Shown here piece by piece: positions 1 to 64,000 of a stretch of DNA of 64,000 nt. A program made the translations under genes and the position numbers. This DNA is from an uncultured Nitrosospira sp. (lineage in GTDB: Bacteria; Nitrospirota; Nitrospiria; Nitrospirales; Nitrospiraceae): the NCBI GenBank assembly GCA_900696515.1, contig CAADGK010000052.1:1-64000 (forward strand), written 5' to 3'. Every line of letters starts with the position of its first letter. Positions within the stretch are counted from its first letter, which is position 1. The notes under the pieces were generated by a model. It was not told where the DNA came from. It worked only from the letters and a program-made list of their open reading frames with translations, and searched no databases.

Positions 1-2266
1 CTGCCGTCCACGTCGTCCCCCCGTTCGTCGTGTAGTACCAGGTCCCATTCGTTTCGTTGCTCCCCGTGATCGCCAGCCCCTTCGTCGCGCTGTCCACATC
101 CGTAATCCCGCCGGTGAACGCACTGAGCGTGGAGCCTACGGCCCCACTCGGCGCCCCCGCATCCTCCGCCACACTCAAGGTCAAACCCGTGTCCGCCAAC
201 ACCGGCGCATCGTTGACCGCCGTCACGGTCACATTGGCTGTGGCGGTATCCGTACCGCCATTGGCATCAGCAATCGTGTAGGTGAAGGAGGCTGGGCCGG
301 AATAGTCGGCATTGGGCACAAAGGAGAAAGCACCGGTCGCAGCATTCGTGATCGTCAGGGTCCCCGTAGCCAGGGAGATTGGGGTCCCCACCGTGAACGA
401 CGCGCCATTGATCCTGGTGATGGTGAACGCATCACCGGTTGGATCGCTGTCCGCACCGGCACCGTTGTTGGTAAACAGATTACCGCTGAGCGTCGTGTCT
501 TCGTTGGCCGTGAAGGTATCGTTTTTTGCGTCCGGAGGCGCATCGAAGGTGAGTTTCAGCTCGATCGCGTCACCTCCAGCGCCTTCAACATTGCTCGCAG
601 CGACTGCAGCTTGCAGGAGAAAGGTCACGCTGGTGACCGTCCCGTTCACACGGACACTCCCTGCTGCCGTCCCCTGGGTGATCGTGGTACTGGATTCAGA
701 TGCCGTCACTGACGCACCGTTGGCCACACCAATTTGAGTATTGGTGATGACATTGCCGCTGACTCCGAAGTGCGCAGTTCCGGAGAGACGGGTCAAACTC
801 ACGCCGGCATCCAGCAGCGTAAGACTCATGCCGTTATGTTGCAAATTAGACTGGAGGGCGCCGAGCCTATCGAGATGGAGGATAGGATCCTTCACCGCCT
901 GGCTGAATGTGATCGTCATTCTGGCTGTGCCGGCATCAGCTGCGGCTTGGGCCGTGGCACCTTCCGGGGTGGTATCCCACGAGAACGTCATACCCAAACT
1001 GGTCGTATTCTGGACTGCGGGAGTAAATACCCCAAGGTTGTTCAACGTTGCTGACGTCCCCGTCGTAGCAAAGCTGTTCACTGACGTCGTGGCATTGGAG
1101 AAGTTGCTGAACGATACCGTCGTCGTCACCCCCCCGACGGTCGTGCTGGCTGACGCCGTACCGGTGCTGCTCGCTGTGGTGCCGGTGACAGCCCATGTGC
1201 CGCTATGTTCTTGACTCAGCACGCCCCGATACAAATCAAACACCAAAACCGTCGTCTCCACCATCCCCACCTGCCGCTCCAACACCCAATCCCCGCCCAG
1301 ATCGGCGGCACCCGTCAGATCGTCGGACGCCGCGACATCGGCGCCGGTGAGGGCCGCCAGTTGACTCACCGCTTCCAGACCTGCATCTCCTTCCGCAAAT
1401 TCACAACCGTAGACGAGGAGATCGGCCTGTGCCGACAGCGCTTGCTTGATCGTTGCAAGCTCGTCGGCGTACTGGCTCGCCATGGTGTCGGCGTTCAGCG
1501 TGCCGGTCCCCAGCTGGAGCGTCCCGGCGTCCCCGTGAGAGATGATGTGAATAGCATCAATGCCGCTGCGTCCCGCCAAGGCACTGGCCATCTGCTCCAC
1601 TCCATCTCGAGCCCCGTCGAGGAGGATCACCTCGATCTTCGGATCCATGCTGCTCAAGAGTTCCTGATAATTGGGCACAGTGGGATCGACGAACGCGACT
1701 GCCACCGGCTGCTCCGCCGGCATATCACTCGTCAGGGCCGGTAAGAGATCCTCGCCCACCGCTGTCGGCTCGTCACCCACGTAGCCATACCGGTCTAACT
1801 CGGTATCGGGACTAGTAGCATCTGAGCCTTCACCAAAATAGTCACCTCCCAGAATCCCGGTCCAGTTCATCTGGTCACTCTCACCCACAACGAGAGGGGG
1901 CTCGGTCGAACCGGGCTGCACGTCAACCGTTTCAAGGTTGTTCGAGACGGTGGAACCACCAAGATTTAGATCTAGGTACTCCCCAGGTAGATAGGTCGCC
2001 AATGCGTGTACTACATCATCTCCCCTCGCCCGCTCCTCGCCGGCCACTTCATGGGAGGCATCACCGGACACAGCCGCCTCTGCCTGTTCTTGGGCAACTT
2101 GCGCTGACGCCACGTCAGAAGCTGTCGCTGCCGCCGCAGCATCAAACATGAGACGGGACTCGAGTGAGAGGATGAGTGACTTCGAAGGGGGTGCCCCTGA
2201 AGCTTTTGATGCCGGCGCCGGCTTCTTGTGTTTCCGGGAGGGATTCCGTTTCTTTCGTTGAAACAT
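1..2266 (-). CDS. Giant surface/exported protein: LEPR-XLL-like N-terminus, DUF4347, cadherin-like repeats (3' end outside window)
   Basis: An uninterrupted minus-strand frame runs from ATG at 2266 to the left edge (about 755 codons), so the C-terminus lies outside the window. The N-terminus is basic (MFQRKKRNPSRKHKK) without a classical signal peptide. Residues 31-44 read LILSLESRLMFDAA, a close match to the LEPR-XLL motif known near the N-terminus of very large repetitive surface proteins. Residues about 187-350 match DUF4347 (VDPTVPNYQELL, HIISHGDAGTLQLG, VYGCEFAEGDAG, YRGVLSQ ending). Next come Thr/Ser/Ala/Gly-rich beta domains and, from about residue 573, cadherin/VCBS-like repeats (DAKNDTFTANEDTTLSGNLF, FTYTIADANGGTDTATANV, VNDAPVLADTG). 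The role is probably adhesin or S-layer/biofilm matrix protein; this is inference. The export-type operon at 2845-8679 lies immediately upstream on the same strand and is the likely secretion route. Confidence 0.85.
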   Translation of the reverse strand, partial: MFQRKKRNPSRKHKKPAPASKASGAPPSKSLILSLESRLMFDAAAAATASDVASAQVAQEQAEAAVSGDASHEVAGEERARGDDVVHALATYLPGEYLDLNLGGSTVSNNLETVDVQPGSTEPPLVVGESDQMNWTGILGGDYFGEGSDATSPDTELDRYGYVGDEPTAVGEDLLPALTSDMPAEQPVAVAFVDPTVPNYQELLSSMDPKIEVILLDGARDGVEQMASALAGRSGIDAIHIISHGDAGTLQLGTGTLNADTMASQYADELATIKQALSAQADLLVYGCEFAEGDAGLEAVSQLAALTGADVAASDDLTGAADLGGDWVLERQVGMVETTVLVFDLYRGVLSQEHSGTWAVTGTTASSTGTASASTTVGGVTTTVSFSNFSNATTSVNSFATTGTSATLNNLGVFTPAVQNTTSLGMTFSWDTTPEGATAQAAADAGTARMTITFSQAVKDPILHLDRLGALQSNLQHNGMSLTLLDAGVSLTRLSGTAHFGVSGNVITNTQIGVANGASVTASESSTTITQGTAAGSVRVNGTVTSVTFLLQAAVAASNVEGAGGDAIELKLTFDAPPDAKNDTFTANEDTTLSGNLFTNNGAGADSDPTGDAFTITRINGASFTVGTPISLATGTLTITNAATGAFSFVPNADYSGPASFTYTIADANGGTDTATANVTVTAVNDAPVLADTGLTLSVAEDAGAPSGAVGSTLSAFTGGITDVDSATKGLAITGSNETNGTWYYTTNGGTTWTA

Positions 2267-2844
2267 CGTGCGCTAAATCCTCTACGGCAACACCGTGTTA
2301 CAGCTTCATCGGCTCGTGGCGCGTCTGGCTGGAGATCAAGGAGAGACCTAGCAGGTCTTAGTCCAGCTCAACTATCGACGAATATCCACAAACAGGCATG
2401 AATCTACTAGAACAGCTTTTAACGGAACGAAATCCGGTCACGAAGTGCATCGAAATGTACCGCAATGACCAAGAAGGAGATCAATGGACCCGTCCAGTCC
2501 CGAGCCTCGAAACAGACCGATCGGATCGGAAAACCAGCCTGCTAACTTGATTAAGACTATTTCATGACCTGCAACTCGGATGGAGAGAACATACCTCGCC
2601 GCTGGATCGCATTGAACTGGAGGCCGGACAGTTTTTCCGGCTCTGTGTGACGGAGCAGCTTCACCAAGCTATGGTCGACAAAGCAGCGTAGGAAAACGTG
2701 ATGCGTGAAGCGTATTTCGCCATTCGATTCTGAGTTTCAGGTTTCAAGTTCAACGTTTCACGTTAGCCAAACCCTGAAACATGAGACTTGAAACTTCAAA
2801 CCCTTGCACGATGCACTTCACGAGGGACGCTTCACGTACGTACG
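2267..2844. other. Intergenic gap between the giant protein and the export operon
   Basis: About 580 bases without a convincing gene. A 50-codon plus-strand frame (2398-2550) starts MNLLEQLLTERNPVTKC. It is followed in another frame by LGWREHTSPLDRIELEAGQF, ending at a stop near 2690. The pair looks like a decayed or frameshifted small gene, but no family is recognised. The right part (2698-2836) holds a nested inverted repeat listed separately. A promoter for the giant gene should lie left of about 2400, but no clear -35/-10 pair was identified. Confidence 0.4.
2698..2836. repeat. Nested inverted repeat of the TTCACG/GTTTCA family
   Basis: Outer arms are perfect 10-mers: CGTGAAGCGT at 2704-2713 and ACGCTTCACG at 2827-2836. 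Inner arms of 27 nt (2734-2760 and 2775-2801) match at about 20 of 27 positions. The element starts 8 bases beyond the stop codon (2845) of the M50-HlyD gene, where a 3' hairpin or transcription end would be expected. Related sequence occurs at 44580-44660 and 58276-58399, so this is a dispersed family. Confidence 0.7.
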
Positions 2845-4986
2845 TTAGAACCCACTCTCCCTGACCAAGGTGGCCGCCACCTGATCCCACGCCCGTTGGG
2901 CCACACTCGACGGTTGTCCTTCAATCTGGACATGGCCGGGAAGGATCTGGTCGGGAGAAGTCATCGTGTCGTCCAAACTCAGGCGGACACGGTAGACGGA
3001 GACCTCCGGTTTGAGCCGACCCTTGTCGTCCTTTCTGACGGGCACATCTCCCCCGTACACGGAGGCGAGATACGGTACCGTGAACTCGCGCTCATCGATC
3101 TCGGCAATCTGCGTAACATGGGCCCCAACCGACGGCCTCGTGAGATCGAGCGGAATAAATCGAGCCGGCTGGCCGACTTCGACATAGGCCAGTTCACCGA
3201 CAGAAACGAAACTTTCGATCTCCACCTGATGATCGCCCACCAGATACGCAATGGGCACGTTCTGGTCAATCCATCGTCCCGGAGCGAGTGAATCCGCTCG
3301 ATCTCGCACGATGCCGCCGATAGGGGCTTTCAGAATCAAGTTGGCTCGTTTGGCCTCGAGCCCCGTCAGCTCGGCGAGTCCTGCTCGCAGTGATTCCCCG
3401 ATAACCTGTCGCTGATCGCGATCCCGTCCGTATCCCGCCAATCGGCCAAGCCGGTAGTCCCACATCGCCACTTTGGTCGTGGCCAATCGGACTTCTTTGT
3501 CCAACGCCGGATTCTCCAGCACCACCAGCGCATCCCCAGCCTGAACGACCTGTCCGTCACGTACCAACACCTCCTGGAGGCGACCCGGGGTCGGCGCAAA
3601 AATGGTCGCGTAGGACGAGGCCTGCAGGACAGCCGGGATCGAGATGCTCGTGTGCATTGGAATCAATGTCATCGCAAACAGGGCCACCACACATGCAGCG
3701 CTGAGCCAAGCCCGTGGCGAGGCGGCAAACAGGGTTCGGCTGTTCCACCAGACAGTCAGCTCCCGATAGATCGGCATGGCAATGAACCAGACAATCTCGA
3801 CCAGAAAGAGCATGACGCCCAGGGCCTTGAAAAAGTAGTGATAGACCATCACGGCGATACCGGTGAACAAGATGAGGCGATACAACCAAATCACCCACGC
3901 ATAGACCACCATGGTGTGCTGGACCCGCGCGGATACGACTTCCGGAGGTGGACTATGACGGCCGAATAGCAGGCTCCGCAATCGCCATTGTCCAAAGGCA
4001 AAGGCCCGGTCTTGAAGATTCGGCAGACCGAGGCCATCCGCCAGCACATAGTAGCCGTCGAACCGCATCAGCGGGTTCAGGTTGACGACAAGACTCATCG
4101 CTAGACTTGTCGTGGCCACGATAAAGGCGATGCTCCGCAGCGTCCCTTCGGGGAGAAACCCCCACGACACGAGCGCCAGCGCCGCCAATCCGAGCTCGGC
4201 AATCACCCCGCCTCCGGCGATGAGGAGTCGTTTCCGTTTGGATGTCAGGCGGTACGAATCGGTCACGTCCGAATACATGACCGGCATCATCACCATAAAG
4301 GCCACACCCATGGTCGGCACCCGGCAGCCGAACCTGGTCGCGGTGTAGGCATGGCCGAGTTCATGCACGACCTTCACCGCGCCGAGCGACAGGCTGTAGA
4401 GAATGGCCCCGCGCCAACTGAAAAAATAGAGGAAGGTCGAGACAAATGTATCCCACTGACGTCCGACGAGAATCAGCCCAAACAGCCCGAAGACGCCAAA
4501 GGTCCAACCGGCGACTCTCGTGTACAGCGGCTCAATGAAGGGGAGCGTCGCCGTGAGAAAGTTGTGCGGATGCACCAATGGAATCTTGATGAACAGATAG
4601 TGGTGGACCAGCCACATCAGCCAATGATGTTCACCGGCTTGAGCCTGCCCCTGGTAATCCGTATGCTTGCCGCTGGCCGACTGCTCCGTCAGATTGTTCG
4701 CATAGAGAAACTTCACCAAGTCTTCCACGTCCGCCATGGTCGTTCGACACGTCGTGTCCTTCGTCATCGCGGCATGCAGTTTTTCGATGGTTCCGGCGTT
4801 CCACCGCTGGATCATCTGATAGACCGGCCACTCGATTTGAAAATAGCGGGTGCGAACAGGATCGATGATCGTCCAGGTGGGCACCCCGTCAGGCGTGGGA
4901 GTCCCGCGGTTGAACTCTAGATTAGGTCGGAGTGTCGGCAGTTTCCGTTCTTGCGGCTTGGCGCCTGGTGAGCCGGAAGTCACCAT
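2845..4986 (-). CDS. Membrane M50 (site-2-protease-type) metallopeptidase fused to HlyD-like adaptor domain
   Basis: A 713-residue inner-membrane protein. The soluble N-terminal ~130 residues are followed by several membrane segments. The zinc motif HELGH lies at residues 208-212, and NLNPLMRFDGYY places the third ligand at about Asp310, the arrangement of M50 peptidases. After further membrane segments (about 345-445), the C-terminal ~270 residues form a barrel-sandwich/HlyD-like region (IFAPTPGRLQEVLVRDGQ, later LILKAPIGGIVRDRADSL), presumably periplasmic. This architecture is known among putative peptide zinc metalloproteases near efflux adaptors. It is the last gene of a four-gene operon, 3 nt after its neighbour. 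Likely roles are processing or gating during export of the adjacent giant protein. The domain calls are strong; the role is inferred. Confidence 0.85.
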   Translation of the reverse strand: MVTSGSPGAKPQERKLPTLRPNLEFNRGTPTPDGVPTWTIIDPVRTRYFQIEWPVYQMIQRWNAGTIEKLHAAMTKDTTCRTTMADVEDLVKFLYANNLTEQSASGKHTDYQGQAQAGEHHWLMWLVHHYLFIKIPLVHPHNFLTATLPFIEPLYTRVAGWTFGVFGLFGLILVGRQWDTFVSTFLYFFSWRGAILYSLSLGAVKVVHELGHAYTATRFGCRVPTMGVAFMVMMPVMYSDVTDSYRLTSKRKRLLIAGGGVIAELGLAALALVSWGFLPEGTLRSIAFIVATTSLAMSLVVNLNPLMRFDGYYVLADGLGLPNLQDRAFAFGQWRLRSLLFGRHSPPPEVVSARVQHTMVVYAWVIWLYRLILFTGIAVMVYHYFFKALGVMLFLVEIVWFIAMPIYRELTVWWNSRTLFAASPRAWLSAACVVALFAMTLIPMHTSISIPAVLQASSYATIFAPTPGRLQEVLVRDGQVVQAGDALVVLENPALDKEVRLATTKVAMWDYRLGRLAGYGRDRDQRQVIGESLRAGLAELTGLEAKRANLILKAPIGGIVRDRADSLAPGRWIDQNVPIAYLVGDHQVEIESFVSVGELAYVEVGQPARFIPLDLTRPSVGAHVTQIAEIDEREFTVPYLASVYGGDVPVRKDDKGRLKPEVSVYRVRLSLDDTMTSPDQILPGHVQIEGQPSSVAQRAWDQVAATLVRESGF

Positions 4987-4989
4987 GAT

Positions 4990-6357
4990 TCACCACCCCA
5001 CCCATTGCCGGAGGGCGGTCAACGGGCGGCGCAGCAACAGATAGGCCAATGGTCCCTGTTCTCCGTAAACCTTGGCCGTCCCTTGCCACCCGATCCGGAT
5101 GCGCGGATCCTGAGTCGTCAGCTGCGCGGTGACCCGGTAGGCCAGGACATCGCCCGGCAGGACCTCGGCATGATAACTGGCATGGACCACGGTCGCGGGA
5201 AACGACTCCAAGGCGAGTGCGTTGAGAAAGACAAGGGCCTCGGCTCCCTCTTTGAGCACGATGGCATCCGCCACCGGCAGATCGATGCGCAGCTCGATGC
5301 GCTTCGGATCGGCGATCTCCATGATCCGCTCGCCGACGGTGACCGGTCGCCCGATCCAATCGGACTTGTCGGAATACAGCAGCAATCCCGCCTGCGGGGC
5401 GGCGACCTCGACCTGATTGAGCATTTCTTTCGCATACTGCAACTCGGTATGCCGAAGATCGACCTCCGCCTCTTTTAACGGTACCTCGGCCTTCCGCTGG
5501 GGATCACCGAACCCCGCTTGAACCGACTGACTCTGCTCTGCCCGTGCTACGGTCAACTGCTTTTCGGCGACAAGGAATTGATTGCGGAGGTTCGTGTCTT
5601 CGTACCGGAACAGCGCCGTCCCTGCTTGCACGGTTTGGTTTGGATGCACCAGCACATCGGCGATCACACCGTCGATCGGCGCGCTCACGACAACCGGATC
5701 TTTCGCCATGACTTTGACCGGGGCCACGGCCGAAATCCTGATCGGGAAACACAACGCGGCACCGATGGCAACGGGCACCAGCCACCAGGTCGGCGTCTTG
5801 ATTTTCTTCGACCAGCTGCGCTCCTTTTTTGAGAGGGCCTTCCAGGCGTAGGCATAGCTCCCGGCCAGGCGATGAACAATCGCAATATCATTTTCCTGCC
5901 AGGCGAAATCCCGCTCGAACCACCAGGCGCCGAGCACTGTTTCATCCGGATGCTGCAACGGGCACCAGAATACCTGCCCCTTCACAAACTCCCGCCAGCC
6001 GCTCCGAAGCTCCTCCGGGAGCAGCTCTTCCGTGATCACCACAGGCTGTTTCTTGCTCTCTTCCGCTTGGAAGAGCGCGTGCACCGCCTGCTCCAGCCAG
6101 ACGATCATCGGCGCATGCCGATCGACCACGGCGACACTGGAGGCGTTGAGCACTTGGCAAGGTTCCTTGTCGGAACCCGAGGGACTCAGGAGAAAAGCAT
6201 GATCGTATGGAATCAACCGTCGAGTTTCGTTGACGGACAAAAACTGTAGTTCCTGCACCGTCTTCGCCGCACGGATCTGCCCCTCCAGATGCGTAAGCGC
6301 CGCCAGATGGATCAGTGTTGGGATTTGTTGTGCGGTCGGTTCGGCTGTCGTCGCCAT
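4990..6357 (-). CDS. GAF-like domain plus membrane anchor plus HlyD-like adaptor
   Basis: A 455-residue protein. Residues about 20-175 resemble a GAF domain (LSVNETRRLIPYDHAFLLS, later FWCPLQHPDETVLGAWWFE), presumably cytoplasmic. One membrane segment follows at about 192-212 (WWLVPVAIGAALCFPI). The rest is an HlyD/membrane-fusion region with the usual barrel-sandwich halves (VVVSAPIDGVIADVLVHPNQ and VEVAAPQAGLLLYSDKSDWI) around a helical hairpin. A sensory domain on the cytoplasmic side of an adaptor is unusual. The start ATG is 2 nt after the stop of the upstream gene, so translation is probably coupled. The role is probably an inner-membrane part of an export complex with the M50-HlyD and TolC-like proteins; no ligand can be proposed for the GAF part. 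Confidence 0.8.
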   Translation of the reverse strand: MATTAEPTAQQIPTLIHLAALTHLEGQIRAAKTVQELQFLSVNETRRLIPYDHAFLLSPSGSDKEPCQVLNASSVAVVDRHAPMIVWLEQAVHALFQAEESKKQPVVITEELLPEELRSGWREFVKGQVFWCPLQHPDETVLGAWWFERDFAWQENDIAIVHRLAGSYAYAWKALSKKERSWSKKIKTPTWWLVPVAIGAALCFPIRISAVAPVKVMAKDPVVVSAPIDGVIADVLVHPNQTVQAGTALFRYEDTNLRNQFLVAEKQLTVARAEQSQSVQAGFGDPQRKAEVPLKEAEVDLRHTELQYAKEMLNQVEVAAPQAGLLLYSDKSDWIGRPVTVGERIMEIADPKRIELRIDLPVADAIVLKEGAEALVFLNALALESFPATVVHASYHAEVLPGDVLAYRVTAQLTTQDPRIRIGWQGTAKVYGEQGPLAYLLLRRPLTALRQWVGW

Positions 6358-6359
6358 CG

Positions 6360-7142
6360 TCAGGGTTGCTCCACAAATTGCGCGGACCCGCTCATCCCGC
6401 TCAGAACGTCCTTGGGAAGCGTGTCGAACACGCCGGTCACCTTCACGGTCTGGCTCGCGGCATCGACTGCGGCGCCGATTTCTTTAATCCGTGCCGAATA
6501 GCCTCGGCCCGTCTCATCCACAATGAATGTGAAGTGGGCCTGTCTCTTGAGCCACGTCAACGCCATGGACGGCAGCACCAGTTCGATCTCCAGGCTCGTA
6601 TCGTCCAATACGCTCAGCAGTTTGTCGTTGGGGAATACGTTCTCGTGCTCGTGCACCATGACGTCGACGATGCGGCCGGCGAACGGAGCGGCCAAGTTGC
6701 ACCCGCGCACGTTGATCTCCGCGATCCGCCTCGCGGCTTCGGCTTTCTTGGTGTCCGCCTCCGACACTTCCAGATCAAGCGTACTGACCGCCTTCAGTTT
6801 GGCAAGCTCCTTATTGTTCTGAAGCGTTTTGTTCTTGCCGTCATACTCCGCCGCCGCCGCCGCCAATTCGGCTTGATACTTGTCGCACTCCAACTGAACC
6901 AGCGTCGCCCCTTTGACGAATCGCTGGCCTTCTTTGTACGGAACTTGGTTGACGCGCCCCTGGATCTGGGTATACAGGACAGCCTGTGAGACCGCCTTGA
7001 CAATTCCCCGAGCCACCCCCGATTCCTGCTTGGTTCCTTGGATGAACCGGTCTCCTTTCGACCATCCCGTCGCGGGAGCACCCGCCGTCGTCGCGATCAG
7101 AAGCACGACTGCCACCGAACTAGTGCGCCACCGGTATCGCAT
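6360..7142 (-). CDS. Periplasmic HlyD/RND-type adaptor protein
   Basis: 260 residues beginning with a signal peptide (MRYRWRTSSVAVVLLIATTAG). It then shows a membrane-fusion-protein pattern: a first lipoyl half near VPYKEGQRFVKGATLVQLE, a coiled-coil hairpin rich in Glu/Lys/Ala (YDGKNKTLQNNKELAKLKAV), and a second half at LAAPFAGRIVDVMVHEHENV. It is shorter than full RND adaptors. An AAGGAG element lies about 12 nt before the ATG. The coding region overlaps the end of the TolC-like gene by 23 nt, which indicates translational coupling. It likely bridges the inner-membrane HlyD proteins and the outer-membrane channel. Confidence 0.85.
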   Translation of the reverse strand: MRYRWRTSSVAVVLLIATTAGAPATGWSKGDRFIQGTKQESGVARGIVKAVSQAVLYTQIQGRVNQVPYKEGQRFVKGATLVQLECDKYQAELAAAAAEYDGKNKTLQNNKELAKLKAVSTLDLEVSEADTKKAEAARRIAEINVRGCNLAAPFAGRIVDVMVHEHENVFPNDKLLSVLDDTSLEIELVLPSMALTWLKRQAHFTFIVDETGRGYSARIKEIGAAVDAASQTVKVTGVFDTLPKDVLSGMSGSAQFVEQP

Positions 7143-8679
7143 GAGGTTCCGTTCTCCTTTCTACTCCCGACATGGTGAACCCACCGGATTCCCAATAGTC
7201 CCTGATTGATTCCGCCAGTTGCGCCACACTCTGCCCATCCATGCTGGCGGGAACCGCTTCTTCCCCCACGGAGGCCATCAAGGTGGCATAGGCCGTTTCC
7301 AATCCCGCTCGCGCCGTGTCCAAACGGACATCGGCGGCGACATCGTTGGCTCGCTCCCGAATCAGCGTGAGATCGTTCGCGCGCTGCGTCATCCACAAAT
7401 TCTGAGTCTGCTCCAGAATAGCGGCTTGCGTCTGGTGATAGTTTTTCGCGTCTTGATATTCCTGCTTCGCCAGCACGAACTGCGTCGCGCCGACATAGAC
7501 CTCCGTCAGGACTGACAGGCTGAGCGCCAGGCTCTGGACATCCAACATGTGCCCATTGGCTTCGATGGCCTTGAGTTTGGCCGGTGTTCGGAAAACAGAC
7601 AAGAGGTTGTAGCTCGCCTGCGCAGCATAGGTGAGCCAGTTCTGGTGGAGAAGAAAACTATTGCTGTTGTAATACCCGCCGAACGAGACCTTGAGACTCG
7701 GGAATAACTCCAGAAAGACGGCTTTGGCCTCCTTGGCGTTGATCCGCTTCCGATAATCGATGGCCCGCAGTTCCGGCCGCAGCAGCAACGCTTGCTCTTC
7801 CATTTTTTGACTGTCCAGGTTGACAATCGGGACCGCCGTGGTCCTCTCCGGCACGACAATCTCGAACGACGTCCCGGGCGGCAGCCCCATCATGGACGCC
7901 AACTGGGCTTTTGCGATGCTCAGCTCTCGATACAACCGTCGAACCTCCCGCTGAATATTGAGGAGATCCCGCTGATAGTTGAGCGGCGTCAGCGGCGCCT
8001 GCAGTTTCTGATCGACGATCTTTTGGGTATGCTCCAGGGCCTTGGTCACCGATTCATCCAGAAACCGGATCCGCGGCAGGACCCGTTCCGCACTCACGGC
8101 CCTCCAGTAGGCACTTCTGACATCCTGAACCAGCCGAACCGCGATGCGCCGTTTTTCCTCCTCCGCAATCATGACGTTATCCGCCGCCTGCAGCGCCCGG
8201 ACGAGCGACAATCCAAAGTCCAACACATCCCAACTTAAGGCCAGGTTGCCGGACATGACGTTTTTTTCGGATGACGTGAACGGCTCGACCGCCGGGCGCC
8301 CCGTGAGAATAGATTGCCCGACTCCGCCGGCGAAATTATTTCGCCCATCGAAGCCGGCATTGGCGGCGACTTGGGGCAGCAACGAGTAGTGCGCCACGTT
8401 CAACTGCTGATGCGCGAGCTGAACTTGAATCGCCTTGACCTTCGCATCCAAGTTGTACTTGACCGCCCGTGCCATCGCCTCATACAGACCGATCGGCCCC
8501 ATCACCGGCTCTTCGACAGCGGAGAGGGCAAGAAAGTCTTTCACCGCCCGAGCCTGGATCTCTCCCGTGTCCATCGGACGCGGTTTGATCAAACAACCGC
8601 TTAGCGAGAGAAGAAGCACCGAAGGAAGTACAGCCCGGATTGTCGTACAACGCATCATGTCAAGCGCACCCCGGGGCAT
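7120..8679 (-). CDS. TolC-family outer-membrane channel lipoprotein
   Basis: 519 residues with a lipoprotein-type signal (VLPSVLLLSLSGC, predicted acylated Cys near residue 29). The long helical repeats are typical of outer-membrane efflux proteins (YEAMARAVKYNLDAKVKAIQ, NLALSWDVLDFGLSLVRALQ, PLNYQRDLLNIQREVRRLYR). This is about the normal length for the family. GGAG lies 5 nt before the first ATG, supporting this start. It is the first gene of the operon that continues through the three adaptor genes. With no ABC or RND pump gene beside it, its partners are presumed to be those adaptors. Confidence 0.88.
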   Translation of the reverse strand: MPRGALDMMRCTTIRAVLPSVLLLSLSGCLIKPRPMDTGEIQARAVKDFLALSAVEEPVMGPIGLYEAMARAVKYNLDAKVKAIQVQLAHQQLNVAHYSLLPQVAANAGFDGRNNFAGGVGQSILTGRPAVEPFTSSEKNVMSGNLALSWDVLDFGLSLVRALQAADNVMIAEEEKRRIAVRLVQDVRSAYWRAVSAERVLPRIRFLDESVTKALEHTQKIVDQKLQAPLTPLNYQRDLLNIQREVRRLYRELSIAKAQLASMMGLPPGTSFEIVVPERTTAVPIVNLDSQKMEEQALLLRPELRAIDYRKRINAKEAKAVFLELFPSLKVSFGGYYNSNSFLLHQNWLTYAAQASYNLLSVFRTPAKLKAIEANGHMLDVQSLALSLSVLTEVYVGATQFVLAKQEYQDAKNYHQTQAAILEQTQNLWMTQRANDLTLIRERANDVAADVRLDTARAGLETAYATLMASVGEEAVPASMDGQSVAQLAESIRDYWESGGFTMSGVERRTEPHAIPVAH

Positions 8680-9061
8680 AGTGACTCCACCTATTTATGG
8701 ATCCCCACCCCCACACGTAATGATTTTCCAGTGACGATATCGGTTCAACCTACGAGGAACTTGATCGAACTGAATGGAATGGGCTTAAACCATGGCTAGA
8801 TAAGGAGTAACCGGTAACAATTCACGACAATCGGAGACAAACACACTTTTACTGCCACTCCATAGAATAGCCCCTCCTCACTCGGCCCTTACCATATAGA
8901 GCTGGCACACGGGGGGAGGGAACTTCTTGAACATAGTTCCACTCCCCAAGCCTATCCCCGCTTCCGGGGTACTCCCTTGGTGTCTATCCGTCCCTCAGAT
9001 GCTTGGCTACGCTTCTCCTAACAAGCGACGGCTCCTAGAACCCTTTAACCGGAGAGTAACC
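8680..9061. other. Divergent intergenic region with a small GC hairpin
   Basis: About 380 bases separate the minus-strand export operon from the plus-strand zinc-ribbon gene and should hold both promoters. A compact hairpin (CCCCG, loop CTTC, CGGGG) sits at 8956-8969, about 90 nt before the 9062 start. It has no T-run, so it is not a normal terminator and may be a 5' UTR structure. No confident promoter hexamers were identified. Confidence 0.4.
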
Positions 9062-9307
9062 ATGAGCTGTTCACGTTGTCAGGGACTGATGGTGAGGGAA
9101 CACTTCTTGGACTTCGACGGCACCCTCGGACATATGTGGGCCAGCGGCTACCGGTGCATGAATTGCGGCAATGTTCATGATCCGGTCATCGAGCAACACC
9201 GGAGGGTTCGACCGGAACCGGTGCGGATCGTCTCAACCGATGCATTTGACCAGGCTGAAGACGAACTCGATTCGGATATGCATTCCGACATGAGGCAAGC
9301 GGCATGA
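9062..9307 (+). CDS. Small zinc-ribbon protein
   Basis: 81 residues with two CxxC pairs, C3-C6 (CSRC) and C32-C35 (CMNC), spaced as in a four-cysteine zinc ribbon, followed by an acidic tail. The ATG at 9062 is chosen because GGAG lies about 7 nt upstream (ccggagagtaacc) and the conserved Cys begins at once; the frame is open further upstream to 8927 but that part has no recognisable content. The function is unknown. It precedes the receiver-domain gene by 67 nt and may be co-transcribed with it. Confidence 0.7.
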   Translation: MSCSRCQGLMVREHFLDFDGTLGHMWASGYRCMNCGNVHDPVIEQHRRVRPEPVRIVSTDAFDQAEDELDSDMHSDMRQAA

Positions 9308-9374
9308 CCGTGGCCGACGGCAAGACCTTGGCATCGGCACGCGCTCTTATCCATCTGGTCGCGTAGAGGGCGAT

Positions 9375-9737
9375 ATGGCTTCAATATTGCTGGTCGACGA
9401 TGACGATTCACTGAGAGCGTTCTTGCGCCATATCCTCGAGGAAGATGGACATCAGATCCGGGAAGCGACAAACGGACAGGTTGGGCTCACGCTCTATCGC
9501 GAGAAACCTGCCGATCTTGTCATCACCGACATCTTGATGCCGGAACGGGACGGAATGGACGTTACCCTGGCATTGACCCGTGAATTCCTGGATGCCAGGG
9601 TCATTGCCATGACCGGCGCAACCGGCAATCAAAACTTTTTGAATGTGGCGAAACTCTTCGGCGCCAGGAGGGTACTCGAAAAGCCATTTTCACCGGCGGA
9701 ACTCCTCTACGCCGTGCAGTTTACACTAAACCACTAG
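9375..9737 (+). CDS. Single-domain response regulator (CheY-like receiver)
   Basis: 120 residues consisting only of a receiver domain: acidic cluster LLVDDDDS at residues 5-12, phosphorylatable Asp in VITDILMPERDG (about residue 53), the conserved Thr region AMTGA, and Lys in VLEKPFSP (about residue 103). There is no output domain, so it should act through protein contacts or phosphorelay. No kinase is adjacent; the nearest is the hybrid kinase at 48889-51201. The family assignment is firm; the pathway is unknown. Confidence 0.92.
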   Translation: MASILLVDDDDSLRAFLRHILEEDGHQIREATNGQVGLTLYREKPADLVITDILMPERDGMDVTLALTREFLDARVIAMTGATGNQNFLNVAKLFGARRVLEKPFSPAELLYAVQFTLNH

Positions 9738-9816
9738 CAGAACCGATATCGCGGGAAAGGGAAGAGTACTTGCGAGGACATTGCCCGACCGTAAACCCGT
9801 CCTCCGCTTTCCCCTC

Positions 9817-11235
9817 CTACCTCCCGAGTCGAACGGTCAGCGACGGTACCAGTGATCCGATCACCATCCCGACAGCCGCCACCAAAAACCCCACCAGTTG
9901 CGGCGGCCATATATCGGTCGGTTGACTCACCAGTTCCATGAGCAGCCAACTCGCAAGCCCGGCGATGATGGCGCAGCAGGCTCCTTGCGCCGTGGCGCGT
10001 TTCCAATACAATCCCGCAAGCAGCGGGATAAAAGCCGCCACCAGCGTCACCTTATACGTACTGACTACAAGTTTGTAGATGGTCGCATCGGACCAAAGGG
10101 CAATCACCAGCACCAGCAAAGCAAACGCAATTAAGACAACGCGCATCAGGCGCAAAAACTCCGAGTCATTCACCCGGTGAAACAGCGGTCTGAGCACATT
10201 CTCACTGAGCGCCACCGACGGCGCCAATAACGTTGCACTTGAACAGCTCATCACCGCCGACAGCAGGGCTCCGAAAAAAATCACCTGCGCGGCCGCCGGC
10301 GTATGTTGCAGAATCAAGGTCGGCAGGACCAGCTGGGAATCCTGCTCCAGCAAGGCTCCAAACTTGGCAGGGTCCACGAGCGTGGCCGAGTACGCAAGAA
10401 ACATCGGAATAAAGCAGAACACAAAGTACAGGCCGGCCCCCAATAACGCCCCCCGCACGGCAGTCTGCTCGTTCCTGGCCGAGGTGATCCGCTGGAAGAC
10501 ATCCTGCTGTGGGATCGATCCGAGCATCATGGTCATCCCCGCGCCAAGAAATGGAATCCACTCCGCGAGCGTAGCCTCGGGAAACAGGTTCAGCTTGCCG
10601 GCCTCCGCTGCATGGGTGATCACCACAAATACCCCCCCCGCCAGATCCCCGACGATCGTGGCGATATAGAGGAGCCCTCCCATGATCACTGAAATTTGGA
10701 CAAAATCGAGGATAGCGACCGAAAACATCCCGCCAAAGGTCGTATAGGTCAGCACGATGACCGCGCCGATGATGATCCCAGCCGATTGACTGACCCCGCC
10801 TCCCGTGACTACGTTCAGGACCAGCCCCAGCACCTTGAATTGGGCCGCCACCCACCCCACGTACGAGGCAACGATGCAGAGCGTGCAGAGGACTTCGACC
10901 GTGCGGTTGTATCGATATCGGTAGTAATCCCCGACGGTCAGCATATTGAGACGATACAGCCGCGGAGCGAAAAAGAGCCCGGCCAGTATCAAGCACAGGC
11001 TGGATCCAAATGGATCGGCCACGACGCCGCGAAGCCCTTCTTTGACGAACGTCGCGGAAATTCCGAGGACCGCTTCCGCGCCGAACCAGGTCGCAAACAC
11101 AGTGGCGATCACCACCGGCAAGGGAAGGCTCCTCCCGGCCACGGCAAAGTCCTTGGAGTTCCGCACGCGCGTCGCGGCAAACAGCCCGATGGCGACAGAA
11201 AGAAGGAGATAGAGGATGACGAACCAGAGGACCAC
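9817..11235 (-). CDS. Sodium:solute symporter (SSS family)
   Basis: 472 residues, almost entirely hydrophobic, with about 13 membrane segments. Family signatures include a first helix followed by DFAVAGRSLPLPVVIATVFA with TWFGAEAVLG, then LTYTTFGGMFSVAILDFVQ and SIPQQDVFQRITSARNEQTA. It resembles the SSS/proline permease family, probably importing a small organic solute with Na+. The substrate cannot be read from the sequence. It is transcribed alone on the minus strand, convergent with the response regulator (80 nt gap). Confidence 0.9.
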   Translation of the reverse strand: MVLWFVILYLLLSVAIGLFAATRVRNSKDFAVAGRSLPLPVVIATVFATWFGAEAVLGISATFVKEGLRGVVADPFGSSLCLILAGLFFAPRLYRLNMLTVGDYYRYRYNRTVEVLCTLCIVASYVGWVAAQFKVLGLVLNVVTGGGVSQSAGIIIGAVIVLTYTTFGGMFSVAILDFVQISVIMGGLLYIATIVGDLAGGVFVVITHAAEAGKLNLFPEATLAEWIPFLGAGMTMMLGSIPQQDVFQRITSARNEQTAVRGALLGAGLYFVFCFIPMFLAYSATLVDPAKFGALLEQDSQLVLPTLILQHTPAAAQVIFFGALLSAVMSCSSATLLAPSVALSENVLRPLFHRVNDSEFLRLMRVVLIAFALLVLVIALWSDATIYKLVVSTYKVTLVAAFIPLLAGLYWKRATAQGACCAIIAGLASWLLMELVSQPTDIWPPQLVGFLVAAVGMVIGSLVPSLTVRLGR

Positions 11236-11408
11236 GCGCGAAGAATACGGCTATCTCGGTCTGCAATCAATCGATAATCAAGAAGCCGACGAACCGTTCG
11301 AACAGCCTGGTTGCTCCAAGCCCAGACATGAATCATTCCTAAAGGACCGGGGAGCGAGGAATCGGAAGAAGCCCGTCGGACCGAGCAAATCTCAATCGCG
11401 AACCCTGA

Positions 11409-13235
11409 CTATGAGGGGTTTTGGATTGCCCCATTCGCCATTCTATTGAACATTTCGTTCCTTGCAAGAAGTTCCCCGTAGGTCCCCTGATCTACGATGA
11501 CTCCATTCTCCAGCAGATAGATGACGTCGGCCGCTTGAACCGTCTTCAGACGATGAGCGATGATGATGACCGTTTTTTTGTGAAAGAGTGTTTTGATCGC
11601 GTCCGTCACTGCCTCTTCAGTGAGACTATCCAACGCGCTCGTCGCTTCGTCGAGAATCAGGACGTCCGGGTTGCTATACAGGGCCCGGGCAATTCCGATG
11701 CGTTGCCTCTGCCCGCCGCTGAGCCTCACACCGCGCTCACCGACCATCGTGTGATACCCGTCGGGCAACTCTCCAAGGACAAACTCATGCAGGTTGGCGA
11801 TCTTGGCGGCTTCCTCCACGCGACCCATGTTTAGGTCTTTGGACGCCACCCCGAACGCGATATTCGCCGCCAGGGTATCATCGGACAAATAGATATGTTG
11901 CGGAACATATCCCAGGTGTTTCTGCCAGGATTTCACATGGCGTGTCGTAATCGGCATCCCGTCCACGGACAAGGTGCCGACTTGCGGCTCAAGTAACCCC
12001 AAAATAATATCGACGAGCGTGGTCTTCCCCCCCCCGGAACTCCCGACGATGGCCACGGTCGAATTCGCTTGGATGGTGAGATTCAAGTTGCGGATGAGTG
12101 GACTATCGGCGGTGGCGTATTGGAATGTCAGATTGCTCAATGCAATCTCTTGTCGCAACGGCCCGATTTTGTCGTTCGCCGGAAGCTCCGCCGTACCGTC
12201 GGCAGCTTGCGCTCCGGCAAACGTCTCCAGCCTCTTTTCAACGGCCTCCAGCGATGGCATGTTGTATCGTATCGCCGTGGCGCTCGCAAAAATCTGCTGG
12301 AATGCCGGAATCAGGCGATATCCGGTCAGCGCATACAAGACCATCAAAGGAAGCGCGTCTTTGAAGTCATGGTGAGTCGCCAGCAAATAAATGACCAGCA
12401 CAATCATCGACCCAAAAGCAATACTTTCGATCCCGTATCGCGGCACCTGACTCATCGTAGAGCTCATCCATTGATTCTTCGCATACACAGCCGCGCACGT
12501 GGCGAACCGCTCCCGATAGGCGTGATCTTGCCCGAGGATCTTGAGCTCCTTGATCCCGCTCAAAATCTCCGTCGCGAGTCGATGTCGTTCCTTATTCGCG
12601 TCTTTAGCCACTCTTCCAAGATCGGCCATTTTCTTTCGAACACCCAGGAACAGGCCGGTATAGATGGCTCCTAACACGGCCCCGAAAGAGACCGCCAACC
12701 ACGGGTCCACCCACACCACAACAAGCAAAATGCTCATGGCGACGATCACTTTGGCGAGCATCTGCAAGAGAGGAACCGTAATACCCTGAATAATGCGCCC
12801 CACATCGTCGGTACAATTCACGACCAGGTCCGAGCTATTCATCTCCAAAAAATAGGCGTAGGGCCTCCGCACGTACTTTGCGAGCATATTCGTGGAGATG
12901 TTATATCCCAGGTGATTGGAAAACTTCAGAATGGCGTACGAGCTGACGAGAGACAAGACATTGCTGAAAACCATGATCCCAAGCGCTGTTGCACCCAGCC
13001 CGATCAGAAACGTGTCGGTGGATTCAAACTCCAACCAGGTAAAGATGGTGTGCAGCCGAGGATTCGTCCGGATCACTTCAGGGTTGCCCACCACCGCCAT
13101 GAACGGCAGTATCGATGACACGCCCAGCACATCGATGAACCCGGTAAGCACGATCAGTCCGAGCAGTCCATAAGAGAGACGCCGCTCCTCGGCATTCAAC
13201 AATGCTCGCAGTCGTTTAATAAGTATCCGCATCAA
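11409..13235 (-). CDS. ABC exporter, permease and ATPase fused (PglK/lipid-flippase-like)
   Basis: 608 residues. The N-terminal ~320 residues carry about six membrane segments (GLLGLIVLTGFIDVLGVSSI is the first). The ATPase follows, with Walker A GSSGGGKTT near residue 397, ABC signature LSGGQRQRIGIARAL near 503, Walker B VLILDEATSALD near 527 and the H-loop in IIIAHRLKTV. The N-terminus resembles PglK/WlaB-type flippases of lipid-linked oligosaccharides, but no glycan genes are adjacent, so the substrate is uncertain. The start uses the first of two adjacent ATGs. Confidence 0.88.
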   Translation of the reverse strand: MMRILIKRLRALLNAEERRLSYGLLGLIVLTGFIDVLGVSSILPFMAVVGNPEVIRTNPRLHTIFTWLEFESTDTFLIGLGATALGIMVFSNVLSLVSSYAILKFSNHLGYNISTNMLAKYVRRPYAYFLEMNSSDLVVNCTDDVGRIIQGITVPLLQMLAKVIVAMSILLVVVWVDPWLAVSFGAVLGAIYTGLFLGVRKKMADLGRVAKDANKERHRLATEILSGIKELKILGQDHAYRERFATCAAVYAKNQWMSSTMSQVPRYGIESIAFGSMIVLVIYLLATHHDFKDALPLMVLYALTGYRLIPAFQQIFASATAIRYNMPSLEAVEKRLETFAGAQAADGTAELPANDKIGPLRQEIALSNLTFQYATADSPLIRNLNLTIQANSTVAIVGSSGGGKTTLVDIILGLLEPQVGTLSVDGMPITTRHVKSWQKHLGYVPQHIYLSDDTLAANIAFGVASKDLNMGRVEEAAKIANLHEFVLGELPDGYHTMVGERGVRLSGGQRQRIGIARALYSNPDVLILDEATSALDSLTEEAVTDAIKTLFHKKTVIIIAHRLKTVQAADVIYLLENGVIVDQGTYGELLARNEMFNRMANGAIQNPS

Positions 13236-13308
13236 AGAATCCTTGCGAGATGGTTCGCTCAGACGGCCCGGCGCCGTCCTTTGGGTGGCACTTGTTACTG
13301 ATTATGGG

Positions 13309-13602
13309 TTAGGGCTGGGGAGGGCGATAAACCAGGACTTCGAAGTTCTGACAATCTCGCAAGGGAGTGTGCTTTGCGGAAAAAATAATGCAGCTGCCTA
13401 GGATTGGTCTGAGTGCGCTCGGAAGAAGTAACAGGTCTTCAGAAGCAGATTCCAGGTCTTGATCCGCCGTGAGTACACTGGCAAGCGTGATCGGTGTTCC
13501 GAGCATTTGAGCGAACACGCAGAGACATACCACCAGGATCAGAAACAAGAATCCTGCCCGTCGAAATGAAACAGGAAACGCCCTTTCATAGCTCATTGGC
13601 AT
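13309..13602 (-). CDS. Small single-pass membrane or exported protein, unknown
   Basis: 97 residues from the ATG at 13602 (MPMSYERAFPVSFRRAGFLF), with one hydrophobic segment at about residues 17-40 and a soluble tail. AGAGAAG lies about 11 nt upstream of this ATG. The frame is open to 13731, but the extra N-terminal part is polar and lacks support. No family is recognised. It lies about 70 nt upstream of the ABC exporter start on the same strand and could be a leader gene of that transcript. It could also be spurious. Confidence 0.4.
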   Translation of the reverse strand: MPMSYERAFPVSFRRAGFLFLILVVCLCVFAQMLGTPITLASVLTADQDLESASEDLLLLPSALRPILGSCIIFSAKHTPLRDCQNFEVLVYRPPQP

Positions 13603-13800
13603 GAACAACACTACTTCTCTTTCTGAATGTAAATCAACACCTCCCGTCCTCCTAGACTCATCCGGAGGCAACTGGAACATCGGAAGATACATTGAAACCT
13701 GTCTCCGTCGATGAGGAGATGCGTATTGCAAAAGTGGGCCGACTCATGGGGATGACTATAGTCTGCTCGGACAGCGTCGATATTGTGTTTCAGCGACTCG

Positions 13801-14199
13801 CTATACGACGTAGAATGCCCGGTATCGAGAGGCTCCGAGCAGGAGGCGGCACCCGACCAGAAAGAGATTGCCGTGTGATTCAACGGGCAGGATCTTGGTC
13901 CACTGCACTTCATAAAGATTCACGGCATATTCCCACCGAGTCCGAGGAACATGAAGTTCCAGGAGTTGCCGATTTCTCGGTCGACTGCCCATCATGACGA
14001 GGATCCCCTGCTCACTGCGGTCAAGACTGTAGACCTCACCCTGTTCGATCACAACCCACTCACTCTTAATCGATTCGCAAAGACTATACCTGCACACTTT
14101 GGACTCATGTACCCGTACCTCTTGCCGTCGATTAGACCTTGCCCGCCCCGATTGTTTGCCGATTTTCTTGAGGGCAACTGTAGTGCTCAGATGTCTCAT
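13801..14199 (-). CDS. PilZ-like domain protein
   Basis: 132 residues from the ATG at 14199 (MRHLSTTVALKKIGKQ). The C-terminal ~85 residues (GEVYSLDRSEQGILVMMGSR, LLELHVPRTRWEYAVNLYEV, LFLVGCRLLLG) follow the beta-barrel pattern of PilZ-like proteins, with an N-terminal basic segment (RARSNRRQEVRVHESKV). A clear RxxxR/DxSxxG pair is only partly visible (YSLDRSEQG), so binding of c-di-GMP is uncertain. The frame extends to 14268, but that part has no clear ribosome site. It is a solitary minus-strand gene. Confidence 0.55.
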   Translation of the reverse strand: MRHLSTTVALKKIGKQSGRARSNRRQEVRVHESKVCRYSLCESIKSEWVVIEQGEVYSLDRSEQGILVMMGSRPRNRQLLELHVPRTRWEYAVNLYEVQWTKILPVESHGNLFLVGCRLLLGASRYRAFYVV

Positions 14200-14613
14200 G
14201 TGGTCATCACTCGGCCTGAGGCGACTTTCCTGGAAGCCCCCTCTGCGATCATCAGTGGTAGCGATCATCCCTCAGGATTGTAGAGATTGAGCAAGTGTCG
14301 TACCTGTAATGCCTTGATGAAGTTCTCGCTGTAATTCCACTTGAGAATCAGTGGGATTCCTCATTTTTTCGGTGCTTCCTTTGAGTGAGGCTGATTCCAT
14401 GGAACGAAGGATAATGAATTCACCATCCGGTGGATTGTCGGTCGATCTAGTTGACTCTATAGGATAATTTCACGTGAATGAAAAAGCGTACATGATTAGA
14501 TGCCTGGTCCTGCTGAAACCACCGGTGTTTGCCATTCGATACCCTCACCGTCGAGGATGGCCTCCGGCCCTGTCTCGACCACTTATACAACGAACGTTGG
14601 AGAGCATGAATGC
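14200..14613. other. Intergenic, nothing recognised
   Basis: About 410 bases between the PilZ-like gene and the DNA polymerase IV gene, both on the minus strand. I see no coding pattern, hairpin terminator or repeat that I can support. The left part should contain the promoter of the PilZ-like gene. Confidence 0.4.
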
Positions 14614-15687
14614 TCACATCAGCTTTTCCACACGAACACCAAGCAGACGAATCAGCTGATGACGAGGATTCTCACGGCGATCCAAGAACGGCATGAGCAA
14701 CCTTAGTATCTCTCGACGCAGCGTGGCCATCTCGCCGGCTGGTTCCACCAGCGTGTGGGCGCGTGATATGGTTTTAAAGTCGGCGAACCGGACGGTCAGA
14801 ACGACCGTCCGGAATGACTGAAACCCCTCCTGCTGCAGCCGATCCAGCACCCCCTTGCCGAGCAGCTCCAATTCACTGAGCAATCGCCGGCTGTCGAGTG
14901 TGTCGGCATCAAACGTATGCTGTTCACTGATCGACTTGATCGCAGCATATTCTTCAAGCGGAGTACTATCGCGTCCTCGAATCTTTTCATGCAGATCGAC
15001 GCCGCGTTTTCCGAGCAGCGCATCAAGTTGTGATATCGTCAGTGATTTCATATCCTGAACACACGTGCAGCCGTGCTGCGACAGCAGAACTTCCGTCTTG
15101 GGGCCGATGCCAGGAATGGCCCGCAATGGAAGCGGAGCGAGAAATGACTCGGATTCCTCTTCACAGACGACGGTCAACCCGTCCGGCTTCGACATTCCGG
15201 ATGCAATCTTGGCGATCAGTTTGTTCGGCCCAATGCCGGCGGACGCCGTCAGTCGTGACTCCGCGTGGATTGTGGCCTTCACTTCGCGAGCGAGGGCTGC
15301 CGCAGTTCGATAGCACCCCGTAAAGCTCAGATCGCCATAGGTTTCATCGATGCTCGCCTGCTCCACGACAGGAATGAAGCGCCTGACGATGTCCATAATT
15401 TCTTCAGAAACACGGACGTACTTGGGCATATCGACCGAGACAAAGGTCACCGCCGGCCTCCCGGCCCGCCGTGCGGCCTCCGACAAACGCCACGCCATGG
15501 AAATCGGTGTAGCGGAATGAATCCCGTAGGCACGTGCCAAATAGTTCGACGTGGATACCACGCCACGTCCTTTTCCACCCAGCGGGTCCGCCCCAACCAC
15601 CAAGGGGATACCTCGAAGGGCGGGGGTATCCCGCTCCTCAATCGCCGCAAAGAACGCATCCATATCTAAATGAGCGATAATCCGCAC
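14614..15687 (-). CDS. dinB: DNA polymerase IV (Y-family translesion polymerase)
   Basis: Y-family core with IIAHLDMDAFFAAIEERD (two catalytic Asp), VVEQASIDETYGDLS (catalytic Asp-Glu), and SAGIGPNKLIAKIASGMSKP. A helix-hairpin-helix follows (LRAIPGIGPKTEVLL), then the little-finger domain. The frame is open to 15822, but the first 45 residues of that version (MSDSVVLSVSLCVC) are not polymerase-like. A GTG at 15687 gives 357 residues, the normal length, so I choose that start with moderate certainty. Role: DNA-damage tolerance. No LexA-type box was seen upstream. It is divergent from the small membrane protein at 15848. Confidence 0.93.
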   Translation of the reverse strand: MRIIAHLDMDAFFAAIEERDTPALRGIPLVVGADPLGGKGRGVVSTSNYLARAYGIHSATPISMAWRLSEAARRAGRPAVTFVSVDMPKYVRVSEEIMDIVRRFIPVVEQASIDETYGDLSFTGCYRTAAALAREVKATIHAESRLTASAGIGPNKLIAKIASGMSKPDGLTVVCEEESESFLAPLPLRAIPGIGPKTEVLLSQHGCTCVQDMKSLTISQLDALLGKRGVDLHEKIRGRDSTPLEEYAAIKSISEQHTFDADTLDSRRLLSELELLGKGVLDRLQQEGFQSFRTVVLTVRFADFKTISRAHTLVEPAGEMATLRREILRLLMPFLDRRENPRHQLIRLLGVRVEKLM

Positions 15688-15847
15688 CGTCTTTTCACCA
15701 ACGTATTCGGAAGCAGCCCGCTGTTTCCCCGTAGATTTTTGCGATGGACCTGACGTACAATTTCTCACGATCCTGCTGCTGCATACACAAAGAGAGACCG
15801 ATAGAACGACTGAGTCTGACAAACCACACTAACGAAAGGTAGCTCCC

Positions 15848-16033
15848 GTGGCCATTCGCTGGTTTAACGTGATCGGATTTGTGATGCTGTTCAGTGCGCT
15901 CTTCTTCAATGAGGTCGTGTACCTCAACGTATGGTACGATTTCAATCTTTCCACGATATTCCCGGCGATCATTTATCTGGCTCTTGGGATTTGGCTTTCC
16001 ATGCGTGGAGGATCAACCTACCAGGAAGCGTGA
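15848..16033 (+). CDS. Tiny two-helix membrane protein, paralogue A
   Basis: 61 residues with a GTG start at 15848 and AAAGGTAG about 6 nt upstream. Two hydrophobic helices (VIGFVMLFSALFFNEVVYLN and IFPAIIYLALGIWLSM) flank the polar turn VWYDFNLS. It is clearly related to the protein at 16162-16350 (shared pattern NWIGFAML / NVIGFVML, NEA / NEV, NTWYDLNL / NVWYDFNL). The function is unknown. Two such copies in tandem suggest a hetero- or homo-oligomeric membrane component. Confidence 0.65.
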   Translation: MAIRWFNVIGFVMLFSALFFNEVVYLNVWYDFNLSTIFPAIIYLALGIWLSMRGGSTYQEA

Positions 16034-16161
16034 CGCGATTGGATCACTCATGACTTTCGAGCGGCACAATTCTGGAGCGCAGTGCAACGTCGACAGCGAC
16101 AGTTCATTATCAAGAGGAGCCCACGAGCAGGGCATATACCATCACTGAAAGGAGACAACCC

Positions 16162-16350
16162 ATGGGTATGAGTTTCATTAATTGGATTGGGTTTGCGATG
16201 TTAGTCCTGGGGCTTTTGCTGAACGAAGCATTCCTTGGAATGAACACATGGTATGACCTGAACCTCGGGGCCGTCATCGCGGGTATCGTCTACCTGGTGG
16301 TTGGAGCCGCATTGTCGCTCTGGCCAAATGCCAGCGACACAACCGCCTGA
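16162..16350 (+). CDS. Tiny two-helix membrane protein, paralogue B
   Basis: 62 residues starting MGMSFINWIGFAMLVLGLL, with AAAGGAG about 10 nt before the ATG. It has two membrane helices around NTWYDLNLG and then a short polar tail. It is a tandem paralogue of 15848-16033, 128 nt downstream on the same strand. No family name is recognised and neither copy has an obvious partner gene. Confidence 0.68.
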   Translation: MGMSFINWIGFAMLVLGLLLNEAFLGMNTWYDLNLGAVIAGIVYLVVGAALSLWPNASDTTA

Positions 16351-16791
16351 CCCGTAGTCTGACTCCTACTCTTTTTTGAGAAACTGTCTGGACAGGGGTG
16401 GTTTGTCCTGCTCTCTTCGCGCTCAATGGGCTGTACCTCCCCTATAGGCAATCTGAGGGTTTGTACCGGTCTGGTGTGGCTTCGTATCATTCTTTTCATC
16501 AGTCCAATCAACCTTCCCTTTTGAGCTATTCATTCGTCACCACACATACACCTCCCCTATGGGAAGGCTCCGCAGATCCCAGTGTCTGATCCATCGGCAG
16601 CCTGGAACAGCCCGCATCAGGAGTTGCTCTCCCTGGACGAATCCACTACCATCCTAACCCACGAGCGTCAGATGAGAGCTTCCCTGTAACCCGAGTGGGT
16701 AAATGTACAGCCGTGCCGGTAGGGTGCGAGGGCTTCCTGTCCACCTCTGCTGGCCATCACCAACCCAATCCCAAACTGGAGGAGGAGAATC
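16351..16791. other. Intergenic with a CCTCCCCTATxGG direct repeat
   Basis: About 440 bases without a supported gene. The sequence CCTCCCCTATAGG near 16435 recurs as CCTCCCCTATGGG near 16552. These short direct copies, about 117 bp apart, could be protein-binding sites or chance. Frames here lack ribosome sites and coding character. Confidence 0.35.
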
Positions 16792-16998
16792 ATGGCGGAC
16801 AAACAGTACAAACAGCTTGGATGTCTCGATGTGCAGCCGTCCGGAGGCTGCGGGTTCCAAGTACGGGCCGAAACGGAAGCGGAACTGATGCAGCTCGTTG
16901 CCACTCACGCAAAACAGTGCCATAAGTTGGAATCGATCCCACCGGAGATGGCTGCAAAGGTCCAGGCAGCAGTGCAAACTGTGACCGTCAAGGTCTAG
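16792..16998 (+). CDS. DUF1059 family small protein
   Basis: 68 residues. The pattern LGCLDVQPSGGCGFQVRAET followed by an amphipathic helix with HAKQCHKL matches the small DUF1059 family (two Cys early, then a helical hairpin). A strong GGAGGAG lies just before the ATG. The function of the family is unknown. A GC-rich hairpin follows 22 nt after the stop. Confidence 0.8.
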   Translation: MADKQYKQLGCLDVQPSGGCGFQVRAETEAELMQLVATHAKQCHKLESIPPEMAAKVQAAVQTVTVKV

Positions 16999-17020
16999 TC
17001 CGTACGTCGTGTAAGTGGAG

Positions 17021-17047
17021 CCCCCCGCCTCACCTGCTGGTGGGGGG
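17021..17047 (+). terminator. GC-rich hairpin after the DUF1059 gene
   Basis: Stem CCCCCCGCC (17021-17029) pairs with GGTGGGGGG (17039-17047) with one G-T pair and a 9-nt loop. No strong T-run follows, so it may be a weak terminator or an attenuator before the lipoprotein gene at 17087. Confidence 0.5.
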
Positions 17048-17086
17048 ACCTCATTTATAACCCACCTTCTGGAGAAAGGGCTGCGC

Positions 17087-17521
17087 ATGGGATGGAACGG
17101 GCGACTCGCTTGTATAGGCCTGCTCCTGTTAAGCACGAGCGGCTGTAGTTATCTCTTTTACCCTCATGCCAAGGAGTTTACCGCAAAGGCAAAGGGTACG
17201 ACCGGCGTTGAAACGCTGATCAACCTGACAACGATGGCGGAAGCGACCGCCCAGAAGGCAAAGGGCGGCAAGGGAGTCGACCAACCGTTCGACGACCTGC
17301 ACAATCAGTTTCATGCCATCGACGATAATGTCTGCGGCGTCGACAAATCTACCAGAGAACATCCGGCCTATGCCTTGGCTGTCACGCACAACAAAGAACT
17401 CGTCACGATCTTCAAACGGCTCTGGAAGTTCAAAGATGCGCAACCGCAACGAGATCAACACTTGGACCTGTTTGTATCCGAACTCCAGGAAATGCGCCAG
17501 ACCCTGCGGTCACTGAGGTAA
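17087..17521 (+). CDS. Hypothetical lipoprotein
   Basis: 144 residues from the ATG at 17087, chosen for GGAGAAAGGG upstream and an immediate lipoprotein signal (MGWNGRLACIGLLLLSTSGC, Cys20). The mature part is helical and Lys/Ala-rich (EFTAKAKGTTGVETLINLTT). No named family is recognised. It lies just before the methyltransferase gene (7 nt), so the two may be co-transcribed. Location is probably the periplasmic face of a membrane. Confidence 0.7.
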   Translation: MGWNGRLACIGLLLLSTSGCSYLFYPHAKEFTAKAKGTTGVETLINLTTMAEATAQKAKGGKGVDQPFDDLHNQFHAIDDNVCGVDKSTREHPAYALAVTHNKELVTIFKRLWKFKDAQPQRDQHLDLFVSELQEMRQTLRSLR

Positions 17522-17528
17522 TGTCCCC

Positions 17529-18383
17529 ATGTCTCCATCACCTGAACAGGTCATTGAGAGTCAACGGCAAGATTGGAACCGGGTGGCCGGCGGCTGGGAG
17601 AAGTGGGATCGCTTCTTCGACGAACAGATGGCCTTCTTGAATCACCGGCTGATCGCCGATGTCCGATTACGGTCGGGCATGCGCGTGCTTGACCTCGGAT
17701 CAGGGACCGGCTATCCCGCACTGCTTGCTGCCCAGACAGTTGGACCACAGGGGCAGGTGATGGGAATTGATCTCGCCGCTCAGATGCTCGACGCCGCCAG
17801 ACGAAAAGCGACTTCGCTGAAACTCTCCAACGTGACGTTTCAAACCGGCGATGTCACCTCCTTGCCGTTTGAGCAGGCCTCGTTCGATGCCGTGACGACC
17901 CGCTTCTGTCTCATGTTCCTACCGGAAATCCAAAAAGCCGTAACCGAGATCGCCCGCGTCCTCAAACCGGACACCTGGGTTGCGGCGGCGGTCTGGTCCT
18001 CACCAGAGAGAAATCCTTATCTCAAGATACCCATCGACATCATCAAACAAATCGTCGAGATTCCACTACCAGACCCAACCGCTCCGGGCATTTTCCGTTT
18101 GGCGAAGCCCGGCGACCTTGCCGCCATGTTGCAGCAAGCTGGACTCGTTGATATCTCCGAGCAAGAATTTCTCGGAGACGTCCAATTTCCAGTGGCTGAG
18201 GAATACTTCTCCAGTCTGATGGACATCGCCGCCCCTATTCAAAATCTATGGGCGACGCTCAGCCCGACGCAACAGGCCGAGGCCAGAGAACGAATCATCC
18301 AGACAGCCGGACAATACCTGAAAGGGTCCGTCATCGCCTTGCCGATTGCTGTGCGGATGGTTGCCGGACATAAACCCGGGTAA
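17529..18383 (+). CDS. Class I SAM-dependent methyltransferase
   Basis: 284 residues. Motif I is VLDLGSGTGYPALLAA (about residues 54-69), followed by the acidic residue of GQVMGIDLAAQML. A post-I region NVTFQTGDVTSLPF and motif TTRFCLMFLP follow. It resembles UbiE/MenG-type small-molecule methyltransferases, and the substrate is unknown. The next gene (TfoX-N) starts 3 nt after its stop, so the two are probably one operon. Confidence 0.9.
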   Translation: MSPSPEQVIESQRQDWNRVAGGWEKWDRFFDEQMAFLNHRLIADVRLRSGMRVLDLGSGTGYPALLAAQTVGPQGQVMGIDLAAQMLDAARRKATSLKLSNVTFQTGDVTSLPFEQASFDAVTTRFCLMFLPEIQKAVTEIARVLKPDTWVAAAVWSSPERNPYLKIPIDIIKQIVEIPLPDPTAPGIFRLAKPGDLAAMLQQAGLVDISEQEFLGDVQFPVAEEYFSSLMDIAAPIQNLWATLSPTQQAEARERIIQTAGQYLKGSVIALPIAVRMVAGHKPG

Positions 18384-18386
18384 GGC

Positions 18387-18698
18387 ATGTCGTCAAAGAA
18401 CGACGGCTTCAAAGACTTTGTCCTGGATCAACTGGCTGATCTCCCCCACGTGACAGCCCGAGCCATGTTCGGTGGCCATGGCCTCTATTCTCGATCCACT
18501 TTTTTCGGCATCATTCATAAAGGTCGTCTCTACTTCAAAGTCACCACAAGCACGCTCTCTCGCTATACAGACCATGGCATGAAGCCGTTTCGACCGAACG
18601 CCAAGCAAACGCTGAAATCCTTCTACGAGGTCCCGATTGATATTCTTGAAGACACGGAAGCCCTGACCCAGTGGGCGACAGCCGCAGTCGAGAGATGA
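18387..18698 (+). CDS. TfoX N-terminal domain protein
   Basis: 103 residues corresponding to the TfoX/Sxy N-terminal domain alone: ARAMFGGHGLYSRSTFFGII, then GRLYFKVTTSTLSRY and FYEVPIDILED. The C-terminal domain of competence regulator TfoX is absent. Such stand-alone proteins are common and their role is not settled. It follows the methyltransferase by 3 nt. Confidence 0.88.
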   Translation: MSSKNDGFKDFVLDQLADLPHVTARAMFGGHGLYSRSTFFGIIHKGRLYFKVTTSTLSRYTDHGMKPFRPNAKQTLKSFYEVPIDILEDTEALTQWATAAVER

Positions 18699-18815
18699 TC
18701 CGCCCTGTCGCATAGTTATCTGGACCATCGGCCATATGCCAGGATACGTCCCCACCCTTGCCACCAGGTTGAATACGGAGGAAACACTCAGTCGGCGGTG
18801 CGGTGCACGATCCTG

Positions 18816-20459
18816 CTACAGGCTCTTGAACTTCGTGAATTTGGCAAACAGGATGGCTGAGAACGGGATGAATAAACCCAGGAAGAGCTGCACGATAAGG
18901 AGTTCCCCGAGCTGGCTGTAGTCGGCTGGAGTCTGAACTGCACCGGTCGCCTGATCACGGACTGCCCGCGTCACAACGAACATCTCATTGAGATACTTCG
19001 TCCCTAGCTGGCCCAACGAGAGTGCCAGGTTCGTGAAGGAGGCCATCACCGCAAAAAACGTGGCTTTGAGATTCGCCGGAGCCGAGTTAGCGATCCAGGC
19101 CAACATAGGAATCATGGAGATCTGCACCAAAGGCGATTCTAAGGCAGTATCGATCAAGGCAATAAACCGTGCATCGACGATTCCTCCGGTCAGGCTCGCC
19201 GTCCATTCGTGCAATCCATAGTACATTCCGGCAATCGGTAGAGCGAGAATCGTCCCTACGATGGTCAGAAACCCGACTACATAGGCGATCGAACGTTCGG
19301 CCATAAACCGACGAAACACGAACATGCCCAGCAAGGCCACGATGCCGCCGATGAGTGACAGCACCGAAAGAAACTGTTGATCGAACTTGAGATCGTCGAT
19401 CATCCACCAGGTGGCGCCAGGACCAGACCCCGGAATCGCACGTAACGAAAAGACCACGGCGGCAGTACCGACCAACGTCAGCCGATTCTCCGGCTCCAGC
19501 TCCCGCATGAGCCGCGACATCAAGAACAACACGATCATCATAGAGCCGGCAAACACGATCTCTTCCCGGTATGGAAAGCCGCCAAGGCCCACCGTCAACG
19601 TGAACAGCACGAAAGCCATGCTCCCACAGAGGATCCACCAATTGGGTTTCGTGGGTTCCAACTCCGTATCACGCACATTCACCATCTGTCCCGCCTGCTC
19701 CGGCGAGAATCCTTGTTGAACCAACCGGTGTCGTTGTCGACGGTTCAACCACCAGGCCAACCCCACGCCAAGCACCGAGACCAGAGGAATGACCATCGCC
19801 ATCAAGTAGATCCGCTTGTAGAGCTGAATAAGATCGGCCTGTGGCATCCCCTCGGTACCGCTGAAGACATACACATTCACGAGCGCGACCGCGATCCCGC
19901 CACCGACGATCGCGACACGGCCAAGCGTCTGCATGGTCGTGTGCATCAACTTGCGTGTCTGATCATCAAAGGCCCGTCCCTGACCGTCGACCCGAGGAAC
20001 GGCCTCGACTGTCATGGCATCAGCCACCGCATCCTGAACGACATACCCGATGGGAGCCATCAACACGCTGATCACGTACCATACTTCTGCAGGCAGGACG
20101 GCCGTCATCAGCTCGCGGTCGCCGATCAACAGCGCCATAATTCCCAGACTGACCGTGAGCAGTCCTGCCCCCAACCCGACCAACCAGCTCTTCCACCGCC
20201 AGAGCAGATCGACCGTATGGCCGATCGGCATCTTGAGCGCCCAGGGAATCCCCGCCCAAAATCCAAGTGCGGCAAGAAATGAGGCGGATAGACCTAGGTA
20301 ATCCTTCACGAAGAAGGTCCCGACAATCCCGGTGAGACCTGAGATGCCGTAGGCGACGTAGACCATCAGCGGAGGGAGATACGACAGCCGCATGTCACGG
20401 CCAAGGGACAAAATATTGCGATCAATCCAATGCGCGACTGACATACGCCTCGCTAGCAC
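18816..20459 (-). CDS. Major facilitator (folate/biopterin BT1-like) transporter
   Basis: 547 residues with about 12-14 membrane segments. The early region YVAYGISGLTGIVGTFFVKD and VVQDAVADAMTVEAVPRVDG resemble the BT1/folate-biopterin branch of the major facilitator superfamily. The start is uncertain: GTG at 20459 overlaps the upstream gene by 7 nt, and an ATG at 20444 (MSVAHWIDRN) is an alternative. The substrate is not known. It is the last gene of the minus-strand run from 23734 to 18816. Confidence 0.82.
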   Translation of the reverse strand: MLARRMSVAHWIDRNILSLGRDMRLSYLPPLMVYVAYGISGLTGIVGTFFVKDYLGLSASFLAALGFWAGIPWALKMPIGHTVDLLWRWKSWLVGLGAGLLTVSLGIMALLIGDRELMTAVLPAEVWYVISVLMAPIGYVVQDAVADAMTVEAVPRVDGQGRAFDDQTRKLMHTTMQTLGRVAIVGGGIAVALVNVYVFSGTEGMPQADLIQLYKRIYLMAMVIPLVSVLGVGLAWWLNRRQRHRLVQQGFSPEQAGQMVNVRDTELEPTKPNWWILCGSMAFVLFTLTVGLGGFPYREEIVFAGSMMIVLFLMSRLMRELEPENRLTLVGTAAVVFSLRAIPGSGPGATWWMIDDLKFDQQFLSVLSLIGGIVALLGMFVFRRFMAERSIAYVVGFLTIVGTILALPIAGMYYGLHEWTASLTGGIVDARFIALIDTALESPLVQISMIPMLAWIANSAPANLKATFFAVMASFTNLALSLGQLGTKYLNEMFVVTRAVRDQATGAVQTPADYSQLGELLIVQLFLGLFIPFSAILFAKFTKFKSL

Positions 20460-21334
20460 GAGCTGCCACGCCGTTGACGACGTGTGACAAGATTCTCCAC
20501 CTGCCTGTGCATATCCTCAACGGACAGATGCACCCGGTCCCCGTGTCCGGCCAGCACCCACTCAAACCGATGGTCAAGGAGCTTGCTGAGAGAATCAAGT
20601 AAGGCGGCCTTGTTCCAAATCAGGCGCGTGGGGGCCTCAAGCGATTGTGCATAGGGATTCCACCAGAGATGATCGCCGGTAAAGAGAAACGTGTCTCGAT
20701 AGAGCAGCGCCATACTTCCCGCCGTGTGGCCCGGAACGGGAATGATCTGAAAGTCTGATCCGATTCGGCTCGTCTCTTCTCCATCGATGATCTGTTCTGC
20801 AATTGGAGCTGCTTCCACATCCGCCCGATGAATGACCCGTTTGGCGCCGAAATGCGCCGCGTACTTGTCCGAGTCTGCGACATCATCTTGGTGCGTCAGA
20901 AAGATATGGGCAATGCCTCCCCTTTGTTCAAAGGCTTCAATGAGATGCTTGAGATAGCGAGGAGAGTCGATCAACCAATTTCCATCCGGATGTTCGATCA
21001 AAAAGCTGTTGGCTCCAAACGACTTCTCCGAATTGAAGCCGCAATAACTCACCCCATCCTCGATTGGCAACGGAAAACTGGCCATCGCCGTTTGAACCAA
21101 AGCTTTGTCGCTTTGCTCAGTCCCGATGGCTCCGACAGGGCAGGTGAGCAGAGCTTGATAGGCCTGATGAATCTCCTGGGCACCGACCGGCTGACGACTG
21201 ACGGCTGAATACCTCCCGATTTCTTCAAAACTCGCCGGCGCCAGCTGTCGACAGGTGTCGCAGTTGATACAGGTCGCATCGACATAAAAGTTGCCGGGTA
21301 TATTGGAGTCCAGCCGTTTGTTTCGGTCCGCCAT
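20453..21334 (-). CDS. Ferredoxin-metallo-beta-lactamase-fold fusion protein
   Basis: 293 residues. The N-terminal part has C22-INCDTC and a later C65-P (LLTCPVGAI), the four ligands of a single [4Fe-4S] ferredoxin-like site. The rest is an MBL-fold hydrolase: THQDDVADSDKY in place of the usual HxHxDH, then PVPGHTAGSMALL, FTGDHLWWN and LAGHGDRVH. The first metal motif is altered, so the metal content is uncertain. Similar fusions are known in cyanobacteria and plants; their reaction is not established. The start overlaps the AlkA-like gene stop by 1 nt, indicating one transcript. Confidence 0.85.
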   Translation of the reverse strand: MADRNKRLDSNIPGNFYVDATCINCDTCRQLAPASFEEIGRYSAVSRQPVGAQEIHQAYQALLTCPVGAIGTEQSDKALVQTAMASFPLPIEDGVSYCGFNSEKSFGANSFLIEHPDGNWLIDSPRYLKHLIEAFEQRGGIAHIFLTHQDDVADSDKYAAHFGAKRVIHRADVEAAPIAEQIIDGEETSRIGSDFQIIPVPGHTAGSMALLYRDTFLFTGDHLWWNPYAQSLEAPTRLIWNKAALLDSLSKLLDHRFEWVLAGHGDRVHLSVEDMHRQVENLVTRRQRRGSSC

Positions 21335-21987
21335 TACATGACCTGCTTTGCCTGCTTATCCCGATCCGCCGCTCGCCAGAGATACCAGGAGGCTACTGTA
21401 CGATAGGGCTTCCACCGTTCGCCATACTGAAATACCTGTTTGGGGGTCGGCATCGAGCGGCGTCGGTAGGCAATCCGAAATCCGTTCCGCACGCCGAAGT
21501 CATCAATCGGGAGCACGTCCGGTCGGCCCAATTGAAAAATCAGCAGCATCTCGACGGTCCAGCGTCCAATCCCTCGCACCGTGATCAATCGTTCGACAAT
21601 CTCGTCGTCGTCGAGTTTCCGGATCACGCGATTCGTCGGCACCGTGCCATCGAGCGTCTTGGTGGCGAGATCCCGCAACGCCAAGATCTTCGACCTGGAG
21701 AACCCGGCGACTCTCATCGAGCGCATAGTCAGCGCGAGAAGGTCGTCGGGACGAGGGAACTTCCGGCCGGGAAAGAGCGCCACGAATCGCGTGAGGATAC
21801 TCTCGGCGGCCTTGTCATGGAGCTGTTGGTGGGCGATCGCACGGACGAGGGATTCAAACGGCGACCGACGGATGTTTGGTCTCAACGTACAGGCGCCGAT
21901 ATCTTCCATCAGCCGGCGCATGACCGGGTCGACTGCCGCCAGATGCGCGACAGCGGGATCGCTACCCGATAACGGCATCAGCCTCAA
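21334..21987 (-). CDS. DNA-3-methyladenine glycosylase II-like (HhH-GPD)
   Basis: 217 residues of the HhH-GPD superfamily: FESLVRAIAHQQLHDKAAES, helix-hairpin-helix ITVRGIGRWTVEML (about 137-150) and the catalytic Asp in VLPIDDFGVRNG. There is no iron-sulfur cluster loop and no N-terminal AlkA beta domain, so it is of the short form. Role: excision of alkylated bases. The start overlaps the RidA gene by 26 nt; an internal ATG at 21978 is possible. Confidence 0.9.
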   Translation of the reverse strand: MRLMPLSGSDPAVAHLAAVDPVMRRLMEDIGACTLRPNIRRSPFESLVRAIAHQQLHDKAAESILTRFVALFPGRKFPRPDDLLALTMRSMRVAGFSRSKILALRDLATKTLDGTVPTNRVIRKLDDDEIVERLITVRGIGRWTVEMLLIFQLGRPDVLPIDDFGVRNGFRIAYRRRSMPTPKQVFQYGERWKPYRTVASWYLWRAADRDKQAKQVM

Positions 21988-22345
21988 TTTCGACGAGCAT
22001 CTCCGGGTCGATCAACCGCTTCACTTCGACCATGGTCGTCGCTGGCCGGATGTCGCCGAAGACTTCTCCATGGGCCCGTCCGACCTCCTGCCATTGATCG
22101 ATGTTCGCCATATAGATCCTGGTTCGGACCACATCAGATAAGGACGCACCAACCTGGTGAAGCGCCGCGTCGATCGTCTTCAACGTTTGAATGGTCTGCG
22201 CATAAGGATCTCCTTTACCGGCGAGCCCGGACGGAGTCATTGCCGTGGATCCGGACACCGAGATATGCGCACCCACTCGCACCGCCCGTGAATAGCCGAT
22301 CTTGCTCTCCCACGGACCACCGGCTGAAACATGTTGCCTCGCCAT
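21962..22345 (-). CDS. RidA family enamine/imine deaminase-like protein
   Basis: 127 residues from the ATG at 22345, with GGGAGG 5 nt upstream; the TTG at 22357 is less likely. It has family features VRVGAHISVSGSTAM, YAQTIQTLKTIDAALHQVGA, VVRTRIYMANIDQW (catalytic Arg) and a C-terminal VEIEADAVIG. The role is hydrolysis of reactive enamine/imine intermediates or a related activity. It is in the operon with the SDR (22364) and AlkA-like genes. Confidence 0.9.
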   Translation of the reverse strand: MARQHVSAGGPWESKIGYSRAVRVGAHISVSGSTAMTPSGLAGKGDPYAQTIQTLKTIDAALHQVGASLSDVVRTRIYMANIDQWQEVGRAHGEVFGDIRPATTMVEVKRLIDPEMLVEIEADAVIG

Positions 22346-22363
22346 GACGCCTCCCAAATCCTC

Positions 22364-23095
22364 TTACATCACAATTCCGCCACCGGCCTGAATCACCTGC
22401 CCCGTCAACCACCGTGCCTCCTCACTGACGATGAACGCCACCACATCCGCGATATCGTTCGGACTGCCAAGTCGCTTCAGGGGGGTCAATTGAAGACCGA
22501 CCTGTCGGTACTCGTCGGTCATCATGCCGGTCTCCGTAAACCCAGGTGACACCGTATTGACGGTCACTCCTTTCGGAGCCAATTCTTGTGCAAACCCTTT
22601 GCTGAATTGCTCCAGAGCCGCCTTACTCCCCAAATAGGCCGTCGCCCCGGGAAAGCTCAGATGCGTTCCGCAAGTAGAGATATTCACGATCCGCCCGCCG
22701 TCTTTGAGCACCCGCGCCGCTTCCTGCATCGCGAAGTACGGTCCCTTGGCATTTAAAGCCATCACGCTCTCAAAATCTTCCTCCGTCGTCTGATCGAGGG
22801 GTTTCGGCATGAACTTTCCCGCGTTATTCACCAGAATATCCAGCCGGTTGAATTGCCTCACCGTTTCAACCACGAGTCGCCGCGCATCGGCAACTTGGCC
22901 CATGTCGGCCTGGGTCGCGAGCGCTTTTCCCCCCTTGGCTTGAATCACCGTGACCACTTCCCGTGCCTTCTCCTCGCTCCGGTTGTAGTTCACGACGACG
23001 ATGGCTCCTTCGTCCGCCAACCGTTCCGCGATCGCTCGGCCGATCCCGCTGGACGCACCGGTCACAATCGCCACCTTCCCGCTTAATGATTTCAT
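22364..23095 (-). CDS. SDR family oxidoreductase (FabG-like)
   Basis: 243 residues from the ATG at 23095 (GAGGAG 8 nt upstream). It is a classical SDR: KVAIVTGASSGIGRAIAERL cofactor loop, LVNNAGKF, catalytic NISTCG...ATAYLGSKAAL with YxxxK intact, and VSPGFTETGM. It resembles 3-oxoacyl-ACP reductase-type proteins that use NADP(H). The substrate is unknown. It stands 18 nt before the RidA gene. Confidence 0.92.
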   Translation of the reverse strand: MKSLSGKVAIVTGASSGIGRAIAERLADEGAIVVVNYNRSEEKAREVVTVIQAKGGKALATQADMGQVADARRLVVETVRQFNRLDILVNNAGKFMPKPLDQTTEEDFESVMALNAKGPYFAMQEAARVLKDGGRIVNISTCGTHLSFPGATAYLGSKAALEQFSKGFAQELAPKGVTVNTVSPGFTETGMMTDEYRQVGLQLTPLKRLGSPNDIADVVAFIVSEEARWLTGQVIQAGGGIVM

Positions 23096-23143
23096 CCAGT
23101 CGACTCCTCTGGGTTCAACTTCCACCGGGCAGGATACGTGGCC

Positions 23144-23734
23144 TCAATAGGGGATGCCCCATTGACCGGAAAATGTCCACTCTTCAATCGGACGGCGGCT
23201 CCGCGGTTCAAGCTCCCGCTCACGCAGCCGTTCAGGAAGGACGGCAGGATCCCCGGGATAGCCGATCGCAATGATCGCGACCGGCTCATAGCCCGATGGA
23301 ATCCGCAGATCGGCCCGTGTTTTTTCCACATTGAAGCCGGCCATCTGCCGCGCCATCAATCCATGAGCCCCCGCTTGCAGGACCAGATTCTGCGTTGCCA
23401 GACCTGTATCGTGGAAGGCATGCCGATTCGGCCGCCCACTGTCCTCAAACTGCATGCTGGCGATGGAAAGGACGAGGACCGGCGCACGAAACGCCCAGCG
23501 ACGATTCCCTTCCACCAGACAATCAAAAAGCCTTGTCCAATCAGCTTCCTGGTCCTTCGTGGCCACGATAAATCGCCAAGGCTGTTCATTATTCGACGAG
23601 GGCGCCCATCGAGCAGCCTCAAACAAGAGCCGTAACAGGTCGGTGTCGACAGACCGATCATCGAAGGCACGGGGACTCCACCGACTGGCCAGCAACTCAT
23701 GAATCGGAAGTTGATTGGGATGCCGCTGATCCAC
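23144..23734 (-). CDS. Nitroreductase family protein
   Basis: 196 residues: SRWSPRAFDDRSVDTDLLRL at the N-terminus, then AARWAPSSNNEQPWRFIVAT (FMN-binding pattern), and AIIAIGYPGDPAVLPE near the C-terminus. This is the standard length of the FMN-dependent nitroreductase family. The likely reaction is reduction of quinones, nitro compounds or similar electrophiles. It begins 5 nt after the efflux outer-membrane gene on the same strand, so it may belong to the efflux operon. Confidence 0.9.
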   Translation of the reverse strand: MDQRHPNQLPIHELLASRWSPRAFDDRSVDTDLLRLLFEAARWAPSSNNEQPWRFIVATKDQEADWTRLFDCLVEGNRRWAFRAPVLVLSIASMQFEDSGRPNRHAFHDTGLATQNLVLQAGAHGLMARQMAGFNVEKTRADLRIPSGYEPVAIIAIGYPGDPAVLPERLRERELEPRSRRPIEEWTFSGQWGIPY

Positions 23735-23739
23735 CGATG

Positions 23740-25149
23740 CTATCCTTTTAGTCCATCACCCGCAGGCTTCTCCGGATTCCATCCGCCGCCAAGCGCTTTA
23801 TACAGCTGGACGGTCGACGCGAGCAAGAGCCGCCGCGTACTGGTGAGTGCCAACTCCGACTCGAACAGATTGCGCCGGGCGACAAGCACATCCAGATAGT
23901 TCGCCAGACCACCTTTATAGCGAAGTTCCGCCAGCTTCAGGGCGGACTGCAACGCAGCTACCTGTTGCTGCTGAGCGTCACTCTGGATCCGCGCCGTCCG
24001 CACGGCGATAAGGGCATCCTCGACTTCGCGAAAGGCCGTGAGCACCGTCTGCTGGTACTGTGCCAGCGCTTGTTTGGTTTGAGCCTCAACCGCCTCCTGC
24101 TGAAAACCGAGGACCTGTGCGTTCAATAAGGGAGTGGCCACCGCGGCGCTGAAGACCCCGAACGAGCCCGGATCGGTAAAGAGCAATGAGAGGGTCGGGT
24201 GCGCGACACCCAGCAACCCAGTCAAGGTGATTTTGGGAAACCGGTCCGCTTTCGCTGCACCGATGCGAGCCGTGGCGGCCGCCAGCTGCTGTTCCGCCGC
24301 CAACAAATCGGGACGCCGCTGTAATAATTCCGACGGCAGGCCAGCCGGTACCTCCGGAGGAACGACTTGCTCTTCCAGCGAGCGTCCCCGGGAGACGGCA
24401 AAGGGCTTGCGGCCAAGCAACACACTCAGGTGATTTTCTGCTTGGACCATCTGCCGATGAAGTTCCGCCGTGCGGGCTGCCGCGTTGGCCCGCTCTGCCT
24501 CGAACTGATCGGCATCCAGTTTCGAGGTCATGCCTTGACGCAATCGGGCCTGGGCGATCCGCACCGACTCTTCCCACGACTGCAAGGTCCGTTTCGCAAT
24601 CTCAAGTTGGAGGTCAAACTGAAGCAGGTTGAAGTAGGCTTCCGCCACGGCGCTGACCAGTTGAATCGTCACCGCCCGGCGATTCTCTTCTTTCGACAGC
24701 AGCTCGGCGCGTGCGGCCTCATTGCTCCGCCTCACCCGCCCCCACAAATCAACCTCCCACGCGAGGTTGCCCAGGAGATAATAGTTGAACGGGCTGGCAA
24801 ACCCCGGAAAGAGAAAGTTCGCCTTGCGGCCTGCCGCAAAGCTGGACCCGAGTGAGATACCAGGGAAATAGTCCGATCGTGCGACCAACGCCCTCGCTCG
24901 AAACTCCTCCACCGTCGCGACCGCACGCTGAAGATCGTAATTTTCGGCAAGCGCCGTCCGAATGAGTTGCTGGAGTTGCTCGTCGCGCAATAGATCCCAC
25001 CAGGCGAGATTGGCAAGTGAGGATTGTCCGGATTCGCCGTCTGCCATCCGGAAGCGATCCTCCGTCTCGGTCGAGAGCCGCTTGTAATCCGGCCCCAGCG
25101 AACAGGAGAGGAGCAGTACGGACAGCCCGATGATCGCGATCACACGCAC
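23740..25149 (-). CDS. Outer-membrane efflux lipoprotein (NodT/OprM type)
   Basis: 469 residues from the GTG at 25149, 1 nt beyond the RND pump stop, with GGAGGG upstream. It has a lipoprotein signal ending LLLSCSLGPDYKR and two outer-membrane efflux repeats (VATVEEFRARALVARSDYFP; LAAATARIGAAKADRFPKIT). It forms the outer-membrane channel of the tripartite pump with the two genes upstream. The frame is open 18 codons further upstream, but that part overlaps the pump gene. Confidence 0.93.
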   Translation of the reverse strand: MRVIAIIGLSVLLLSCSLGPDYKRLSTETEDRFRMADGESGQSSLANLAWWDLLRDEQLQQLIRTALAENYDLQRAVATVEEFRARALVARSDYFPGISLGSSFAAGRKANFLFPGFASPFNYYLLGNLAWEVDLWGRVRRSNEAARAELLSKEENRRAVTIQLVSAVAEAYFNLLQFDLQLEIAKRTLQSWEESVRIAQARLRQGMTSKLDADQFEAERANAAARTAELHRQMVQAENHLSVLLGRKPFAVSRGRSLEEQVVPPEVPAGLPSELLQRRPDLLAAEQQLAAATARIGAAKADRFPKITLTGLLGVAHPTLSLLFTDPGSFGVFSAAVATPLLNAQVLGFQQEAVEAQTKQALAQYQQTVLTAFREVEDALIAVRTARIQSDAQQQQVAALQSALKLAELRYKGGLANYLDVLVARRNLFESELALTSTRRLLLASTVQLYKALGGGWNPEKPAGDGLKG

Positions 25150-25150
25150 G

Positions 25151-28100
25151 TTAGGCCTTTCCCTCCGGTAACTGTGGCTCAACAGGCGGGGGCGCCACGG
25201 CACCTGAATAAGCTCTACCCTGGCTCCACTTCCGAATCAAGACATAGAACAACGGCACAAAAAAGATAGCTAAAAATGTCGCTCCCAGCATCCCGCCCAA
25301 TACACCGGTCCCGATCGACTGGCGGCTTGCGGCACCCGCGCCACCGGCAATCACCAGTGGAAACATACCAAAAATGAAGGCCATCGAGGTCATAATAATC
25401 GGTCGGAAACGCAACCGAGCCGCCTCAATCGCCGCCTCAATCAACGGCCGTCCTGCCTCATACCGGGTATTGGCGAACTCGACGATCAAGATGGCATTCT
25501 TCGCCGAGAGCCCGATCAGCGTCACCAGTCCGATCTGAAAGTAGAGATCGTTCTCGAATCCTCGAAGCCATACGGCGGTCAACGCACCGAAGATCCCAAA
25601 GGGAACGGCCAGGATGACCGCAAACGGCACGACCCAACTTTCGAACTGGGCCGCCAGGACCAGAAACACCATCAACAGACCGATCACAAAGACTTGATTG
25701 GATTGTCCCCCGACCCGGCGCTCTTGGAAAGAAATGTTGCTCCAATCGATGGCATACCCTTGAGGGACCAGCACTTCTTTTGCCACTCGTTCCAACGCCT
25801 CCAAGGCCTGGCCTGAGCTGAATCCCGGCGCGGCCGCGCCTAAGAGCAACGCCGTATTATATCCGTTGAAGTGATTCACCGGATCCGGTCCGCTCTGGTA
25901 CTCCGCCGTCACGAGCGTATCGAGTGGAATCATATTGACGCCCCGTGCGCTCGCGGCCCTCACATAGATATTCGACAGGTTCTGCGGAGTCGCGCGAAAC
26001 TCGGCATCGGCCTCCGTTTGCACATGATAGACACGACCGAACTTGACGAAGTCATTGATGTAAAAATTGCCGAAGTAGGCCTGGAGCGTATCAAAGATAT
26101 CCGAAATCGGCACCCCCAAGGCCTTCGCGCGTTCCCGATTCACATTGGCATAGAGTCTTGGTGAGGAGACGCGGAAATTCGTCCCGACGCGCCCGATTGC
26201 CGGTTCTTTCTGCGCCCGTTCGACGAATTGCTGTGCGACCATGGCGAATTTCTTGAAGTCGCCGCTGCTGGGATCTTGGATTTGAGCGGAGAAGCCGCCG
26301 ACGGAACCCACGCCGCGAATAGCCGGCGCATTGAACGCCAGAAGCAGGGCTTCCGGAATCTTGGCGAACTCCCCGTACGCCGCACCAACCAGGGCCTTGG
26401 CATGGTACTGAGGCTCAGGCCGCTCATCCCAGAGCTGTAACGGGACGAACATGGTCGCCGAGTTGGGTCCTCGGGTGCCGAACACAAAATTCTGCCCGGT
26501 CAAGGCATCGGTCGAATGAACGGCTGGAATAGCCTGGAAAAACCGCTCGACCCGTTCAAGCACCGCAACCGTCCTCTGTTTCGAGGCTCCATCCGGCAAT
26601 TGCGCGATAACGATGAAGTACCCTTGATCTTCCTCGGGCAGAAAACTTTTCGGCAACTTCTCGAAAAGACCGATCGAAGCCACCAGCAAGAGGACGAAGA
26701 CCGCCATGACACGAATCGGCCTCACGAGCAGCGCGCCCGTCGCGCGGGTATAGCCCTGCTGTGTCCGGCTGAACAGGCGATCGAACCAGTCCCAAAACCC
26801 ACTCCGCCTCCCTTGATGGGATGTCAGCACCACGCCACAGAGCGCAGGACTCAGCGTCAGTGCGACAAACCCCGACACCGTCACGGAAATGGCGATGGTT
26901 GCGGCGAATTGTTTATAGAGGGCCCCGGTAATCCCGCCGATAAATCCGACCGGTGCAAAGACCGACACGAGCACCAACACGATCGCAATGATCGGCTCAG
27001 TCACTTCGCTCATCGCCCGCTTGGCCGCCTCTTTCGCCGCCAACCGGCCTTCCCGCATATGCCGTTCGACGTTCTCCACCACGACGATCGCGTCATCCAC
27101 CACGATCCCGATCGCCAAGACCATCCCGAAGAGCGTGATCGTATTGATCGAGAAGCCGAGGGCATAGAGCCCCACGAACGTGCCGATCAGTGACACGGGA
27201 ACGGCCACGGTGGGAATAATCGTCGCTCGCCACGTTTGAAGAAACAGATAGACGACGAAGACGACCAGCACCATCGCTTCCAACAACGTCTTGACCACTT
27301 CTTTGATCGAGACTTCGATAAACCGCGTGGTGTCATAGGGCGTGTCATACGACACGCTCGGGGGGAAATTCTTGGCGAGTTCATCCATCTGCGCCCGCGT
27401 GCGCCGCACGGTATCGAGCGCATTCGCGCCGGGAGACAAGAACGTCAGAATGAACGTCGTCGGTTTGCTGTTCCATCGACCTTCCAGACCATAGGACTGG
27501 GCCCCCAGCTCGATACGGGCCACGTCCTTGAGCCGCACCGTTGAGCCATCAGGAAGGGCCCGCACAATCAGCTCTTCAAACTCGTTGACCTCGGTCAGTC
27601 GGCCCTTGGTGATAATCGGGATCGTCAGTTCCGTCCCCTTCGGGGCCGGTTCCCGTCCGATAGTTCCAGCCGGATAGTCTCGATTTTGCTCGCGGATGAT
27701 GGCGGTAATATCGCTCGGCGTGAGATCCAGCTTGGCCATCTGCAGCGGATTGAGGATGATCCGCATGCTGTAGTTTTGCTGGCCGAACACCAGCGCGTCT
27801 CCGACACCCTTGACTCGCTTCAGATCATCGACGATCCGCAGCGTGGCGTAGTTGGAGAGAAAGACCGCATCGTGCCGCGGATCGGTCGACTTGAGCGCCA
27901 CCACCAGCACCAGATCGGGGGACATCTTCTTGACCGAAATGCCCTGCCGGACCACTTCCGGAGGAAGTTGCGGCTCCGCCAGTTTTTCTCGATTCTGGGT
28001 TTGGACCTGGGCGATATCGGGATTGGTTCCGATTTCAAACGTGAGCTTGATCGACACATGTCCGTCGTTGCTGCTCGTCGACTCGTAGTAGAGCAGATTG

Positions 28101-28321
28101 TCCACGCCGGGAAGCGTCACCTCAATCGGACGAGCGACCGCTTCCGCTGCCACTTCCGCGCTGGCACCGGGATAGTCCGCATCGATCTGGACCACCGGCG
28201 GAGTGATTTCCGGGAACTGCGCGATCGGCAGAAACTGCATGGCCAGCAGTCCCATCACGACCACCACGATCGAGACCACCGAGGCAAAAATTGGCCGGTC
28301 AATAAATGTATGTGAAATCAC
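25151..28321 (-). CDS. RND efflux pump, HAE-1 (AcrB/MexB-like)
   Basis: 1056 residues, the normal AcrB size. It starts MISHTFIDRPIFASVVSIVV (first transmembrane helix) and continues to DYPGASAEVAAEAVARPIE, the TM4 proton-relay Asp pair in AIGIVVDDAIVVVENVERHM, and a second half with IGLVTLIGLSAKNAILIVEF. It uses the proton gradient to export hydrophobic and amphiphilic compounds. It is the middle gene of adaptor-pump-channel, 9 nt after the adaptor gene. Confidence 0.97.
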   Translation of the reverse strand: MISHTFIDRPIFASVVSIVVVVMGLLAMQFLPIAQFPEITPPVVQIDADYPGASAEVAAEAVARPIEVTLPGVDNLLYYESTSSNDGHVSIKLTFEIGTNPDIAQVQTQNREKLAEPQLPPEVVRQGISVKKMSPDLVLVVALKSTDPRHDAVFLSNYATLRIVDDLKRVKGVGDALVFGQQNYSMRIILNPLQMAKLDLTPSDITAIIREQNRDYPAGTIGREPAPKGTELTIPIITKGRLTEVNEFEELIVRALPDGSTVRLKDVARIELGAQSYGLEGRWNSKPTTFILTFLSPGANALDTVRRTRAQMDELAKNFPPSVSYDTPYDTTRFIEVSIKEVVKTLLEAMVLVVFVVYLFLQTWRATIIPTVAVPVSLIGTFVGLYALGFSINTITLFGMVLAIGIVVDDAIVVVENVERHMREGRLAAKEAAKRAMSEVTEPIIAIVLVLVSVFAPVGFIGGITGALYKQFAATIAISVTVSGFVALTLSPALCGVVLTSHQGRRSGFWDWFDRLFSRTQQGYTRATGALLVRPIRVMAVFVLLLVASIGLFEKLPKSFLPEEDQGYFIVIAQLPDGASKQRTVAVLERVERFFQAIPAVHSTDALTGQNFVFGTRGPNSATMFVPLQLWDERPEPQYHAKALVGAAYGEFAKIPEALLLAFNAPAIRGVGSVGGFSAQIQDPSSGDFKKFAMVAQQFVERAQKEPAIGRVGTNFRVSSPRLYANVNRERAKALGVPISDIFDTLQAYFGNFYINDFVKFGRVYHVQTEADAEFRATPQNLSNIYVRAASARGVNMIPLDTLVTAEYQSGPDPVNHFNGYNTALLLGAAAPGFSSGQALEALERVAKEVLVPQGYAIDWSNISFQERRVGGQSNQVFVIGLLMVFLVLAAQFESWVVPFAVILAVPFGIFGALTAVWLRGFENDLYFQIGLVTLIGLSAKNAILIVEFANTRYEAGRPLIEAAIEAARLRFRPIIMTSMAFIFGMFPLVIAGGAGAASRQSIGTGVLGGMLGATFLAIFFVPLFYVLIRKWSQGRAYSGAVAPPPVEPQLPEGKA

Positions 28322-28330
28322 CGTCGATCC

Positions 28331-29506
28331 TTACTGGGAACGGGCGGGAGCAGACTCCGCCTTGGCGGCAACCCACGGTACCGCATTCACCGGCGCTCCC
28401 GGGCCGATCTGCATGATTCCATTGACGACCACCCGATCGCCGGTATTCAGGCCGTGATCGATGAGCCACTGATTGCCCTTCCAATCCGCCGCGACGACGT
28501 CTCGAATCTCGATCTTTTCCTCACGATTCACCACGAAGACAAACGGACCCTGCGGACCCTGCAACACCGATCGCTGTGGAATGAGGACTGCATTTGTTTT
28601 CGTATCGCCCGTGAATCGAACCTTCACAAACTGCCCCGGCAGAATGACCCGGTTGGGATTGGGAAATGTAATGCGCGTTTGGCGTGTGCTCGTTTCCGTT
28701 CGCAACCCGGGTTCCAAGAGATCAAGGACGCCTTCGTGGGGATAGGCGGTCCCATCCATGAGCGTGAGCCGCCCTCGTAATTGATAGTCGCCCGGATGGG
28801 CGATGCGTTTCGCTTCAATGTCTCGTCGCCGCTTCAGAATAAACGTCTCCGGCACATTCACCACAACATACATCGGATCAACACGATGAATCGTCGTCAG
28901 CAAATCGGTTTGCGCGGACACCAACCGACCTTCATAGTACCGGCTGCGTTCAATGATGCCGCTGATCGGCGCCGTAATCAGCGTGTTGTCGAGATCAAAC
29001 TGCGCCTTGATGAGATCAGCCTGCGCCCCTTGCAGTGCCGCCTTGGCTGATAATTCTTGCGCGATGGCATCATCGACATCCTTTTGACTCACCGCCTGCT
29101 CTGCCAGTAAGGGCTTAACCCGGGCCAGATCCTGATGAGCCTGGACCACGCGGGCTTCCGCCTGTGCGATCTTGGCCTTAGCACTGGCAACCGCTGCCCT
29201 AAATGGCACTGGGTCGATTTGATACAACCGTTCGCCCTTTTTGACATCTCGGCCTTCTGGGTAGAGCACGGCTTTCAAGATACCCGTGACTTGGGACCGG
29301 ATCTCAACCGGACGGGATGCCTCGGCACGACCGAGAAACTCAGGTTCATCAGGAACGATCTGAGTCTGAACCGTCACGACCTCCACCTGGGGTACCGGCT
29401 GCGCCGGCATGGAGCCAGCTTCCTGTTTACAGCCAATCGATAGGGCCAAAACGACGAAAATGAGAGGGAATGAGAGTTGTTGCACTAGCCGACACAGTAT
29501 CAGCAT
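28331..29506 (-). CDS. RND efflux periplasmic adaptor (AcrA-like lipoprotein)
   Basis: 391 residues with a lipoprotein signal (FPLIFVVLALSIGC, Cys at about 26). Adaptor features: RPVEIRSQVTGILKAVLYPE first lipoyl half, a coiled-coil hairpin around 105-150, LDNTLITAPISGIIERSRYY second half, then beta-barrel and membrane-proximal domains. It is the first gene of the tripartite operon, and four 11-bp-spaced direct repeats lie about 165-200 bp upstream. Confidence 0.95.
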   Translation of the reverse strand: MLILCRLVQQLSFPLIFVVLALSIGCKQEAGSMPAQPVPQVEVVTVQTQIVPDEPEFLGRAEASRPVEIRSQVTGILKAVLYPEGRDVKKGERLYQIDPVPFRAAVASAKAKIAQAEARVVQAHQDLARVKPLLAEQAVSQKDVDDAIAQELSAKAALQGAQADLIKAQFDLDNTLITAPISGIIERSRYYEGRLVSAQTDLLTTIHRVDPMYVVVNVPETFILKRRRDIEAKRIAHPGDYQLRGRLTLMDGTAYPHEGVLDLLEPGLRTETSTRQTRITFPNPNRVILPGQFVKVRFTGDTKTNAVLIPQRSVLQGPQGPFVFVVNREEKIEIRDVVAADWKGNQWLIDHGLNTGDRVVVNGIMQIGPGAPVNAVPWVAAKAESAPARSQ

Positions 29507-29668
29507 GGTCCCTACCTTAAGCTACCTTCAACAAGTACGTTCCTCAGGAAGACAAACGACGCATTGTACTCAGCGCACTGCAACAGCGGCAAGTCCAAGC
29601 CAGATAGGCCTTCGCGCCGACCGGCAGCACGGTGGAGGAAGCAAGCCATTGCGATCATAATCGAGCCC

Positions 29669-29708
29669 TCGTGAAGATATCGTGAAGCCCTCATGAAAAT
29701 ATCATGAA
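29669..29708. promoter_or_regulatory. Four direct repeats with 11-bp period (OmpR/PhoB-type operator candidate)
   Basis: TCGTGAA at 29669-29675 and 29680-29686, TCATGAA at 29691-29697 and 29702-29708: four 7-bp units each separated by 4 bp, an exact 11-bp period. Head-to-tail 7-mers spaced by 4 bp are the known layout for OmpR/PhoB-family regulators. They lie 163-202 bp upstream of the efflux adaptor gene, overlapping the stop end of the STAS gene. The regulator is not in this window. Confidence 0.65.
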
Positions 29709-30022
29709 GTCATCCCGTTGCCCCGCTGATCCGCAGGCTCTGTACGGCCCACCTTCGTAATGTCTTCGACTAGGCATCGGGTCAGGCAACCGGAAGCCCG
29801 CAGTTCCACTCCCTGTTGCCAGAGCTGAGATAACAACAGTTTTCCATCCTCATCAATGAAGCTGACACCGTTCAAATCGATTCGTGTACACCGCTGGCGA
29901 TTTTCACATGCGCGTCGGCAATAAGTCCTGAGCTCCTCAACCCAGGGACCGGCCAGACGCCCCTCAACGGTAAGTGAACAACCTTGCTCTGTCGGATCTT
30001 GCTCTTCGGTAATCTTGAACAA
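29702..30022 (-). CDS. STAS-like (anti-sigma antagonist type) protein
   Basis: 106 residues from a TTG at 30022, chosen because GGAGGG (30031-30036) is 8 nt upstream; a longer version to 30076 would overlap the SnoaL-like gene. The pattern CSLTVEGRLAGPWVEELRTY, CTRIDLNGVSFIDEDGKLLL and GVELRASGCLTRCLVEDI fits the STAS fold; the phospho-Ser position reads as Asp-Glu (FIDEDG). Partner kinases or anti-sigma factors are not nearby. It is likely co-transcribed with the SnoaL-like gene 29 nt upstream. Confidence 0.6.
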   Translation of the reverse strand: MFKITEEQDPTEQGCSLTVEGRLAGPWVEELRTYCRRACENRQRCTRIDLNGVSFIDEDGKLLLSQLWQQGVELRASGCLTRCLVEDITKVGRTEPADQRGNGMTS

Positions 30023-30051
30023 CGGCCATGCCCTCCGATGGCAGTCGCCAC

Positions 30052-30429
30052 CTACGCCACGATATCCGTTCCCCATGGATTATCGACCAAAAAGAGCCAG
30101 CGTCCGTCAGGTTGACGCCGCAAGATGCTGGAGGACCGCCCACCAAGTTGCACGGCTGTTCCGGTCGGATCAATCCCCTTGAGACTCCACTTTGCGCAGA
30201 ACTGGGCAACATCGCCTGCCTGCACAATCTGCTGGGACTCGATGGTCAATGTCGGCTTGAGTGCCATGAATCCTTCCAATGCCTGATGAATCCCCGCAGT
30301 CCCATTAACCACGACACCAGGCTTGATCACGAACGACGCGCCTGGTTCAAACAGAGCCATGGCCGTTTCCAGATCCTGCGCGTTCATCGCCGTGGCCAGT
30401 TGTGTAATCACGTTGTGTGGGCTCGACAT
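30052..30429 (-). CDS. SnoaL-like/DUF4440-type nuclear transport factor 2-fold protein
   Basis: 125 residues with the NTF2-like pattern: ITQLATAMNAQDLETAMALF, FVIKPGVVVNGTAGIHQALE, FMALKPTLTIESQQIVQAGD, and a final RQPDGRWLFLVDNPWG. Many such proteins are small-molecule isomerases or binding proteins, and the role here is unknown. The family call rests on pattern similarity. Confidence 0.8.
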   Translation of the reverse strand: MSSPHNVITQLATAMNAQDLETAMALFEPGASFVIKPGVVVNGTAGIHQALEGFMALKPTLTIESQQIVQAGDVAQFCAKWSLKGIDPTGTAVQLGGRSSSILRRQPDGRWLFLVDNPWGTDIVA

Positions 30430-30642
30430 GTCCTTTTTCTCCTACCAGATTGGCGCATGAGGTATGGCCATTCTCGAAATCAAGATATGGCAATTGCTGT
30501 TCCAGCAACCTGTGTGACACGAGTCCGTCAAACCCCTTGAATACAATGGGCATCATCTCCCAGAACTTGATAGACGAACCATTCCTCTCGATAATCTCTG
30601 CCGATCGTACGGCACGGTGCCGGTGCATCGGCACTGCGTAGG

Positions 30643-30707
30643 CTGAGGTCAAGGCCAAGGCTGGGTGGAGATTCACGTCGCTGAACCGAAGCCTCAACCT
30701 TGACCCC
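30643..30707. repeat. Imperfect inverted repeat of the AGGTCAAGG family
   Basis: GAGGTCAAGGCCAAGGC near 30645 is matched at about 13 of 17 positions by the complement of GCCTCAACCTTGACCCC near 30690. It sits directly 3' of the ABC permease gene (stop 30711) and resembles the repeat 3' of the CDGSH gene (36181-36248). The rest of the 30430-30710 gap shows no supported gene. Confidence 0.5.
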
Positions 30708-30710
30708 TTG

Positions 30711-31853
30711 CTAATCCAGCGTCCGGCGGTATCGTTTCACACCGACGGCTAATACCACTGCCGCAAATAACGCGATCTGCCACAGCTGCAGCACCACTTC
30801 TTCGACTCCGTTCCCCTTCAGCATGATCCCGCGGACAATACGGAGAAAATGCGTCAGCGGCAGCATCTCGCCGATCGATTGTGCCCATAACGGCATGCCG
30901 CGAAACGGGAACATAAACCCAGACAAGAGCAGGGACGGCAAAAAGAAAAAGAACGAGAGCTGCATGGCTTGCAGTTGATTCTGTGCCAAGGTAGAGAACG
31001 TAATCCCCATCGCCAGATTGGCCACGATGAACACGAGCGCCGAGACGAACAGCATAGGAAGATTGCCGGCCACCGGCACGCCGAATAGAAAATGGGCCGC
31101 GATCAGAATGAGAATGACCTGGATGTAGCCGACCAGAATATAGGGCAACACCTTGCCGATCATGACTTCAAACGGCCTCGTGGGCATCGAGAGCAGATTT
31201 TCCATCGTCCCCCGCTCCCGTTCACGGGTGATGGCCAAACCGGTGATCATCACCATCGTCATGGTCAGCACCACACCCATCAGCCCCGGCACGATGTTGT
31301 ATTGCGTGATGGCTTCGGGGTTATAGCGGGCATGCACGCGCAGCTCGATCGGGTCGCGACCTCCGGCCACATACTCCAAGGGCCCCCTCAGATCCCGCTG
31401 GAGCGCCGTGGTCATCAAGACTCGCAACGAACCGATGGCATTGCTCGTCGCAGCCGGGTCAGTCGCATCGGCTTCGACCAGGATGGCTGGTCGCTCGCCT
31501 CGAAGCACATCGCGCGAAAAGTTTGGTGGAATGTTGACCACAAATTGAGCCTCACCCCGTGCCAAGACCTCTTCAGCTTCCTGCTCAGTTGCGACCTCCC
31601 GGACGAACTCAAAGTAGTTGCTGTTCCGAATCGCCTGTAAGAGTGTTCGCCCATGGGCACCGTAGTCGGCCAGCAACACTGCCGTCGGCAGGTGTTTCGG
31701 ATCTGCGTTGATGGCAAAACCGAACAGCACGAGCTGGATCAACGGCACGCCGATCATCATGCCGAATGTCACCCGATCACGACGCATCTGAATGAATTCC
31801 TTCACGACAATGGCCCAGAAACGGGATAAGGCAAATGGGGAATGACTCTTCAT
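30711..31853 (-). CDS. ABC-2 type transporter permease (YbhS/YhhJ-like)
   Basis: 380 residues: an N-terminal helix after AIVVKEFIQMRRDRVTFGMM, a large periplasmic domain (about 45-175), then five helices with the ABC-2 signature TRERERGTMENLLSMPTRPFE and VMIGKVLPYILVGYIQV. It forms the membrane part of an exporter with the ATPase upstream (4-nt ATGA overlap). Only one permease gene is present, so it would work as a homodimer. The substrate is unknown. Confidence 0.92.
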   Translation of the reverse strand: MKSHSPFALSRFWAIVVKEFIQMRRDRVTFGMMIGVPLIQLVLFGFAINADPKHLPTAVLLADYGAHGRTLLQAIRNSNYFEFVREVATEQEAEEVLARGEAQFVVNIPPNFSRDVLRGERPAILVEADATDPAATSNAIGSLRVLMTTALQRDLRGPLEYVAGGRDPIELRVHARYNPEAITQYNIVPGLMGVVLTMTMVMITGLAITRERERGTMENLLSMPTRPFEVMIGKVLPYILVGYIQVILILIAAHFLFGVPVAGNLPMLFVSALVFIVANLAMGITFSTLAQNQLQAMQLSFFFFLPSLLLSGFMFPFRGMPLWAQSIGEMLPLTHFLRIVRGIMLKGNGVEEVVLQLWQIALFAAVVLAVGVKRYRRTLD

Positions 31854-32791
31854 GATGCGAAATTATCCGACGACTGTTCCATCAGGTGGATGAACACATC
31901 TTCAAGCCCTGTGTCGACGCGCTGCCACTCATAGGGACCGGCACGAAACGCCGCCACTGCGGCTTCGAGCGTCACCGGATCGGCACCGCTGACGTGAAGC
32001 CGATCTCCAAATGCGACTGCTTGTTGCACCGCAGGCCGTCGACGAAGTTCCACGGCGAGCTGATGGAGGTTCGGACCACTGACCGACCAGGTCGTGAGCC
32101 GCGCCTGCTGAATCACATCGGAGACAGTCCCATGAGCAAGCAACTTGCCGTACGAGATATAAGCAAGCCGATGACACCGCTCGGCTTCATCCATGTAATG
32201 GGTCGTGATGAGAAACGTCAGCCCCTCAGCTGCCAACTCGTGGATCTGTTCCCAGAATTCCCGTCTGGCTTTCGGGTCGACCCCCGCCGTCGGCTCGTCA
32301 AGCAGAAGCAATCGCGGTTGGTGGATCAAGCAGGCGGCCAGCGCGAGTCGTTGTTTCCAGCCGCCTGACAATTGACCCGCCAACTGCTCCCGCCGGCCGG
32401 CAAGCCCCAACCGTTCGAGACTCCGCTCGACTGCAGCAGGCCGATCAGGAATTCCGAACATCCGCGCGACGAAGTCCAGATTCTCCGCGATGCTCAGATC
32501 CTCATAAAAACTGAACCGCTGGGTCATATAGCCCACAGAAGACTTGATGGCTTCGCTTTGGCGAATGACGTCATAACCCAAACAGGTTCCGCTGCCTCCG
32601 TCCGCTCGGAGAAGTCCACAGAGCATGCGGATGAACGTTGTCTTACCGCTGCCGTTCGGTCCAAGAAATCCGTAAATCTCCCCGCGACGCACTTGCAATC
32701 CAATGTGGTCGACCACCGTCCGAATACCGAACCGCTTGGTCATCCCGCTCACATTGATGGCCAGGTCCTGTCCGTCGGCTGCGGCAGTCAT
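31850..32791 (-). CDS. ABC transporter ATP-binding protein (YbhF-like)
   Basis: 313 residues. Walker A is LGPNGSGKTTFIRML (about 38-52), the signature is LSGGWKQRLALAACL, Walker B is LLLLDEPTAGVDP, and the H-loop is LITTHYMDEAERC. The C-terminal ~80 residues are a regulatory tail. It energises the permease encoded next (ATGA overlap) and itself overlaps the adaptor gene by 4 nt. The adaptor-ATPase-permease set resembles YbhG-YbhF-YbhS drug exporters. Confidence 0.94.
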   Translation of the reverse strand: MTAAADGQDLAINVSGMTKRFGIRTVVDHIGLQVRRGEIYGFLGPNGSGKTTFIRMLCGLLRADGGSGTCLGYDVIRQSEAIKSSVGYMTQRFSFYEDLSIAENLDFVARMFGIPDRPAAVERSLERLGLAGRREQLAGQLSGGWKQRLALAACLIHQPRLLLLDEPTAGVDPKARREFWEQIHELAAEGLTFLITTHYMDEAERCHRLAYISYGKLLAHGTVSDVIQQARLTTWSVSGPNLHQLAVELRRRPAVQQAVAFGDRLHVSGADPVTLEAAVAAFRAGPYEWQRVDTGLEDVFIHLMEQSSDNFAS

Positions 32792-33780
32792 TGAACACCA
32801 AGGAATCGCACGTCCACCGGCTGGCCAGGATGCAAATTGCCAGCGGCAGCCTGGTCGAACAACACTTCAATCATAAAGACCAGCTTGTCGCGACTCCCCT
32901 GGCTATAGAGCATCGGCGGCGTATATTCCGCTTTCGGCGAAATGTAGCCGACCGTTCCCGAAGTCGAACCTTGCACCCCATCGACCAGGACATCCACCGG
33001 GTCACCAAGCTTGATCGTTCCAAGTCTCGCTTGAGACACAAAGGCTCGCACCTTAATGTGGTCAGGCGGCAACAAGACGACAACGGGACGTCCTGCCGAC
33101 ACCCATTCACCTTCCCGATACAAGGTATCGAAGACAAAGCCGGTCTTCGGCGCGACCTGACGTTTTTGGGCAAGGTCCCACTCAGCTTTGGTGAGTGCCG
33201 CTTCCTTCGCTCGAACCTCCGCTTCAGCCGCCATGATCTGATCCGCCCGTGAACCCAGGAGCGCGGTATTCAATTCCGCCTCGAGCTGGGAAACTCTCTG
33301 CTGATTTTGGTCACGCGCTGATCTGGCACGGTCTACCTCCACCTCCACCGCTGCACCAGGCACGGCTGCAAGCCCTTCCTGACGAGCCACTTCGCGGAGC
33401 GACAGCTGTAATGCCGCTTGGGCCTGTTGCAGCTGCGCCCGAAGCGAGGCAATTTCAGATGGGCGTTTACCCTTTCGTCGGTCTTCCAGATTTGCCCGTG
33501 CCTGGCTGAGCTTCCGTTCTGCTTCATCCCGCGTTGCCTTCTCGGAGGCTTGCTCAAGGACGAACAACGGATCACCAGCCGTCACCTGCATACCACGCCG
33601 TACGGACAACGTGGCTAACGCTCCTCCGTATGGAGACGCCACATAGACATACTCCCCTTCGACATAGCCCTGAACCAGATCAGAGGGGGCTTTGTCGCAG
33701 CCGGTCAGAACACTGAGCATGAGAAAGACCAGTGTTCCGGAGAGAAGCCGACCTGAAAGCTTGCCACTCTGTCTCATCAC
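32788..33780 (-). CDS. HlyD family adaptor lipoprotein (YbhG-like)
   Basis: 330 residues with a lipoprotein signal (LVFLMLSVLTGCDKAP, Cys at about 28). It has lipoyl halves ASPYGGALATLSVRRGMQVT and VAPKTGFVFDTLYREGEWVS around a long coiled coil (about 75-205; EAERKLSQARANLEDRRKG), and a C-terminal LHPGQPVDVRFLG. It couples the ABC exporter to an outer-membrane channel, none of which is in this operon. It starts 1 nt after the TetR gene stop. Confidence 0.92.
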   Translation of the reverse strand: MMRQSGKLSGRLLSGTLVFLMLSVLTGCDKAPSDLVQGYVEGEYVYVASPYGGALATLSVRRGMQVTAGDPLFVLEQASEKATRDEAERKLSQARANLEDRRKGKRPSEIASLRAQLQQAQAALQLSLREVARQEGLAAVPGAAVEVEVDRARSARDQNQQRVSQLEAELNTALLGSRADQIMAAEAEVRAKEAALTKAEWDLAQKRQVAPKTGFVFDTLYREGEWVSAGRPVVVLLPPDHIKVRAFVSQARLGTIKLGDPVDVLVDGVQGSTSGTVGYISPKAEYTPPMLYSQGSRDKLVFMIEVLFDQAAAGNLHPGQPVDVRFLGVQ

Positions 33781-33781
33781 C

Positions 33782-34396
33782 TCACCGCCTTTGCAGTGCG
33801 CCTTCCAGAATAAGTCGAATGATCGATGAGTAACCCCGTTCCACCGTGAGCCCCAGCTCCACCAGTTTGGTTGGATTCATGATGGATTGGACGGCGCCTA
33901 ACAAGATTTCGATGATCAGGTGAGTCGAGATGTCCGTTCGAATCATGCCTGTTTGCTTGCCATCTTCGAATAACCCGCCGAAGTAGTGCCGGATCAGCTC
34001 ACGGCGTTTCTGTTCAACCAACTGAAACAGTTCCGGCGTCTCGCGGCCAATGTCGCGCACAAAGGCCGGCTGAATTTCTGCTGTATGTCGCTGTATGCAG
34101 TCGAGGAGCTGATGGAGCGCGACCTCGACATCAGCAGCTTGTCCCTTCGCCACCTGCTCGAGATCCCGTTCAACCTCTCGGAATTTGTCTTTTAGCACCG
34201 CTTCAATCAGAGCGGTCTTGCTCGGAAAGGCCACATAGAGCGTCTTCTTACTCATACCCAATTCCGCAGCTAAGTCATCCATGCTCACGGAACGAAATCC
34301 ATGAGCAAGGAACTGACGACGAGCCACAGCGACTACTCGTCGAACAGCAACCTGATCGATTGATGATTCTTGTTGTTTCGGCTTTTGAGTCGGCAT
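33782..34396 (-). CDS. TetR family regulator (CecR-like)
   Basis: 204 residues: an N-terminal helix-turn-helix (AVARRQFLAHGFRSVSMDDL, AAELGMSKKTLYVAFPSKTA at about 27-65) and a C-terminal ligand domain including LLDCIQRHTAEIQPAFVRDI. It is the first gene of the efflux operon, so it most likely represses its own transcript and the downstream adaptor-ABC genes. An inverted repeat 18 bp upstream is a candidate operator. The inducer is unknown. Confidence 0.93.
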   Translation of the reverse strand: MPTQKPKQQESSIDQVAVRRVVAVARRQFLAHGFRSVSMDDLAAELGMSKKTLYVAFPSKTALIEAVLKDKFREVERDLEQVAKGQAADVEVALHQLLDCIQRHTAEIQPAFVRDIGRETPELFQLVEQKRRELIRHYFGGLFEDGKQTGMIRTDISTHLIIEILLGAVQSIMNPTKLVELGLTVERGYSSIIRLILEGALQRR

Positions 34397-34413
34397 AAGG
34401 ACTATGGGAACCT

Positions 34414-34443
34414 TGGAAACCGTTTACGTACTATCAGTTTCCA
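34414..34443. promoter_or_regulatory. Candidate TetR operator
   Basis: Inverted repeat TGGAAAC (34414-34420) and GTTTCCA (34437-34443) with a 16-nt spacer, plus an inner AAACCGTTT palindrome at 34417-34425. It begins 18 bp upstream of the TetR start codon, the usual position for autorepression. It is a sequence-only inference. Confidence 0.5.
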
Positions 34444-34570
34444 TATAAGACTGTCAACTTGATGCATCTTCCCGCGAGACGCTTGGAAAATCTCCGAACT
34501 GGCTATCGTCTAAAAACGGAACTTCCTGAGGAGACTACCAACATAGGGACTGTGGCCTTGAATCTGGGTT

Positions 34571-36148
34571 CTACTCCGGCCGAGTGATGCCGAATTTCTG
34601 CATCTTGGATTGGAGGGTGGTGCGCTTTACGCCCAAGCGAGCAGCGGCGCCGGCGGCTCCCCCGACGACCCACTTGGCTTCTTGCAAGGCACGCAAGATA
34701 TGGTTGCGTTCGGCTTCTTCCAGACCTGTCATGGAAGAGGTAATTGAGTCACCCGTAGTCTGCAGCTCACTGATCGGCACTTGGAGGTGCGTCCCTTGTG
34801 TGAGGATAACGGACCGTTCCACGAGGTTTTCCAGTTCCCGGACATTACCCGGCCAGGCATAGCGGGACAGGATCTCTAGCGTCCCGCCAGGCACGGACTG
34901 AATGTTCTTTTTCATCCGGCCCGCATAGTGCTGCGTGAAATACCGGACGAGGGTAGGAATGTCTTCCCGTCGATCGCGCAAAGGAGGCATCGTGACCGGA
35001 AAAACATTCAGCCGATAGTACAGGTCGCTGCGAAACTGCTTCGCCTCAACCATCGCCTTCAAATCCTGGTTTGTCGCAGCAATCAAGCGCACGTTGACTC
35101 GGATGGTCTTGGTGCTGCCCAGCCGCTCGAACTCTTGCTCCTGCAAAACTCGGAGCAATTTAGACTGCAGCTCCAGTGGAATTTCTCCAACCTCATCAAG
35201 AAAAATCGTGCCTTTGTCGGCCAGTTCAAATCGCCCGGCTTTCTGCATGATGGCCCCGGTAAAGGCCCCTCGCTCATGCCCAAACAGTTCACTTTCCAGC
35301 AGGCCCGTGGGTATAGCGGCACAGTTCAGCTTGACGAAGGTCCGTTCGCTGCGGCCACTGAGGCGATGGATGGCCCTGGCGATGAGTTCCTTCCCGGTGC
35401 CGGTTTCCCCTTGAATCAAGACCGTCGAATCGGTCGGCGCCACAACCTCCACTTGCTTCAACACCTGCTTGAGCGCATCACTGTCCCCGATGATGTCCTC
35501 AAACCCATGCTCGAGCCGGAGTTCCTCTTCCAGATACAGTTTTTCCTTTGCTAGTTTGTCCTTGAGTTGAGCGATCTCTTGAAACGCCAGTGCATTCTCC
35601 ACGGCGACGGCGACCGGATTTGCCACTTGCTGGAGGAATTCCAGGTCTGCCTCGCTATAGGCCTCTTTCTCTAAACTCACAAACCCCATCGCCCCCAATC
35701 GACGTGCCCCCGTGGTCAGCGGCACAAAGCAAAACGAGCGGGAGTGGTCTTCCTCCATACAGCGCAAAACCTTAGGCCATCGCGTTTCAGCGGCGATATC
35801 CGGCACCAGCACAGACTGTTGAGTCTGCCAGACTACCCCTGCCGGAGTTTCATCTAGCGACTCCTCATGCCCGCCGACCAGATCGGCCGGCACATTTGCC
35901 TGCACGGTGTGCAACCGCATCATGTTCTTGATGGGATCGTAGAGAGAGAGTCCGACGAAATTGACTCGCACCACGCGAGGCAGGCGCTGCGCGATCTCTC
36001 GAAAGAGCTCATCGAGGTCTCGATGCGCTGAAATGGCCTGCGCGACTTCCAGCAAAGCTTGATACCGTTCTGCGAGTGTTTCACAAGGAGAGACGGGCGA
36101 TCGGTCCATAGATGGAGCAGTATGAACCATCGCCCCAGGGCGGCTCAA
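34571..36148 (-). CDS. Sigma-54-dependent transcriptional activator (GAF-AAA+-Fis)
   Basis: 525 residues. A GAF domain spans about 30-190 (YQALLEVAQAISAHRDLDEL to AVAVENALAFQEIAQL). The AAA+ domain has Walker A GETGTGKE near 246, the GAFTGA loop near 293, Walker B TIFLDEVGEIP and the R-finger region. A Fis-type helix-turn-helix ends the protein (GAAARLGVKRTTLQSKMQKF). It resembles FhlA/NorR-type activators. No clear sigma-54 promoter (TGGCAC-N5-TTGC) was found in the window, so the targets are unknown. Confidence 0.95.
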   Translation of the reverse strand: MSRPGAMVHTAPSMDRSPVSPCETLAERYQALLEVAQAISAHRDLDELFREIAQRLPRVVRVNFVGLSLYDPIKNMMRLHTVQANVPADLVGGHEESLDETPAGVVWQTQQSVLVPDIAAETRWPKVLRCMEEDHSRSFCFVPLTTGARRLGAMGFVSLEKEAYSEADLEFLQQVANPVAVAVENALAFQEIAQLKDKLAKEKLYLEEELRLEHGFEDIIGDSDALKQVLKQVEVVAPTDSTVLIQGETGTGKELIARAIHRLSGRSERTFVKLNCAAIPTGLLESELFGHERGAFTGAIMQKAGRFELADKGTIFLDEVGEIPLELQSKLLRVLQEQEFERLGSTKTIRVNVRLIAATNQDLKAMVEAKQFRSDLYYRLNVFPVTMPPLRDRREDIPTLVRYFTQHYAGRMKKNIQSVPGGTLEILSRYAWPGNVRELENLVERSVILTQGTHLQVPISELQTTGDSITSSMTGLEEAERNHILRALQEAKWVVGGAAGAAARLGVKRTTLQSKMQKFGITRPE

Positions 36149-36180
36149 GCAGGATGCTGAAAAAGTCCGCGAGATCCACC

Positions 36181-36248
36181 GAGGTCAAGGTTGAGGTTCA
36201 GGTTAAGCAGTTAACACTTCCCACTCGGCCTTAACCTCGACCTCAGCC
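36181..36248. repeat. Inverted repeat of the AGGTTxAGGTTAAG family
   Basis: The left arm (about 36190-36207, TTGAGGTTCAGGTTAAG) pairs with the right arm (36229-36248, CCTTAACCTCGACCTCAGCC) at about 16 of 19 positions. It lies 3' of the CDGSH gene (stop 36272) and could end its transcript. AGGATGCTGAAAAAGTCCGC just left of it (36151-36170) looks like the edge of another dispersed element. Confidence 0.55.
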
Positions 36249-36271
36249 TATCAGGTTTCACCTGTAGACCA

Positions 36272-36508
36272 TCACAACTTCTGATGCGTCCCGTCACAGT
36301 ACGGCGGCGTCTTTGTATGCTTACACTGACACAACGCCACTTCTTTGGTCTCGTCGATGGTAAATTCCAGCGGCTCGAACCCGGTGCCTTCATGGGCGCC
36401 ATCGCAAAACGGTTGGTCCCTCGATCGTCCACAGGTACACCAGTAATAGGTCCCTGCCTCCAAGGTCAGCACGTCAGGCTCTTTCGCGGCAATGCGTGGT
36501 TCTCCCAT
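36272..36508 (-). CDS. Dual CDGSH iron-sulfur protein
   Basis: 78 residues containing two CDGSH sites: C24, C26, C35, H39 (CTCGRSRDQPFCDGAH) and C60, C62, C71, H75 (CQCKHTKTPPYCDGTH). Each should bind a [2Fe-2S] cluster with the 3Cys-1His ligand set. This resembles small soluble bacterial two-site CDGSH proteins, with a role in redox or iron-sulfur handling. It is divergent from the CPA2 antiporter. Confidence 0.95.
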   Translation of the reverse strand: MGEPRIAAKEPDVLTLEAGTYYWCTCGRSRDQPFCDGAHEGTGFEPLEFTIDETKEVALCQCKHTKTPPYCDGTHQKL

Positions 36509-36768
36509 GAGTGCACCTCCCTCTGAATGGTTGAGGCTGGCTTGCGCGGCTGAGTATATCGTTTCAGGACTAACTTCGCACGTCCTCTTTCACGGTTTCG
36601 CTCGAGCATTCCCTCCCCTGGATCGTTCTTAGAACGATGCCTAGTCTGCAACCTCCCCTCGGATACATTACGCAGCATTGTTCCCACGGTTTATGGTATT
36701 TACCTTGCTCCAAATCGACCCTGACTCATCTCATTTATGAAACGCCTGTGCATGTAGGAGGGGGGGCC

Positions 36769-38469
36769 GTGCAACCCAATCCCGTCTTCTTTGTGGATCT
36801 TGCCATCGTATTCCTAGCCGCCGTCGCAGGCGGCACTCTCGCCCGGATGGCCGGGCAACCGCTCATCCTCGGCTACGTCCTGGGCGGGATCGCTATTGGT
36901 CCCTTTACGCCGGGACCAACCATCTCAGAACCTCACGCCTTCGAGTTGTTTGCAGATATCGGCGTGATTCTCTTGATGTTCTCGATCGGGCTCGAATTTT
37001 CCGTCAAGGACCTCGCGCGGGTGAGATGGGTGGCCCTAGCAGGCGGACTGCTTGGCATTCTGCTGTCGATCGGATTGGCCGTCGCGATGGGATCTCTGAT
37101 CGGATGGCCGATCACGCAAAGCATCGTGATCGGAGCCGTCACGTCCATCGCGAGCACCATGGTCCTTGTCCGCCTTCTTGTCGATCGGGGAGAACTTCGC
37201 ACACTGCATGGGCGAGTCATGATCGGCATTGTCCTCGTTGAAGACGTCGCCGTTGTGGCTATGACCGTACTGATGCCGGCTCTCGGCGAGTTTGATTCCG
37301 GACGGCTGTGGTTAATCGGTCAGGCGTTGGCGAAGGCTGTGCTCATCTTAGTCCCGCTGGGCTACCTGGGCGCTAAGGTCATTCCACACATCCTGACGCA
37401 CGTTGCCCGGACTCAGAACCAAGAACTATTCCTCCTTGTCACACTCGCCATTAGTCTGGGAACCGCCGCTCTCACACAGATGGTGGGGCTCTCCCTAGCT
37501 TTGGGAGCCTTCTTGGCCGGGCTCATCATCAGCGCCTCGGAATATGCGCACGAAACATTGGCCCGATTGCTTTCGCTCCGTGACGCGTTCGTGGCACTCT
37601 TCTTTGTCACGATCGGCATTCTGATCGATCCACGAATCATCGTTGAGAACCTTGCGCTCCTTGCCGCGATGATCGGCTTGATTGTGGCCGGAAAGTTCTT
37701 GATCCGTGCCGGCATCGTGCGGCTGTCCGGGTATTCGTGGGTGACAGCCATTCTCGTGGGAATCGGGCTCACACAAGTCGGCGAATTCTCGTTTGTCCTC
37801 ATCCAGACAGCCAGGTCGGCAGGTCATATCGGCAGCGAACTGTACAACGCGACGCTAGCGGCCTCGCTCATCACCATTCTGATCAATGCGGCACTCGTTC
37901 GCCATGTACCGGCTTGGATCGGGCGGAAGCGTATCGCGCCTATCCAGCTCGACACAGTATCCTGGCCCCCGGAAGGCGAGTCGCTCCATCAGCATGTCGT
38001 AGTCTGTGGATTTGGACGAGTCGGGAACTCGCTCGGGAGAGCGTTGGAAGCCTTCAATCTTCCGTATGTGGTCATCGACCGAAACCCGGACACCATTCGT
38101 CGACTTCAGAGTCGGGGCACGCCCTGCCTCTATGGCGACGCCTCGCACCGCGAACTGCTGGTGAAAGCCGGAACGGCAGACGCATCTCTGATTATTGTCG
38201 CGTTGCCTGAGATTGAATCCGCGGCACTCGCAGTCGGTCGCATGCGTGATCTCAGTCCCAAAGTTCCAATTTTGGTCCGTGCGCATGGATCAGCGGAGGC
38301 GGAACGACTCAGTGCCCTTGGGGTAACGGAGGTGATACAACCTGACGTCGAGACCTCAGCAACACTCATCCGACATTCGCTGAGCTGGTTCGGGATACCG
38401 AAGGACCGAATTCTGGACTACGTGGAGCAATACCGGCAGTCCATGGAGACAAAACGGCAGCCGAGGTAA
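36769..38469 (+). CDS. CPA2 cation:proton antiporter with RCK/TrkA-N domain (KefB-like)
   Basis: 566 residues from the GTG at 36769 (GGAGGGGGGG directly upstream); the frame is open to 36637 but that part is not membrane-like. About 12 membrane helices include LILGYVLGGIAIGP and LMFSIGLEFSVKDLARV. A TrkA-N domain at about 410-530 follows (VVCGFGRVGNSLGRALEAF, nucleotide-binding GxGxxG). Probable K+/H+ or Na+/H+ exchange gated by nucleotide. There is no KefF/KefG partner beside it. Confidence 0.94.
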   Translation: MQPNPVFFVDLAIVFLAAVAGGTLARMAGQPLILGYVLGGIAIGPFTPGPTISEPHAFELFADIGVILLMFSIGLEFSVKDLARVRWVALAGGLLGILLSIGLAVAMGSLIGWPITQSIVIGAVTSIASTMVLVRLLVDRGELRTLHGRVMIGIVLVEDVAVVAMTVLMPALGEFDSGRLWLIGQALAKAVLILVPLGYLGAKVIPHILTHVARTQNQELFLLVTLAISLGTAALTQMVGLSLALGAFLAGLIISASEYAHETLARLLSLRDAFVALFFVTIGILIDPRIIVENLALLAAMIGLIVAGKFLIRAGIVRLSGYSWVTAILVGIGLTQVGEFSFVLIQTARSAGHIGSELYNATLAASLITILINAALVRHVPAWIGRKRIAPIQLDTVSWPPEGESLHQHVVVCGFGRVGNSLGRALEAFNLPYVVIDRNPDTIRRLQSRGTPCLYGDASHRELLVKAGTADASLIIVALPEIESAALAVGRMRDLSPKVPILVRAHGSAEAERLSALGVTEVIQPDVETSATLIRHSLSWFGIPKDRILDYVEQYRQSMETKRQPR

Positions 38470-38618
38470 CCGAGCAGAAGGCTCATGACTAATACACAGG
38501 GTCGTCTTTATCGATGTAAACGTTCACCTCTAATCGAATCCTCATCACCGCTTCTACAGTGAGGCCTACGCTCGAGCATTCCACCGTGCCGAGTCATTCA
38601 ATTCTGATACGAACCTTC

Positions 38619-38969
38619 CTATACGGCACGTCGGCTCTTCAGCTTGTGTCCCACCTGAACGATAGCTTCAATAGCCGGGGTCAGCTCACGGCCAAGGTCG
38701 GTTAACGCATATTCGACGGTGGGGGGAGAAGTCGGCATCACCTGCCGCGTGAGAATACCATCTCGTTCAAGCCGCTTCAGTCTGGCTGAGAATACTTTCG
38801 GCGAGACGCCTGGAATGTCCGCCAGCAATTCGCTGAACCGTCTTGGTTCTTCCCGCAGATACCAGATCACATTCGGCGTCCAGGCCCCTTTCAGAAACTG
38901 CATGCAGGCCGTGAGTGGACAGCCGATTGGTGGCGGGGCCACCTTTGTTTTTCGTCGTTTGACCGCCAT
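38619..38969 (-). CDS. HxlR family transcriptional regulator
   Basis: 116 residues: winged helix-turn-helix with CPLTACMQFLKGAWTPNVIW, FSELLADIPGVSPKVFSARL and GILTRQVMPTSPPTVEYALT, the HxlR pattern. The N-terminal Cys of HxlR/YodB-type redox sensors is present (about C18 and C22). It is divergent from the SDR gene, and a palindrome 30 bp upstream of its start is the likely operator, so it probably regulates the SDR-tautomerase pair. Confidence 0.92.
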   Translation of the reverse strand: MAVKRRKTKVAPPPIGCPLTACMQFLKGAWTPNVIWYLREEPRRFSELLADIPGVSPKVFSARLKRLERDGILTRQVMPTSPPTVEYALTDLGRELTPAIEAIVQVGHKLKSRRAV

Positions 38970-38998
38970 GATTCACCTTCTTTCAGCACTGCAGACTA

Positions 38999-39014
38999 CT
39001 TTCCAAATGGAAAG
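38999..39014. promoter_or_regulatory. Palindrome in the HxlR/SDR divergent region
   Basis: CTTTCCAAATGGAAAG: 7-bp arms around AA. Two weaker palindromes follow (AAGTGTACTT at 39018-39027; CATATTGCCATATG at 39041-39054). These are candidate binding sites for the HxlR-type regulator encoded 30 bp away. Confidence 0.5.
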
Positions 39015-39129
39015 CTCAAAGTGTACTTACCAAAAGATAGCATATTGCCATATGCCAGTCCATGACTTACCTTGGCTCCTAGAAGACAGCTCATTCATTT
39101 CACCATCACATTCTGAAAGGAGTCGCATC

Positions 39130-39852
39130 ATGGGAACGAAGAAGACAGCAATCGTGACAGGAGCCTCCAGCGGGATCGGGTTAGGCCTGACAACCGCCCT
39201 GCTGGAGCACGGCTATCACGTCGTGGCGAATTCGCGGCACATCACAGAGGCCGGCACATTGGTGCCCTCGACCGACTTGGCCCTTGTGGACGGCGATATC
39301 GCCAGTCCTGACACCGCACGGCACCTGGTCGAAACAGCGGTGCGACGGTTTGGCACGGTAGACGTACTCGTCAACAATGCGGGCATCTTCATTCCCAAAC
39401 CGTTTACGGACTACACGAAGGAAGATTTCGACCGGCTGGTTTCGACCAATTTGTCAGGGTTTCTCTATGTGACCCAGGAGGCGGTCCGTCAGATGAAAAA
39501 GCAAGGCGTCGGGCATGTCGTGAACATCACCACGACCTTGGCCGATCAGCCCATCGCGGGCGTGCCGGCTGCCATCCCGGTACTGACCAAGGGAGGGCTG
39601 AATGCCGTGACCGCAGCGCTCGCAATCGAGTATGCGGGCGAAGGCATCCGGTTCAATGCCATCGGCGCCGGCATCATCGATACCCCGATGCACAAGCCGG
39701 AGACCCATGAATTCTTAAAGACGCTCCATCCCATCCAACGGATCGGGAAGGTGTCGGAAATCGTCGACGCCGTACTGTATCTCACCGAAGCCACCTTCGT
39801 GACCGGTGAAGTGCTGCACGTCGACGGTGGAGCCCATGCCGGCAAGTGGTGA
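39130..39852 (+). CDS. SDR family protein with non-canonical active site
   Basis: 240 residues from the ATG at 39130 (GAAAGGAG about 8 nt upstream). The cofactor loop TAIVTGASSGIGLGLTTALL and LVNNAGIF are intact. The catalytic region is NITTTLADQ then IPVLTKGGLNAVTAALA: the residue four before Lys is Pro instead of Tyr, and the Ser position is Thr. The enzyme may therefore not be a standard dehydrogenase; related proteins with TKGGL are known. It is followed by a 4-oxalocrotonate tautomerase-like gene. Confidence 0.88.
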   Translation: MGTKKTAIVTGASSGIGLGLTTALLEHGYHVVANSRHITEAGTLVPSTDLALVDGDIASPDTARHLVETAVRRFGTVDVLVNNAGIFIPKPFTDYTKEDFDRLVSTNLSGFLYVTQEAVRQMKKQGVGHVVNITTTLADQPIAGVPAAIPVLTKGGLNAVTAALAIEYAGEGIRFNAIGAGIIDTPMHKPETHEFLKTLHPIQRIGKVSEIVDAVLYLTEATFVTGEVLHVDGGAHAGKW

Positions 39853-39870
39853 TTTTCGATCCGATCCCGA

Positions 39871-39901
39871 TGTCAGGGCGCTTACTATGAGCGCCCTGAC
39901 A
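39871..39901 (+). terminator. Strong hairpin between SDR and tautomerase genes
   Basis: TGTCAGGGCGCT (39871-39882) pairs perfectly with AGCGCCCTGACA (39890-39901) around the 7-nt loop TACTATG. No T-run follows, so it may be an attenuating or mRNA-stabilising hairpin, not a full terminator, between the two genes. Confidence 0.65.
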
Positions 39902-39924
39902 CTCCGGCAGAAAGGAAGTGCGTC

Positions 39925-40128
39925 ATGCCCTACGTCCATGTGCAGATCACGCGTGAAGGCGTCACTCTCGAACAGAAGGAAGCGCTCATCAAAGGAGTGA
40001 CAGATCTCCTCGTGCAGGTGCTGAACAAGAAGCCAGCCCAGACCTTTGTGGTAATCGAGGAAATCGACACCGACAACTGGGGCATCGCCGGGGTGACCGT
40101 CACCAAATTTCGACAACAGGAAAAGTGA
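39925..40128 (+). CDS. 4-oxalocrotonate tautomerase family protein
   Basis: 67 residues starting MPYVHVQITREGVTLEQKEA; removal of Met exposes the catalytic Pro1 of the tautomerase family. It continues with LNKKPAQTFVVIEEIDTDNW and ends at normal family length. The small-molecule substrate is unknown. It is downstream of the SDR under the HxlR-linked promoter region. Confidence 0.93.
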   Translation: MPYVHVQITREGVTLEQKEALIKGVTDLLVQVLNKKPAQTFVVIEEIDTDNWGIAGVTVTKFRQQEK

Positions 40129-40191
40129 GGAGAGCCTCCTTATCTCAATCTTGAGGCCTTCTATGTTGCCTCTGCGCAGACACTGTCAGTG

Positions 40192-41295
40192 CTATCCCAT
40201 CAGCTCGCTATCCAACTGATGGGCCTTGCGGCCACCGGGTGCCAGGGGATGATCAGGAATCTGTCCGGTGACCATGAGTTTGGCCATCTCCGCCGCGCGG
40301 GTCACCAGCTCTTGCGCCCCTTCTCGCAGCTCGCGGCTGTTCTGTACCTCACTGACGTTCCGTTCCATGTCTTCCGCGCTCCAGCCACGTGAATGGGCGA
40401 TGAACGGAAATTGTGGGAATTGGCAACCGACTTCCGCCCAAAAGGTCATGAGTTGGCCGGCCACGCCCTGCACGTTGTCCTGCCCGCCCATGATGATGAA
40501 GGCCGCCACTTTGTTCTTGAGGAGATGCTTCTTCGCGATCGTCTCTTGGTTTTGGATGCAGTTCATCCGCTCGACCATCTTGAAATAGAGGCTGCTGGCA
40601 TTGCCCCATCGAATCGGCGTCGAGACCAGGATCACGTCGGCCCAATGGACGATCGCTTCGTACACCCGATCAAGCTGATCGTTCGGATCCATCTGCGTAA
40701 TCGAGCAGGGCCAGGTGCAGGCCTGTGCGGCTTTCGAGTAGAACCCTTCGCAGGCACGGAAGCTCAAATCCCGGAGCCTGATACATTGAGCCTCTAGCCC
40801 GATCTGTTGTGCATGGTTCAGTGCCACCTCCAGTAACATATCGGAGGTACTTAGGCGTGGATGATCCGCCGTCATCGCCGTCGTGGAAATCCCCACGACA
40901 CGAATCGGGCCCGGTTGTCGGACGACGGGGCGAGCCAATGGATGAGGAACGTGCGGTTGCTTCTTGCGCTTCGTGGCCGAAGCCAAATCGACGTAGAGCC
41001 GGCCGTTCTCGATCTTTGTCTCATAGGCCGGCACCTGATCCTGCTCGTATCCCGGTTCGCCTTGCCCTGTTTTGTAGTGAAACCTCCAGTAGTGCCAGGG
41101 ACAGACGACGTAATCACCATCGAGCCGCCCCTCGCCGAGCGGCCCGCCGACATGATTGCAGACCCCGGAGATCGCCGCGAATGCTCCGTCTCGATACGAG
41201 AGCGCAATCGCCGTCTTGCCGCACATGACTTCTTGCAAAGGCTTGCGCTTCAGTTCCTCAACTGCGCCCACTTCGGTCCATCGGCTCTCAGCCAT
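40192..41295 (-). CDS. Rieske [2Fe-2S] ferredoxin fused to flavodoxin-like NAD(P)H reductase
   Basis: 367 residues. The N-terminal Rieske domain has C46-N-H48 and C65-PW-H68 (VCNHVGG and CPWHYWRF). After a basic linker (about 108-125) comes an FMN-reductase/flavodoxin-like domain: IRVVGISTTAMTAD, ILVSTPIRWGNASSLYFKMV, AAFIIMGGQDNVQG. A two-cofactor fusion of this order is uncommon. It may move electrons from NAD(P)H through FMN to the [2Fe-2S] site. It has a CEGFYSKAAQACTWPCS region with several extra Cys. It is upstream of VOC genes on the same strand. Confidence 0.87.
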   Translation of the reverse strand: MAESRWTEVGAVEELKRKPLQEVMCGKTAIALSYRDGAFAAISGVCNHVGGPLGEGRLDGDYVVCPWHYWRFHYKTGQGEPGYEQDQVPAYETKIENGRLYVDLASATKRKKQPHVPHPLARPVVRQPGPIRVVGISTTAMTADHPRLSTSDMLLEVALNHAQQIGLEAQCIRLRDLSFRACEGFYSKAAQACTWPCSITQMDPNDQLDRVYEAIVHWADVILVSTPIRWGNASSLYFKMVERMNCIQNQETIAKKHLLKNKVAAFIIMGGQDNVQGVAGQLMTFWAEVGCQFPQFPFIAHSRGWSAEDMERNVSEVQNSRELREGAQELVTRAAEMAKLMVTGQIPDHPLAPGGRKAHQLDSELMG

Positions 41296-41379
41296 TCCAC
41301 ACTCCTTAACTGTTTAGTCAGGGCTACAGTCAATCCCGAAGCAACAGAAGAGCCTCGCTGGAGAACAGTCGCCTCACTC

Positions 41380-41826
41380 TCATAGATGCAGCGGCTTGAC
41401 CGGCGACACCACCGCTGCTGGATTATGCTTCCACAATGCTTCGTCCGCATCCACGTACAGCTCGACTTCGTTCCCATCGGGATCTTTGAGATAGAGACTT
41501 TGACTCACCGTGTGATCGCTCATCCCGTCGATCGCGATCCCCGCCTGCTCCAACTCGCGCTTAGCCTCCCGCAACTCATCCAGGCTGTCCCCGACCTTGA
41601 TCCCGATATGATAGAGCCCTCGACGGCGGCCAGCCGGTGGCCCCGGCGCATCGCCGACTTGGATCAGCAACAGCTCATGATGCGTCCGACCACACGTCAG
41701 GGCAGAGGCCACCCCGTTAAAGATCCGCCCCACTTCCTTAAACCCCAATAGATCTCGATAGAAGCTGAGCGATCGTTCCAGATCCTTCACGTAGAAGACC
41801 ACATGACCGAGATAGTGCGCGTTCAT
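41380..41826 (-). CDS. VOC family protein (glyoxalase/dioxygenase-like)
   Basis: 148 residues: NAHYLGHVVFYVKDLERSLS, FYRDLLGFKEVGRIFNG, GLYHIGIKVGDSLDELREAK, SLYLKDPDGNEVELYVDADE. The VOC metal-ligand pattern (His near residue 8, Glu in VELYVDADE) is present. Reaction and substrate are unknown. It overlaps the upstream hypothetical gene by 4 nt, so they are co-translated. Confidence 0.9.
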   Translation of the reverse strand: MNAHYLGHVVFYVKDLERSLSFYRDLLGFKEVGRIFNGVASALTCGRTHHELLLIQVGDAPGPPAGRRRGLYHIGIKVGDSLDELREAKRELEQAGIAIDGMSDHTVSQSLYLKDPDGNEVELYVDADEALWKHNPAAVVSPVKPLHL

Positions 41827-42245
41827 CCGGTAAGCCCTTTCTTGGGAACAGCCTGTATGAGCAATGTCTTCACGGCCGCATGCTCCAAAACCACATCGGG
41901 GTTTCGCTGCAAGGCATTGTGATAGTGGCGACCGAATCCGTCACCCGCTTCTATGGGAGTGAGAAGCTGCTGCACAGAAGCCACCAGGGCTGGGATCATG
42001 TCCTGGGACGCTGCATCATCCGATTCGCTGAGTTCATCAAGCCTCGCGATGGCCTGGGAGAGCGGGCGCAACCAGGCAAACCAGCCATCATTCAATGTCA
42101 ACTGCAAGAACGCACCATTGGAAGGAATTCGTCCGTGCACGCGCTCATACGCGACGCGCTCATCATCGAGCAACGCTTTGTGCAAGCGAAGCAGTCCGGT
42201 AAAAAGCTTGTCCGGAAAAGGGTCTCTCGCTCGTTGTTCCCGCAT
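41823..42245 (-). CDS. Conserved hypothetical helical protein
   Basis: 140 residues from the ATG at 42245 (GGGAGAG about 7 nt upstream). It is helical and acidic (FTGLLRLHKALLDDERVAYE, NDGWFAWLRPLSQAIARLDE). No function is recognised; the WFAWLRPLSQ core looks conserved. It is tightly coupled to the VOC gene (4-nt overlap), which suggests a joint role. Confidence 0.75.
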   Translation of the reverse strand: MREQRARDPFPDKLFTGLLRLHKALLDDERVAYERVHGRIPSNGAFLQLTLNDGWFAWLRPLSQAIARLDELSESDDAASQDMIPALVASVQQLLTPIEAGDGFGRHYHNALQRNPDVVLEHAAVKTLLIQAVPKKGLTG

Positions 42246-42406
42246 GACATACTCTCCCTGACATCCAACAACCACAGACGGTTTCACCGCATCGTAAGAG
42301 AAGCGCTCTGAGTCGATCTGCCCATTATTTCAGCTGAGCGACGAGCCTCCCCCCGCAGAAAAGTCATCACACCAACACAGTCGACCAGCCGGTTACGCTC
42401 CGGCTC

Positions 42407-42856
42407 CTAGCTGATCCTGTTCAATGCCTGTTTCTTCTGCTTCGCCTCTCTGAAAAATGTGAGGCCCGCCTGCTGAACCTCCTGATAGGGCAGTAACCAT
42501 ACCAAGGATTCGTCGTGAAGATCGCCGACTTGAATACGATTGCCCCAGGGGTCGCGGAAGTCACAGCGGAAGTCCGGATGGAGCTTCAATTTGTATTTCT
42601 TCGTCAGCTTCTGCCGAACTTCTTTGATCTGATTCGCATCACGGACCATGAGCCCGAAGTGTTTGGCCCGATCCGGCTGCAATGTCTCGACCTCAAAAAT
42701 GGCCATGAACTGATGCTCGCCCAGTTTGCAAAAGGCCGCCCCTTCCCCGCCGCGCAACATCTTCAGGCCGAATACATCCTCATAGAACTTCACCGCCTTC
42801 TTGGCATCGGTCACTTCAATCACGATGTGGTTACAACCATAGACCTGAACAGCCAT
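42407..42856 (-). CDS. VOC family protein (glyoxalase-like)
   Basis: 149 residues: MAVQVYGCNHIVIEVTDAKK, AVKFYEDVFGLKMLRGGEGA, HFGLMVRDANQIKEVR, FRCDFRDPWGNRIQVGDLHD. Typical VOC domain, with a possible metal-ligand pattern His/Glu. A second member of this fold close to 41380 suggests aldehyde or dioxygenase chemistry, but no reaction can be named. Its start overlaps the FrnE-like gene stop by 1 nt. Confidence 0.9.
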   Translation of the reverse strand: MAVQVYGCNHIVIEVTDAKKAVKFYEDVFGLKMLRGGEGAAFCKLGEHQFMAIFEVETLQPDRAKHFGLMVRDANQIKEVRQKLTKKYKLKLHPDFRCDFRDPWGNRIQVGDLHDESLVWLLPYQEVQQAGLTFFREAKQKKQALNRIS

Positions 42857-43551
42857 TACACACCTGCCTTTCCGACCACCGAGCCGGCTTTGATCTGCCT
42901 GAAGGCAGCCAAGAACCGTTCCGGAGGTTGTGCTCCGGAGAGCGCATGGGTTCCATTGATCACGAAATAGGGAACCGCGCGAATGCCCAAGCGATGGCCA
43001 GCTGCTTCCTCTGCCTTCACGGTTTCCATCCCTTCATCGCCCGCAAGGAACGGCTCGATGACTGTTCGCTCCAACCCCGCCCGGGCGGCGGCTCGGGACA
43101 AGATCTCGAGATTGCCGATGTCTCTGCCCTCCAAGAAGTACTCGCGAAAGAGCGTTTCGACTATCGCATCCTGTTTGCCATGGCGCCCCGCCATCCAGAT
43201 AAGTCGATGGGCGGCAAATGTGTTGGGCGTGCGAGCAATTCGCTCAAACGCGAAGGGGATGCTCTCTTCGGCACCGGCTTTCGCCACTTGGTCATAGATG
43301 GCTTGAGCAGCCCCAGGACCACCGAACTTCGCTTCAAGGTACTGCCGCCGACCCATCCCTTGTTGCGGCATCGTCGGATTCAGCTGAAACGGCCTCCAGG
43401 AAATCTTAACCGGCACAGCGCGGTCCCATTGCGCGATCGCCCGCTCCAGCCGTCTCTTGCCCACAAAACACCAGGGGCAGATCACATCCGAATAGACATC
43501 GATCTCAAGTGCCGAGCTCTTCTCACCCACGTTCTCCCTACCTTCCTCCAT
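42856..43551 (-). CDS. DsbA-family oxidoreductase (FrnE-like)
   Basis: 231 residues from the ATG at 43551 (AGGAG 9 nt upstream). Thioredoxin-fold with CPWC (C25, C28) in YSDVICPWCFVGKRRLERAI, helical insert GMGRRQYLEAKFGGPGAAQA, and cis-Pro region IRAVPYFVINGTHALSGAQP. The absence of a signal peptide suggests a cytoplasmic location, as for FrnE. Role: dithiol/disulfide chemistry, perhaps stress tolerance. Confidence 0.92.
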   Translation of the reverse strand: MEEGRENVGEKSSALEIDVYSDVICPWCFVGKRRLERAIAQWDRAVPVKISWRPFQLNPTMPQQGMGRRQYLEAKFGGPGAAQAIYDQVAKAGAEESIPFAFERIARTPNTFAAHRLIWMAGRHGKQDAIVETLFREYFLEGRDIGNLEILSRAAARAGLERTVIEPFLAGDEGMETVKAEEAAGHRLGIRAVPYFVINGTHALSGAQPPERFLAAFRQIKAGSVVGKAGV

Positions 43552-43594
43552 CCCTTTCATCTCCTCGCGAAATACGTTTCACGACCGACGAATA

Positions 43595-44479
43595 TCATGA
43601 CAGATGTCCCATCTTGCCCGCCTTGTAATCCTCGACGGCTTGGACGAGTTCAAGTTTGGTGTTCATGACAAACGGACCATAGCGCGCAATCGGCTCCCCG
43701 ATCGGTTGCCCGCTCAAGATCAGAATTCGGCTGTCTTCACGAGCTTCGATGACCACCAACGACCCGTTTCGCCGACACACGATCAATTCCGCTTCCTCGG
43801 CGTCCCTCGAGCCATTCATGGAAACCAGGCCCTGCACCACGAAGACAGATGTATTGTGCCCGTCAGGCAAATTCAGTTTTGCACGATGGCCGGCAACTAC
43901 CGCCAGGTCATAAAGTTCGACCGGGGTAACGGTATGAGCCGGCCCCTTTCGCCCTTGAAATGAACCGGCAATGACACGCACATGACCAGCCCCGCCCGCG
44001 AGCTCCGCCTTCGGGATCTCGGCGTTCAGAAGCGTTTGGTAACCCGGCGCCGACATTTTTCGGGACCGTGGCAGGTTCACCCAGAGTTGGATCGCTTGAA
44101 AGATCCCGCCCTTCCTCGCCCAATCAGCCTCATGCAGCTCTTCGTGCACGACCCCCGACGCTGCCGTCATCCATTGGACATCACCCGGGCCTATGACACC
44201 CGCATTGCCGGCGGAATCACGATGGGCCACTGCTCCCTGGTACATGATTGTCACCGTTTCAAACCCCCGGTGCGGGTGCTCACCGACACCACGAGGATGA
44301 TCGGTCGGCCCAAAGATCTGCGGCCCCGCATAGTCCAGGAGGAGAAACGGATCGACAGCCTGGTCCAGCTCGTTGCTTGGAAACAGATTCCGCACGGGGA
44401 AACCATCTCCGACCATATGGGCCGAGCCTGGCCGATAGACTCCGAGCACTTCTTTGGGAACCAGCGTACTGGTTGTCAT
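43595..44479 (-). CDS. Pirin family protein
   Basis: 294 residues from the ATG at 44479 (GGAGG 5 nt upstream); the open frame extends to 44587. Cupin signature VGEHPHRGFETVTIMYQGAV with metal ligands His/His/Glu, HEELHEADWARKGGIFQAIQ, and C-terminal domain YGPFVMNTKLELVQAVEDYK. Possible quercetinase-like or regulatory function; the family is heterogeneous. It precedes the FrnE-like gene by 43 nt. Confidence 0.94.
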   Translation of the reverse strand: MTTSTLVPKEVLGVYRPGSAHMVGDGFPVRNLFPSNELDQAVDPFLLLDYAGPQIFGPTDHPRGVGEHPHRGFETVTIMYQGAVAHRDSAGNAGVIGPGDVQWMTAASGVVHEELHEADWARKGGIFQAIQLWVNLPRSRKMSAPGYQTLLNAEIPKAELAGGAGHVRVIAGSFQGRKGPAHTVTPVELYDLAVVAGHRAKLNLPDGHNTSVFVVQGLVSMNGSRDAEEAELIVCRRNGSLVVIEAREDSRILILSGQPIGEPIARYGPFVMNTKLELVQAVEDYKAGKMGHLS

Positions 44480-44579
44480 GATGCCCTCCTTGCTCCGCAT
44501 CACTCCTGAATGTTTCTTCCGCACATACCGAGTCGGCGCCACGACCGTATTCGTCGCTCGCCGTGTGCCCTTCGATCTT

Positions 44580-44660
44580 GAGTTCAAGGTTTCATGTTCA
44601 AAGTTTCACGTTCCAAGTTCTCGGACGAGATGATACATGAAACTTGAAACCTGCAACCCT
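44580..44660. repeat. Inverted repeat of the GTTTCA family
   Basis: Left arm AGGTTTCATGTT (44587-44598) against right arm AACTTGAAACCT (44641-44652), matching at 11 of 12 positions. It lies 3' of the NmrA-like gene (stop 44729), in the same relation as the copy at 2698-2836 to the M50-HlyD gene. Confidence 0.6.
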
Positions 44661-44728
44661 TGTCCGACGCGCTTCACGAAATACACTGTCCAGGCGATCT
44701 CGTCACGCGTGACCATGAATGCCCCTGA

Positions 44729-45586
44729 CTACACCATCCCCCGTACCGCTTCCGACAAGGTAACCGCACCCCGCACAAGCTTCGCCGGGAATTCATACCC
44801 AATCTCGCCCTTCGAGAAAGCGGTATACATTTCTTCAAAAAGCGTTGCCGCTTCGTCCGAAAACCCAAAGGATTTGAACGTCGGTACCACAGCGGTCAGA
44901 GGTGCCTGTTGCGCCGTGACCGGCTTGCCCAGCAGCTGACCCAGCGCGACGGCCACATCATCGGGACTGTATTCTGCTGGACCAGCCAGCTCCACGACTT
45001 CTTTCCCTCGTCCACCGGCAATGAGCTGCTCCGCTGCAATTCGACCGATATCTTTTGTCGAAATCATCGGAATCTTGGCGTGAGGAGCAATGAACGTCGG
45101 TAGGCCCCCCTGGGCCTTCGCCGCTCCGATGACCGGTGCCCAATTTTCCATGAAGTAGGGCGGCCTCAGTATGGTGAGATGCCGCACAACACTGTCCAGT
45201 TTCCCTTCACCGTAATGAACCGCTCGGATGGGGCCTGTCCCGCTCGCCAACTGGCCACCGATGGAGGAGAGATACACGACGTGACTGACCCCGCTCTTCT
45301 TGACCGCCTCGGCTGCTTGATCCATGCGAGCCTGTTGATCCGACAACCAGGCCGCCGCCCCATAGTTCGGAGGCACCATGAGATAGACGCCCGTCGCACC
45401 AGCAAAAGCCTGTGCAAGGGCCGAGACTTCGTCCAGCGATGCCACAGCAACATCGGCCCCTTTCGCCTTCCACGCTGTGCCCTTGTCAGCCGAGCGGACG
45501 ACAATCCGCACTGCCTGCTTCTTATTGAGCAATGTTTCCACCACCGCGGATCCCGTATTGCCTGTTGCCCCTACGACCACAAACAT
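44729..45586 (-). CDS. NmrA-like NAD(P)-binding protein
   Basis: 285 residues from the ATG at 45586 (GGGAGGGGC upstream). Rossmann start MFVVVGATGNTGSAVVETLL, then AQAFAGATGVYLMVPPNYGA and HLTILRPPYFMENWAPVIGA: the atypical-SDR/NmrA-type pattern. It could be a quinone or redox-sensing oxidoreductase. It is divergent from the OB-fold gene. Confidence 0.92.
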   Translation of the reverse strand: MFVVVGATGNTGSAVVETLLNKKQAVRIVVRSADKGTAWKAKGADVAVASLDEVSALAQAFAGATGVYLMVPPNYGAAAWLSDQQARMDQAAEAVKKSGVSHVVYLSSIGGQLASGTGPIRAVHYGEGKLDSVVRHLTILRPPYFMENWAPVIGAAKAQGGLPTFIAPHAKIPMISTKDIGRIAAEQLIAGGRGKEVVELAGPAEYSPDDVAVALGQLLGKPVTAQQAPLTAVVPTFKSFGFSDEAATLFEEMYTAFSKGEIGYEFPAKLVRGAVTLSEAVRGMV

Positions 45587-45891
45587 GATGCCCCTCCCTT
45601 GTTTCTTGAACCTCACTATGACCGACATTCACGGCTGCATGATGGTACCGGTGTCGGAGCGTGTAAACCACATCACGTCACTATCACCCCTCTGCCCATT
45701 CGCAACTTGCATTCCAGCCGGCTCGCTCCAGCATGACACTCACTATCTTGTTGGAATGTGTGGAGATTCGTGGACTTGATGTCGCAGGGAAAGCAACGAG
45801 CCCTCTCGGCCGAGTGTCGACTGAGCGGCACCGTGCCGAACGGTCGGCGCCGATTTACCGATTCTCTGCTACGCTTGGCAAGGATAGGGTT

Positions 45892-46380
45892 ATGGCAACT
45901 ATTCGTATAGCGGCTTGTTTGTCGATCACTGTCGCCATGGCATGGTCGCCTTTCCCGCCACCGGGAACGGCATCAGACGATCTCCCCCGATCATCTCGCG
46001 TTGGACCATTGGGAACTCCGCGCTTCTCATACGAACAGGTTTCCATCAGCACGCTGCTAGCATACCCGGATCGCTACCAGATGAGAGATGTCAGGCTGAC
46101 CGGTACCATCACGGCGATGCAGACGGAAGTCGTGACGAATCGGATGATCTGTGGAGCAGCTCATGAGCGAACGGTGCTGACCGTTGAAGACGACAGCGGG
46201 CAGATTGAGGTGATCGATCAAGGAGCCTGTGGGAAGAATTTGAGTGCCTTGAAAGCGCCGATGGTCAAGGTCGGAGAACAGATTGATCTGCTTGTACAGA
46301 TTATGGTGACGAAGAATCCAGAGTCCCGAGAAGCAGTAGTGGAAACGACGGTACGGTTCCTGGACCGTGTGCGACACTGA
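45892..46380 (+). CDS. Exported OB-fold-like protein, unknown
   Basis: 162 residues from the ATG at 45892 with a signal-like start (MATIRIAACLSITVAMAWSP). The mature part has an OB-type strand pattern (YQMRDVRLTGTITAMQTEVV, RTVLTVEDDSGQIEVIDQGA, KVGEQIDLLVQIMV). An upstream extension to 45733 is open but unsupported. It resembles periplasmic OB-fold proteins; there is no named family. It converges with the glycine-zipper gene at 46402. Confidence 0.6.
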   Translation: MATIRIAACLSITVAMAWSPFPPPGTASDDLPRSSRVGPLGTPRFSYEQVSISTLLAYPDRYQMRDVRLTGTITAMQTEVVTNRMICGAAHERTVLTVEDDSGQIEVIDQGACGKNLSALKAPMVKVGEQIDLLVQIMVTKNPESREAVVETTVRFLDRVRH

Positions 46381-46401
46381 ATGCCTTGCCGTAGCTGACT
46401 A

Positions 46402-46836
46402 TTACTCCCAGCCGCTGACTTCGTAACCCTTGTCCTTCAGGCACTTCGTCACGGCCTCAGCATAGGGTGGATCCGGCTCCAACGGTTTGAATGTTCCACC
46501 GAGAAGTCCGACCGTAAACCCTAGAGCACTCCCGGCGGCTGCTCCGATCGCCACCCCAACCAACCCTCCCCACGCCCCGGCCGATGCCCCGACTGCGCCC
46601 CCCAATGTGAGGCCCAGCACCGCTCCGGTTGCTGCATTGGTGGTTTGATTGGTCCCGTGCCCGAGTCCGGATTGTTCCGCTTGCCGCTGACAGAAGTCGA
46701 TCTCTTGTTGCGCTAGCTGCCTGCCGTACAGGTGCAGTTGCTTATTGGATCGTAAGGTAGGCTGCGGCCCGGTACAGGCCGAAACCGCGAGGAGCAGCAG
46801 CATGGCGATCAGCCGCTGCGATGATCGATTGGCCAC
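46402..46836 (-). CDS. Glycine-zipper lipoprotein A
   Basis: 144 residues with a lipoprotein signal (LIAMLLLLAVSACTGPQ, Cys21) and a central glycine-zipper stretch (LGLTLGGAVGASAGAWGGLV, VAIGAAAGSALGFTVGLLGG). It ends EAVTKCLKDKGYEVSGWE. It is a paralogue of 47185-47619 (same length, same C-terminal KGYxVxGW). Likely a membrane-inserting or outer-membrane lipoprotein; the role is unknown. Confidence 0.82.
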   Translation of the reverse strand: MANRSSQRLIAMLLLLAVSACTGPQPTLRSNKQLHLYGRQLAQQEIDFCQRQAEQSGLGHGTNQTTNAATGAVLGLTLGGAVGASAGAWGGLVGVAIGAAAGSALGFTVGLLGGTFKPLEPDPPYAEAVTKCLKDKGYEVSGWE

Positions 46837-46992
46837 GACAATCCCTTCGGGTGCTCAGATTCCCTGTCTTCACTTCTCACCCTTTCCAGGAAATGTCGAG
46901 ATTATTTCAAATTGTACACGTTGTCCGAGCATACTCCTTCTTCTACGGCTCACCTCTCAGATTGAGCACCAAGGTTGTTTTCATTTCGCGCA

Positions 46993-47023
46993 TCCAACGA
47001 GGGCCTTCTGAGGCCGCGCGTTG
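46993..47023. repeat. Short hairpin in the intergenic gap
   Basis: CCAACG (46993-46998) and GGCCT (47001-47005) pair with AGGCC (47010-47014) and CGTTGG (47018-47023) around TCTG. There is no T-run. It could be part of a repeat family or a minor terminator for the 47185 gene. Confidence 0.5.
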
Positions 47024-47075
47024 GGCGAGTATTATGTGCAATTGTTCCTTCCGATCCCCTCTCCCTCTTCTTTCC

Positions 47076-47176
47076 GCATAGACCGGACGGGTGAACACTC
47101 AACTGCGCGCATTGTCCGAGCACATTCTGATCGTGCGCGGACAGCGAGCACGAGTGTTCACCCGTCCGGTCTATGC
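47076..47176. repeat. 101-bp palindrome (25-bp perfect arms)
   Basis: The left arm 47076-47100 (starts GCATAGACCGGACGGGTG) and the right arm 47152-47176 (ends CACCCGTCCGGTCTATGC) are perfect reverse complements over 25 bp. Inside, TGTCCGAGCAC (47114-47124) pairs with GTGCGCGGACA (47133-47143), extending the stem. It ends 8 bases past the stop of lipoprotein B on the minus strand, but no T-run follows either arm. No target-site duplication is obvious. It may be a mobile/REP-type element or a large hairpin terminator. Confidence 0.8.
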
Positions 47177-47184
47177 CTTCCCTC

Positions 47185-47619
47185 TCACTGCCATCCGGTC
47201 ACGTCATACCCCTTCTCTTGTAAGCAACGATTGACGAAGCCAGTGTAGGCCTGGCTGGGCTGGGAAGGACCGGCAAAAGCATGGAAGAGGCCGGTTAAGA
47301 GCCCCCAAACCGCTCCGCCGGCTGCCCCGACCATTGAGCCCAGACCGGCCGACGCGCCGGAAATCGCTGCGCCCAAAGCCCCGCTTGCCGCGCCAGCGCC
47401 GGCACCAACGGCCGTATTCGTCGCCACACGCCCGACCGTGCCGCTGCTCTCCTCCGCGCCGGCCGACTCCGCCATGGCCTTGCAAGCTTCGATATCCTGC
47501 TCCGCAGTTTCTTTTCCTGCCGATTGCAAATGCGCGTTTGGATACAGCACCGGACGTGCACCGGAACAAGCCGAAATCGTCAGCGCGACGACGACGGCAC
47601 TCAGTGTCATCCCCTTCAT
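47185..47619 (-). CDS. Glycine-zipper lipoprotein B
   Basis: 144 residues from the ATG at 47619. Lipoprotein signal MKGMTLSAVVVALTISACSG (Cys18), glycine-zipper region (VGAGAGAASGALGAAISGAS, GSMVGAAGGAVWGLLTGL), and C-terminus FVNRCLQEKGYDVTGWQ. It is a paralogue of 46402-46836. It starts inside the DUF167 stop (ATGA overlap), so the two are co-translated. Same unknown role, possibly envelope homeostasis. Confidence 0.83.
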   Translation of the reverse strand: MKGMTLSAVVVALTISACSGARPVLYPNAHLQSAGKETAEQDIEACKAMAESAGAEESSGTVGRVATNTAVGAGAGAASGALGAAISGASAGLGSMVGAAGGAVWGLLTGLFHAFAGPSQPSQAYTGFVNRCLQEKGYDVTGWQ

Positions 47620-47942
47620 TGTTCCACCGTTCCTTTCGAGGCCTGTGGCAGCAAGCGAGCCACCAATACCTCCGCGGTGACTCCCCGGACACACAATCGC
47701 TTGCGTCGAGTCTCCGCTCCTCCTTGAATCTGAATCTGCGTTCGAGTGAGGGCACACCGGTCGGCGATAAAACGGATCAGCTCTTCATTGGCGGCGCCCT
47801 GGATCGCCCGAGCGGCGACACGGATCTTGATCGCATCTCCGTGTACTCCGACACATTCCGTTCGTGCCGCGTTGGGCTGAATATGCACGGTCAGGAGCAC
47901 ACCCCGCTCACTGTCTCGTGCAATCACAGGCAGGAGGTCCAC
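47616..47942 (-). CDS. DUF167/YggU family protein
   Basis: 108 residues: GVLLTVHIQPNAARTECVGV, GDAIKIRVAARAIQGAANEE and LIRFIADRCALTRTQIQIQG, matching the small YggU/DUF167 family. The function is not established. It is between the CbbQ-type ATPase gene (14 nt gap) and lipoprotein B (4-nt overlap). Confidence 0.92.
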   Translation of the reverse strand: MDLLPVIARDSERGVLLTVHIQPNAARTECVGVHGDAIKIRVAARAIQGAANEELIRFIADRCALTRTQIQIQGGAETRRKRLCVRGVTAEVLVARLLPQASKGTVEQ

Positions 47943-47956
47943 ATGAGATAACGGAT

Positions 47957-48772
47957 TCAGAAGATGGCTTTGACGAGTTCGAGGATCGCCCGCTGCATAT
48001 CCGCATCATCGGTAATCGGACGGGCAACGGCCACATCACACGCTCTCGCCGCCGGAACGCCCTGCTTGATCAACGTCCCGGCATAGATCAAGAGTCTGGT
48101 GCTGACGCCTTCTTCCAAACCGTGGTTTCTGAGATTGCGGACTTTTTGGCCGAGCTTGACCAAATTCGCCGCGATCATCGGTTCCACTTCTGCTTCACGT
48201 TGAATCACTCGTGATTCGATGTCCGGAGCAGGGTAATCAAATTCGATCGCCATGAAACGCTGCTTCGTGCTTTGCTTCAAGTCTTTGAGCACACTTTGAT
48301 ACCCGGGATTGTAGGAGATCACCAGCATGAACTCGTCGGCAGCCTCCACGATCTGCCCCTTCTTTTCGATCGGGAGCACGCGCCGATCATCACTGAGAGG
48401 ATGGATGATGACGGTCGTATCCTTTCGGGCTTCGACCACCTCATCGAGATACACGATGGCTCCGTGTTTCACTCCGACCGTCAACGGCCCGTCCATCCAG
48501 ACCGTCTCCTGTCCCTTGAGGAGATACCGACCGACCAAGTCCGAGGCCGTCAGATCTTCATGACAGGCGACCGTGATCAACGGCCGACCGAGCGTGTAGG
48601 CCATGTACTGCACAAACCTGGTCTTTCCGCAGCCGGTCGGCCCCTTAAGCATCACCGGCAGCTTCCGCTCAGCCGCGATGGTGAACAGCCCAACTTCGCC
48701 ACAGACCTCGGCATAAAACGGCTCATGCGGGATCCGATACTGCGCCACATCGATTTCGCGTACCTGTTGCAT
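47957..48772 (-). CDS. MoxR-type AAA+ ATPase of the CbbQ/NirQ/NorQ group
   Basis: 271 residues. Walker A is GPTGCGKT (44-51), Walker B IVYLDEV (Asp110-Glu111), sensor I region [12 protein letters not shown], arginine-rich [12 protein letters not shown]. The C-terminal CbbQ_C-type region runs to [20 protein letters not shown]. This group remodels metalloenzymes together with a VWA protein (CbbO/NorD), but no VWA gene lies next to it. In Nitrospira-type bacteria the target could be an enzyme encoded elsewhere. Confidence 0.93.
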
Positions 48773-48888
48773 GACTCCACGACCCTTAGGTTGAATGACG
48801 ACCGGAAATCAGCCACGTACAGCCGGTCAATCACTTCTCACGATAAACGGAACAAAGCGCCAAGATCAAGTGAGGAGGGGTCCGGCCG

Positions 48889-51201
48889 CTACGCGGCCTT
48901 CTTGCCGTCGAGCACGTCTCGGACTTTCTGAGTGAGGACATTCGGCGTAAACGGTTTATGGAGAAAGGCGGTCTCCCGCTTGACTCCTCCCTGGTCGAAC
49001 ACCGGATGGTCGGGATAGCCGGACATATACAGAACTTTCAGCTCAGGCCGCACCACCGTCAACTTCTCCGCCACCTCCGGCCCGCTCATCTGCGGCATCG
49101 CCACGTCGGTCAAGAGCAGATGGATCGGCCCCAAATGTTTGGCACCCGTCAGGAGTGCTTCAATCCCGTGACGTGCGACCAGCACCTCATAGCCACTGAG
49201 ACGGAGGGTCTCCTGCACAAGACCCCGAACCGACGGATCATCCTCGACCACCAGAATGGTCTCCCGCCCGGTCGCTCGACTGATCGATCCACCGGCGGCC
49301 GGAGCCGCTTGAACGGCTTCGTTCACTTTCGGGAAAAAGATCTTGCAGACGGTTCCCTGTCCCATCTTGCTTTCGATCGCGATCGTCCCGCCGCTTTGCT
49401 TGACGATCCCGTACACCGTCGACAACCCAAGCCCCGTCCCCTTCCCCTTTTCTTTCGTGGTAAAAAACGGCTCAAACAGATGTGCTTGCGTTTCTTCACT
49501 CATGCCCTGGCCCGTATCCCTCATCTCGAGCAGCACGTAGGCACCAGGCTCCAGCATCACCGTCTGACGTCGAGCGCCTTTGCCAATCGTGACATTCCTG
49601 GTCTGAATCGTCAGCTTCCCGCCCGTCGGCATGGCATCGCGCGCATTCACCGCCAGATTCATGATCACCTGCTCGATCTGTCCGGGATCCGCCTTAATGG
49701 CCCAGAGCTTCTGATCAAGCTCCGCGGAAAGCTCTACGACATCCTCTCCCAACAGCCGCCGCAGCATCCCGTCCATATTCATGACGAGCGCATTCAAATC
49801 CAGGACCTTGGCCGCCACGAATTGCCGCCTGCTGAAGGCCAGCAGCTGACTGGTCAGACCTGCCGCCCGATCCGCAGCCTTCTTCACCTCGTCCATCTCC
49901 CGCCGGGCAGGATCGCCGGGCGCCAAGCGCCCCAGAACCAACTCGCTATACCCACGAATGACCGTCAGCAGATTGTTGAAATCATGAGCCACACCACCGG
50001 CGAGCCGCCCGACAGCCTCCATTTTTTGGGCTTGCCGGAGTTGCGCCTCCGTCTGGCGCAAAGCTTCCTCCGCCCTCGTCCGTTCACCGAATTGCCCGAT
50101 CTTCAATCCAACATCGGCGATCATGCTGATCAACTCTTGATCCGACTCGCGGATCTGATGACTGAAAAACTCGACCACCCCCTCGATGTCCCCCCCGATC
50201 CTGATCGGAAACCCGAAGGCGCTCCGAACCCCCGTCTTGCCGGCCAAGTCGGCTCGGACAAACGAGGGATCCATCGCCACATCTCTGATCCAGAGCGGAC
50301 ACCCACTCTCTAAAATCCTCCCCGGTAATCCGACGCCCGGTTTAAAGACTCGAGACTGCATCTCGGCGATGAACGCATCGGTCGGTCCTGCCGCAACTTG
50401 CCAGAAGTTAAGGCACCGCAATGTTCCCGACTGTTTCTCCAGTCTCCAAAAGACCCCGAGATCCCATTCCAAACTCTCACCGACCGCTTGGATGATTTTG
50501 GGAACCGCTTGCTCCAGGGTGATCGATTCAGAGAGCACACGCGTCACCGCATATTGGGAAGCCAAGCGCCGCTCGGCTCGACGACGGTCCGTGATGTCGC
50601 GCACAAATGCGCTGAAGATGTAGGTCTCTCCGATCCGCGCCGGTGAGACGGCGAGCTCCACCGGAAACTCATGGCCGTCACGATGCCGTGCCGCAATTTC
50701 TATCCGCCGATTCAGCACCGGACCGACTCCGGTCTTGAGATACTCCCGGATCCCGCTCGCATGGGCATCCCGATCACGTTCCGGAATAATGGTTTCCGAC
50801 AACAGCTTGCCCATCGCCTCTTCCCTCGCCCAGCCGAAGATGGCGGTGGCCTGCGCATTCCATTCGGTCACGAGGCCGGCCGCATCGATGGTGATCACGC
50901 CGTCGAGGGCCGTGTCGACGATCGCCCGATTGCGTTCCTGGCTCTGCAGCAACGCCGCTTCCGCGGCACGCGCCCACGCGCTTTCCTGCCGAGCTTGCCG
51001 ATATTCCGCCCGCAGTCGACTGGTCGACCAGAGCAGCAATACCAAGAGGGGAAGCCAGACGGCAGCGACGATACTCCGTTCCACACGAGCAAGCATGAAC
51101 GTCCCCACCCCAAGGGTCGCCAACGTGAGAAGTACCATCACAAAGGTTATCCACTCATACCGCCGGGCCGTGGAGGGTGTCCGCTCCTCTGAATGCGTCA
51201 T
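48889..51201 (-). CDS. Hybrid histidine kinase (TM-PAS-GAF-HisKA-HATPase-REC)
   Basis: 770 residues: two membrane helices (about 15-62), PAS (about 90-200, TALDGVITIDAAGLVTEWNA), GAF (about 225-370), HisKA with His in GGVAHDFNNLLTVIRGYSEL (about 402), HATPase (NLAVNARDAMPTGGKLTI and DTGQGMSEETQAHLFEPFFT) and a C-terminal receiver (VVEDDPSVRG near 650; phospho-Asp in LLLTDVAMP near 697). It is a phosphorelay sensor. The partner output is not adjacent. Its start overlaps the YkgJ-DUF2156 gene by 4 nt. Confidence 0.96.
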   Translation of the reverse strand: MTHSEERTPSTARRYEWITFVMVLLTLATLGVGTFMLARVERSIVAAVWLPLLVLLLWSTSRLRAEYRQARQESAWARAAEAALLQSQERNRAIVDTALDGVITIDAAGLVTEWNAQATAIFGWAREEAMGKLLSETIIPERDRDAHASGIREYLKTGVGPVLNRRIEIAARHRDGHEFPVELAVSPARIGETYIFSAFVRDITDRRRAERRLASQYAVTRVLSESITLEQAVPKIIQAVGESLEWDLGVFWRLEKQSGTLRCLNFWQVAAGPTDAFIAEMQSRVFKPGVGLPGRILESGCPLWIRDVAMDPSFVRADLAGKTGVRSAFGFPIRIGGDIEGVVEFFSHQIRESDQELISMIADVGLKIGQFGERTRAEEALRQTEAQLRQAQKMEAVGRLAGGVAHDFNNLLTVIRGYSELVLGRLAPGDPARREMDEVKKAADRAAGLTSQLLAFSRRQFVAAKVLDLNALVMNMDGMLRRLLGEDVVELSAELDQKLWAIKADPGQIEQVIMNLAVNARDAMPTGGKLTIQTRNVTIGKGARRQTVMLEPGAYVLLEMRDTGQGMSEETQAHLFEPFFTTKEKGKGTGLGLSTVYGIVKQSGGTIAIESKMGQGTVCKIFFPKVNEAVQAAPAAGGSISRATGRETILVVEDDPSVRGLVQETLRLSGYEVLVARHGIEALLTGAKHLGPIHLLLTDVAMPQMSGPEVAEKLTVVRPELKVLYMSGYPDHPVFDQGGVKRETAFLHKPFTPNVLTQKVRDVLDGKKAA

Positions 51202-52661
51202 GTGGCCGTCCTTGCTGCGATCCAGGTCGTCAAGACTGCGGCGGGATGATAGGCCGCTTTCGCCGCACGCAGCCCCGGAAGCCCGGAATCATCCATGGCA
51301 TTGATCCAAACCGCCCCTTGCGCCAGCGCCGTGCGACAGGTGTCGCGGAAGACCCACTGGGCAAGACCGGGAACGGAACGATCCGCAACCTCCAAGAGAA
51401 CACACCACGTCTCTGGAGTCAGCCAGTACCCGAAGGTATAGGCGACAACCTCGTGGTTCACCCTCATGACCCTGCCGGAGACACCTATCCGATCATGTTC
51501 TCGAAACACCAGCTGGTGGGCAGGTTCTGCATCCTCCAACAGCAATTTGCCCAGACAATCCTGGTTGTCTTGACACTTTTGCTCCGCCCATCGTCGATAG
51601 AGCATCTCACAATCGGCCTGATCCGATGCGCGATAGGGCTCGGTCGTGATCACATGCTCCCTTGCCGCACGATTACAGAGGGCCCTGTGAGACTTGTACG
51701 GGTCTCCGGCTAAGGCTGCCAGCGCGGCAGCAGAGTACAGATAGTCTCCGTCTTTCGGACGGAATTGAATCACGTCAGTGGTTATCCTCGTCTTTTGTAC
51801 ATCCATCACGGATTCGATGCGACTCACCGGCGAGGGACCGTTCCACTGCCGCATCAGCGTAAAGGCCTGCTCCATCGCTTGCTCCAATAAACCTGGGCCA
51901 AGCGGTGGAAGAGGCATGAACCACCCATCCGGCGATCTCGCAAACAGGAACCAGGTGCCGTCTAATTCCATCCGCCAATAGGAAAGGACCGACGTCCACA
52001 TGTAGTGAAAGGGGAAGGCAAAGGCCGCCGGGGTGTCAGGGTGGAGCACATGAGCACGTTCCAATGCAGCGGCAAATGCCGACGCATCCGACGCGGTGAG
52101 CGGACGGAGTCGCGGATCGGTTCGCTGCTGAGCCAACCGAACCGTCAGATGCGGAAGCGCGTTGAGCACAATCACGTCGTCCTGGAACGGCCCGATCAGC
52201 CGGGGATAGGCAGCAAGTTGTTCAATTGTGGCGTCGCTCCGCAACACCGCCTCAACCTGTTCAGCATAGGTCCGAATCGAACGAGAAGGCTCGTCTCGCA
52301 TGAACGGGCATTTGGTATCCCAACCAAGGAGCACTTCCTTCCCGGATTGGTCCCACATCAATGCCAAGGGATACAGCTGACAGTCCAACGGCCGTTGCTC
52401 ATAAATTCCGCACCGACCCGACTGTGCGTCAAACGCGGGACAGAGGTACCCGTCGCCCTGTGGGTGTTTGACAAGATCAATTTGCGAGCCGGCCTTGTCC
52501 GGGAAAAACGAAGGCGAAACGCCGTGTGCCACGGCTTCGGTGATTTCGCGCCTCGTAAAGTAGGGACGAAGAAAACTGTCGGCTTCCGGGAATCGGCAAC
52601 AGACGTCGCAGCGGGAACAGGTCGCCCCCGGCACGAATTGCGGCAGAGTCTTCGTCATTCG
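51198..52661 (-). CDS. YkgJ-type cysteine-cluster domain fused to DUF2156 (GNAT-like)
   Basis: 487 residues from the ATG at 52661; a GTG at 52697 is an alternative. The N-terminal ~130 residues hold a YkgJ-like Cys cluster (ATCSRCDVCCRFPEADSFLR, later GYLCPAFDAQSGRCGIYEQR, PLDCQLYPLALM), a zinc/iron-binding pattern. The rest matches DUF2156, the GNAT-like aminoacyl-transfer domain of MprF (WRMELDGTWFLFARSPDGWF, DGDYLYSAAALAALAGDPYK). The fusion suggests a metal-site domain controlling or modifying a lipid or peptide substrate; no reaction is known. It is translationally coupled to the hybrid kinase. Confidence 0.82.
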   Translation of the reverse strand, partial: RMTKTLPQFVPGATCSRCDVCCRFPEADSFLRPYFTRREITEAVAHGVSPSFFPDKAGSQIDLVKHPQGDGYLCPAFDAQSGRCGIYEQRPLDCQLYPLALMWDQSGKEVLLGWDTKCPFMRDEPSRSIRTYAEQVEAVLRSDATIEQLAAYPRLIGPFQDDVIVLNALPHLTVRLAQQRTDPRLRPLTASDASAFAAALERAHVLHPDTPAAFAFPFHYMWTSVLSYWRMELDGTWFLFARSPDGWFMPLPPLGPGLLEQAMEQAFTLMRQWNGPSPVSRIESVMDVQKTRITTDVIQFRPKDGDYLYSAAALAALAGDPYKSHRALCNRAAREHVITTEPYRASDQADCEMLYRRWAEQKCQDNQDCLGKLLLEDAEPAHQLVFREHDRIGVSGRVMRVNHEVVAYTFGYWLTPETWCVLLEVADRSVPGLAQWVFRDTCRTALAQGAVWINAMDDSGLPGLRAAKAAYHPAAVLTTWIAARTAT

Positions 52662-52895
52662 TTTGGAATCCGCTGTATGAAGGACCACTGAGAACACATC
52701 ATACGATGAGCATCAGATGGTGGCAAGAACGTTCACATCCGACCGGTACGCCACTCCGATTTCACCATATCCATGGGCAGCGAAAAGCCGGCCACTTGTC
52801 GACCTGTGTTGTGCATGTTAGCATCTGGCCCGTTGGAGCAGGGAAGATCTCTTCTGCTCACTTGATTCGAAAGTCACCCAGTAGGACTCCTTCAC

Positions 52896-54374
52896 TTGGT
52901 ACCGACTGCCTCCCCCTGCACTGAGCTCGCAACCGAAGCCGCACGTGATCGCTGCGTCACCATTCGAACACGTCTATCTCACGCCAACCTCTTCGGCTCT
53001 CCGCCGGCTGACTCCAGTTCTCATCAGGCCCCCACACCACAGGCAACCACGACCTGGCGGGTGAGCCCATGCCCCTTCTATGTGTCTCAGGATGAACTGC
53101 AATTCTTCACGGCATTAGGGCCACAGCTGCTTTCATTCTATCGCGCCCTGAACCGGCTCTACAGCGAGAGCGTCAAAGGGAGACAGCCGGCCTGGGTGGC
53201 TGCCTCTCTCGATATAGGAAAGCCAGACGGCCTCGTGCAGTACAGCCGGATGAAGCGTTTTCGCGACGAGCTGCCTGCCGTCATTCGTCCGGATGTCATT
53301 CCTACGGAAGACGGTATGGTGATCACCGAACTGGATTCCGTTCCTGGCGGGATCGGACTCACCGCTTGCCTTTCGCAGACCTACGGTGATCTTGAAAACA
53401 ACCATGCCAGCCTTGTCGGAGGACGGGACGGGATGGTCCGTGGCTTTGCCCGCATGTTGCAAACCATTCGCCAGCAGCGCGAGGGATGCATCGCGATCCT
53501 CGTTTCAGAGGAATCCAAGGACTATCGCCCGGAAATGTCCTGGCTGGCCGCTCAACTTCGGAACGAAGACATCGCTGCCTGGTGCATTGAGCCTCGCGAG
53601 GTGATCTTCACGGAAGAAGGCCTTCGGTTGCGTAACGATGACAAAGAGCACCCCATTGCTGTCGTCTATCGGTTTTATGAGCTGTTCGACCTGTTGAATA
53701 TTCCCAAGGCCGAACTCATCCAATACGCCGGGAAAAAAGATCGAGTCTCCATCACCCCTCCCTACAAGCCGGCACTTGAGGAGAAATCCGCCTTTGCGCT
53801 CCTCCATCATCCCATCTTGAGGCCGTTCTGGGAACAATCACTGGGCCCCGACTGTTTGCGGTGTCTGCAAGCGGTCATGCCCAAGACCTGGCTGCTCGAC
53901 CCGACTCCGCTTCCGGCCATCGCCACGATTCCGGAGCTGTCTCTGGGCGGTCACGCGGTGGCAGAATGGACGGCTCTCGAAAGGGCCACCCAAAAGGAAC
54001 GCCATTTTGTCATCAAGCCGTCCGGCTTTTCTGAACTCGCGTGGGGAAGCCGAGGCGTCTCGATCGGGCATGATCTATCGCAGGCCGAGTGGAGCCAGGC
54101 GCTTCGTAACGCACTCGCCGCCTTCCCGGCGACACCCTACATTCTGCAAGAGTTCCATAAGGGACGATTGTTCGACATGGATTTCATGGACGACGCCTCC
54201 CAAGCGATCGTCCGCATGTCTGGCCGCGCGCGCTTATCTCCCTATTATTTCGTGTCCGACGGCACGGTCGAACTCGCCGGTATTCTGGCCACCGTCTGTC
54301 CGTCCGACAAGAAGATTCTTCACGGAATGAAGGACGCCATTATGGTTCCCTGCGCCGTGCGTCCCGAGCGATGA
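52896..54374 (+). CDS. ATP-grasp-like protein
   Basis: 492 residues. The N-terminal ~60 residues are low-complexity and may not be translated. The central part (MVITELDSVPGGIGLTACLS) resembles the glutathionylspermidine synthase/circularly permuted ATP-grasp kind. The C-terminal part has ATP-grasp features (ERHFVIKPSGFSELAWGSRG, TPYILQEFHKGRLFDMDFMD). The likely activity is an ATP-dependent carboxylate-amine ligation, and the substrate is unknown. It is the first of a plus-strand series leading to lysine 2,3-aminomutase. Confidence 0.6.
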   Translation: MVPTASPCTELATEAARDRCVTIRTRLSHANLFGSPPADSSSHQAPTPQATTTWRVSPCPFYVSQDELQFFTALGPQLLSFYRALNRLYSESVKGRQPAWVAASLDIGKPDGLVQYSRMKRFRDELPAVIRPDVIPTEDGMVITELDSVPGGIGLTACLSQTYGDLENNHASLVGGRDGMVRGFARMLQTIRQQREGCIAILVSEESKDYRPEMSWLAAQLRNEDIAAWCIEPREVIFTEEGLRLRNDDKEHPIAVVYRFYELFDLLNIPKAELIQYAGKKDRVSITPPYKPALEEKSAFALLHHPILRPFWEQSLGPDCLRCLQAVMPKTWLLDPTPLPAIATIPELSLGGHAVAEWTALERATQKERHFVIKPSGFSELAWGSRGVSIGHDLSQAEWSQALRNALAAFPATPYILQEFHKGRLFDMDFMDDASQAIVRMSGRARLSPYYFVSDGTVELAGILATVCPSDKKILHGMKDAIMVPCAVRPER

Positions 54375-54441
54375 AGACCTCCCTTTCTATCATAAATTTG
54401 GCGTTTCACTTTCTTCCTGTTCCTGATAGCCTAATACGAGC

Positions 54442-54780
54442 ATGGCGATGACCCTTTTTCATGTCGACTGGTGCCCGGACTGCCTTGTGGTGTTACGCAA
54501 GTTGGCCGACCTGGGGTTGACCTATGACCCCGTCATCGTGCCGGACAGCAGACGGATGCGCACCCAGGTGTACGACGTCTCCGGTCAATACTATGTGCCC
54601 GTCTTGAAGGATGGTGATCTCGTCCTGACGGAAACCGCCGACATTTTGGCCTATCTGGATGAGCGTGCCAAAGCGGGCAGCGTGGGCGCTCCAGCCTCCA
54701 CCCGGTTTCAATCGCAAGCCCGTACCACACCGGACGAACCAAGCCCGGACGACGAGCATCCTTCTTGCCGGATCACCTGA
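54442..54780 (+). CDS. Glutaredoxin/GST-N-like thioredoxin-fold protein
   Basis: 112 residues: MAMTLFHVDWCPDCLVVLRK with redox pair C11-C14, then YYVPVLKDGDLVLTETADIL (cis-Pro region). The C-terminal ~30 residues are polar. This is the GST N-terminal/glutaredoxin-like single domain. It lies 67 nt after the ATP-grasp-like gene and 17 nt before the aminomutase gene, in one apparent transcript. Confidence 0.85.
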   Translation: MAMTLFHVDWCPDCLVVLRKLADLGLTYDPVIVPDSRRMRTQVYDVSGQYYVPVLKDGDLVLTETADILAYLDERAKAGSVGAPASTRFQSQARTTPDEPSPDDEHPSCRIT

Positions 54781-54797
54781 TCACCCAAGGACCTTTC

Positions 54798-55991
54798 ATG
54801 GAAGACTGGCAACAGATCTTAGCCAAAAGCATCGTCAAGCCCAGAGATCTCGCTGAACGGTTCGGCGTCGACGAGAAAGAAATAGAAGCGATCGTAGGCC
54901 CCTATCCGATGCGGATCACTCCGACTGTGCTCGGAACGATCAAGGAAAAGGGTGACGCGATCTGGAAGCAGGTTGTCCCTGAAATCGAGGAGTTGACCGA
55001 CATCGACGCGGAGGACGATCCGCTCGAAGAAGATCTCATGAGCCCGGTGCCCCATCTGGTCCACCGATATCCAGATCGGGTACTGCTCATGGTCACCAAT
55101 CAATGTCCGATCTATTGCCGGTTCTGCACCAGAAAGCGACTGGTGGGCAAACCTGGCTTCCTAAAAAAGGGCGAGTTGGACCGAGCTATCCAGTATCTTC
55201 GTGAGCACCAGGAAGTGCGTGATGTGATTCTCTCAGGAGGCGACCCCCTGCTGCTTCCGGACCATCTCCTCGAACGCATCTTCAAGGCCCTGCGGACCAT
55301 TCCTCATCTGGAGCTGATCCGCATCGGGTCACGAGTCCCGGGGACCTTACCGCAACGCATCACGCCGAAGCTCTGCGAGCTGGTGAAAAAATACCACCCA
55401 ATCTACATGAACTTGCATTTTAACCACCCGGACGAACTCACTCCAGAAGTTAAAGTCGCGTGCGGCATGCTCGCGGATGCCGGTGTTCCTTTAGGCGCCC
55501 AGACCGTCCTACTCAAAGGGGTGAATGACGATCCGGAAATCATGAAGCGGCTTGTCCATCAGCTCCTCCTTGCGCGGGTAAAGCCCTATTACCTCTATCA
55601 AGCAGACCTAACCAAGGGAACAAACCATTTCCGGACGACGGTCGAAGCAGGCCTGAAGATCATCAAATCGCTCCAGGGCCATACCAGCGGCATGGCCGTC
55701 CCTCATTTTGTGATCGATGCGCCGGGCGGTGGCGGCAAGATCCCGTTGCTTCCCGACAATTACCTGGTCCATCTCGATGAAGACGGCGCCGTGCTCCGCA
55801 ACTATGAGAACAAGACCTTCCACTACCCGCAGCCAAAGACGGACGGTCGACGGGAACTCCCGATGGTCGGTGTGGGTTCCCCTGCCGATGAGGCGGAAGA
55901 AGCCTATGCGGCTTGCGGGGACAGCTACCCCGATCGAGACGGGTACGCCATGTGGGGAAACAGCTGCGGGGGAGATGCGGACGAGCTGTGA
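54798..55991 (+). CDS. kamA: Lysine 2,3-aminomutase-family radical SAM enzyme
   Basis: 397 residues from the ATG at 54798 (AAGGA upstream). The radical SAM CxxxCxxC is C103-PIY-C107-RF-C110. The PLP-binding Lys is in APGGGGKIPLLPDNY (Lys314). The family is KamA/EpmB: SAM- and PLP-dependent lysine to beta-lysine conversion, either free lysine or the EF-P modification branch. The C-terminal tail (GSPADEAEEAYAACGDSYPD, then NSCGGDADEL) is an acidic extension. No EpmA or AblB gene is beside it. The next gene overlaps by 4 nt. Confidence 0.93.
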   Translation: MEDWQQILAKSIVKPRDLAERFGVDEKEIEAIVGPYPMRITPTVLGTIKEKGDAIWKQVVPEIEELTDIDAEDDPLEEDLMSPVPHLVHRYPDRVLLMVTNQCPIYCRFCTRKRLVGKPGFLKKGELDRAIQYLREHQEVRDVILSGGDPLLLPDHLLERIFKALRTIPHLELIRIGSRVPGTLPQRITPKLCELVKKYHPIYMNLHFNHPDELTPEVKVACGMLADAGVPLGAQTVLLKGVNDDPEIMKRLVHQLLLARVKPYYLYQADLTKGTNHFRTTVEAGLKIIKSLQGHTSGMAVPHFVIDAPGGGGKIPLLPDNYLVHLDEDGAVLRNYENKTFHYPQPKTDGRRELPMVGVGSPADEAEEAYAACGDSYPDRDGYAMWGNSCGGDADEL

Positions 55992-57145
55992 CGACTCATT
56001 CACCCCGATCCGGGATTTTCCCCTATCAGGACATCCGGCGGTTGATCGCCGGCGGCGCCATCAGTGCCGCTCCGGCCATTGAGGACCGACAGATCCAACC
56101 GGCCAGTCTCGACCTTCGCCTTGGCCGCAAAGCTTATCGCTTGATCAGCAGTTTTTTGCCGGAACTGTCTGCAATCTCCTCCCGCCTCGATGTCATGGAT
56201 TTCTACCAGTCGGATCTCGTGATGTATGAAATGAATCTGACCGATGGCGCCATTCTAGAAAAAGGCCACGTCTACCTTGTGCCGCTGCTGGAAGAATTGG
56301 CGCTACCGGCGACCATCCGTGCGCGGGCGAACCCGAAAAGCACCACCGGCCGCCTGGATGTGTTCACCCGCGTGGTAACCGACCTCACCTCGGGATTTGA
56401 TGAAATCCGAGCCGGCTATCGGGGGCAACTATTTCTTGAGGTCGTTCCGCGTTCGTTTGCCATCAAAGTCCGCACCGGACAGTCGCTGAACCAAGTCCGG
56501 TTTGTGCGCGGTGAGGCCACGGTTTCAGACCGATCGCTTCATGCCCTCCATCGCGCGACGCCCTTGCTGTATCACAACGTGGCGCCCACCAAACGCATAG
56601 GCAGTCAAGACGTTCGCGCTGAACGGGGTCTGTTCCTTCGCATTGATCTCACCGGAGGAGATCAGCGAGAGTCTCGCGTGGTTGGGTACCGCGCAAAGAA
56701 GAACAGTCATGTCATTGATCTCGAGAAAGTCGGACATTATGCTGCAGCTGACTTCTGGGAGCCGCTCTACCGCCATCGCCACGACAGCTTGCTATTGGAG
56801 CCGGAAGAGTTTTATATCCTTGTATCAAAGGAGCGCATTCGGGTGCCGCCGGGCTATGCGGCGGAAATGGTGGCCTACGAAGCGGCCTGCGGCGAACTGC
56901 GAACACACTATGCCGGGTTTTTCGACCCGGGCTTCGGGTACGGCTCAAAGGGCGAGATCAAAGGCACCCAGGTCGTCCTGGAGGTTCGTCCGCACGACGT
57001 GCCTTTCCTGATCCACGACGGGCAAACGTTTTTTAAAGTGCTGTACGAAACCATGATGGCCAACCCGACGCAACTCTATGGATCGCGGTTAGGCTCATCG
57101 TACCAACGACAGGCTCTCACGCTCAGCAAGCATTTCAAGATCTGA
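55988..57145 (+). CDS. Two-domain 2'-deoxycytidine 5'-triphosphate deaminase (DCD)
   Basis: 385 residues from the GTG at 55988, overlapping the kamA stop (GTGA). It contains two successive dCTP deaminase/dUTPase-fold domains (about 1-180: IQPASLDLRLGRKAYRLISS, RANPKSTTGRLDVFTRVVTD; about 195-385: YAAEMVAYEAACGELRTHYA, GFFDPGFGYGSKGEIKGTQV). It resembles the long DCD proteins of alphaproteobacteria, deaminating dCTP for dTTP synthesis. Being coupled to kamA is unusual and not explained by known pathways. Confidence 0.92.
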   Translation: MTTHSPRSGIFPYQDIRRLIAGGAISAAPAIEDRQIQPASLDLRLGRKAYRLISSFLPELSAISSRLDVMDFYQSDLVMYEMNLTDGAILEKGHVYLVPLLEELALPATIRARANPKSTTGRLDVFTRVVTDLTSGFDEIRAGYRGQLFLEVVPRSFAIKVRTGQSLNQVRFVRGEATVSDRSLHALHRATPLLYHNVAPTKRIGSQDVRAERGLFLRIDLTGGDQRESRVVGYRAKKNSHVIDLEKVGHYAAADFWEPLYRHRHDSLLLEPEEFYILVSKERIRVPPGYAAEMVAYEAACGELRTHYAGFFDPGFGYGSKGEIKGTQVVLEVRPHDVPFLIHDGQTFFKVLYETMMANPTQLYGSRLGSSYQRQALTLSKHFKI

Positions 57146-57147
57146 CT

Positions 57148-57561
57148 ATGGCACCATCCGACTTCCCTTCTCATCAGAATGAGCCCACGCGTTCGTCGCC
57201 GCCCTCGGAACCGGACGAGACGCGCGGAGGTTCCGAGCACCAAGTCCACGTCATCGGACTGATGGTCGGGACCGCGCTGATGTTTATCGGGTTTCTCAAT
57301 ATCTTTCTTTCCATCAGCGGTGGGTTTGAAATCAATATCGTGCCGTTTCTGATCTATTTCGGCGGCCTCGCGGTGTGGGCCAATGCCGCTATCGAAACGC
57401 CGGCTATCCGCTATGGCGTCATGACGATGGCCGTTGCATTGGCCTTGGGCCTCTTTCAATACGGTGAGGTTCTGTTTTGGCACAAGCAAGTGCTGTTTTG
57501 GACCACCATCATCATTGTGATGTATTTCATGTTTGTCGAGCCTAAGAAGCCGACGCCGTAA
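57148..57561 (+). CDS. Conserved hypothetical membrane protein
   Basis: 137 residues: a polar N-terminus (about 1-32), then four hydrophobic segments (VIGLMVGTALMFIGFLNIFL, VPFLIYFGGLAVWANAAI, VMTMAVALALGLFQYGEVLF and a last TTIIIVMYFMFVEP). No family is recognised. It follows the DCD gene by 2 nt and precedes the glycosyltransferase-like gene by 19 nt. Confidence 0.75.
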   Translation: MAPSDFPSHQNEPTRSSPPSEPDETRGGSEHQVHVIGLMVGTALMFIGFLNIFLSISGGFEINIVPFLIYFGGLAVWANAAIETPAIRYGVMTMAVALALGLFQYGEVLFWHKQVLFWTTIIIVMYFMFVEPKKPTP

Positions 57562-57580
57562 GCGTAACGAATTCTGCCCG

Positions 57581-58273
57581 ATGACGATCTCCGTCATCAT
57601 TCCGACTCTGAATGAAGAACAGGCCCTTGGGCAGACACTGGCCGGCCTTTCATCCTCTCTCGTTCTTGAAATTATCCTGGTTGATGGAGGAAGCACCGAT
57701 CGTACGCTTGCGATCGCGAACGACTTTTGCACGAACGTGCCCAATGCTCGCCTCGTAAGAGCGCCGACCGGACGAGCACGACAGATGAACGAGGGAGCGA
57801 AGGCCGGCCGCGGGGACACGTTCCTGTTCTTGCATGGCGATACACAGATGCCGAACGATGCTCCTCGGATCATTGAATCGGTGCTCACAGACCCGGCCAT
57901 CGTGGGGGGGCGATTCGATGTCCGATTCGACACCGGCTCCGGTTGGGGGCCCATCATCAGTACACTGATGAACTGGCGTTCTCGTACCAGCGGTATCGCC
58001 ACGGGTGATCAGGCGATTTTTGTCCGCCGCCGCATTTTCGAACGACTTGGAGGCTTTGCGGACATCCCGCTGATGGAAGACATTGAATTCAGCCGAAGAC
58101 TCAAACGAGCCGGGTCGACCGTGGCACTTCGCCATACGGTCATCACCTCCTTCCGACGGTGGGAACAGCAGGGCCCCCTGAGAACCATCCTCCTGATGTG
58201 GACGTTGCGGTTCCTCTATTGGGCCGGTATCAACCCGGCACGCTTGAGTCGATGGTACGAGGCTGTCAGATAA
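57581..58273 (+). CDS. Glycosyltransferase family 2-like, rSAM/selenodomain-associated transferase 2 (TIGR04283)
   Basis: 230 residues from the ATG at 57581. GT-A fold signatures: MTISVIIPTLNEEQALGQTL, ILVDGGSTDRTLAIANDF, ARQMNEGAKAGRGDTFLFLH, TGDQAIFVRRRIFERLGGFA. It matches TIGR04283, which often neighbours TIGR04282 (next gene). The substrate is not known. No radical SAM/selenodomain partner gene lies beside it. Confidence 0.9.
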   Translation: MTISVIIPTLNEEQALGQTLAGLSSSLVLEIILVDGGSTDRTLAIANDFCTNVPNARLVRAPTGRARQMNEGAKAGRGDTFLFLHGDTQMPNDAPRIIESVLTDPAIVGGRFDVRFDTGSGWGPIISTLMNWRSRTSGIATGDQAIFVRRRIFERLGGFADIPLMEDIEFSRRLKRAGSTVALRHTVITSFRRWEQQGPLRTILLMWTLRFLYWAGINPARLSRWYEAVR

Positions 58274-58275
58274 AT

Positions 58276-58399
58276 GGTGATGGGTGAAGCGTTAGGGGTA
58301 AAGGGTGAGGAGGTATGAAAGAAATGTCCGATAGGCAATCAGAAACCAAGACTAACTCTTCTCCAAAATCGCTTCACGCTTCACGCTTCACGTCTCACC
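58276..58399. repeat. Inverted repeat spanning the TIGR04282 start
   Basis: The left arm (58276-58310, GGTGATGGGTGAAGCGTTAG then GGGTGAGG) begins 2 nt past the TIGR04283 stop. The right arm (58370-58399, three GCTTCAC heptads then GTCTCACC) lies inside the start of the TIGR04282 gene. The arms match at about 22 of 30 positions. The AGGAGG ribosome site and the first 15 codons lie in the loop. It belongs to the same family as 2698-2836. Confidence 0.75.
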
Positions 58400-59112
58400 A
58401 GGCCGCTCTGGTGATCTTCGCCAAAGCGCCTACGCCTGGCCAAGTGAAGACGCGTCTCTGTCCGCCGCTGACGCCAGACGAAGCCGCGACGCTCCACGGA
58501 AGCTTCGTCCTCGACACCCTGGAGCGAACCAAACTCGCGGTGACAGCGCTCAAAGTGCCGTTCGATCGTTACCTGGCCTGTTCGCCATCTTCCACTCATG
58601 TGTTTTTTAAAATTATGGAAGAACGGCAGGGTGTGAAGGTGATCGAGCAAGTCGGGGACGACCTCGGCGCACGCATGCGGCACGCCTTTGAGACAATATT
58701 CGCGCGGGGATACCGGCATGTCCTGATCATCGGAACTGATGTTCCAACCGTTCCGCTCGACCATTTTAAGCAGGCCCTGATTAGGCTGGAGCAGTGTGAC
58801 CTTGTACTCGGTCCTGCGCATGATGGCGGGTATTATCTGATTGGCCTCAAACAGCCCTGTCCCAGACTCTTTCTTGATGTTCCGTGGTCGACTGATCAGG
58901 TACTGAACCTCACTCTGGACAAAGCGGCTACGGTTGGGCTCAAGACGGCTTTGATTGAACCATGGCGTGATGTGGATACGCTTGACGATCTACTAGCCCT
59001 CATCGATGCCAATATGGCCGACAGCAAGAAACCGAAGAACGAGCGAACGTTTTCGACTCGTACCGCTGGAGTATTGGAAACTCTCGCCAAGCGGATTCGT
59101 TCAAGAGCATAA
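58324..59112 (+). CDS. Nucleotidyl/glycosyl transferase-like, rSAM/selenodomain-associated transferase 1 (TIGR04282)
   Basis: 262 residues from the ATG at 58324 (AGGAGG 9 nt upstream). Core: ALVIFAKAPTPGQVKTRLCP, VLIIGTDVPTVPLDHFKQAL, DLVLGPAHDGGYYLIGLKQP, the TIGR04282 pattern (GT-A like, CofC-like). Residues about 1-28 are unusual: KSLHASRFTSHQ is encoded by GCTTCAC heptads, part of the inverted repeat, so the N-terminus may be acquired. The substrate is unknown. Confidence 0.88.
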   Translation: MSDRQSETKTNSSPKSLHASRFTSHQAALVIFAKAPTPGQVKTRLCPPLTPDEAATLHGSFVLDTLERTKLAVTALKVPFDRYLACSPSSTHVFFKIMEERQGVKVIEQVGDDLGARMRHAFETIFARGYRHVLIIGTDVPTVPLDHFKQALIRLEQCDLVLGPAHDGGYYLIGLKQPCPRLFLDVPWSTDQVLNLTLDKAATVGLKTALIEPWRDVDTLDDLLALIDANMADSKKPKNERTFSTRTAGVLETLAKRIRSRA

Positions 59113-59139
59113 TGAGACGAACACAACTGTAGAGGATGT

Positions 59140-59874
59140 ATGGATCAACAGGTTGCACTCATTACGGGTGGAGCGAAAGGCATCGGCCGGGGAATCGCGC
59201 TTGATTTGGCGGCGCGACATTGGAGAGTCGCCTTGTGCTATCGACATAGTGACGCCGAAGCCAACGCGACTGCGCAAGACATTGTGGCGCGAGGCGGACA
59301 ACCGTTGGCTATCCGCTGTGATGTCTCCGACCCCGTAGCCGCCAAAAATCTGATTGCCAAGGTTGAACAAGAATGGGGACGAATCGATGTCCTGATCAAT
59401 GGTGCGGGCCCCTATCACCGCATTAACTTGTTCGATGAAACAGTCGAGGGCTGGAACGAGATGTTCGCCGGCAACCTGCATCCTATTTTTTACCTGGCAC
59501 AGGCCGTTGCCCCAGGCATGAAGGCCCGCAAAGCCGGACGGATCATCAACTTCAGCATGGCCAACGCGGATCAAATGGAAGCCCAACCCGATGTGACCGG
59601 TCATTATATCGCCAAGGCCGGTGTCCTGATCTTGACGCGCACGCTGGCGAAGTTACTGGCGCCCTACGGCATCACCGTCAACGCCATCTCGCCCGGCTTC
59701 ATCGATTCGGGAAGTGCACCCCCTCAAGAACTGGCCGCCATGACGAAGCGCATTCCTGCCGGCTATATCGGAACGATTGAGGATACCGTCGGAGCCGTCC
59801 GGTATCTGCTCAGCGACGACGCACGGTACGTGAACGGCGCCAATATTCAAATCAGCGGAGGTTGGGGCATCTAA
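59140..59874 (+). CDS. SDR family protein with altered YxxxK motif
   Basis: 244 residues: cofactor loop VALITGGAKGIGRGIALDLA, LINGAGPY, and GITVNAISPGFIDSG. The catalytic stretch reads PDVTGHYIAKAGVLILT: the residue four before Lys is His (HYIAK), with the Tyr one position later. Either the Tyr is displaced or the enzyme is atypical. It is 27 nt after the TIGR04282 gene, followed by the zinc-ribbon gene. The substrate is unknown. Confidence 0.9.
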   Translation: MDQQVALITGGAKGIGRGIALDLAARHWRVALCYRHSDAEANATAQDIVARGGQPLAIRCDVSDPVAAKNLIAKVEQEWGRIDVLINGAGPYHRINLFDETVEGWNEMFAGNLHPIFYLAQAVAPGMKARKAGRIINFSMANADQMEAQPDVTGHYIAKAGVLILTRTLAKLLAPYGITVNAISPGFIDSGSAPPQELAAMTKRIPAGYIGTIEDTVGAVRYLLSDDARYVNGANIQISGGWGI

Positions 59875-59891
59875 AACAAGAGGAGGCATGC

Positions 59892-60296
59892 ATGCGATCA
59901 GCGCAGGAACGAGAGAGTCATCGACGGTTCGTTCAGGCCCTTCAGCATGAACATCTATCTTGCAGCAATCCCGGCTGCGGAGGCCCCATGGATGTTGCCG
60001 ATCACACACCCCATAACGCTCGAATTAAAATCTACGAAGCCACCTGCGAGCGGTGCCACACCGTCGAAAAGATTACCGGCAAAGAAGAACACCAGCCTGC
60101 CTGGGATGTGGCCTCCATCACCTTGATGGCCGAAACACATCTGCTCCACGATCAACCGACCTGTCCGTACGATGATACGCCCATTACCTTCATCTCCCTG
60201 CCGAATCCCCGACGCAAGGCTCGTTATCGCCTCCAATGTTACTACTGCGGACGACACACCGAAATGAACTGGCCTCCGCCTGAAGCGAAGCGGTGA
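59892..60296 (+). CDS. Zinc-ribbon-like protein, unknown
   Basis: 134 residues from the ATG at 59892 (GAGGAGGC upstream). Cys pairs C24/C29 (CSNPGC), C52/C55 (CERC), CPYDD and CYYCGR near the C-terminus are consistent with two zinc ribbons. No named family is recognised. It is the last gene of the plus-strand series, converging with the alpha/beta hydrolase gene. Confidence 0.75.
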   Translation: MRSAQERESHRRFVQALQHEHLSCSNPGCGGPMDVADHTPHNARIKIYEATCERCHTVEKITGKEEHQPAWDVASITLMAETHLLHDQPTCPYDDTPITFISLPNPRRKARYRLQCYYCGRHTEMNWPPPEAKR

Positions 60297-60331
60297 CATG
60301 ACAGGACCATCGCTATTGAACAGAGCAGGAT

Positions 60332-61138
60332 TCAGTACCCGGAGAGAGCCTTCTTGATGAATTCACCCAGCCGCCGGAAATAGGCTCCGCCCCCGACGAG
60401 GTAGGTATCGTTATGCCCCGCACCTTGAATCACGTACCACTCCTTCGGCGGTAGGGCTGCCTCAAACACCTGCCGCCCTAACTCAACAGGAATAATGTCG
60501 TCCTTGTCTCCATGGATGATCAGCTTTGGGAGGGACAACTGAGGAAGGCGGTCGATCAATCGATGTTCTGCTCCGAGAAGCCAATGAACAGGCAATCCGC
60601 CATAATGAAATTTTGCCACGGCTTCAATGGACGGAAAGGCCGATTCAAGGATCAGCGCTGAGGCCGGTCGTTGTGCGGCCAGTTCACCGGCCACCGTCGT
60701 TCCGAGCGATCGGCCGAATAGCACAATCCGTTCAGGGCGAATCTTCCTCGTGCGTGTGAGATAGTCATAGGCCCCATAGGCATCGTCATAGAGCCCCCTC
60801 TCACTCGGTCGGACCGCCTGACTCCTCCCATATCCTCGATAATCAAACAAGAATACGGACAGCCCGAGCTGGAATAACAGCTTCAGATTCTCAAGACGGT
60901 GGCTGATGTTTCCCGCGTTGCCGTGACACCAGAGCATGACGGGTCGATCCGCCGCTGTTTCGACATACCATCCGAACAAGCGGACTCCATCAGCAGCTTC
61001 AAACCAGACCTCTTCCAGCGGCACGCCACTGTGTCGTGCCCAATCTCGATCCTGCCAAGGTTCAGGGTAGTAGACGAAGAATTGATCGAGGAGGCTCACG
61101 GACAAAGGATACCGGAACCGGCGCAGAGAAGGAAGCAC
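60332..61138 (-). CDS. Alpha/beta hydrolase (BEM46/YfhR-like)
   Basis: 268 residues: PVMLWCHGNAGNISHRLENL oxyanion region, FLFDYRGYGRSQ, nucleophile elbow LFGRSLGTT, Asp in IIHGDKDDIIPVELG and His in IQGAGHNDTY. It resembles the BEM46/YfhR-type serine hydrolases, probably an esterase of the inner-membrane or cytoplasmic side. The N-terminus SVSLLDQFFVYYPEPWQ is family-like. There are no operon partners. Confidence 0.93.
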   Translation of the reverse strand: MLPSLRRFRYPLSVSLLDQFFVYYPEPWQDRDWARHSGVPLEEVWFEAADGVRLFGWYVETAADRPVMLWCHGNAGNISHRLENLKLLFQLGLSVFLFDYRGYGRSQAVRPSERGLYDDAYGAYDYLTRTRKIRPERIVLFGRSLGTTVAGELAAQRPASALILESAFPSIEAVAKFHYGGLPVHWLLGAEHRLIDRLPQLSLPKLIIHGDKDDIIPVELGRQVFEAALPPKEWYVIQGAGHNDTYLVGGGAYFRRLGEFIKKALSGY

Positions 61139-61278
61139 AGGATCTCTCCGAGCCGTTTACTTCCAATGCACGCAAAAAGTGACGGTTTGCTTGTCTCATT
61201 TTCTAAACCGCGCTATAGCTCATTCGTCGATGGCCTTGCACGATACCGCGCTACACCCCGCTACGTGGAGGATGTGAG

Positions 61279-61824
61279 ATGCTCAAAGCCGGTTCCAGCC
61301 TGCTCTGTGGACTGTTTGTGCTGCTGACCCTGTATGTGCTGCTGACCTTATCCGGCTGTTCGGTCATGATGGCCATGGTCGGCGACAAAGAACCGGATTT
61401 CGAGCACATCAAGATCGGGGCGACGAAGGAAGAGATCGACTTTGAATTTAACCAACCAGGAACGCCGAAGGAACTCGGCGAAGGGAAAACTGAAGTGACC
61501 TACAAATACGAGATGGGAAACTCCCCCAATGCAGCGCGCGCAGCCATTTATGGCTATTACGACCTAGCCACGCTCGGATTTGCTGAACCCGTGTTTACCG
61601 TCGTGGAGTTTTTTGTGGGGCATAAGGAGCAAACCAGCATTGTCTACGGCGCTGACAACAAAGCGCTGTCCATCAGCGGATATACCCCTCCCCCCCTTTC
61701 GCCTGAAATGAAGGCAGCGATTGAGGAGCAGGAAAAGCACGTGCGAAAGCGCCCCACCCCACGCTCGGATCAACCGCCGCTCCAAGACTCAACCTCGAGT
61801 CAACACAGTTCCGGTTCACCATAG
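61279..61824 (+). CDS. Lipoprotein, unknown
   Basis: 181 residues with a long hydrophobic signal (LLCGLFVLLTLYVLLTLSGC, Cys27). The mature domain (FEHIKIGATKEEIDFEFNQP, VTYKYEMGNSPNAARAAIYG) has the start typical of small outer-membrane assembly-like lipoproteins, followed by a polar Ser/Pro/Gln-rich tail. No function is known. It converges with the DUF4105 gene after 9 nt. Confidence 0.75.
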   Translation: MLKAGSSLLCGLFVLLTLYVLLTLSGCSVMMAMVGDKEPDFEHIKIGATKEEIDFEFNQPGTPKELGEGKTEVTYKYEMGNSPNAARAAIYGYYDLATLGFAEPVFTVVEFFVGHKEQTSIVYGADNKALSISGYTPPPLSPEMKAAIEEQEKHVRKRPTPRSDQPPLQDSTSSQHSSGSP

Positions 61825-61833
61825 GCCCAGCGC

Positions 61834-63753
61834 TCAAAAAAAGGCTTGCACGCGGAACAGGACATCACTGTCGTGATCGCGGTGGTTATACTCGAGCCTT
61901 ACCGCCCAGTTCCTGGACACCGTAAACCGAGACCCGACATGCCACCGAAAATCATCGGACTTGTCACCCAACGGGAAATAGAGATACGAGCCTGTTGCCA
62001 TAATCTTCCAACGCTCGGTGAGGTCCGCCAACATGCCGACTGTGGCCCCGCCTCCGACCCGATGCAGCCCATGATACGCCCGACTGATATTCGCTTCTGC
62101 ATCCGCAAATGCGAAGAGAACCTCACGTGACAGCAGTCGAAACTCTTTAGCCCCTCCGACTCCGGCGTTGAAGACACCGTTGCTGCACAGTCGGCATTCA
62201 TTATGGTGAATCGTATTCATTCCCACGCCGAGCCGCCAGGACGGAGAGTGAAAGACGGAATCCATCGGGGAGAGGGAAAGCAGATTGAGCAGCGTTGCCC
62301 GCTCGACTCTGGTCTGGTCTGCGCGATTGTAGTGCCTGACCGTCACGGCGGCCATTTCAATTTGGGCGTTCGGCGTATACCCGGCCTCCGGATCGAGTAA
62401 ATCATGATACCCGCCTCGAAACGTGGCTTCCTCAAACGTATCGTTATTGCGCCACCCGCCTCCGAGTGACGCCTGCAGCATCTTATGGCCGAGCTCAGGC
62501 TGTTTTGCGAAGGGGCGTACGGTAAACTCTTCGGAGGGGATACGCAGCTGGCTGCGGGCCGTCAGCACCGCCCGATTCCGTTCTTTCAATTCAGGCTTCG
62601 GATCTTTCCTCGTCGTCTCAATCTGATACCGCAGATAGTCCGACGCCAGATCCAATACGAACGCCTGTTTGGCCGGAGTCAGTTGCACGAATGCCGGCGA
62701 GGTCAGCTCCCCGATGTCCTGCGTCACGCGATGGGCCAGGTCTCGTTCCGAGGCCGGTAAGACCTCCCGTTTCCGCTTGATGACGGTGCTGCGGGAGGGA
62801 CGATAGGTGCCCGTAGAGGCCAAACCCGGCTTTGAGACGATCAATCTGACCGTGTCGGCAGGAACCGTCCACAACATAAATTCATCGGTCAGATGCAGCG
62901 TGGGGTCGGCATAATCCAGCAATGCCAAAAGATGATAGGAACAATTTTCCTTGAAGTAGAAGTAGTCGAAGTAGGCATTCCCGAGTTCCCACGTATGCAT
63001 CAGGAAGCGCCGCAACTGATCTCCCGTGAGATTTAAACGATACTCCCAGATATCCCGGTTTTCGATATCTCGATACTGCTGCACCTTGAGGTAATAGGGA
63101 ATCGTTGAGAAGTACCCTCGATAACTGCCGAAGATTCCCCGTACCGGATACAAGAACCCGCTATTGGGCGGGACATCCGCGGCATAATTGATGGTATAAG
63201 ACAAAATGCGGGTCTGTTCCGTCTGTCCCTTCTGGTCGACGCGAAACAAGGTATGACCGAACATGGACGCGGGATTATTCAGAAAGGATGATGGGAAAAT
63301 CAGCGAAATGGAATCAACGTCAAAATCGTCGTACCAGTGTTGAAACCGCTCACAGACACGGGGGAGGAGGCGATTCGAGTCAAATGCCAGCTGTTCCTTG
63401 AGCCAATGATACCGCGCGACAAATGCGCATTGTGCCGGCTGTTGCGAGCGCCCGACCAGTTCATCCGAAAAAAACTGGGCAAGCGTCGCCGACAGCTCCG
63501 CCTCCGGATCCGTCTTCCCTTTTGAAGACATGAAGAACCGGGGATCGTCCTGCTCGCTCTCATACCCGCCAAAGAGTCCCTTCCGGTAATGTAACAAGAG
63601 ATGCCATTCACGCTGTTCCGCCAGCTTCTTTTCCTGAGCTTGTTCGATCAACTGTGCGAGATAGCGCTCATGATCGGATGGCTGCGCATCCGCGATGGCG
63701 GAAACAAAGAGTGTGACGGCGATAGCAAGGATGGGGACCAGCACGGTGTGCAA
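61834..63753 (-). CDS. DUF4105 (Lnb-like periplasmic) protein
   Basis: 639 residues with a TTG start at 63753 and a signal peptide (VLVPILAIAVTLFVSAIADAQ). The N-terminal half matches DUF4105 (SLIFPSSFLNNPASMFGHTL, RDIWEYRLNLTGDQLRRFLM, NCSYHLLALLDYADPTLHL), and the C-terminal half is a beta-rich barrel-like region (LGHKMLQASLGGGWRNNDTF, ending SDVLFRVQAFF), consistent with outer-membrane insertion. The Cys of NCSYHLL is a possible active-site residue. It is downstream of the DUF3015-like gene. Confidence 0.92.
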   Translation of the reverse strand: MHTVLVPILAIAVTLFVSAIADAQPSDHERYLAQLIEQAQEKKLAEQREWHLLLHYRKGLFGGYESEQDDPRFFMSSKGKTDPEAELSATLAQFFSDELVGRSQQPAQCAFVARYHWLKEQLAFDSNRLLPRVCERFQHWYDDFDVDSISLIFPSSFLNNPASMFGHTLFRVDQKGQTEQTRILSYTINYAADVPPNSGFLYPVRGIFGSYRGYFSTIPYYLKVQQYRDIENRDIWEYRLNLTGDQLRRFLMHTWELGNAYFDYFYFKENCSYHLLALLDYADPTLHLTDEFMLWTVPADTVRLIVSKPGLASTGTYRPSRSTVIKRKREVLPASERDLAHRVTQDIGELTSPAFVQLTPAKQAFVLDLASDYLRYQIETTRKDPKPELKERNRAVLTARSQLRIPSEEFTVRPFAKQPELGHKMLQASLGGGWRNNDTFEEATFRGGYHDLLDPEAGYTPNAQIEMAAVTVRHYNRADQTRVERATLLNLLSLSPMDSVFHSPSWRLGVGMNTIHHNECRLCSNGVFNAGVGGAKEFRLLSREVLFAFADAEANISRAYHGLHRVGGGATVGMLADLTERWKIMATGSYLYFPLGDKSDDFRWHVGSRFTVSRNWAVRLEYNHRDHDSDVLFRVQAFF

Positions 63754-63762
63754 GACACAGCA

Positions 63763-63790
63763 AGGGCCCAGGCATGTCTGCCTGGGCCCT
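63763..63790 (-). terminator. Perfect 12-bp hairpin before the DUF3015-like gene end
   Basis: AGGGCCCAGGCA (63763-63774) pairs perfectly with TGCCTGGGCCCT (63779-63790), loop TGTC. It lies between the stop of the DUF3015-like gene and the start of the DUF4105 gene, and should reduce transcription between the two. Confidence 0.7.
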
Positions 63791-63801
63791 GTGTGATTCG
63801 C

Positions 63802-64000
63802 TTAGCGAACTGATGCTTGCGCGAGAACAGGATTGCCCGCGATGGCATCGTTGAGGGACTTCACCAGGGCCACCGGAGACGTTTCCCCGGCTTGCACCAA
63901 GGACGTATACCGCTCCTGAGTCATGGCAAAGAATTGAGCATGCCGCTCTGCCGGAATGCCCATCAGCGTGGCCAGCGAGGCCAGGTGTTCGCCCTGTCCC
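63802..64000 (-). CDS. DUF3015-like protein, C-terminal part
   Basis: The minus-strand frame runs in from the right edge to the TAA at 63802-63804, about 65 residues visible. GQGEHLASLATLMGIPAERH and FFAMTQERYTSLVQAGE match the C-terminus of DUF3015 exported proteins. The start is outside the window. Function is unknown; it is likely co-oriented with the DUF4105 gene. Confidence 0.7.
   Translation of the reverse strand, partial: GQGEHLASLATLMGIPAERHAQFFAMTQERYTSLVQAGETSPVALVKSLNDAIAGNPVLAQASVR

Follow-up and report, generated by a model that had tools for sequence, protein, structure and literature searches.

The closest described relative of the locus analysed here is a module of secondary SecA_DEAD, Peptidase_M50-HlyD and GAF-HlyD proteins reported by Kamneva et al. 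(2015; PMC4452313). The module was already noted in Nitrospirae and Proteobacteria; its role was called "completely unknown", and no substrate, RRE domain or link to LEPR-XLL proteins was named (PMC4452313). Partial likenesses are also found in type I secretion systems for giant adhesins (LapBCE/HlyBD-TolC), in RiPP leader recognition by RRE/PqqD domains (TbiB1, TfuB1, CteB) and in the M50 proteases of RiPP pathways, among them the daptide leader protease (NF041824). RRE domains have so far been known from peptide natural-product enzymes. In Gram-positive bacteria, the accessory Sec system (SecA2) exports large serine-rich adhesins. LEPR-XLL proteins and DUF4347 received only incidental mentions in the literature searched, where no surface route for LEPR-XLL proteins was found described.

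The window, by which we mean the whole stretch of 64,000 nucleotides analysed, belongs to a Nitrospira genome (G000), and contig C52 ends at its position 1. The giant gene is therefore broken by the assembly and the gene content on its left side is unreadable in the window, so the side truly downstream of the giant was read from relatives. All five minus-strand genes proposed by the sequence-only reading are present (Table 1). Four of them, mutually overlapping or abutting, constitute a cassette encoding a TolC-like protein, a small HlyD adaptor, GAF-HlyD and M50-HlyD. The cassette adjoins a giant with an N-terminal LExR-x-MFD/LLSAD motif, which lies downstream across a gap of 578 bp, and most subtype A loci have the TolC-like gene in the corresponding position. 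The name GAF-HlyD is only partly borne out by direct search, as Pfam made no GAF call in the window protein; the assignment is kept because this protein matches the sister family by profile (hhalign E 1.4e-5, probability 80%), whose counterpart is itself called by Pfam GAF (E 2.5e-11). Its transmembrane segment was placed by hydropathy at residues ~192-210.

Table 1. Features of the cassette and the adjoining giant gene in the window.
Feature	Coordinates	Strand	Basis
TolC-like outer-membrane factor (OEP), 519 aa, lipoprotein-like N-terminus	7120..8679	-	Pfam OEP E 1.2e-24
Small periplasmic adaptor, HlyD/RND-MFP type, 260 aa	6360..7142	-	TIGR01730 E 6.8e-32, HlyD_3 E 1.2e-16
GAF-HlyD, 455 aa: cytoplasmic GAF-like N-domain, one TM segment, periplasmic adaptor	4990..6357	-	HlyD_3 E 4.6e-15
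M50-HlyD, 713 aa: RRE-like N-domain, M50 membrane domain, C-terminal periplasmic adaptor	2845..4986	-	Pfam/NCBIfam
Predicted RRE/PqqD-like domain of M50-HlyD, residues 9-113	4648..4962	-	AF2, Foldseek, VIA-align, hhalign
Giant LEPR-XLL/DUF4347 protein, N-terminal 755 aa, no stop	2266 to <2	-	cut by contig end
LEPR-XLL motif region SLESRLMFDAAA, giant residues 34-45, proposed leader	2132..2167	-	motif shared with relatives' giants
DUF4347, predicted caspase/CHAT-like (clan CD) domain of giant	1232..1750	-	AF2 and fold searches
First Big_9/cadherin-like repeat of giant's stalk, residues 577-680	227..538	-	Pfam Big_9 E 5e-16

As in the module of Kamneva et al. (PMC4452313), genes for M50-HlyD, GAF-HlyD and HlyD stand together, with parts like those of type I systems and no ABC protein, but the window locus lacks a secondary SecA_DEAD gene and brings its own TolC. 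The present analysis adds to that report a predicted RRE domain, probable substrates and, in the window, a version without a SecA-like gene. We hypothesize that the locus encodes an RRE-guided, non-ABC export pathway dedicated to LEPR-XLL giants, a reading to which we assign a probability of about two in three.

The first line of evidence is the company that the cassette keeps. The proposed co-occurrence of LEPR-XLL proteins with M50-HlyD and GAF-HlyD proved tight and repeated across phyla, the pairing being found in Nitrospirota, Alphaproteobacteria including SAR11, Gammaproteobacteria and Geobacteraceae. A LEPR open reading frame directly follows M50-HlyD in 39 of the 43 readable Nitrospira loci; in Sphingomonadales, Erythrobacter and SAR11 the order is changed, with the giant upstream of the cassette, and in gammaproteobacteria the giant also lies beside it. 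The same motif recurs in alpha- and gammaproteobacterial giants. Among 59 Nitrospirales genomes, DUF4347 was found in 23, all of them within the 24 that carry M50-HlyD. Among 369 gammaproteobacterial genomes, 26 of the 28 with LEPR-XLL (E<1e-3) also have M50-HlyD, when 4.5 were expected (p 2e-21); since the genomes are related, such p-values overstate independence. Exceptions occur in the other direction: 16 of 59 gammaproteobacteria with M50-HlyD reach the cut-off for neither LEPR nor DUF4347, three of these 16 having weak LEPR matches in the adjacent frame, and one locus (G021/L070) has the cassette and no giant.

It is the LEPR-XLL motif, not DUF4347, that tracks the cassette. Motif and M50-HlyD occur together in 23 gammaproteobacteria, with no clear case of a motif-less protein alongside M50-HlyD. 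DUF4347 was considered as the address tag and rejected, because DUF4347 proteins that lack the motif are found in genomes with no cassette (in four of six readable gammaproteobacteria that lack M50-HlyD), and six gammaproteobacteria and one Parvularculaceae have both the cassette and a LEPR giant that lacks DUF4347. A third DUF4347 protein of the window genome, on contig C39, lacks the motif and was therefore left out as an example of a substrate.

In the window giant, LESRLMFDAA stands close to the start, as the sequence-only reading had noticed. The protein scores 12.7 bits against the NCBIfam LEPR-XLL model NF012209, under its 17-bit cut-off, and the motif is conserved by position and context; a relative (L028) reaches 19.6 bits, above the cut-off. 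DUF4347 spans residues 190-341 (E 1.3e-54). Its AF2 model (pLDDT 93) matched Tce1, CHAT, legumain and caspases in fold searches, and an SHG histidine and a YGC cysteine are conserved in at least 90% of 50 sequences, so that the domain is predicted to be a caspase/CHAT-like clan CD fold with a His-Cys pair. No Sec signal peptide was evident in a 19-residue hydropathy scan of residues 1-120, in agreement with the initial claim; the highest value was 1.13, in a segment containing E, R and D. The window giant is truncated, and the C-terminal ends of complete relatives are either a hydrophobic helix with a charged tail, as in many Nitrospira giants, or other sequences. A conserved C-terminal anchor common to all giants was rejected, the helix being missing from alphaproteobacterial giants.

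These features bear on the possibility that ordinary SecYEG/SecA moves the giants across the inner membrane and that the role of the cassette is limited to processing, anchoring or releasing them. The M50 domain would then act as a site-2-type protease on the leader or the C-terminal helix, DUF4347 as an autoprotease, and TolC and HlyD would serve unrelated cargo. The membrane domain of M50-HlyD does carry the site-2 protease signature in its membrane helices, with intact HExxH and NPxxRFDG (HExxH + NPx(n)DG), and H208, E209, H212, N302 and D310 are invariant in 31 proteins. The helix and charged tail of many Nitrospira giants and the single SecA of subtype A genomes also fit this explanation. 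We nevertheless consider it unlikely, given a giant N-terminus with no evident Sec signal peptide, alphaproteobacterial giants with no C-terminal helix, and the two to three adaptors and TolC that travel with the giant.

The second line of evidence for dedicated export concerns how the giant might be recognised. Approximately the first 100 residues of M50-HlyD were modelled by AF2 (pLDDT 87.7) as a PqqD-like fold of three strands and three helices. The best eight Foldseek matches were all RREs, including TbiB1 with its leader (probability 0.99-1.00) and CteB. VIA-align ranked lasso B1 proteins first (Z 9.8, 9.4 and 9.1), then PqqD (8.0), followed by CteB, LynD, TruD, MccB, SuiB and McbB, while unrelated folds scored about 3, GdmN excepted at 6.8. 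The best matches by both methods are thus nearly all RREs, several with leader bound; the match rests on fold, with identities of 12-17% in the best rows. Searching the PDB by profile with the RRE alignment yielded no significant match at the sequence level, and Pfam PqqD made no call on the window N-domain, although it calls a distant paralog of the domain above cut-off and the hhalign comparison with PqqD gave E 1.3e-6. The domain is thus predicted to fold like an RRE, a class that binds N-terminal leader peptides, and this fold makes it a plausible receptor for the LEPR-XLL motif, by analogy and in line with the M50-HlyD side of the suggestion that an M50-HlyD/GAF-HlyD pair recognises the motif; a share of GAF-HlyD in this recognition is conjectural.

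The likeness to RiPP leader recognition extends to a short conserved motif near the cargo N-terminus, but the proposed LEPR-XLL cargo is thousands of residues long and no modifying enzyme was recognised. Similarly, the M50 membrane domain is homologous to those of M50 RiPP proteases, among them the daptide protease (NF041824; E 3e-46, a match under the curated cut-off), whereas in the window it is fused to RRE and HlyD domains and linked to giants. Both resemblances could mean that the cassette exports a small RiPP-like peptide, with the giant as its neighbour or partner and not its cargo. This appears very improbable: in the neighbourhoods, with small frames covered non-exhaustively, neither a precursor peptide nor a modifying enzyme could be recognised, and the LEPR giant accompanies the cassette across phyla while gene order changes.

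As to the motor, the cassette contains no ABC exporter, as had been claimed, and a full-size exporter-type ABC lies within ~10 kb of it in only 1 of 70 long loci. The PglK-like ABC gene at 11409-13235 was rejected as the motor, being nearby in one other locus only, that of a close relative (L056). Like type I systems for giant adhesins, the cassette has a TolC-type channel, an HlyD-type adaptor and very large, repetitive putative surface cargo; unlike them, it has no HlyB/LapB-type ABC, its giant has an N-terminal motif as the candidate signal, where type I cargo carries a C-terminal one, and its adaptors are fused to GAF and to M50. The giant might still be a type I substrate driven by an ABC encoded elsewhere, the cassette supplying adaptor and outer-membrane parts, and the window genome does hold two full-length HlyB/LapB-like ABCs of the T1SS type, on contig C120. 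However, several cassette-bearing genomes show no full-length match to a HlyB/LapB-type ABC (TIGR03375): seven (G048, G055, G239, G301, G437, G062 and G070) gave partial MsbA-type matches or none, G062 and G070 being small single-cell genomes that may be incomplete. For this reason a type I ABC acting in trans was rejected as a rule. Since complete giants have other kinds of ends as well, and sister cassettes carry a SecA-like ATPase and no ABC, we regard a type I substrate as quite unlikely.

The SecA-like frame was found in 21 of the 369 gammaproteobacteria, all 21 with M50-HlyD and nearly always as the next gene. No such frame occurs in subtype A loci, and the single SecA_DEAD match of the window genome lies on a different contig. 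Culturable bacteria are represented in both subtypes, by Sphingorhabdus and Erythrobacter in subtype A and by Methylobacterium extorquens AM1 in subtype B (PMC4452313 for the latter). The initial description as a variant type-1-like pathway therefore holds for the TolC and HlyD parts, but the sister cassettes make SecA-linked the better term. The sister version resembles accessory Sec in that a SecA paralog would be devoted to large surface proteins, and differs in its Gram-negative envelope, in the absence of a visible SecY2, and in leader motif and adaptors; the window version has no SecA paralog at all.

In the RRE-guided export that we favour, the RRE at the cytoplasmic end of M50-HlyD would bind the giant's leader around LExR-x-MFD-x-A in much the way that RiPP leaders are bound by their RREs. 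M50-HlyD and GAF-HlyD, joined in an inner-membrane complex, would then receive the giant with its N-terminus leading. A cassette-encoded SecA-like ATPase would push it in the sister version; in the window version, whose motor is not encoded at the locus, housekeeping SecA is the simplest candidate. HlyD adaptors and TolC would together form the channel by which the giant exits. Removal or release of the leader may fall to the M50 protease. In giants that have it, DUF4347 may cleave its own chain or set the surface protein free, and gating of the complex is a possible role for the GAF domain. We give even odds to the broader proposal of a distinct Gram-negative pathway, with an RRE reading an N-terminal leader, an M50-HlyD gate, a SecA-like or other motor, and LEPR-XLL as the tag on cargo of up to ~14,000 residues.

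Few bacterial proteins exceed LEPR-XLL proteins in size, and this widespread and little-known cassette, present in environmentally important groups such as Nitrospira and SAR11, offers a candidate route for them to the surface. The SecA_DEAD/M50-HlyD module, without a substrate since 2015, is now joined to a candidate cargo, and the pairing of module and LEPR-XLL giants with a putative leader-binding reader makes both questions testable. If this reading is true, RRE-leader recognition would be extended from small peptides to protein secretion.

The window's gene order is TolC-like, HlyD, GAF-HlyD, M50-HlyD, a 578-bp gap and the giant, and gene calls placed all five genes where the sequence-only reading had put them. 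Domain searches confirmed OEP, HlyD, Peptidase_M50, DUF4347 and Big_9/cadherin-like repeats in these genes; the giant is open at the contig end, where the gene is incomplete. The window spans the opening 64 kb of the 81-kb contig C52 in a 4.6 Mb, Nitrospira-type genome, whose named relatives are Nitrospira and which carries a single M50-HlyD and three DUF4347 proteins: the window giant, one on C15 with LEQRLMFDAA, and one on C39 that lacks the LEPR motif, begins directly with DUF4347 and probably uses another export route. In 80 fetched and mapped loci with M50-HlyD relatives, this order was the rule for Nitrospira, a LEPR ORF lying immediately downstream of the cassette in 39 of the 43 Nitrospira loci with enough sequence. 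Among the four exceptions, L056 has a masked giant region with the giant's C-terminus visible, L073 offers little sequence, L085 has broken genes, and L070 has the cassette with the giant missing. In several Nitrospira, a PBP1b-like penicillin-binding protein and a bactofilin follow the giant. Sphingomonadales, Erythrobacter and SAR11 have the giant (N-terminal DUF4347 and LEPRMMFDGAA or LEPRIMFDGAA) upstream of the cassette rather than downstream, and such changes of gene order between groups argue against mere inheritance of synteny. SAR11 and related marine single cells (L100-L117) have small genomes, yet they keep the cassette and a giant DUF4347 protein, its ORF measuring 4336 codons in G062 of the SAR11-type set.

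Positions of the domains and genes discussed
Feature	Sequence	Positions
DUF4347 of the giant	Window	1232-1750
PglK/MsbA-like ABC exporter	Window	11409-13235
DUF4347 protein without LEPR motif	L003 (C39 end)	1477-2391
PBP1b-like protein and bactofilin (example)	L053	16567-19428
PAS-histidine kinase	L070	12687-14603
PAS-GGDEF-EAL protein	L240	5021-8146

The proposed co-occurrence of giants and M50-HlyD was borne out in other genomes. All 23 DUF4347-bearing genomes among 59 Nitrospirales fall within the 24 with an M50-HlyD ortholog (E<1e-100). Among 369 Gammaproteobacteria spread across the class, 59 have M50-HlyD, including 37 of the 47 with DUF4347 above cut-off (7.5 expected; Fisher p 2e-26) and 26 of the 28 matching the LEPR-XLL model at E<1e-3 (4.5 expected; Fisher p 2e-21), both p-values being inflated by shared ancestry. 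The LEPR-XLL ORFs of G317, G130 and G184 have 14112, 13848 and 12249 codons. It is the LEPR motif, not DUF4347, that tracks the cassette. Among gammaproteobacterial DUF4347 proteins with readable N-termini, 23 had motif and cassette together, two had the motif with no cassette found (G322, G363) and four had neither; no clear motif-less protein stood alongside a cassette, the G368 motif not being judged because its locus begins within a tandem repeat. Six gammaproteobacteria have a LEPR protein and the cassette without DUF4347, and a Parvularculaceae locus has LEQRILLDA in a genome where no DUF4347 was found.

The reading of the motif as a sorting signal for the inner-membrane pair gains weight from a separate, structural line of evidence. 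The N-terminal ~100 residues of M50-HlyD are conserved, have no Pfam name and match PqqD in profile comparison (E 1.3e-6, probability 91%); a distant paralog scored above the PqqD cut-off, and two other subtype B proteins gave PqqD matches below threshold. The AlphaFold model (pLDDT 87.7) has a three-strand, three-helix arrangement, and its best eight Foldseek matches were all RiPP recognition elements (RREs), most with bound leader peptide. VIA-align ranked lasso-peptide B1 proteins first (Z 9.8, 9.4, 9.1), then PqqD (8.0), followed by CteB, LynD, TruD, MccB, SuiB and McbB; among unrelated folds, the enzyme GdmN scored 6.8 and the remainder about 3. In RiPP biosynthesis, leader peptides are bound by RREs. 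By analogy, LEPR-XLL may be bound by the RRE-like domain of M50-HlyD. The M50 motifs HExxH and NPxxRFDG are invariant in 31 aligned subtype A proteins (window-type, without a SecA-like gene) save single substitutions outside catalytic residues, and HExxH occurs in 23 of 23 further M50-HlyD proteins examined (gammaproteobacteria and Nitrospira paralogs). The window DUF4347, which Pfam still names "unknown function", has a predicted caspase/CHAT-like fold (pLDDT 93) and is a putative protease. Its nearest solved structure is Tce1, itself DUF4347, in a type VI secretion complex from Pseudomonas aeruginosa (9qpe; Z 13.7), followed by CHAT proteases (9.7 to 7.8) and legumain and caspases (about 7); among 50 sequences, the DUF4347 His and Cys are kept in 90% or more.

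Kamneva et al. 2015 (PMC4452313) linked secondary SecA_DEAD proteins to M50-HlyD, GAF-HlyD and HlyD, proposed that the SecA_DEAD protein acts as the ATPase and M50 forms the pore, and described the module's role as "completely unknown", with no mention of LEPR, giant proteins or PqqD. M50-HlyD, GAF-HlyD and HlyD also occur in the window cassette, which has no SecA-like gene; the module with SecA_DEAD corresponds to our subtype B. In the freely readable literature searched, other papers mentioned LEPR-XLL and DUF4347 only in passing; later work in subscription papers may exist. Regulators adjoin the cassettes, and the similar N-terminal sensor sequence of a Nitrospira PAS-histidine kinase and a gammaproteobacterial PAS-GGDEF-EAL protein suggests common regulation of the two subtypes.

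As to the motor, no ABC exporter belonging to the cassette was found in the loci surveyed. Full-length LapB/HlyB-type matches are absent from several cassette genomes; the window genome has two, on C120. A PglK/MsbA-like exporter near the window cassette, present also in one close relative (L056), is apparently unrelated. In subtype B (gammaproteobacteria and some Nitrospira), the gene directly after M50-HlyD encodes a SecA-like ATPase (about 665 aa, with SecA_DEAD, SecA_PP_bind and a P-loop); all 21 of the 369 gammaproteobacteria with this protein also have M50-HlyD, adjoining in nearly all, and the lineage is for this reason SecA-linked. Genomes with subtype A only, the window genome included, have one SecA each, and this housekeeping SecA would be the simplest candidate motor. 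With a SecA-like ATPase in the sister form, the putative pathway is better described as SecA-linked and RRE-guided than as type-1-like.
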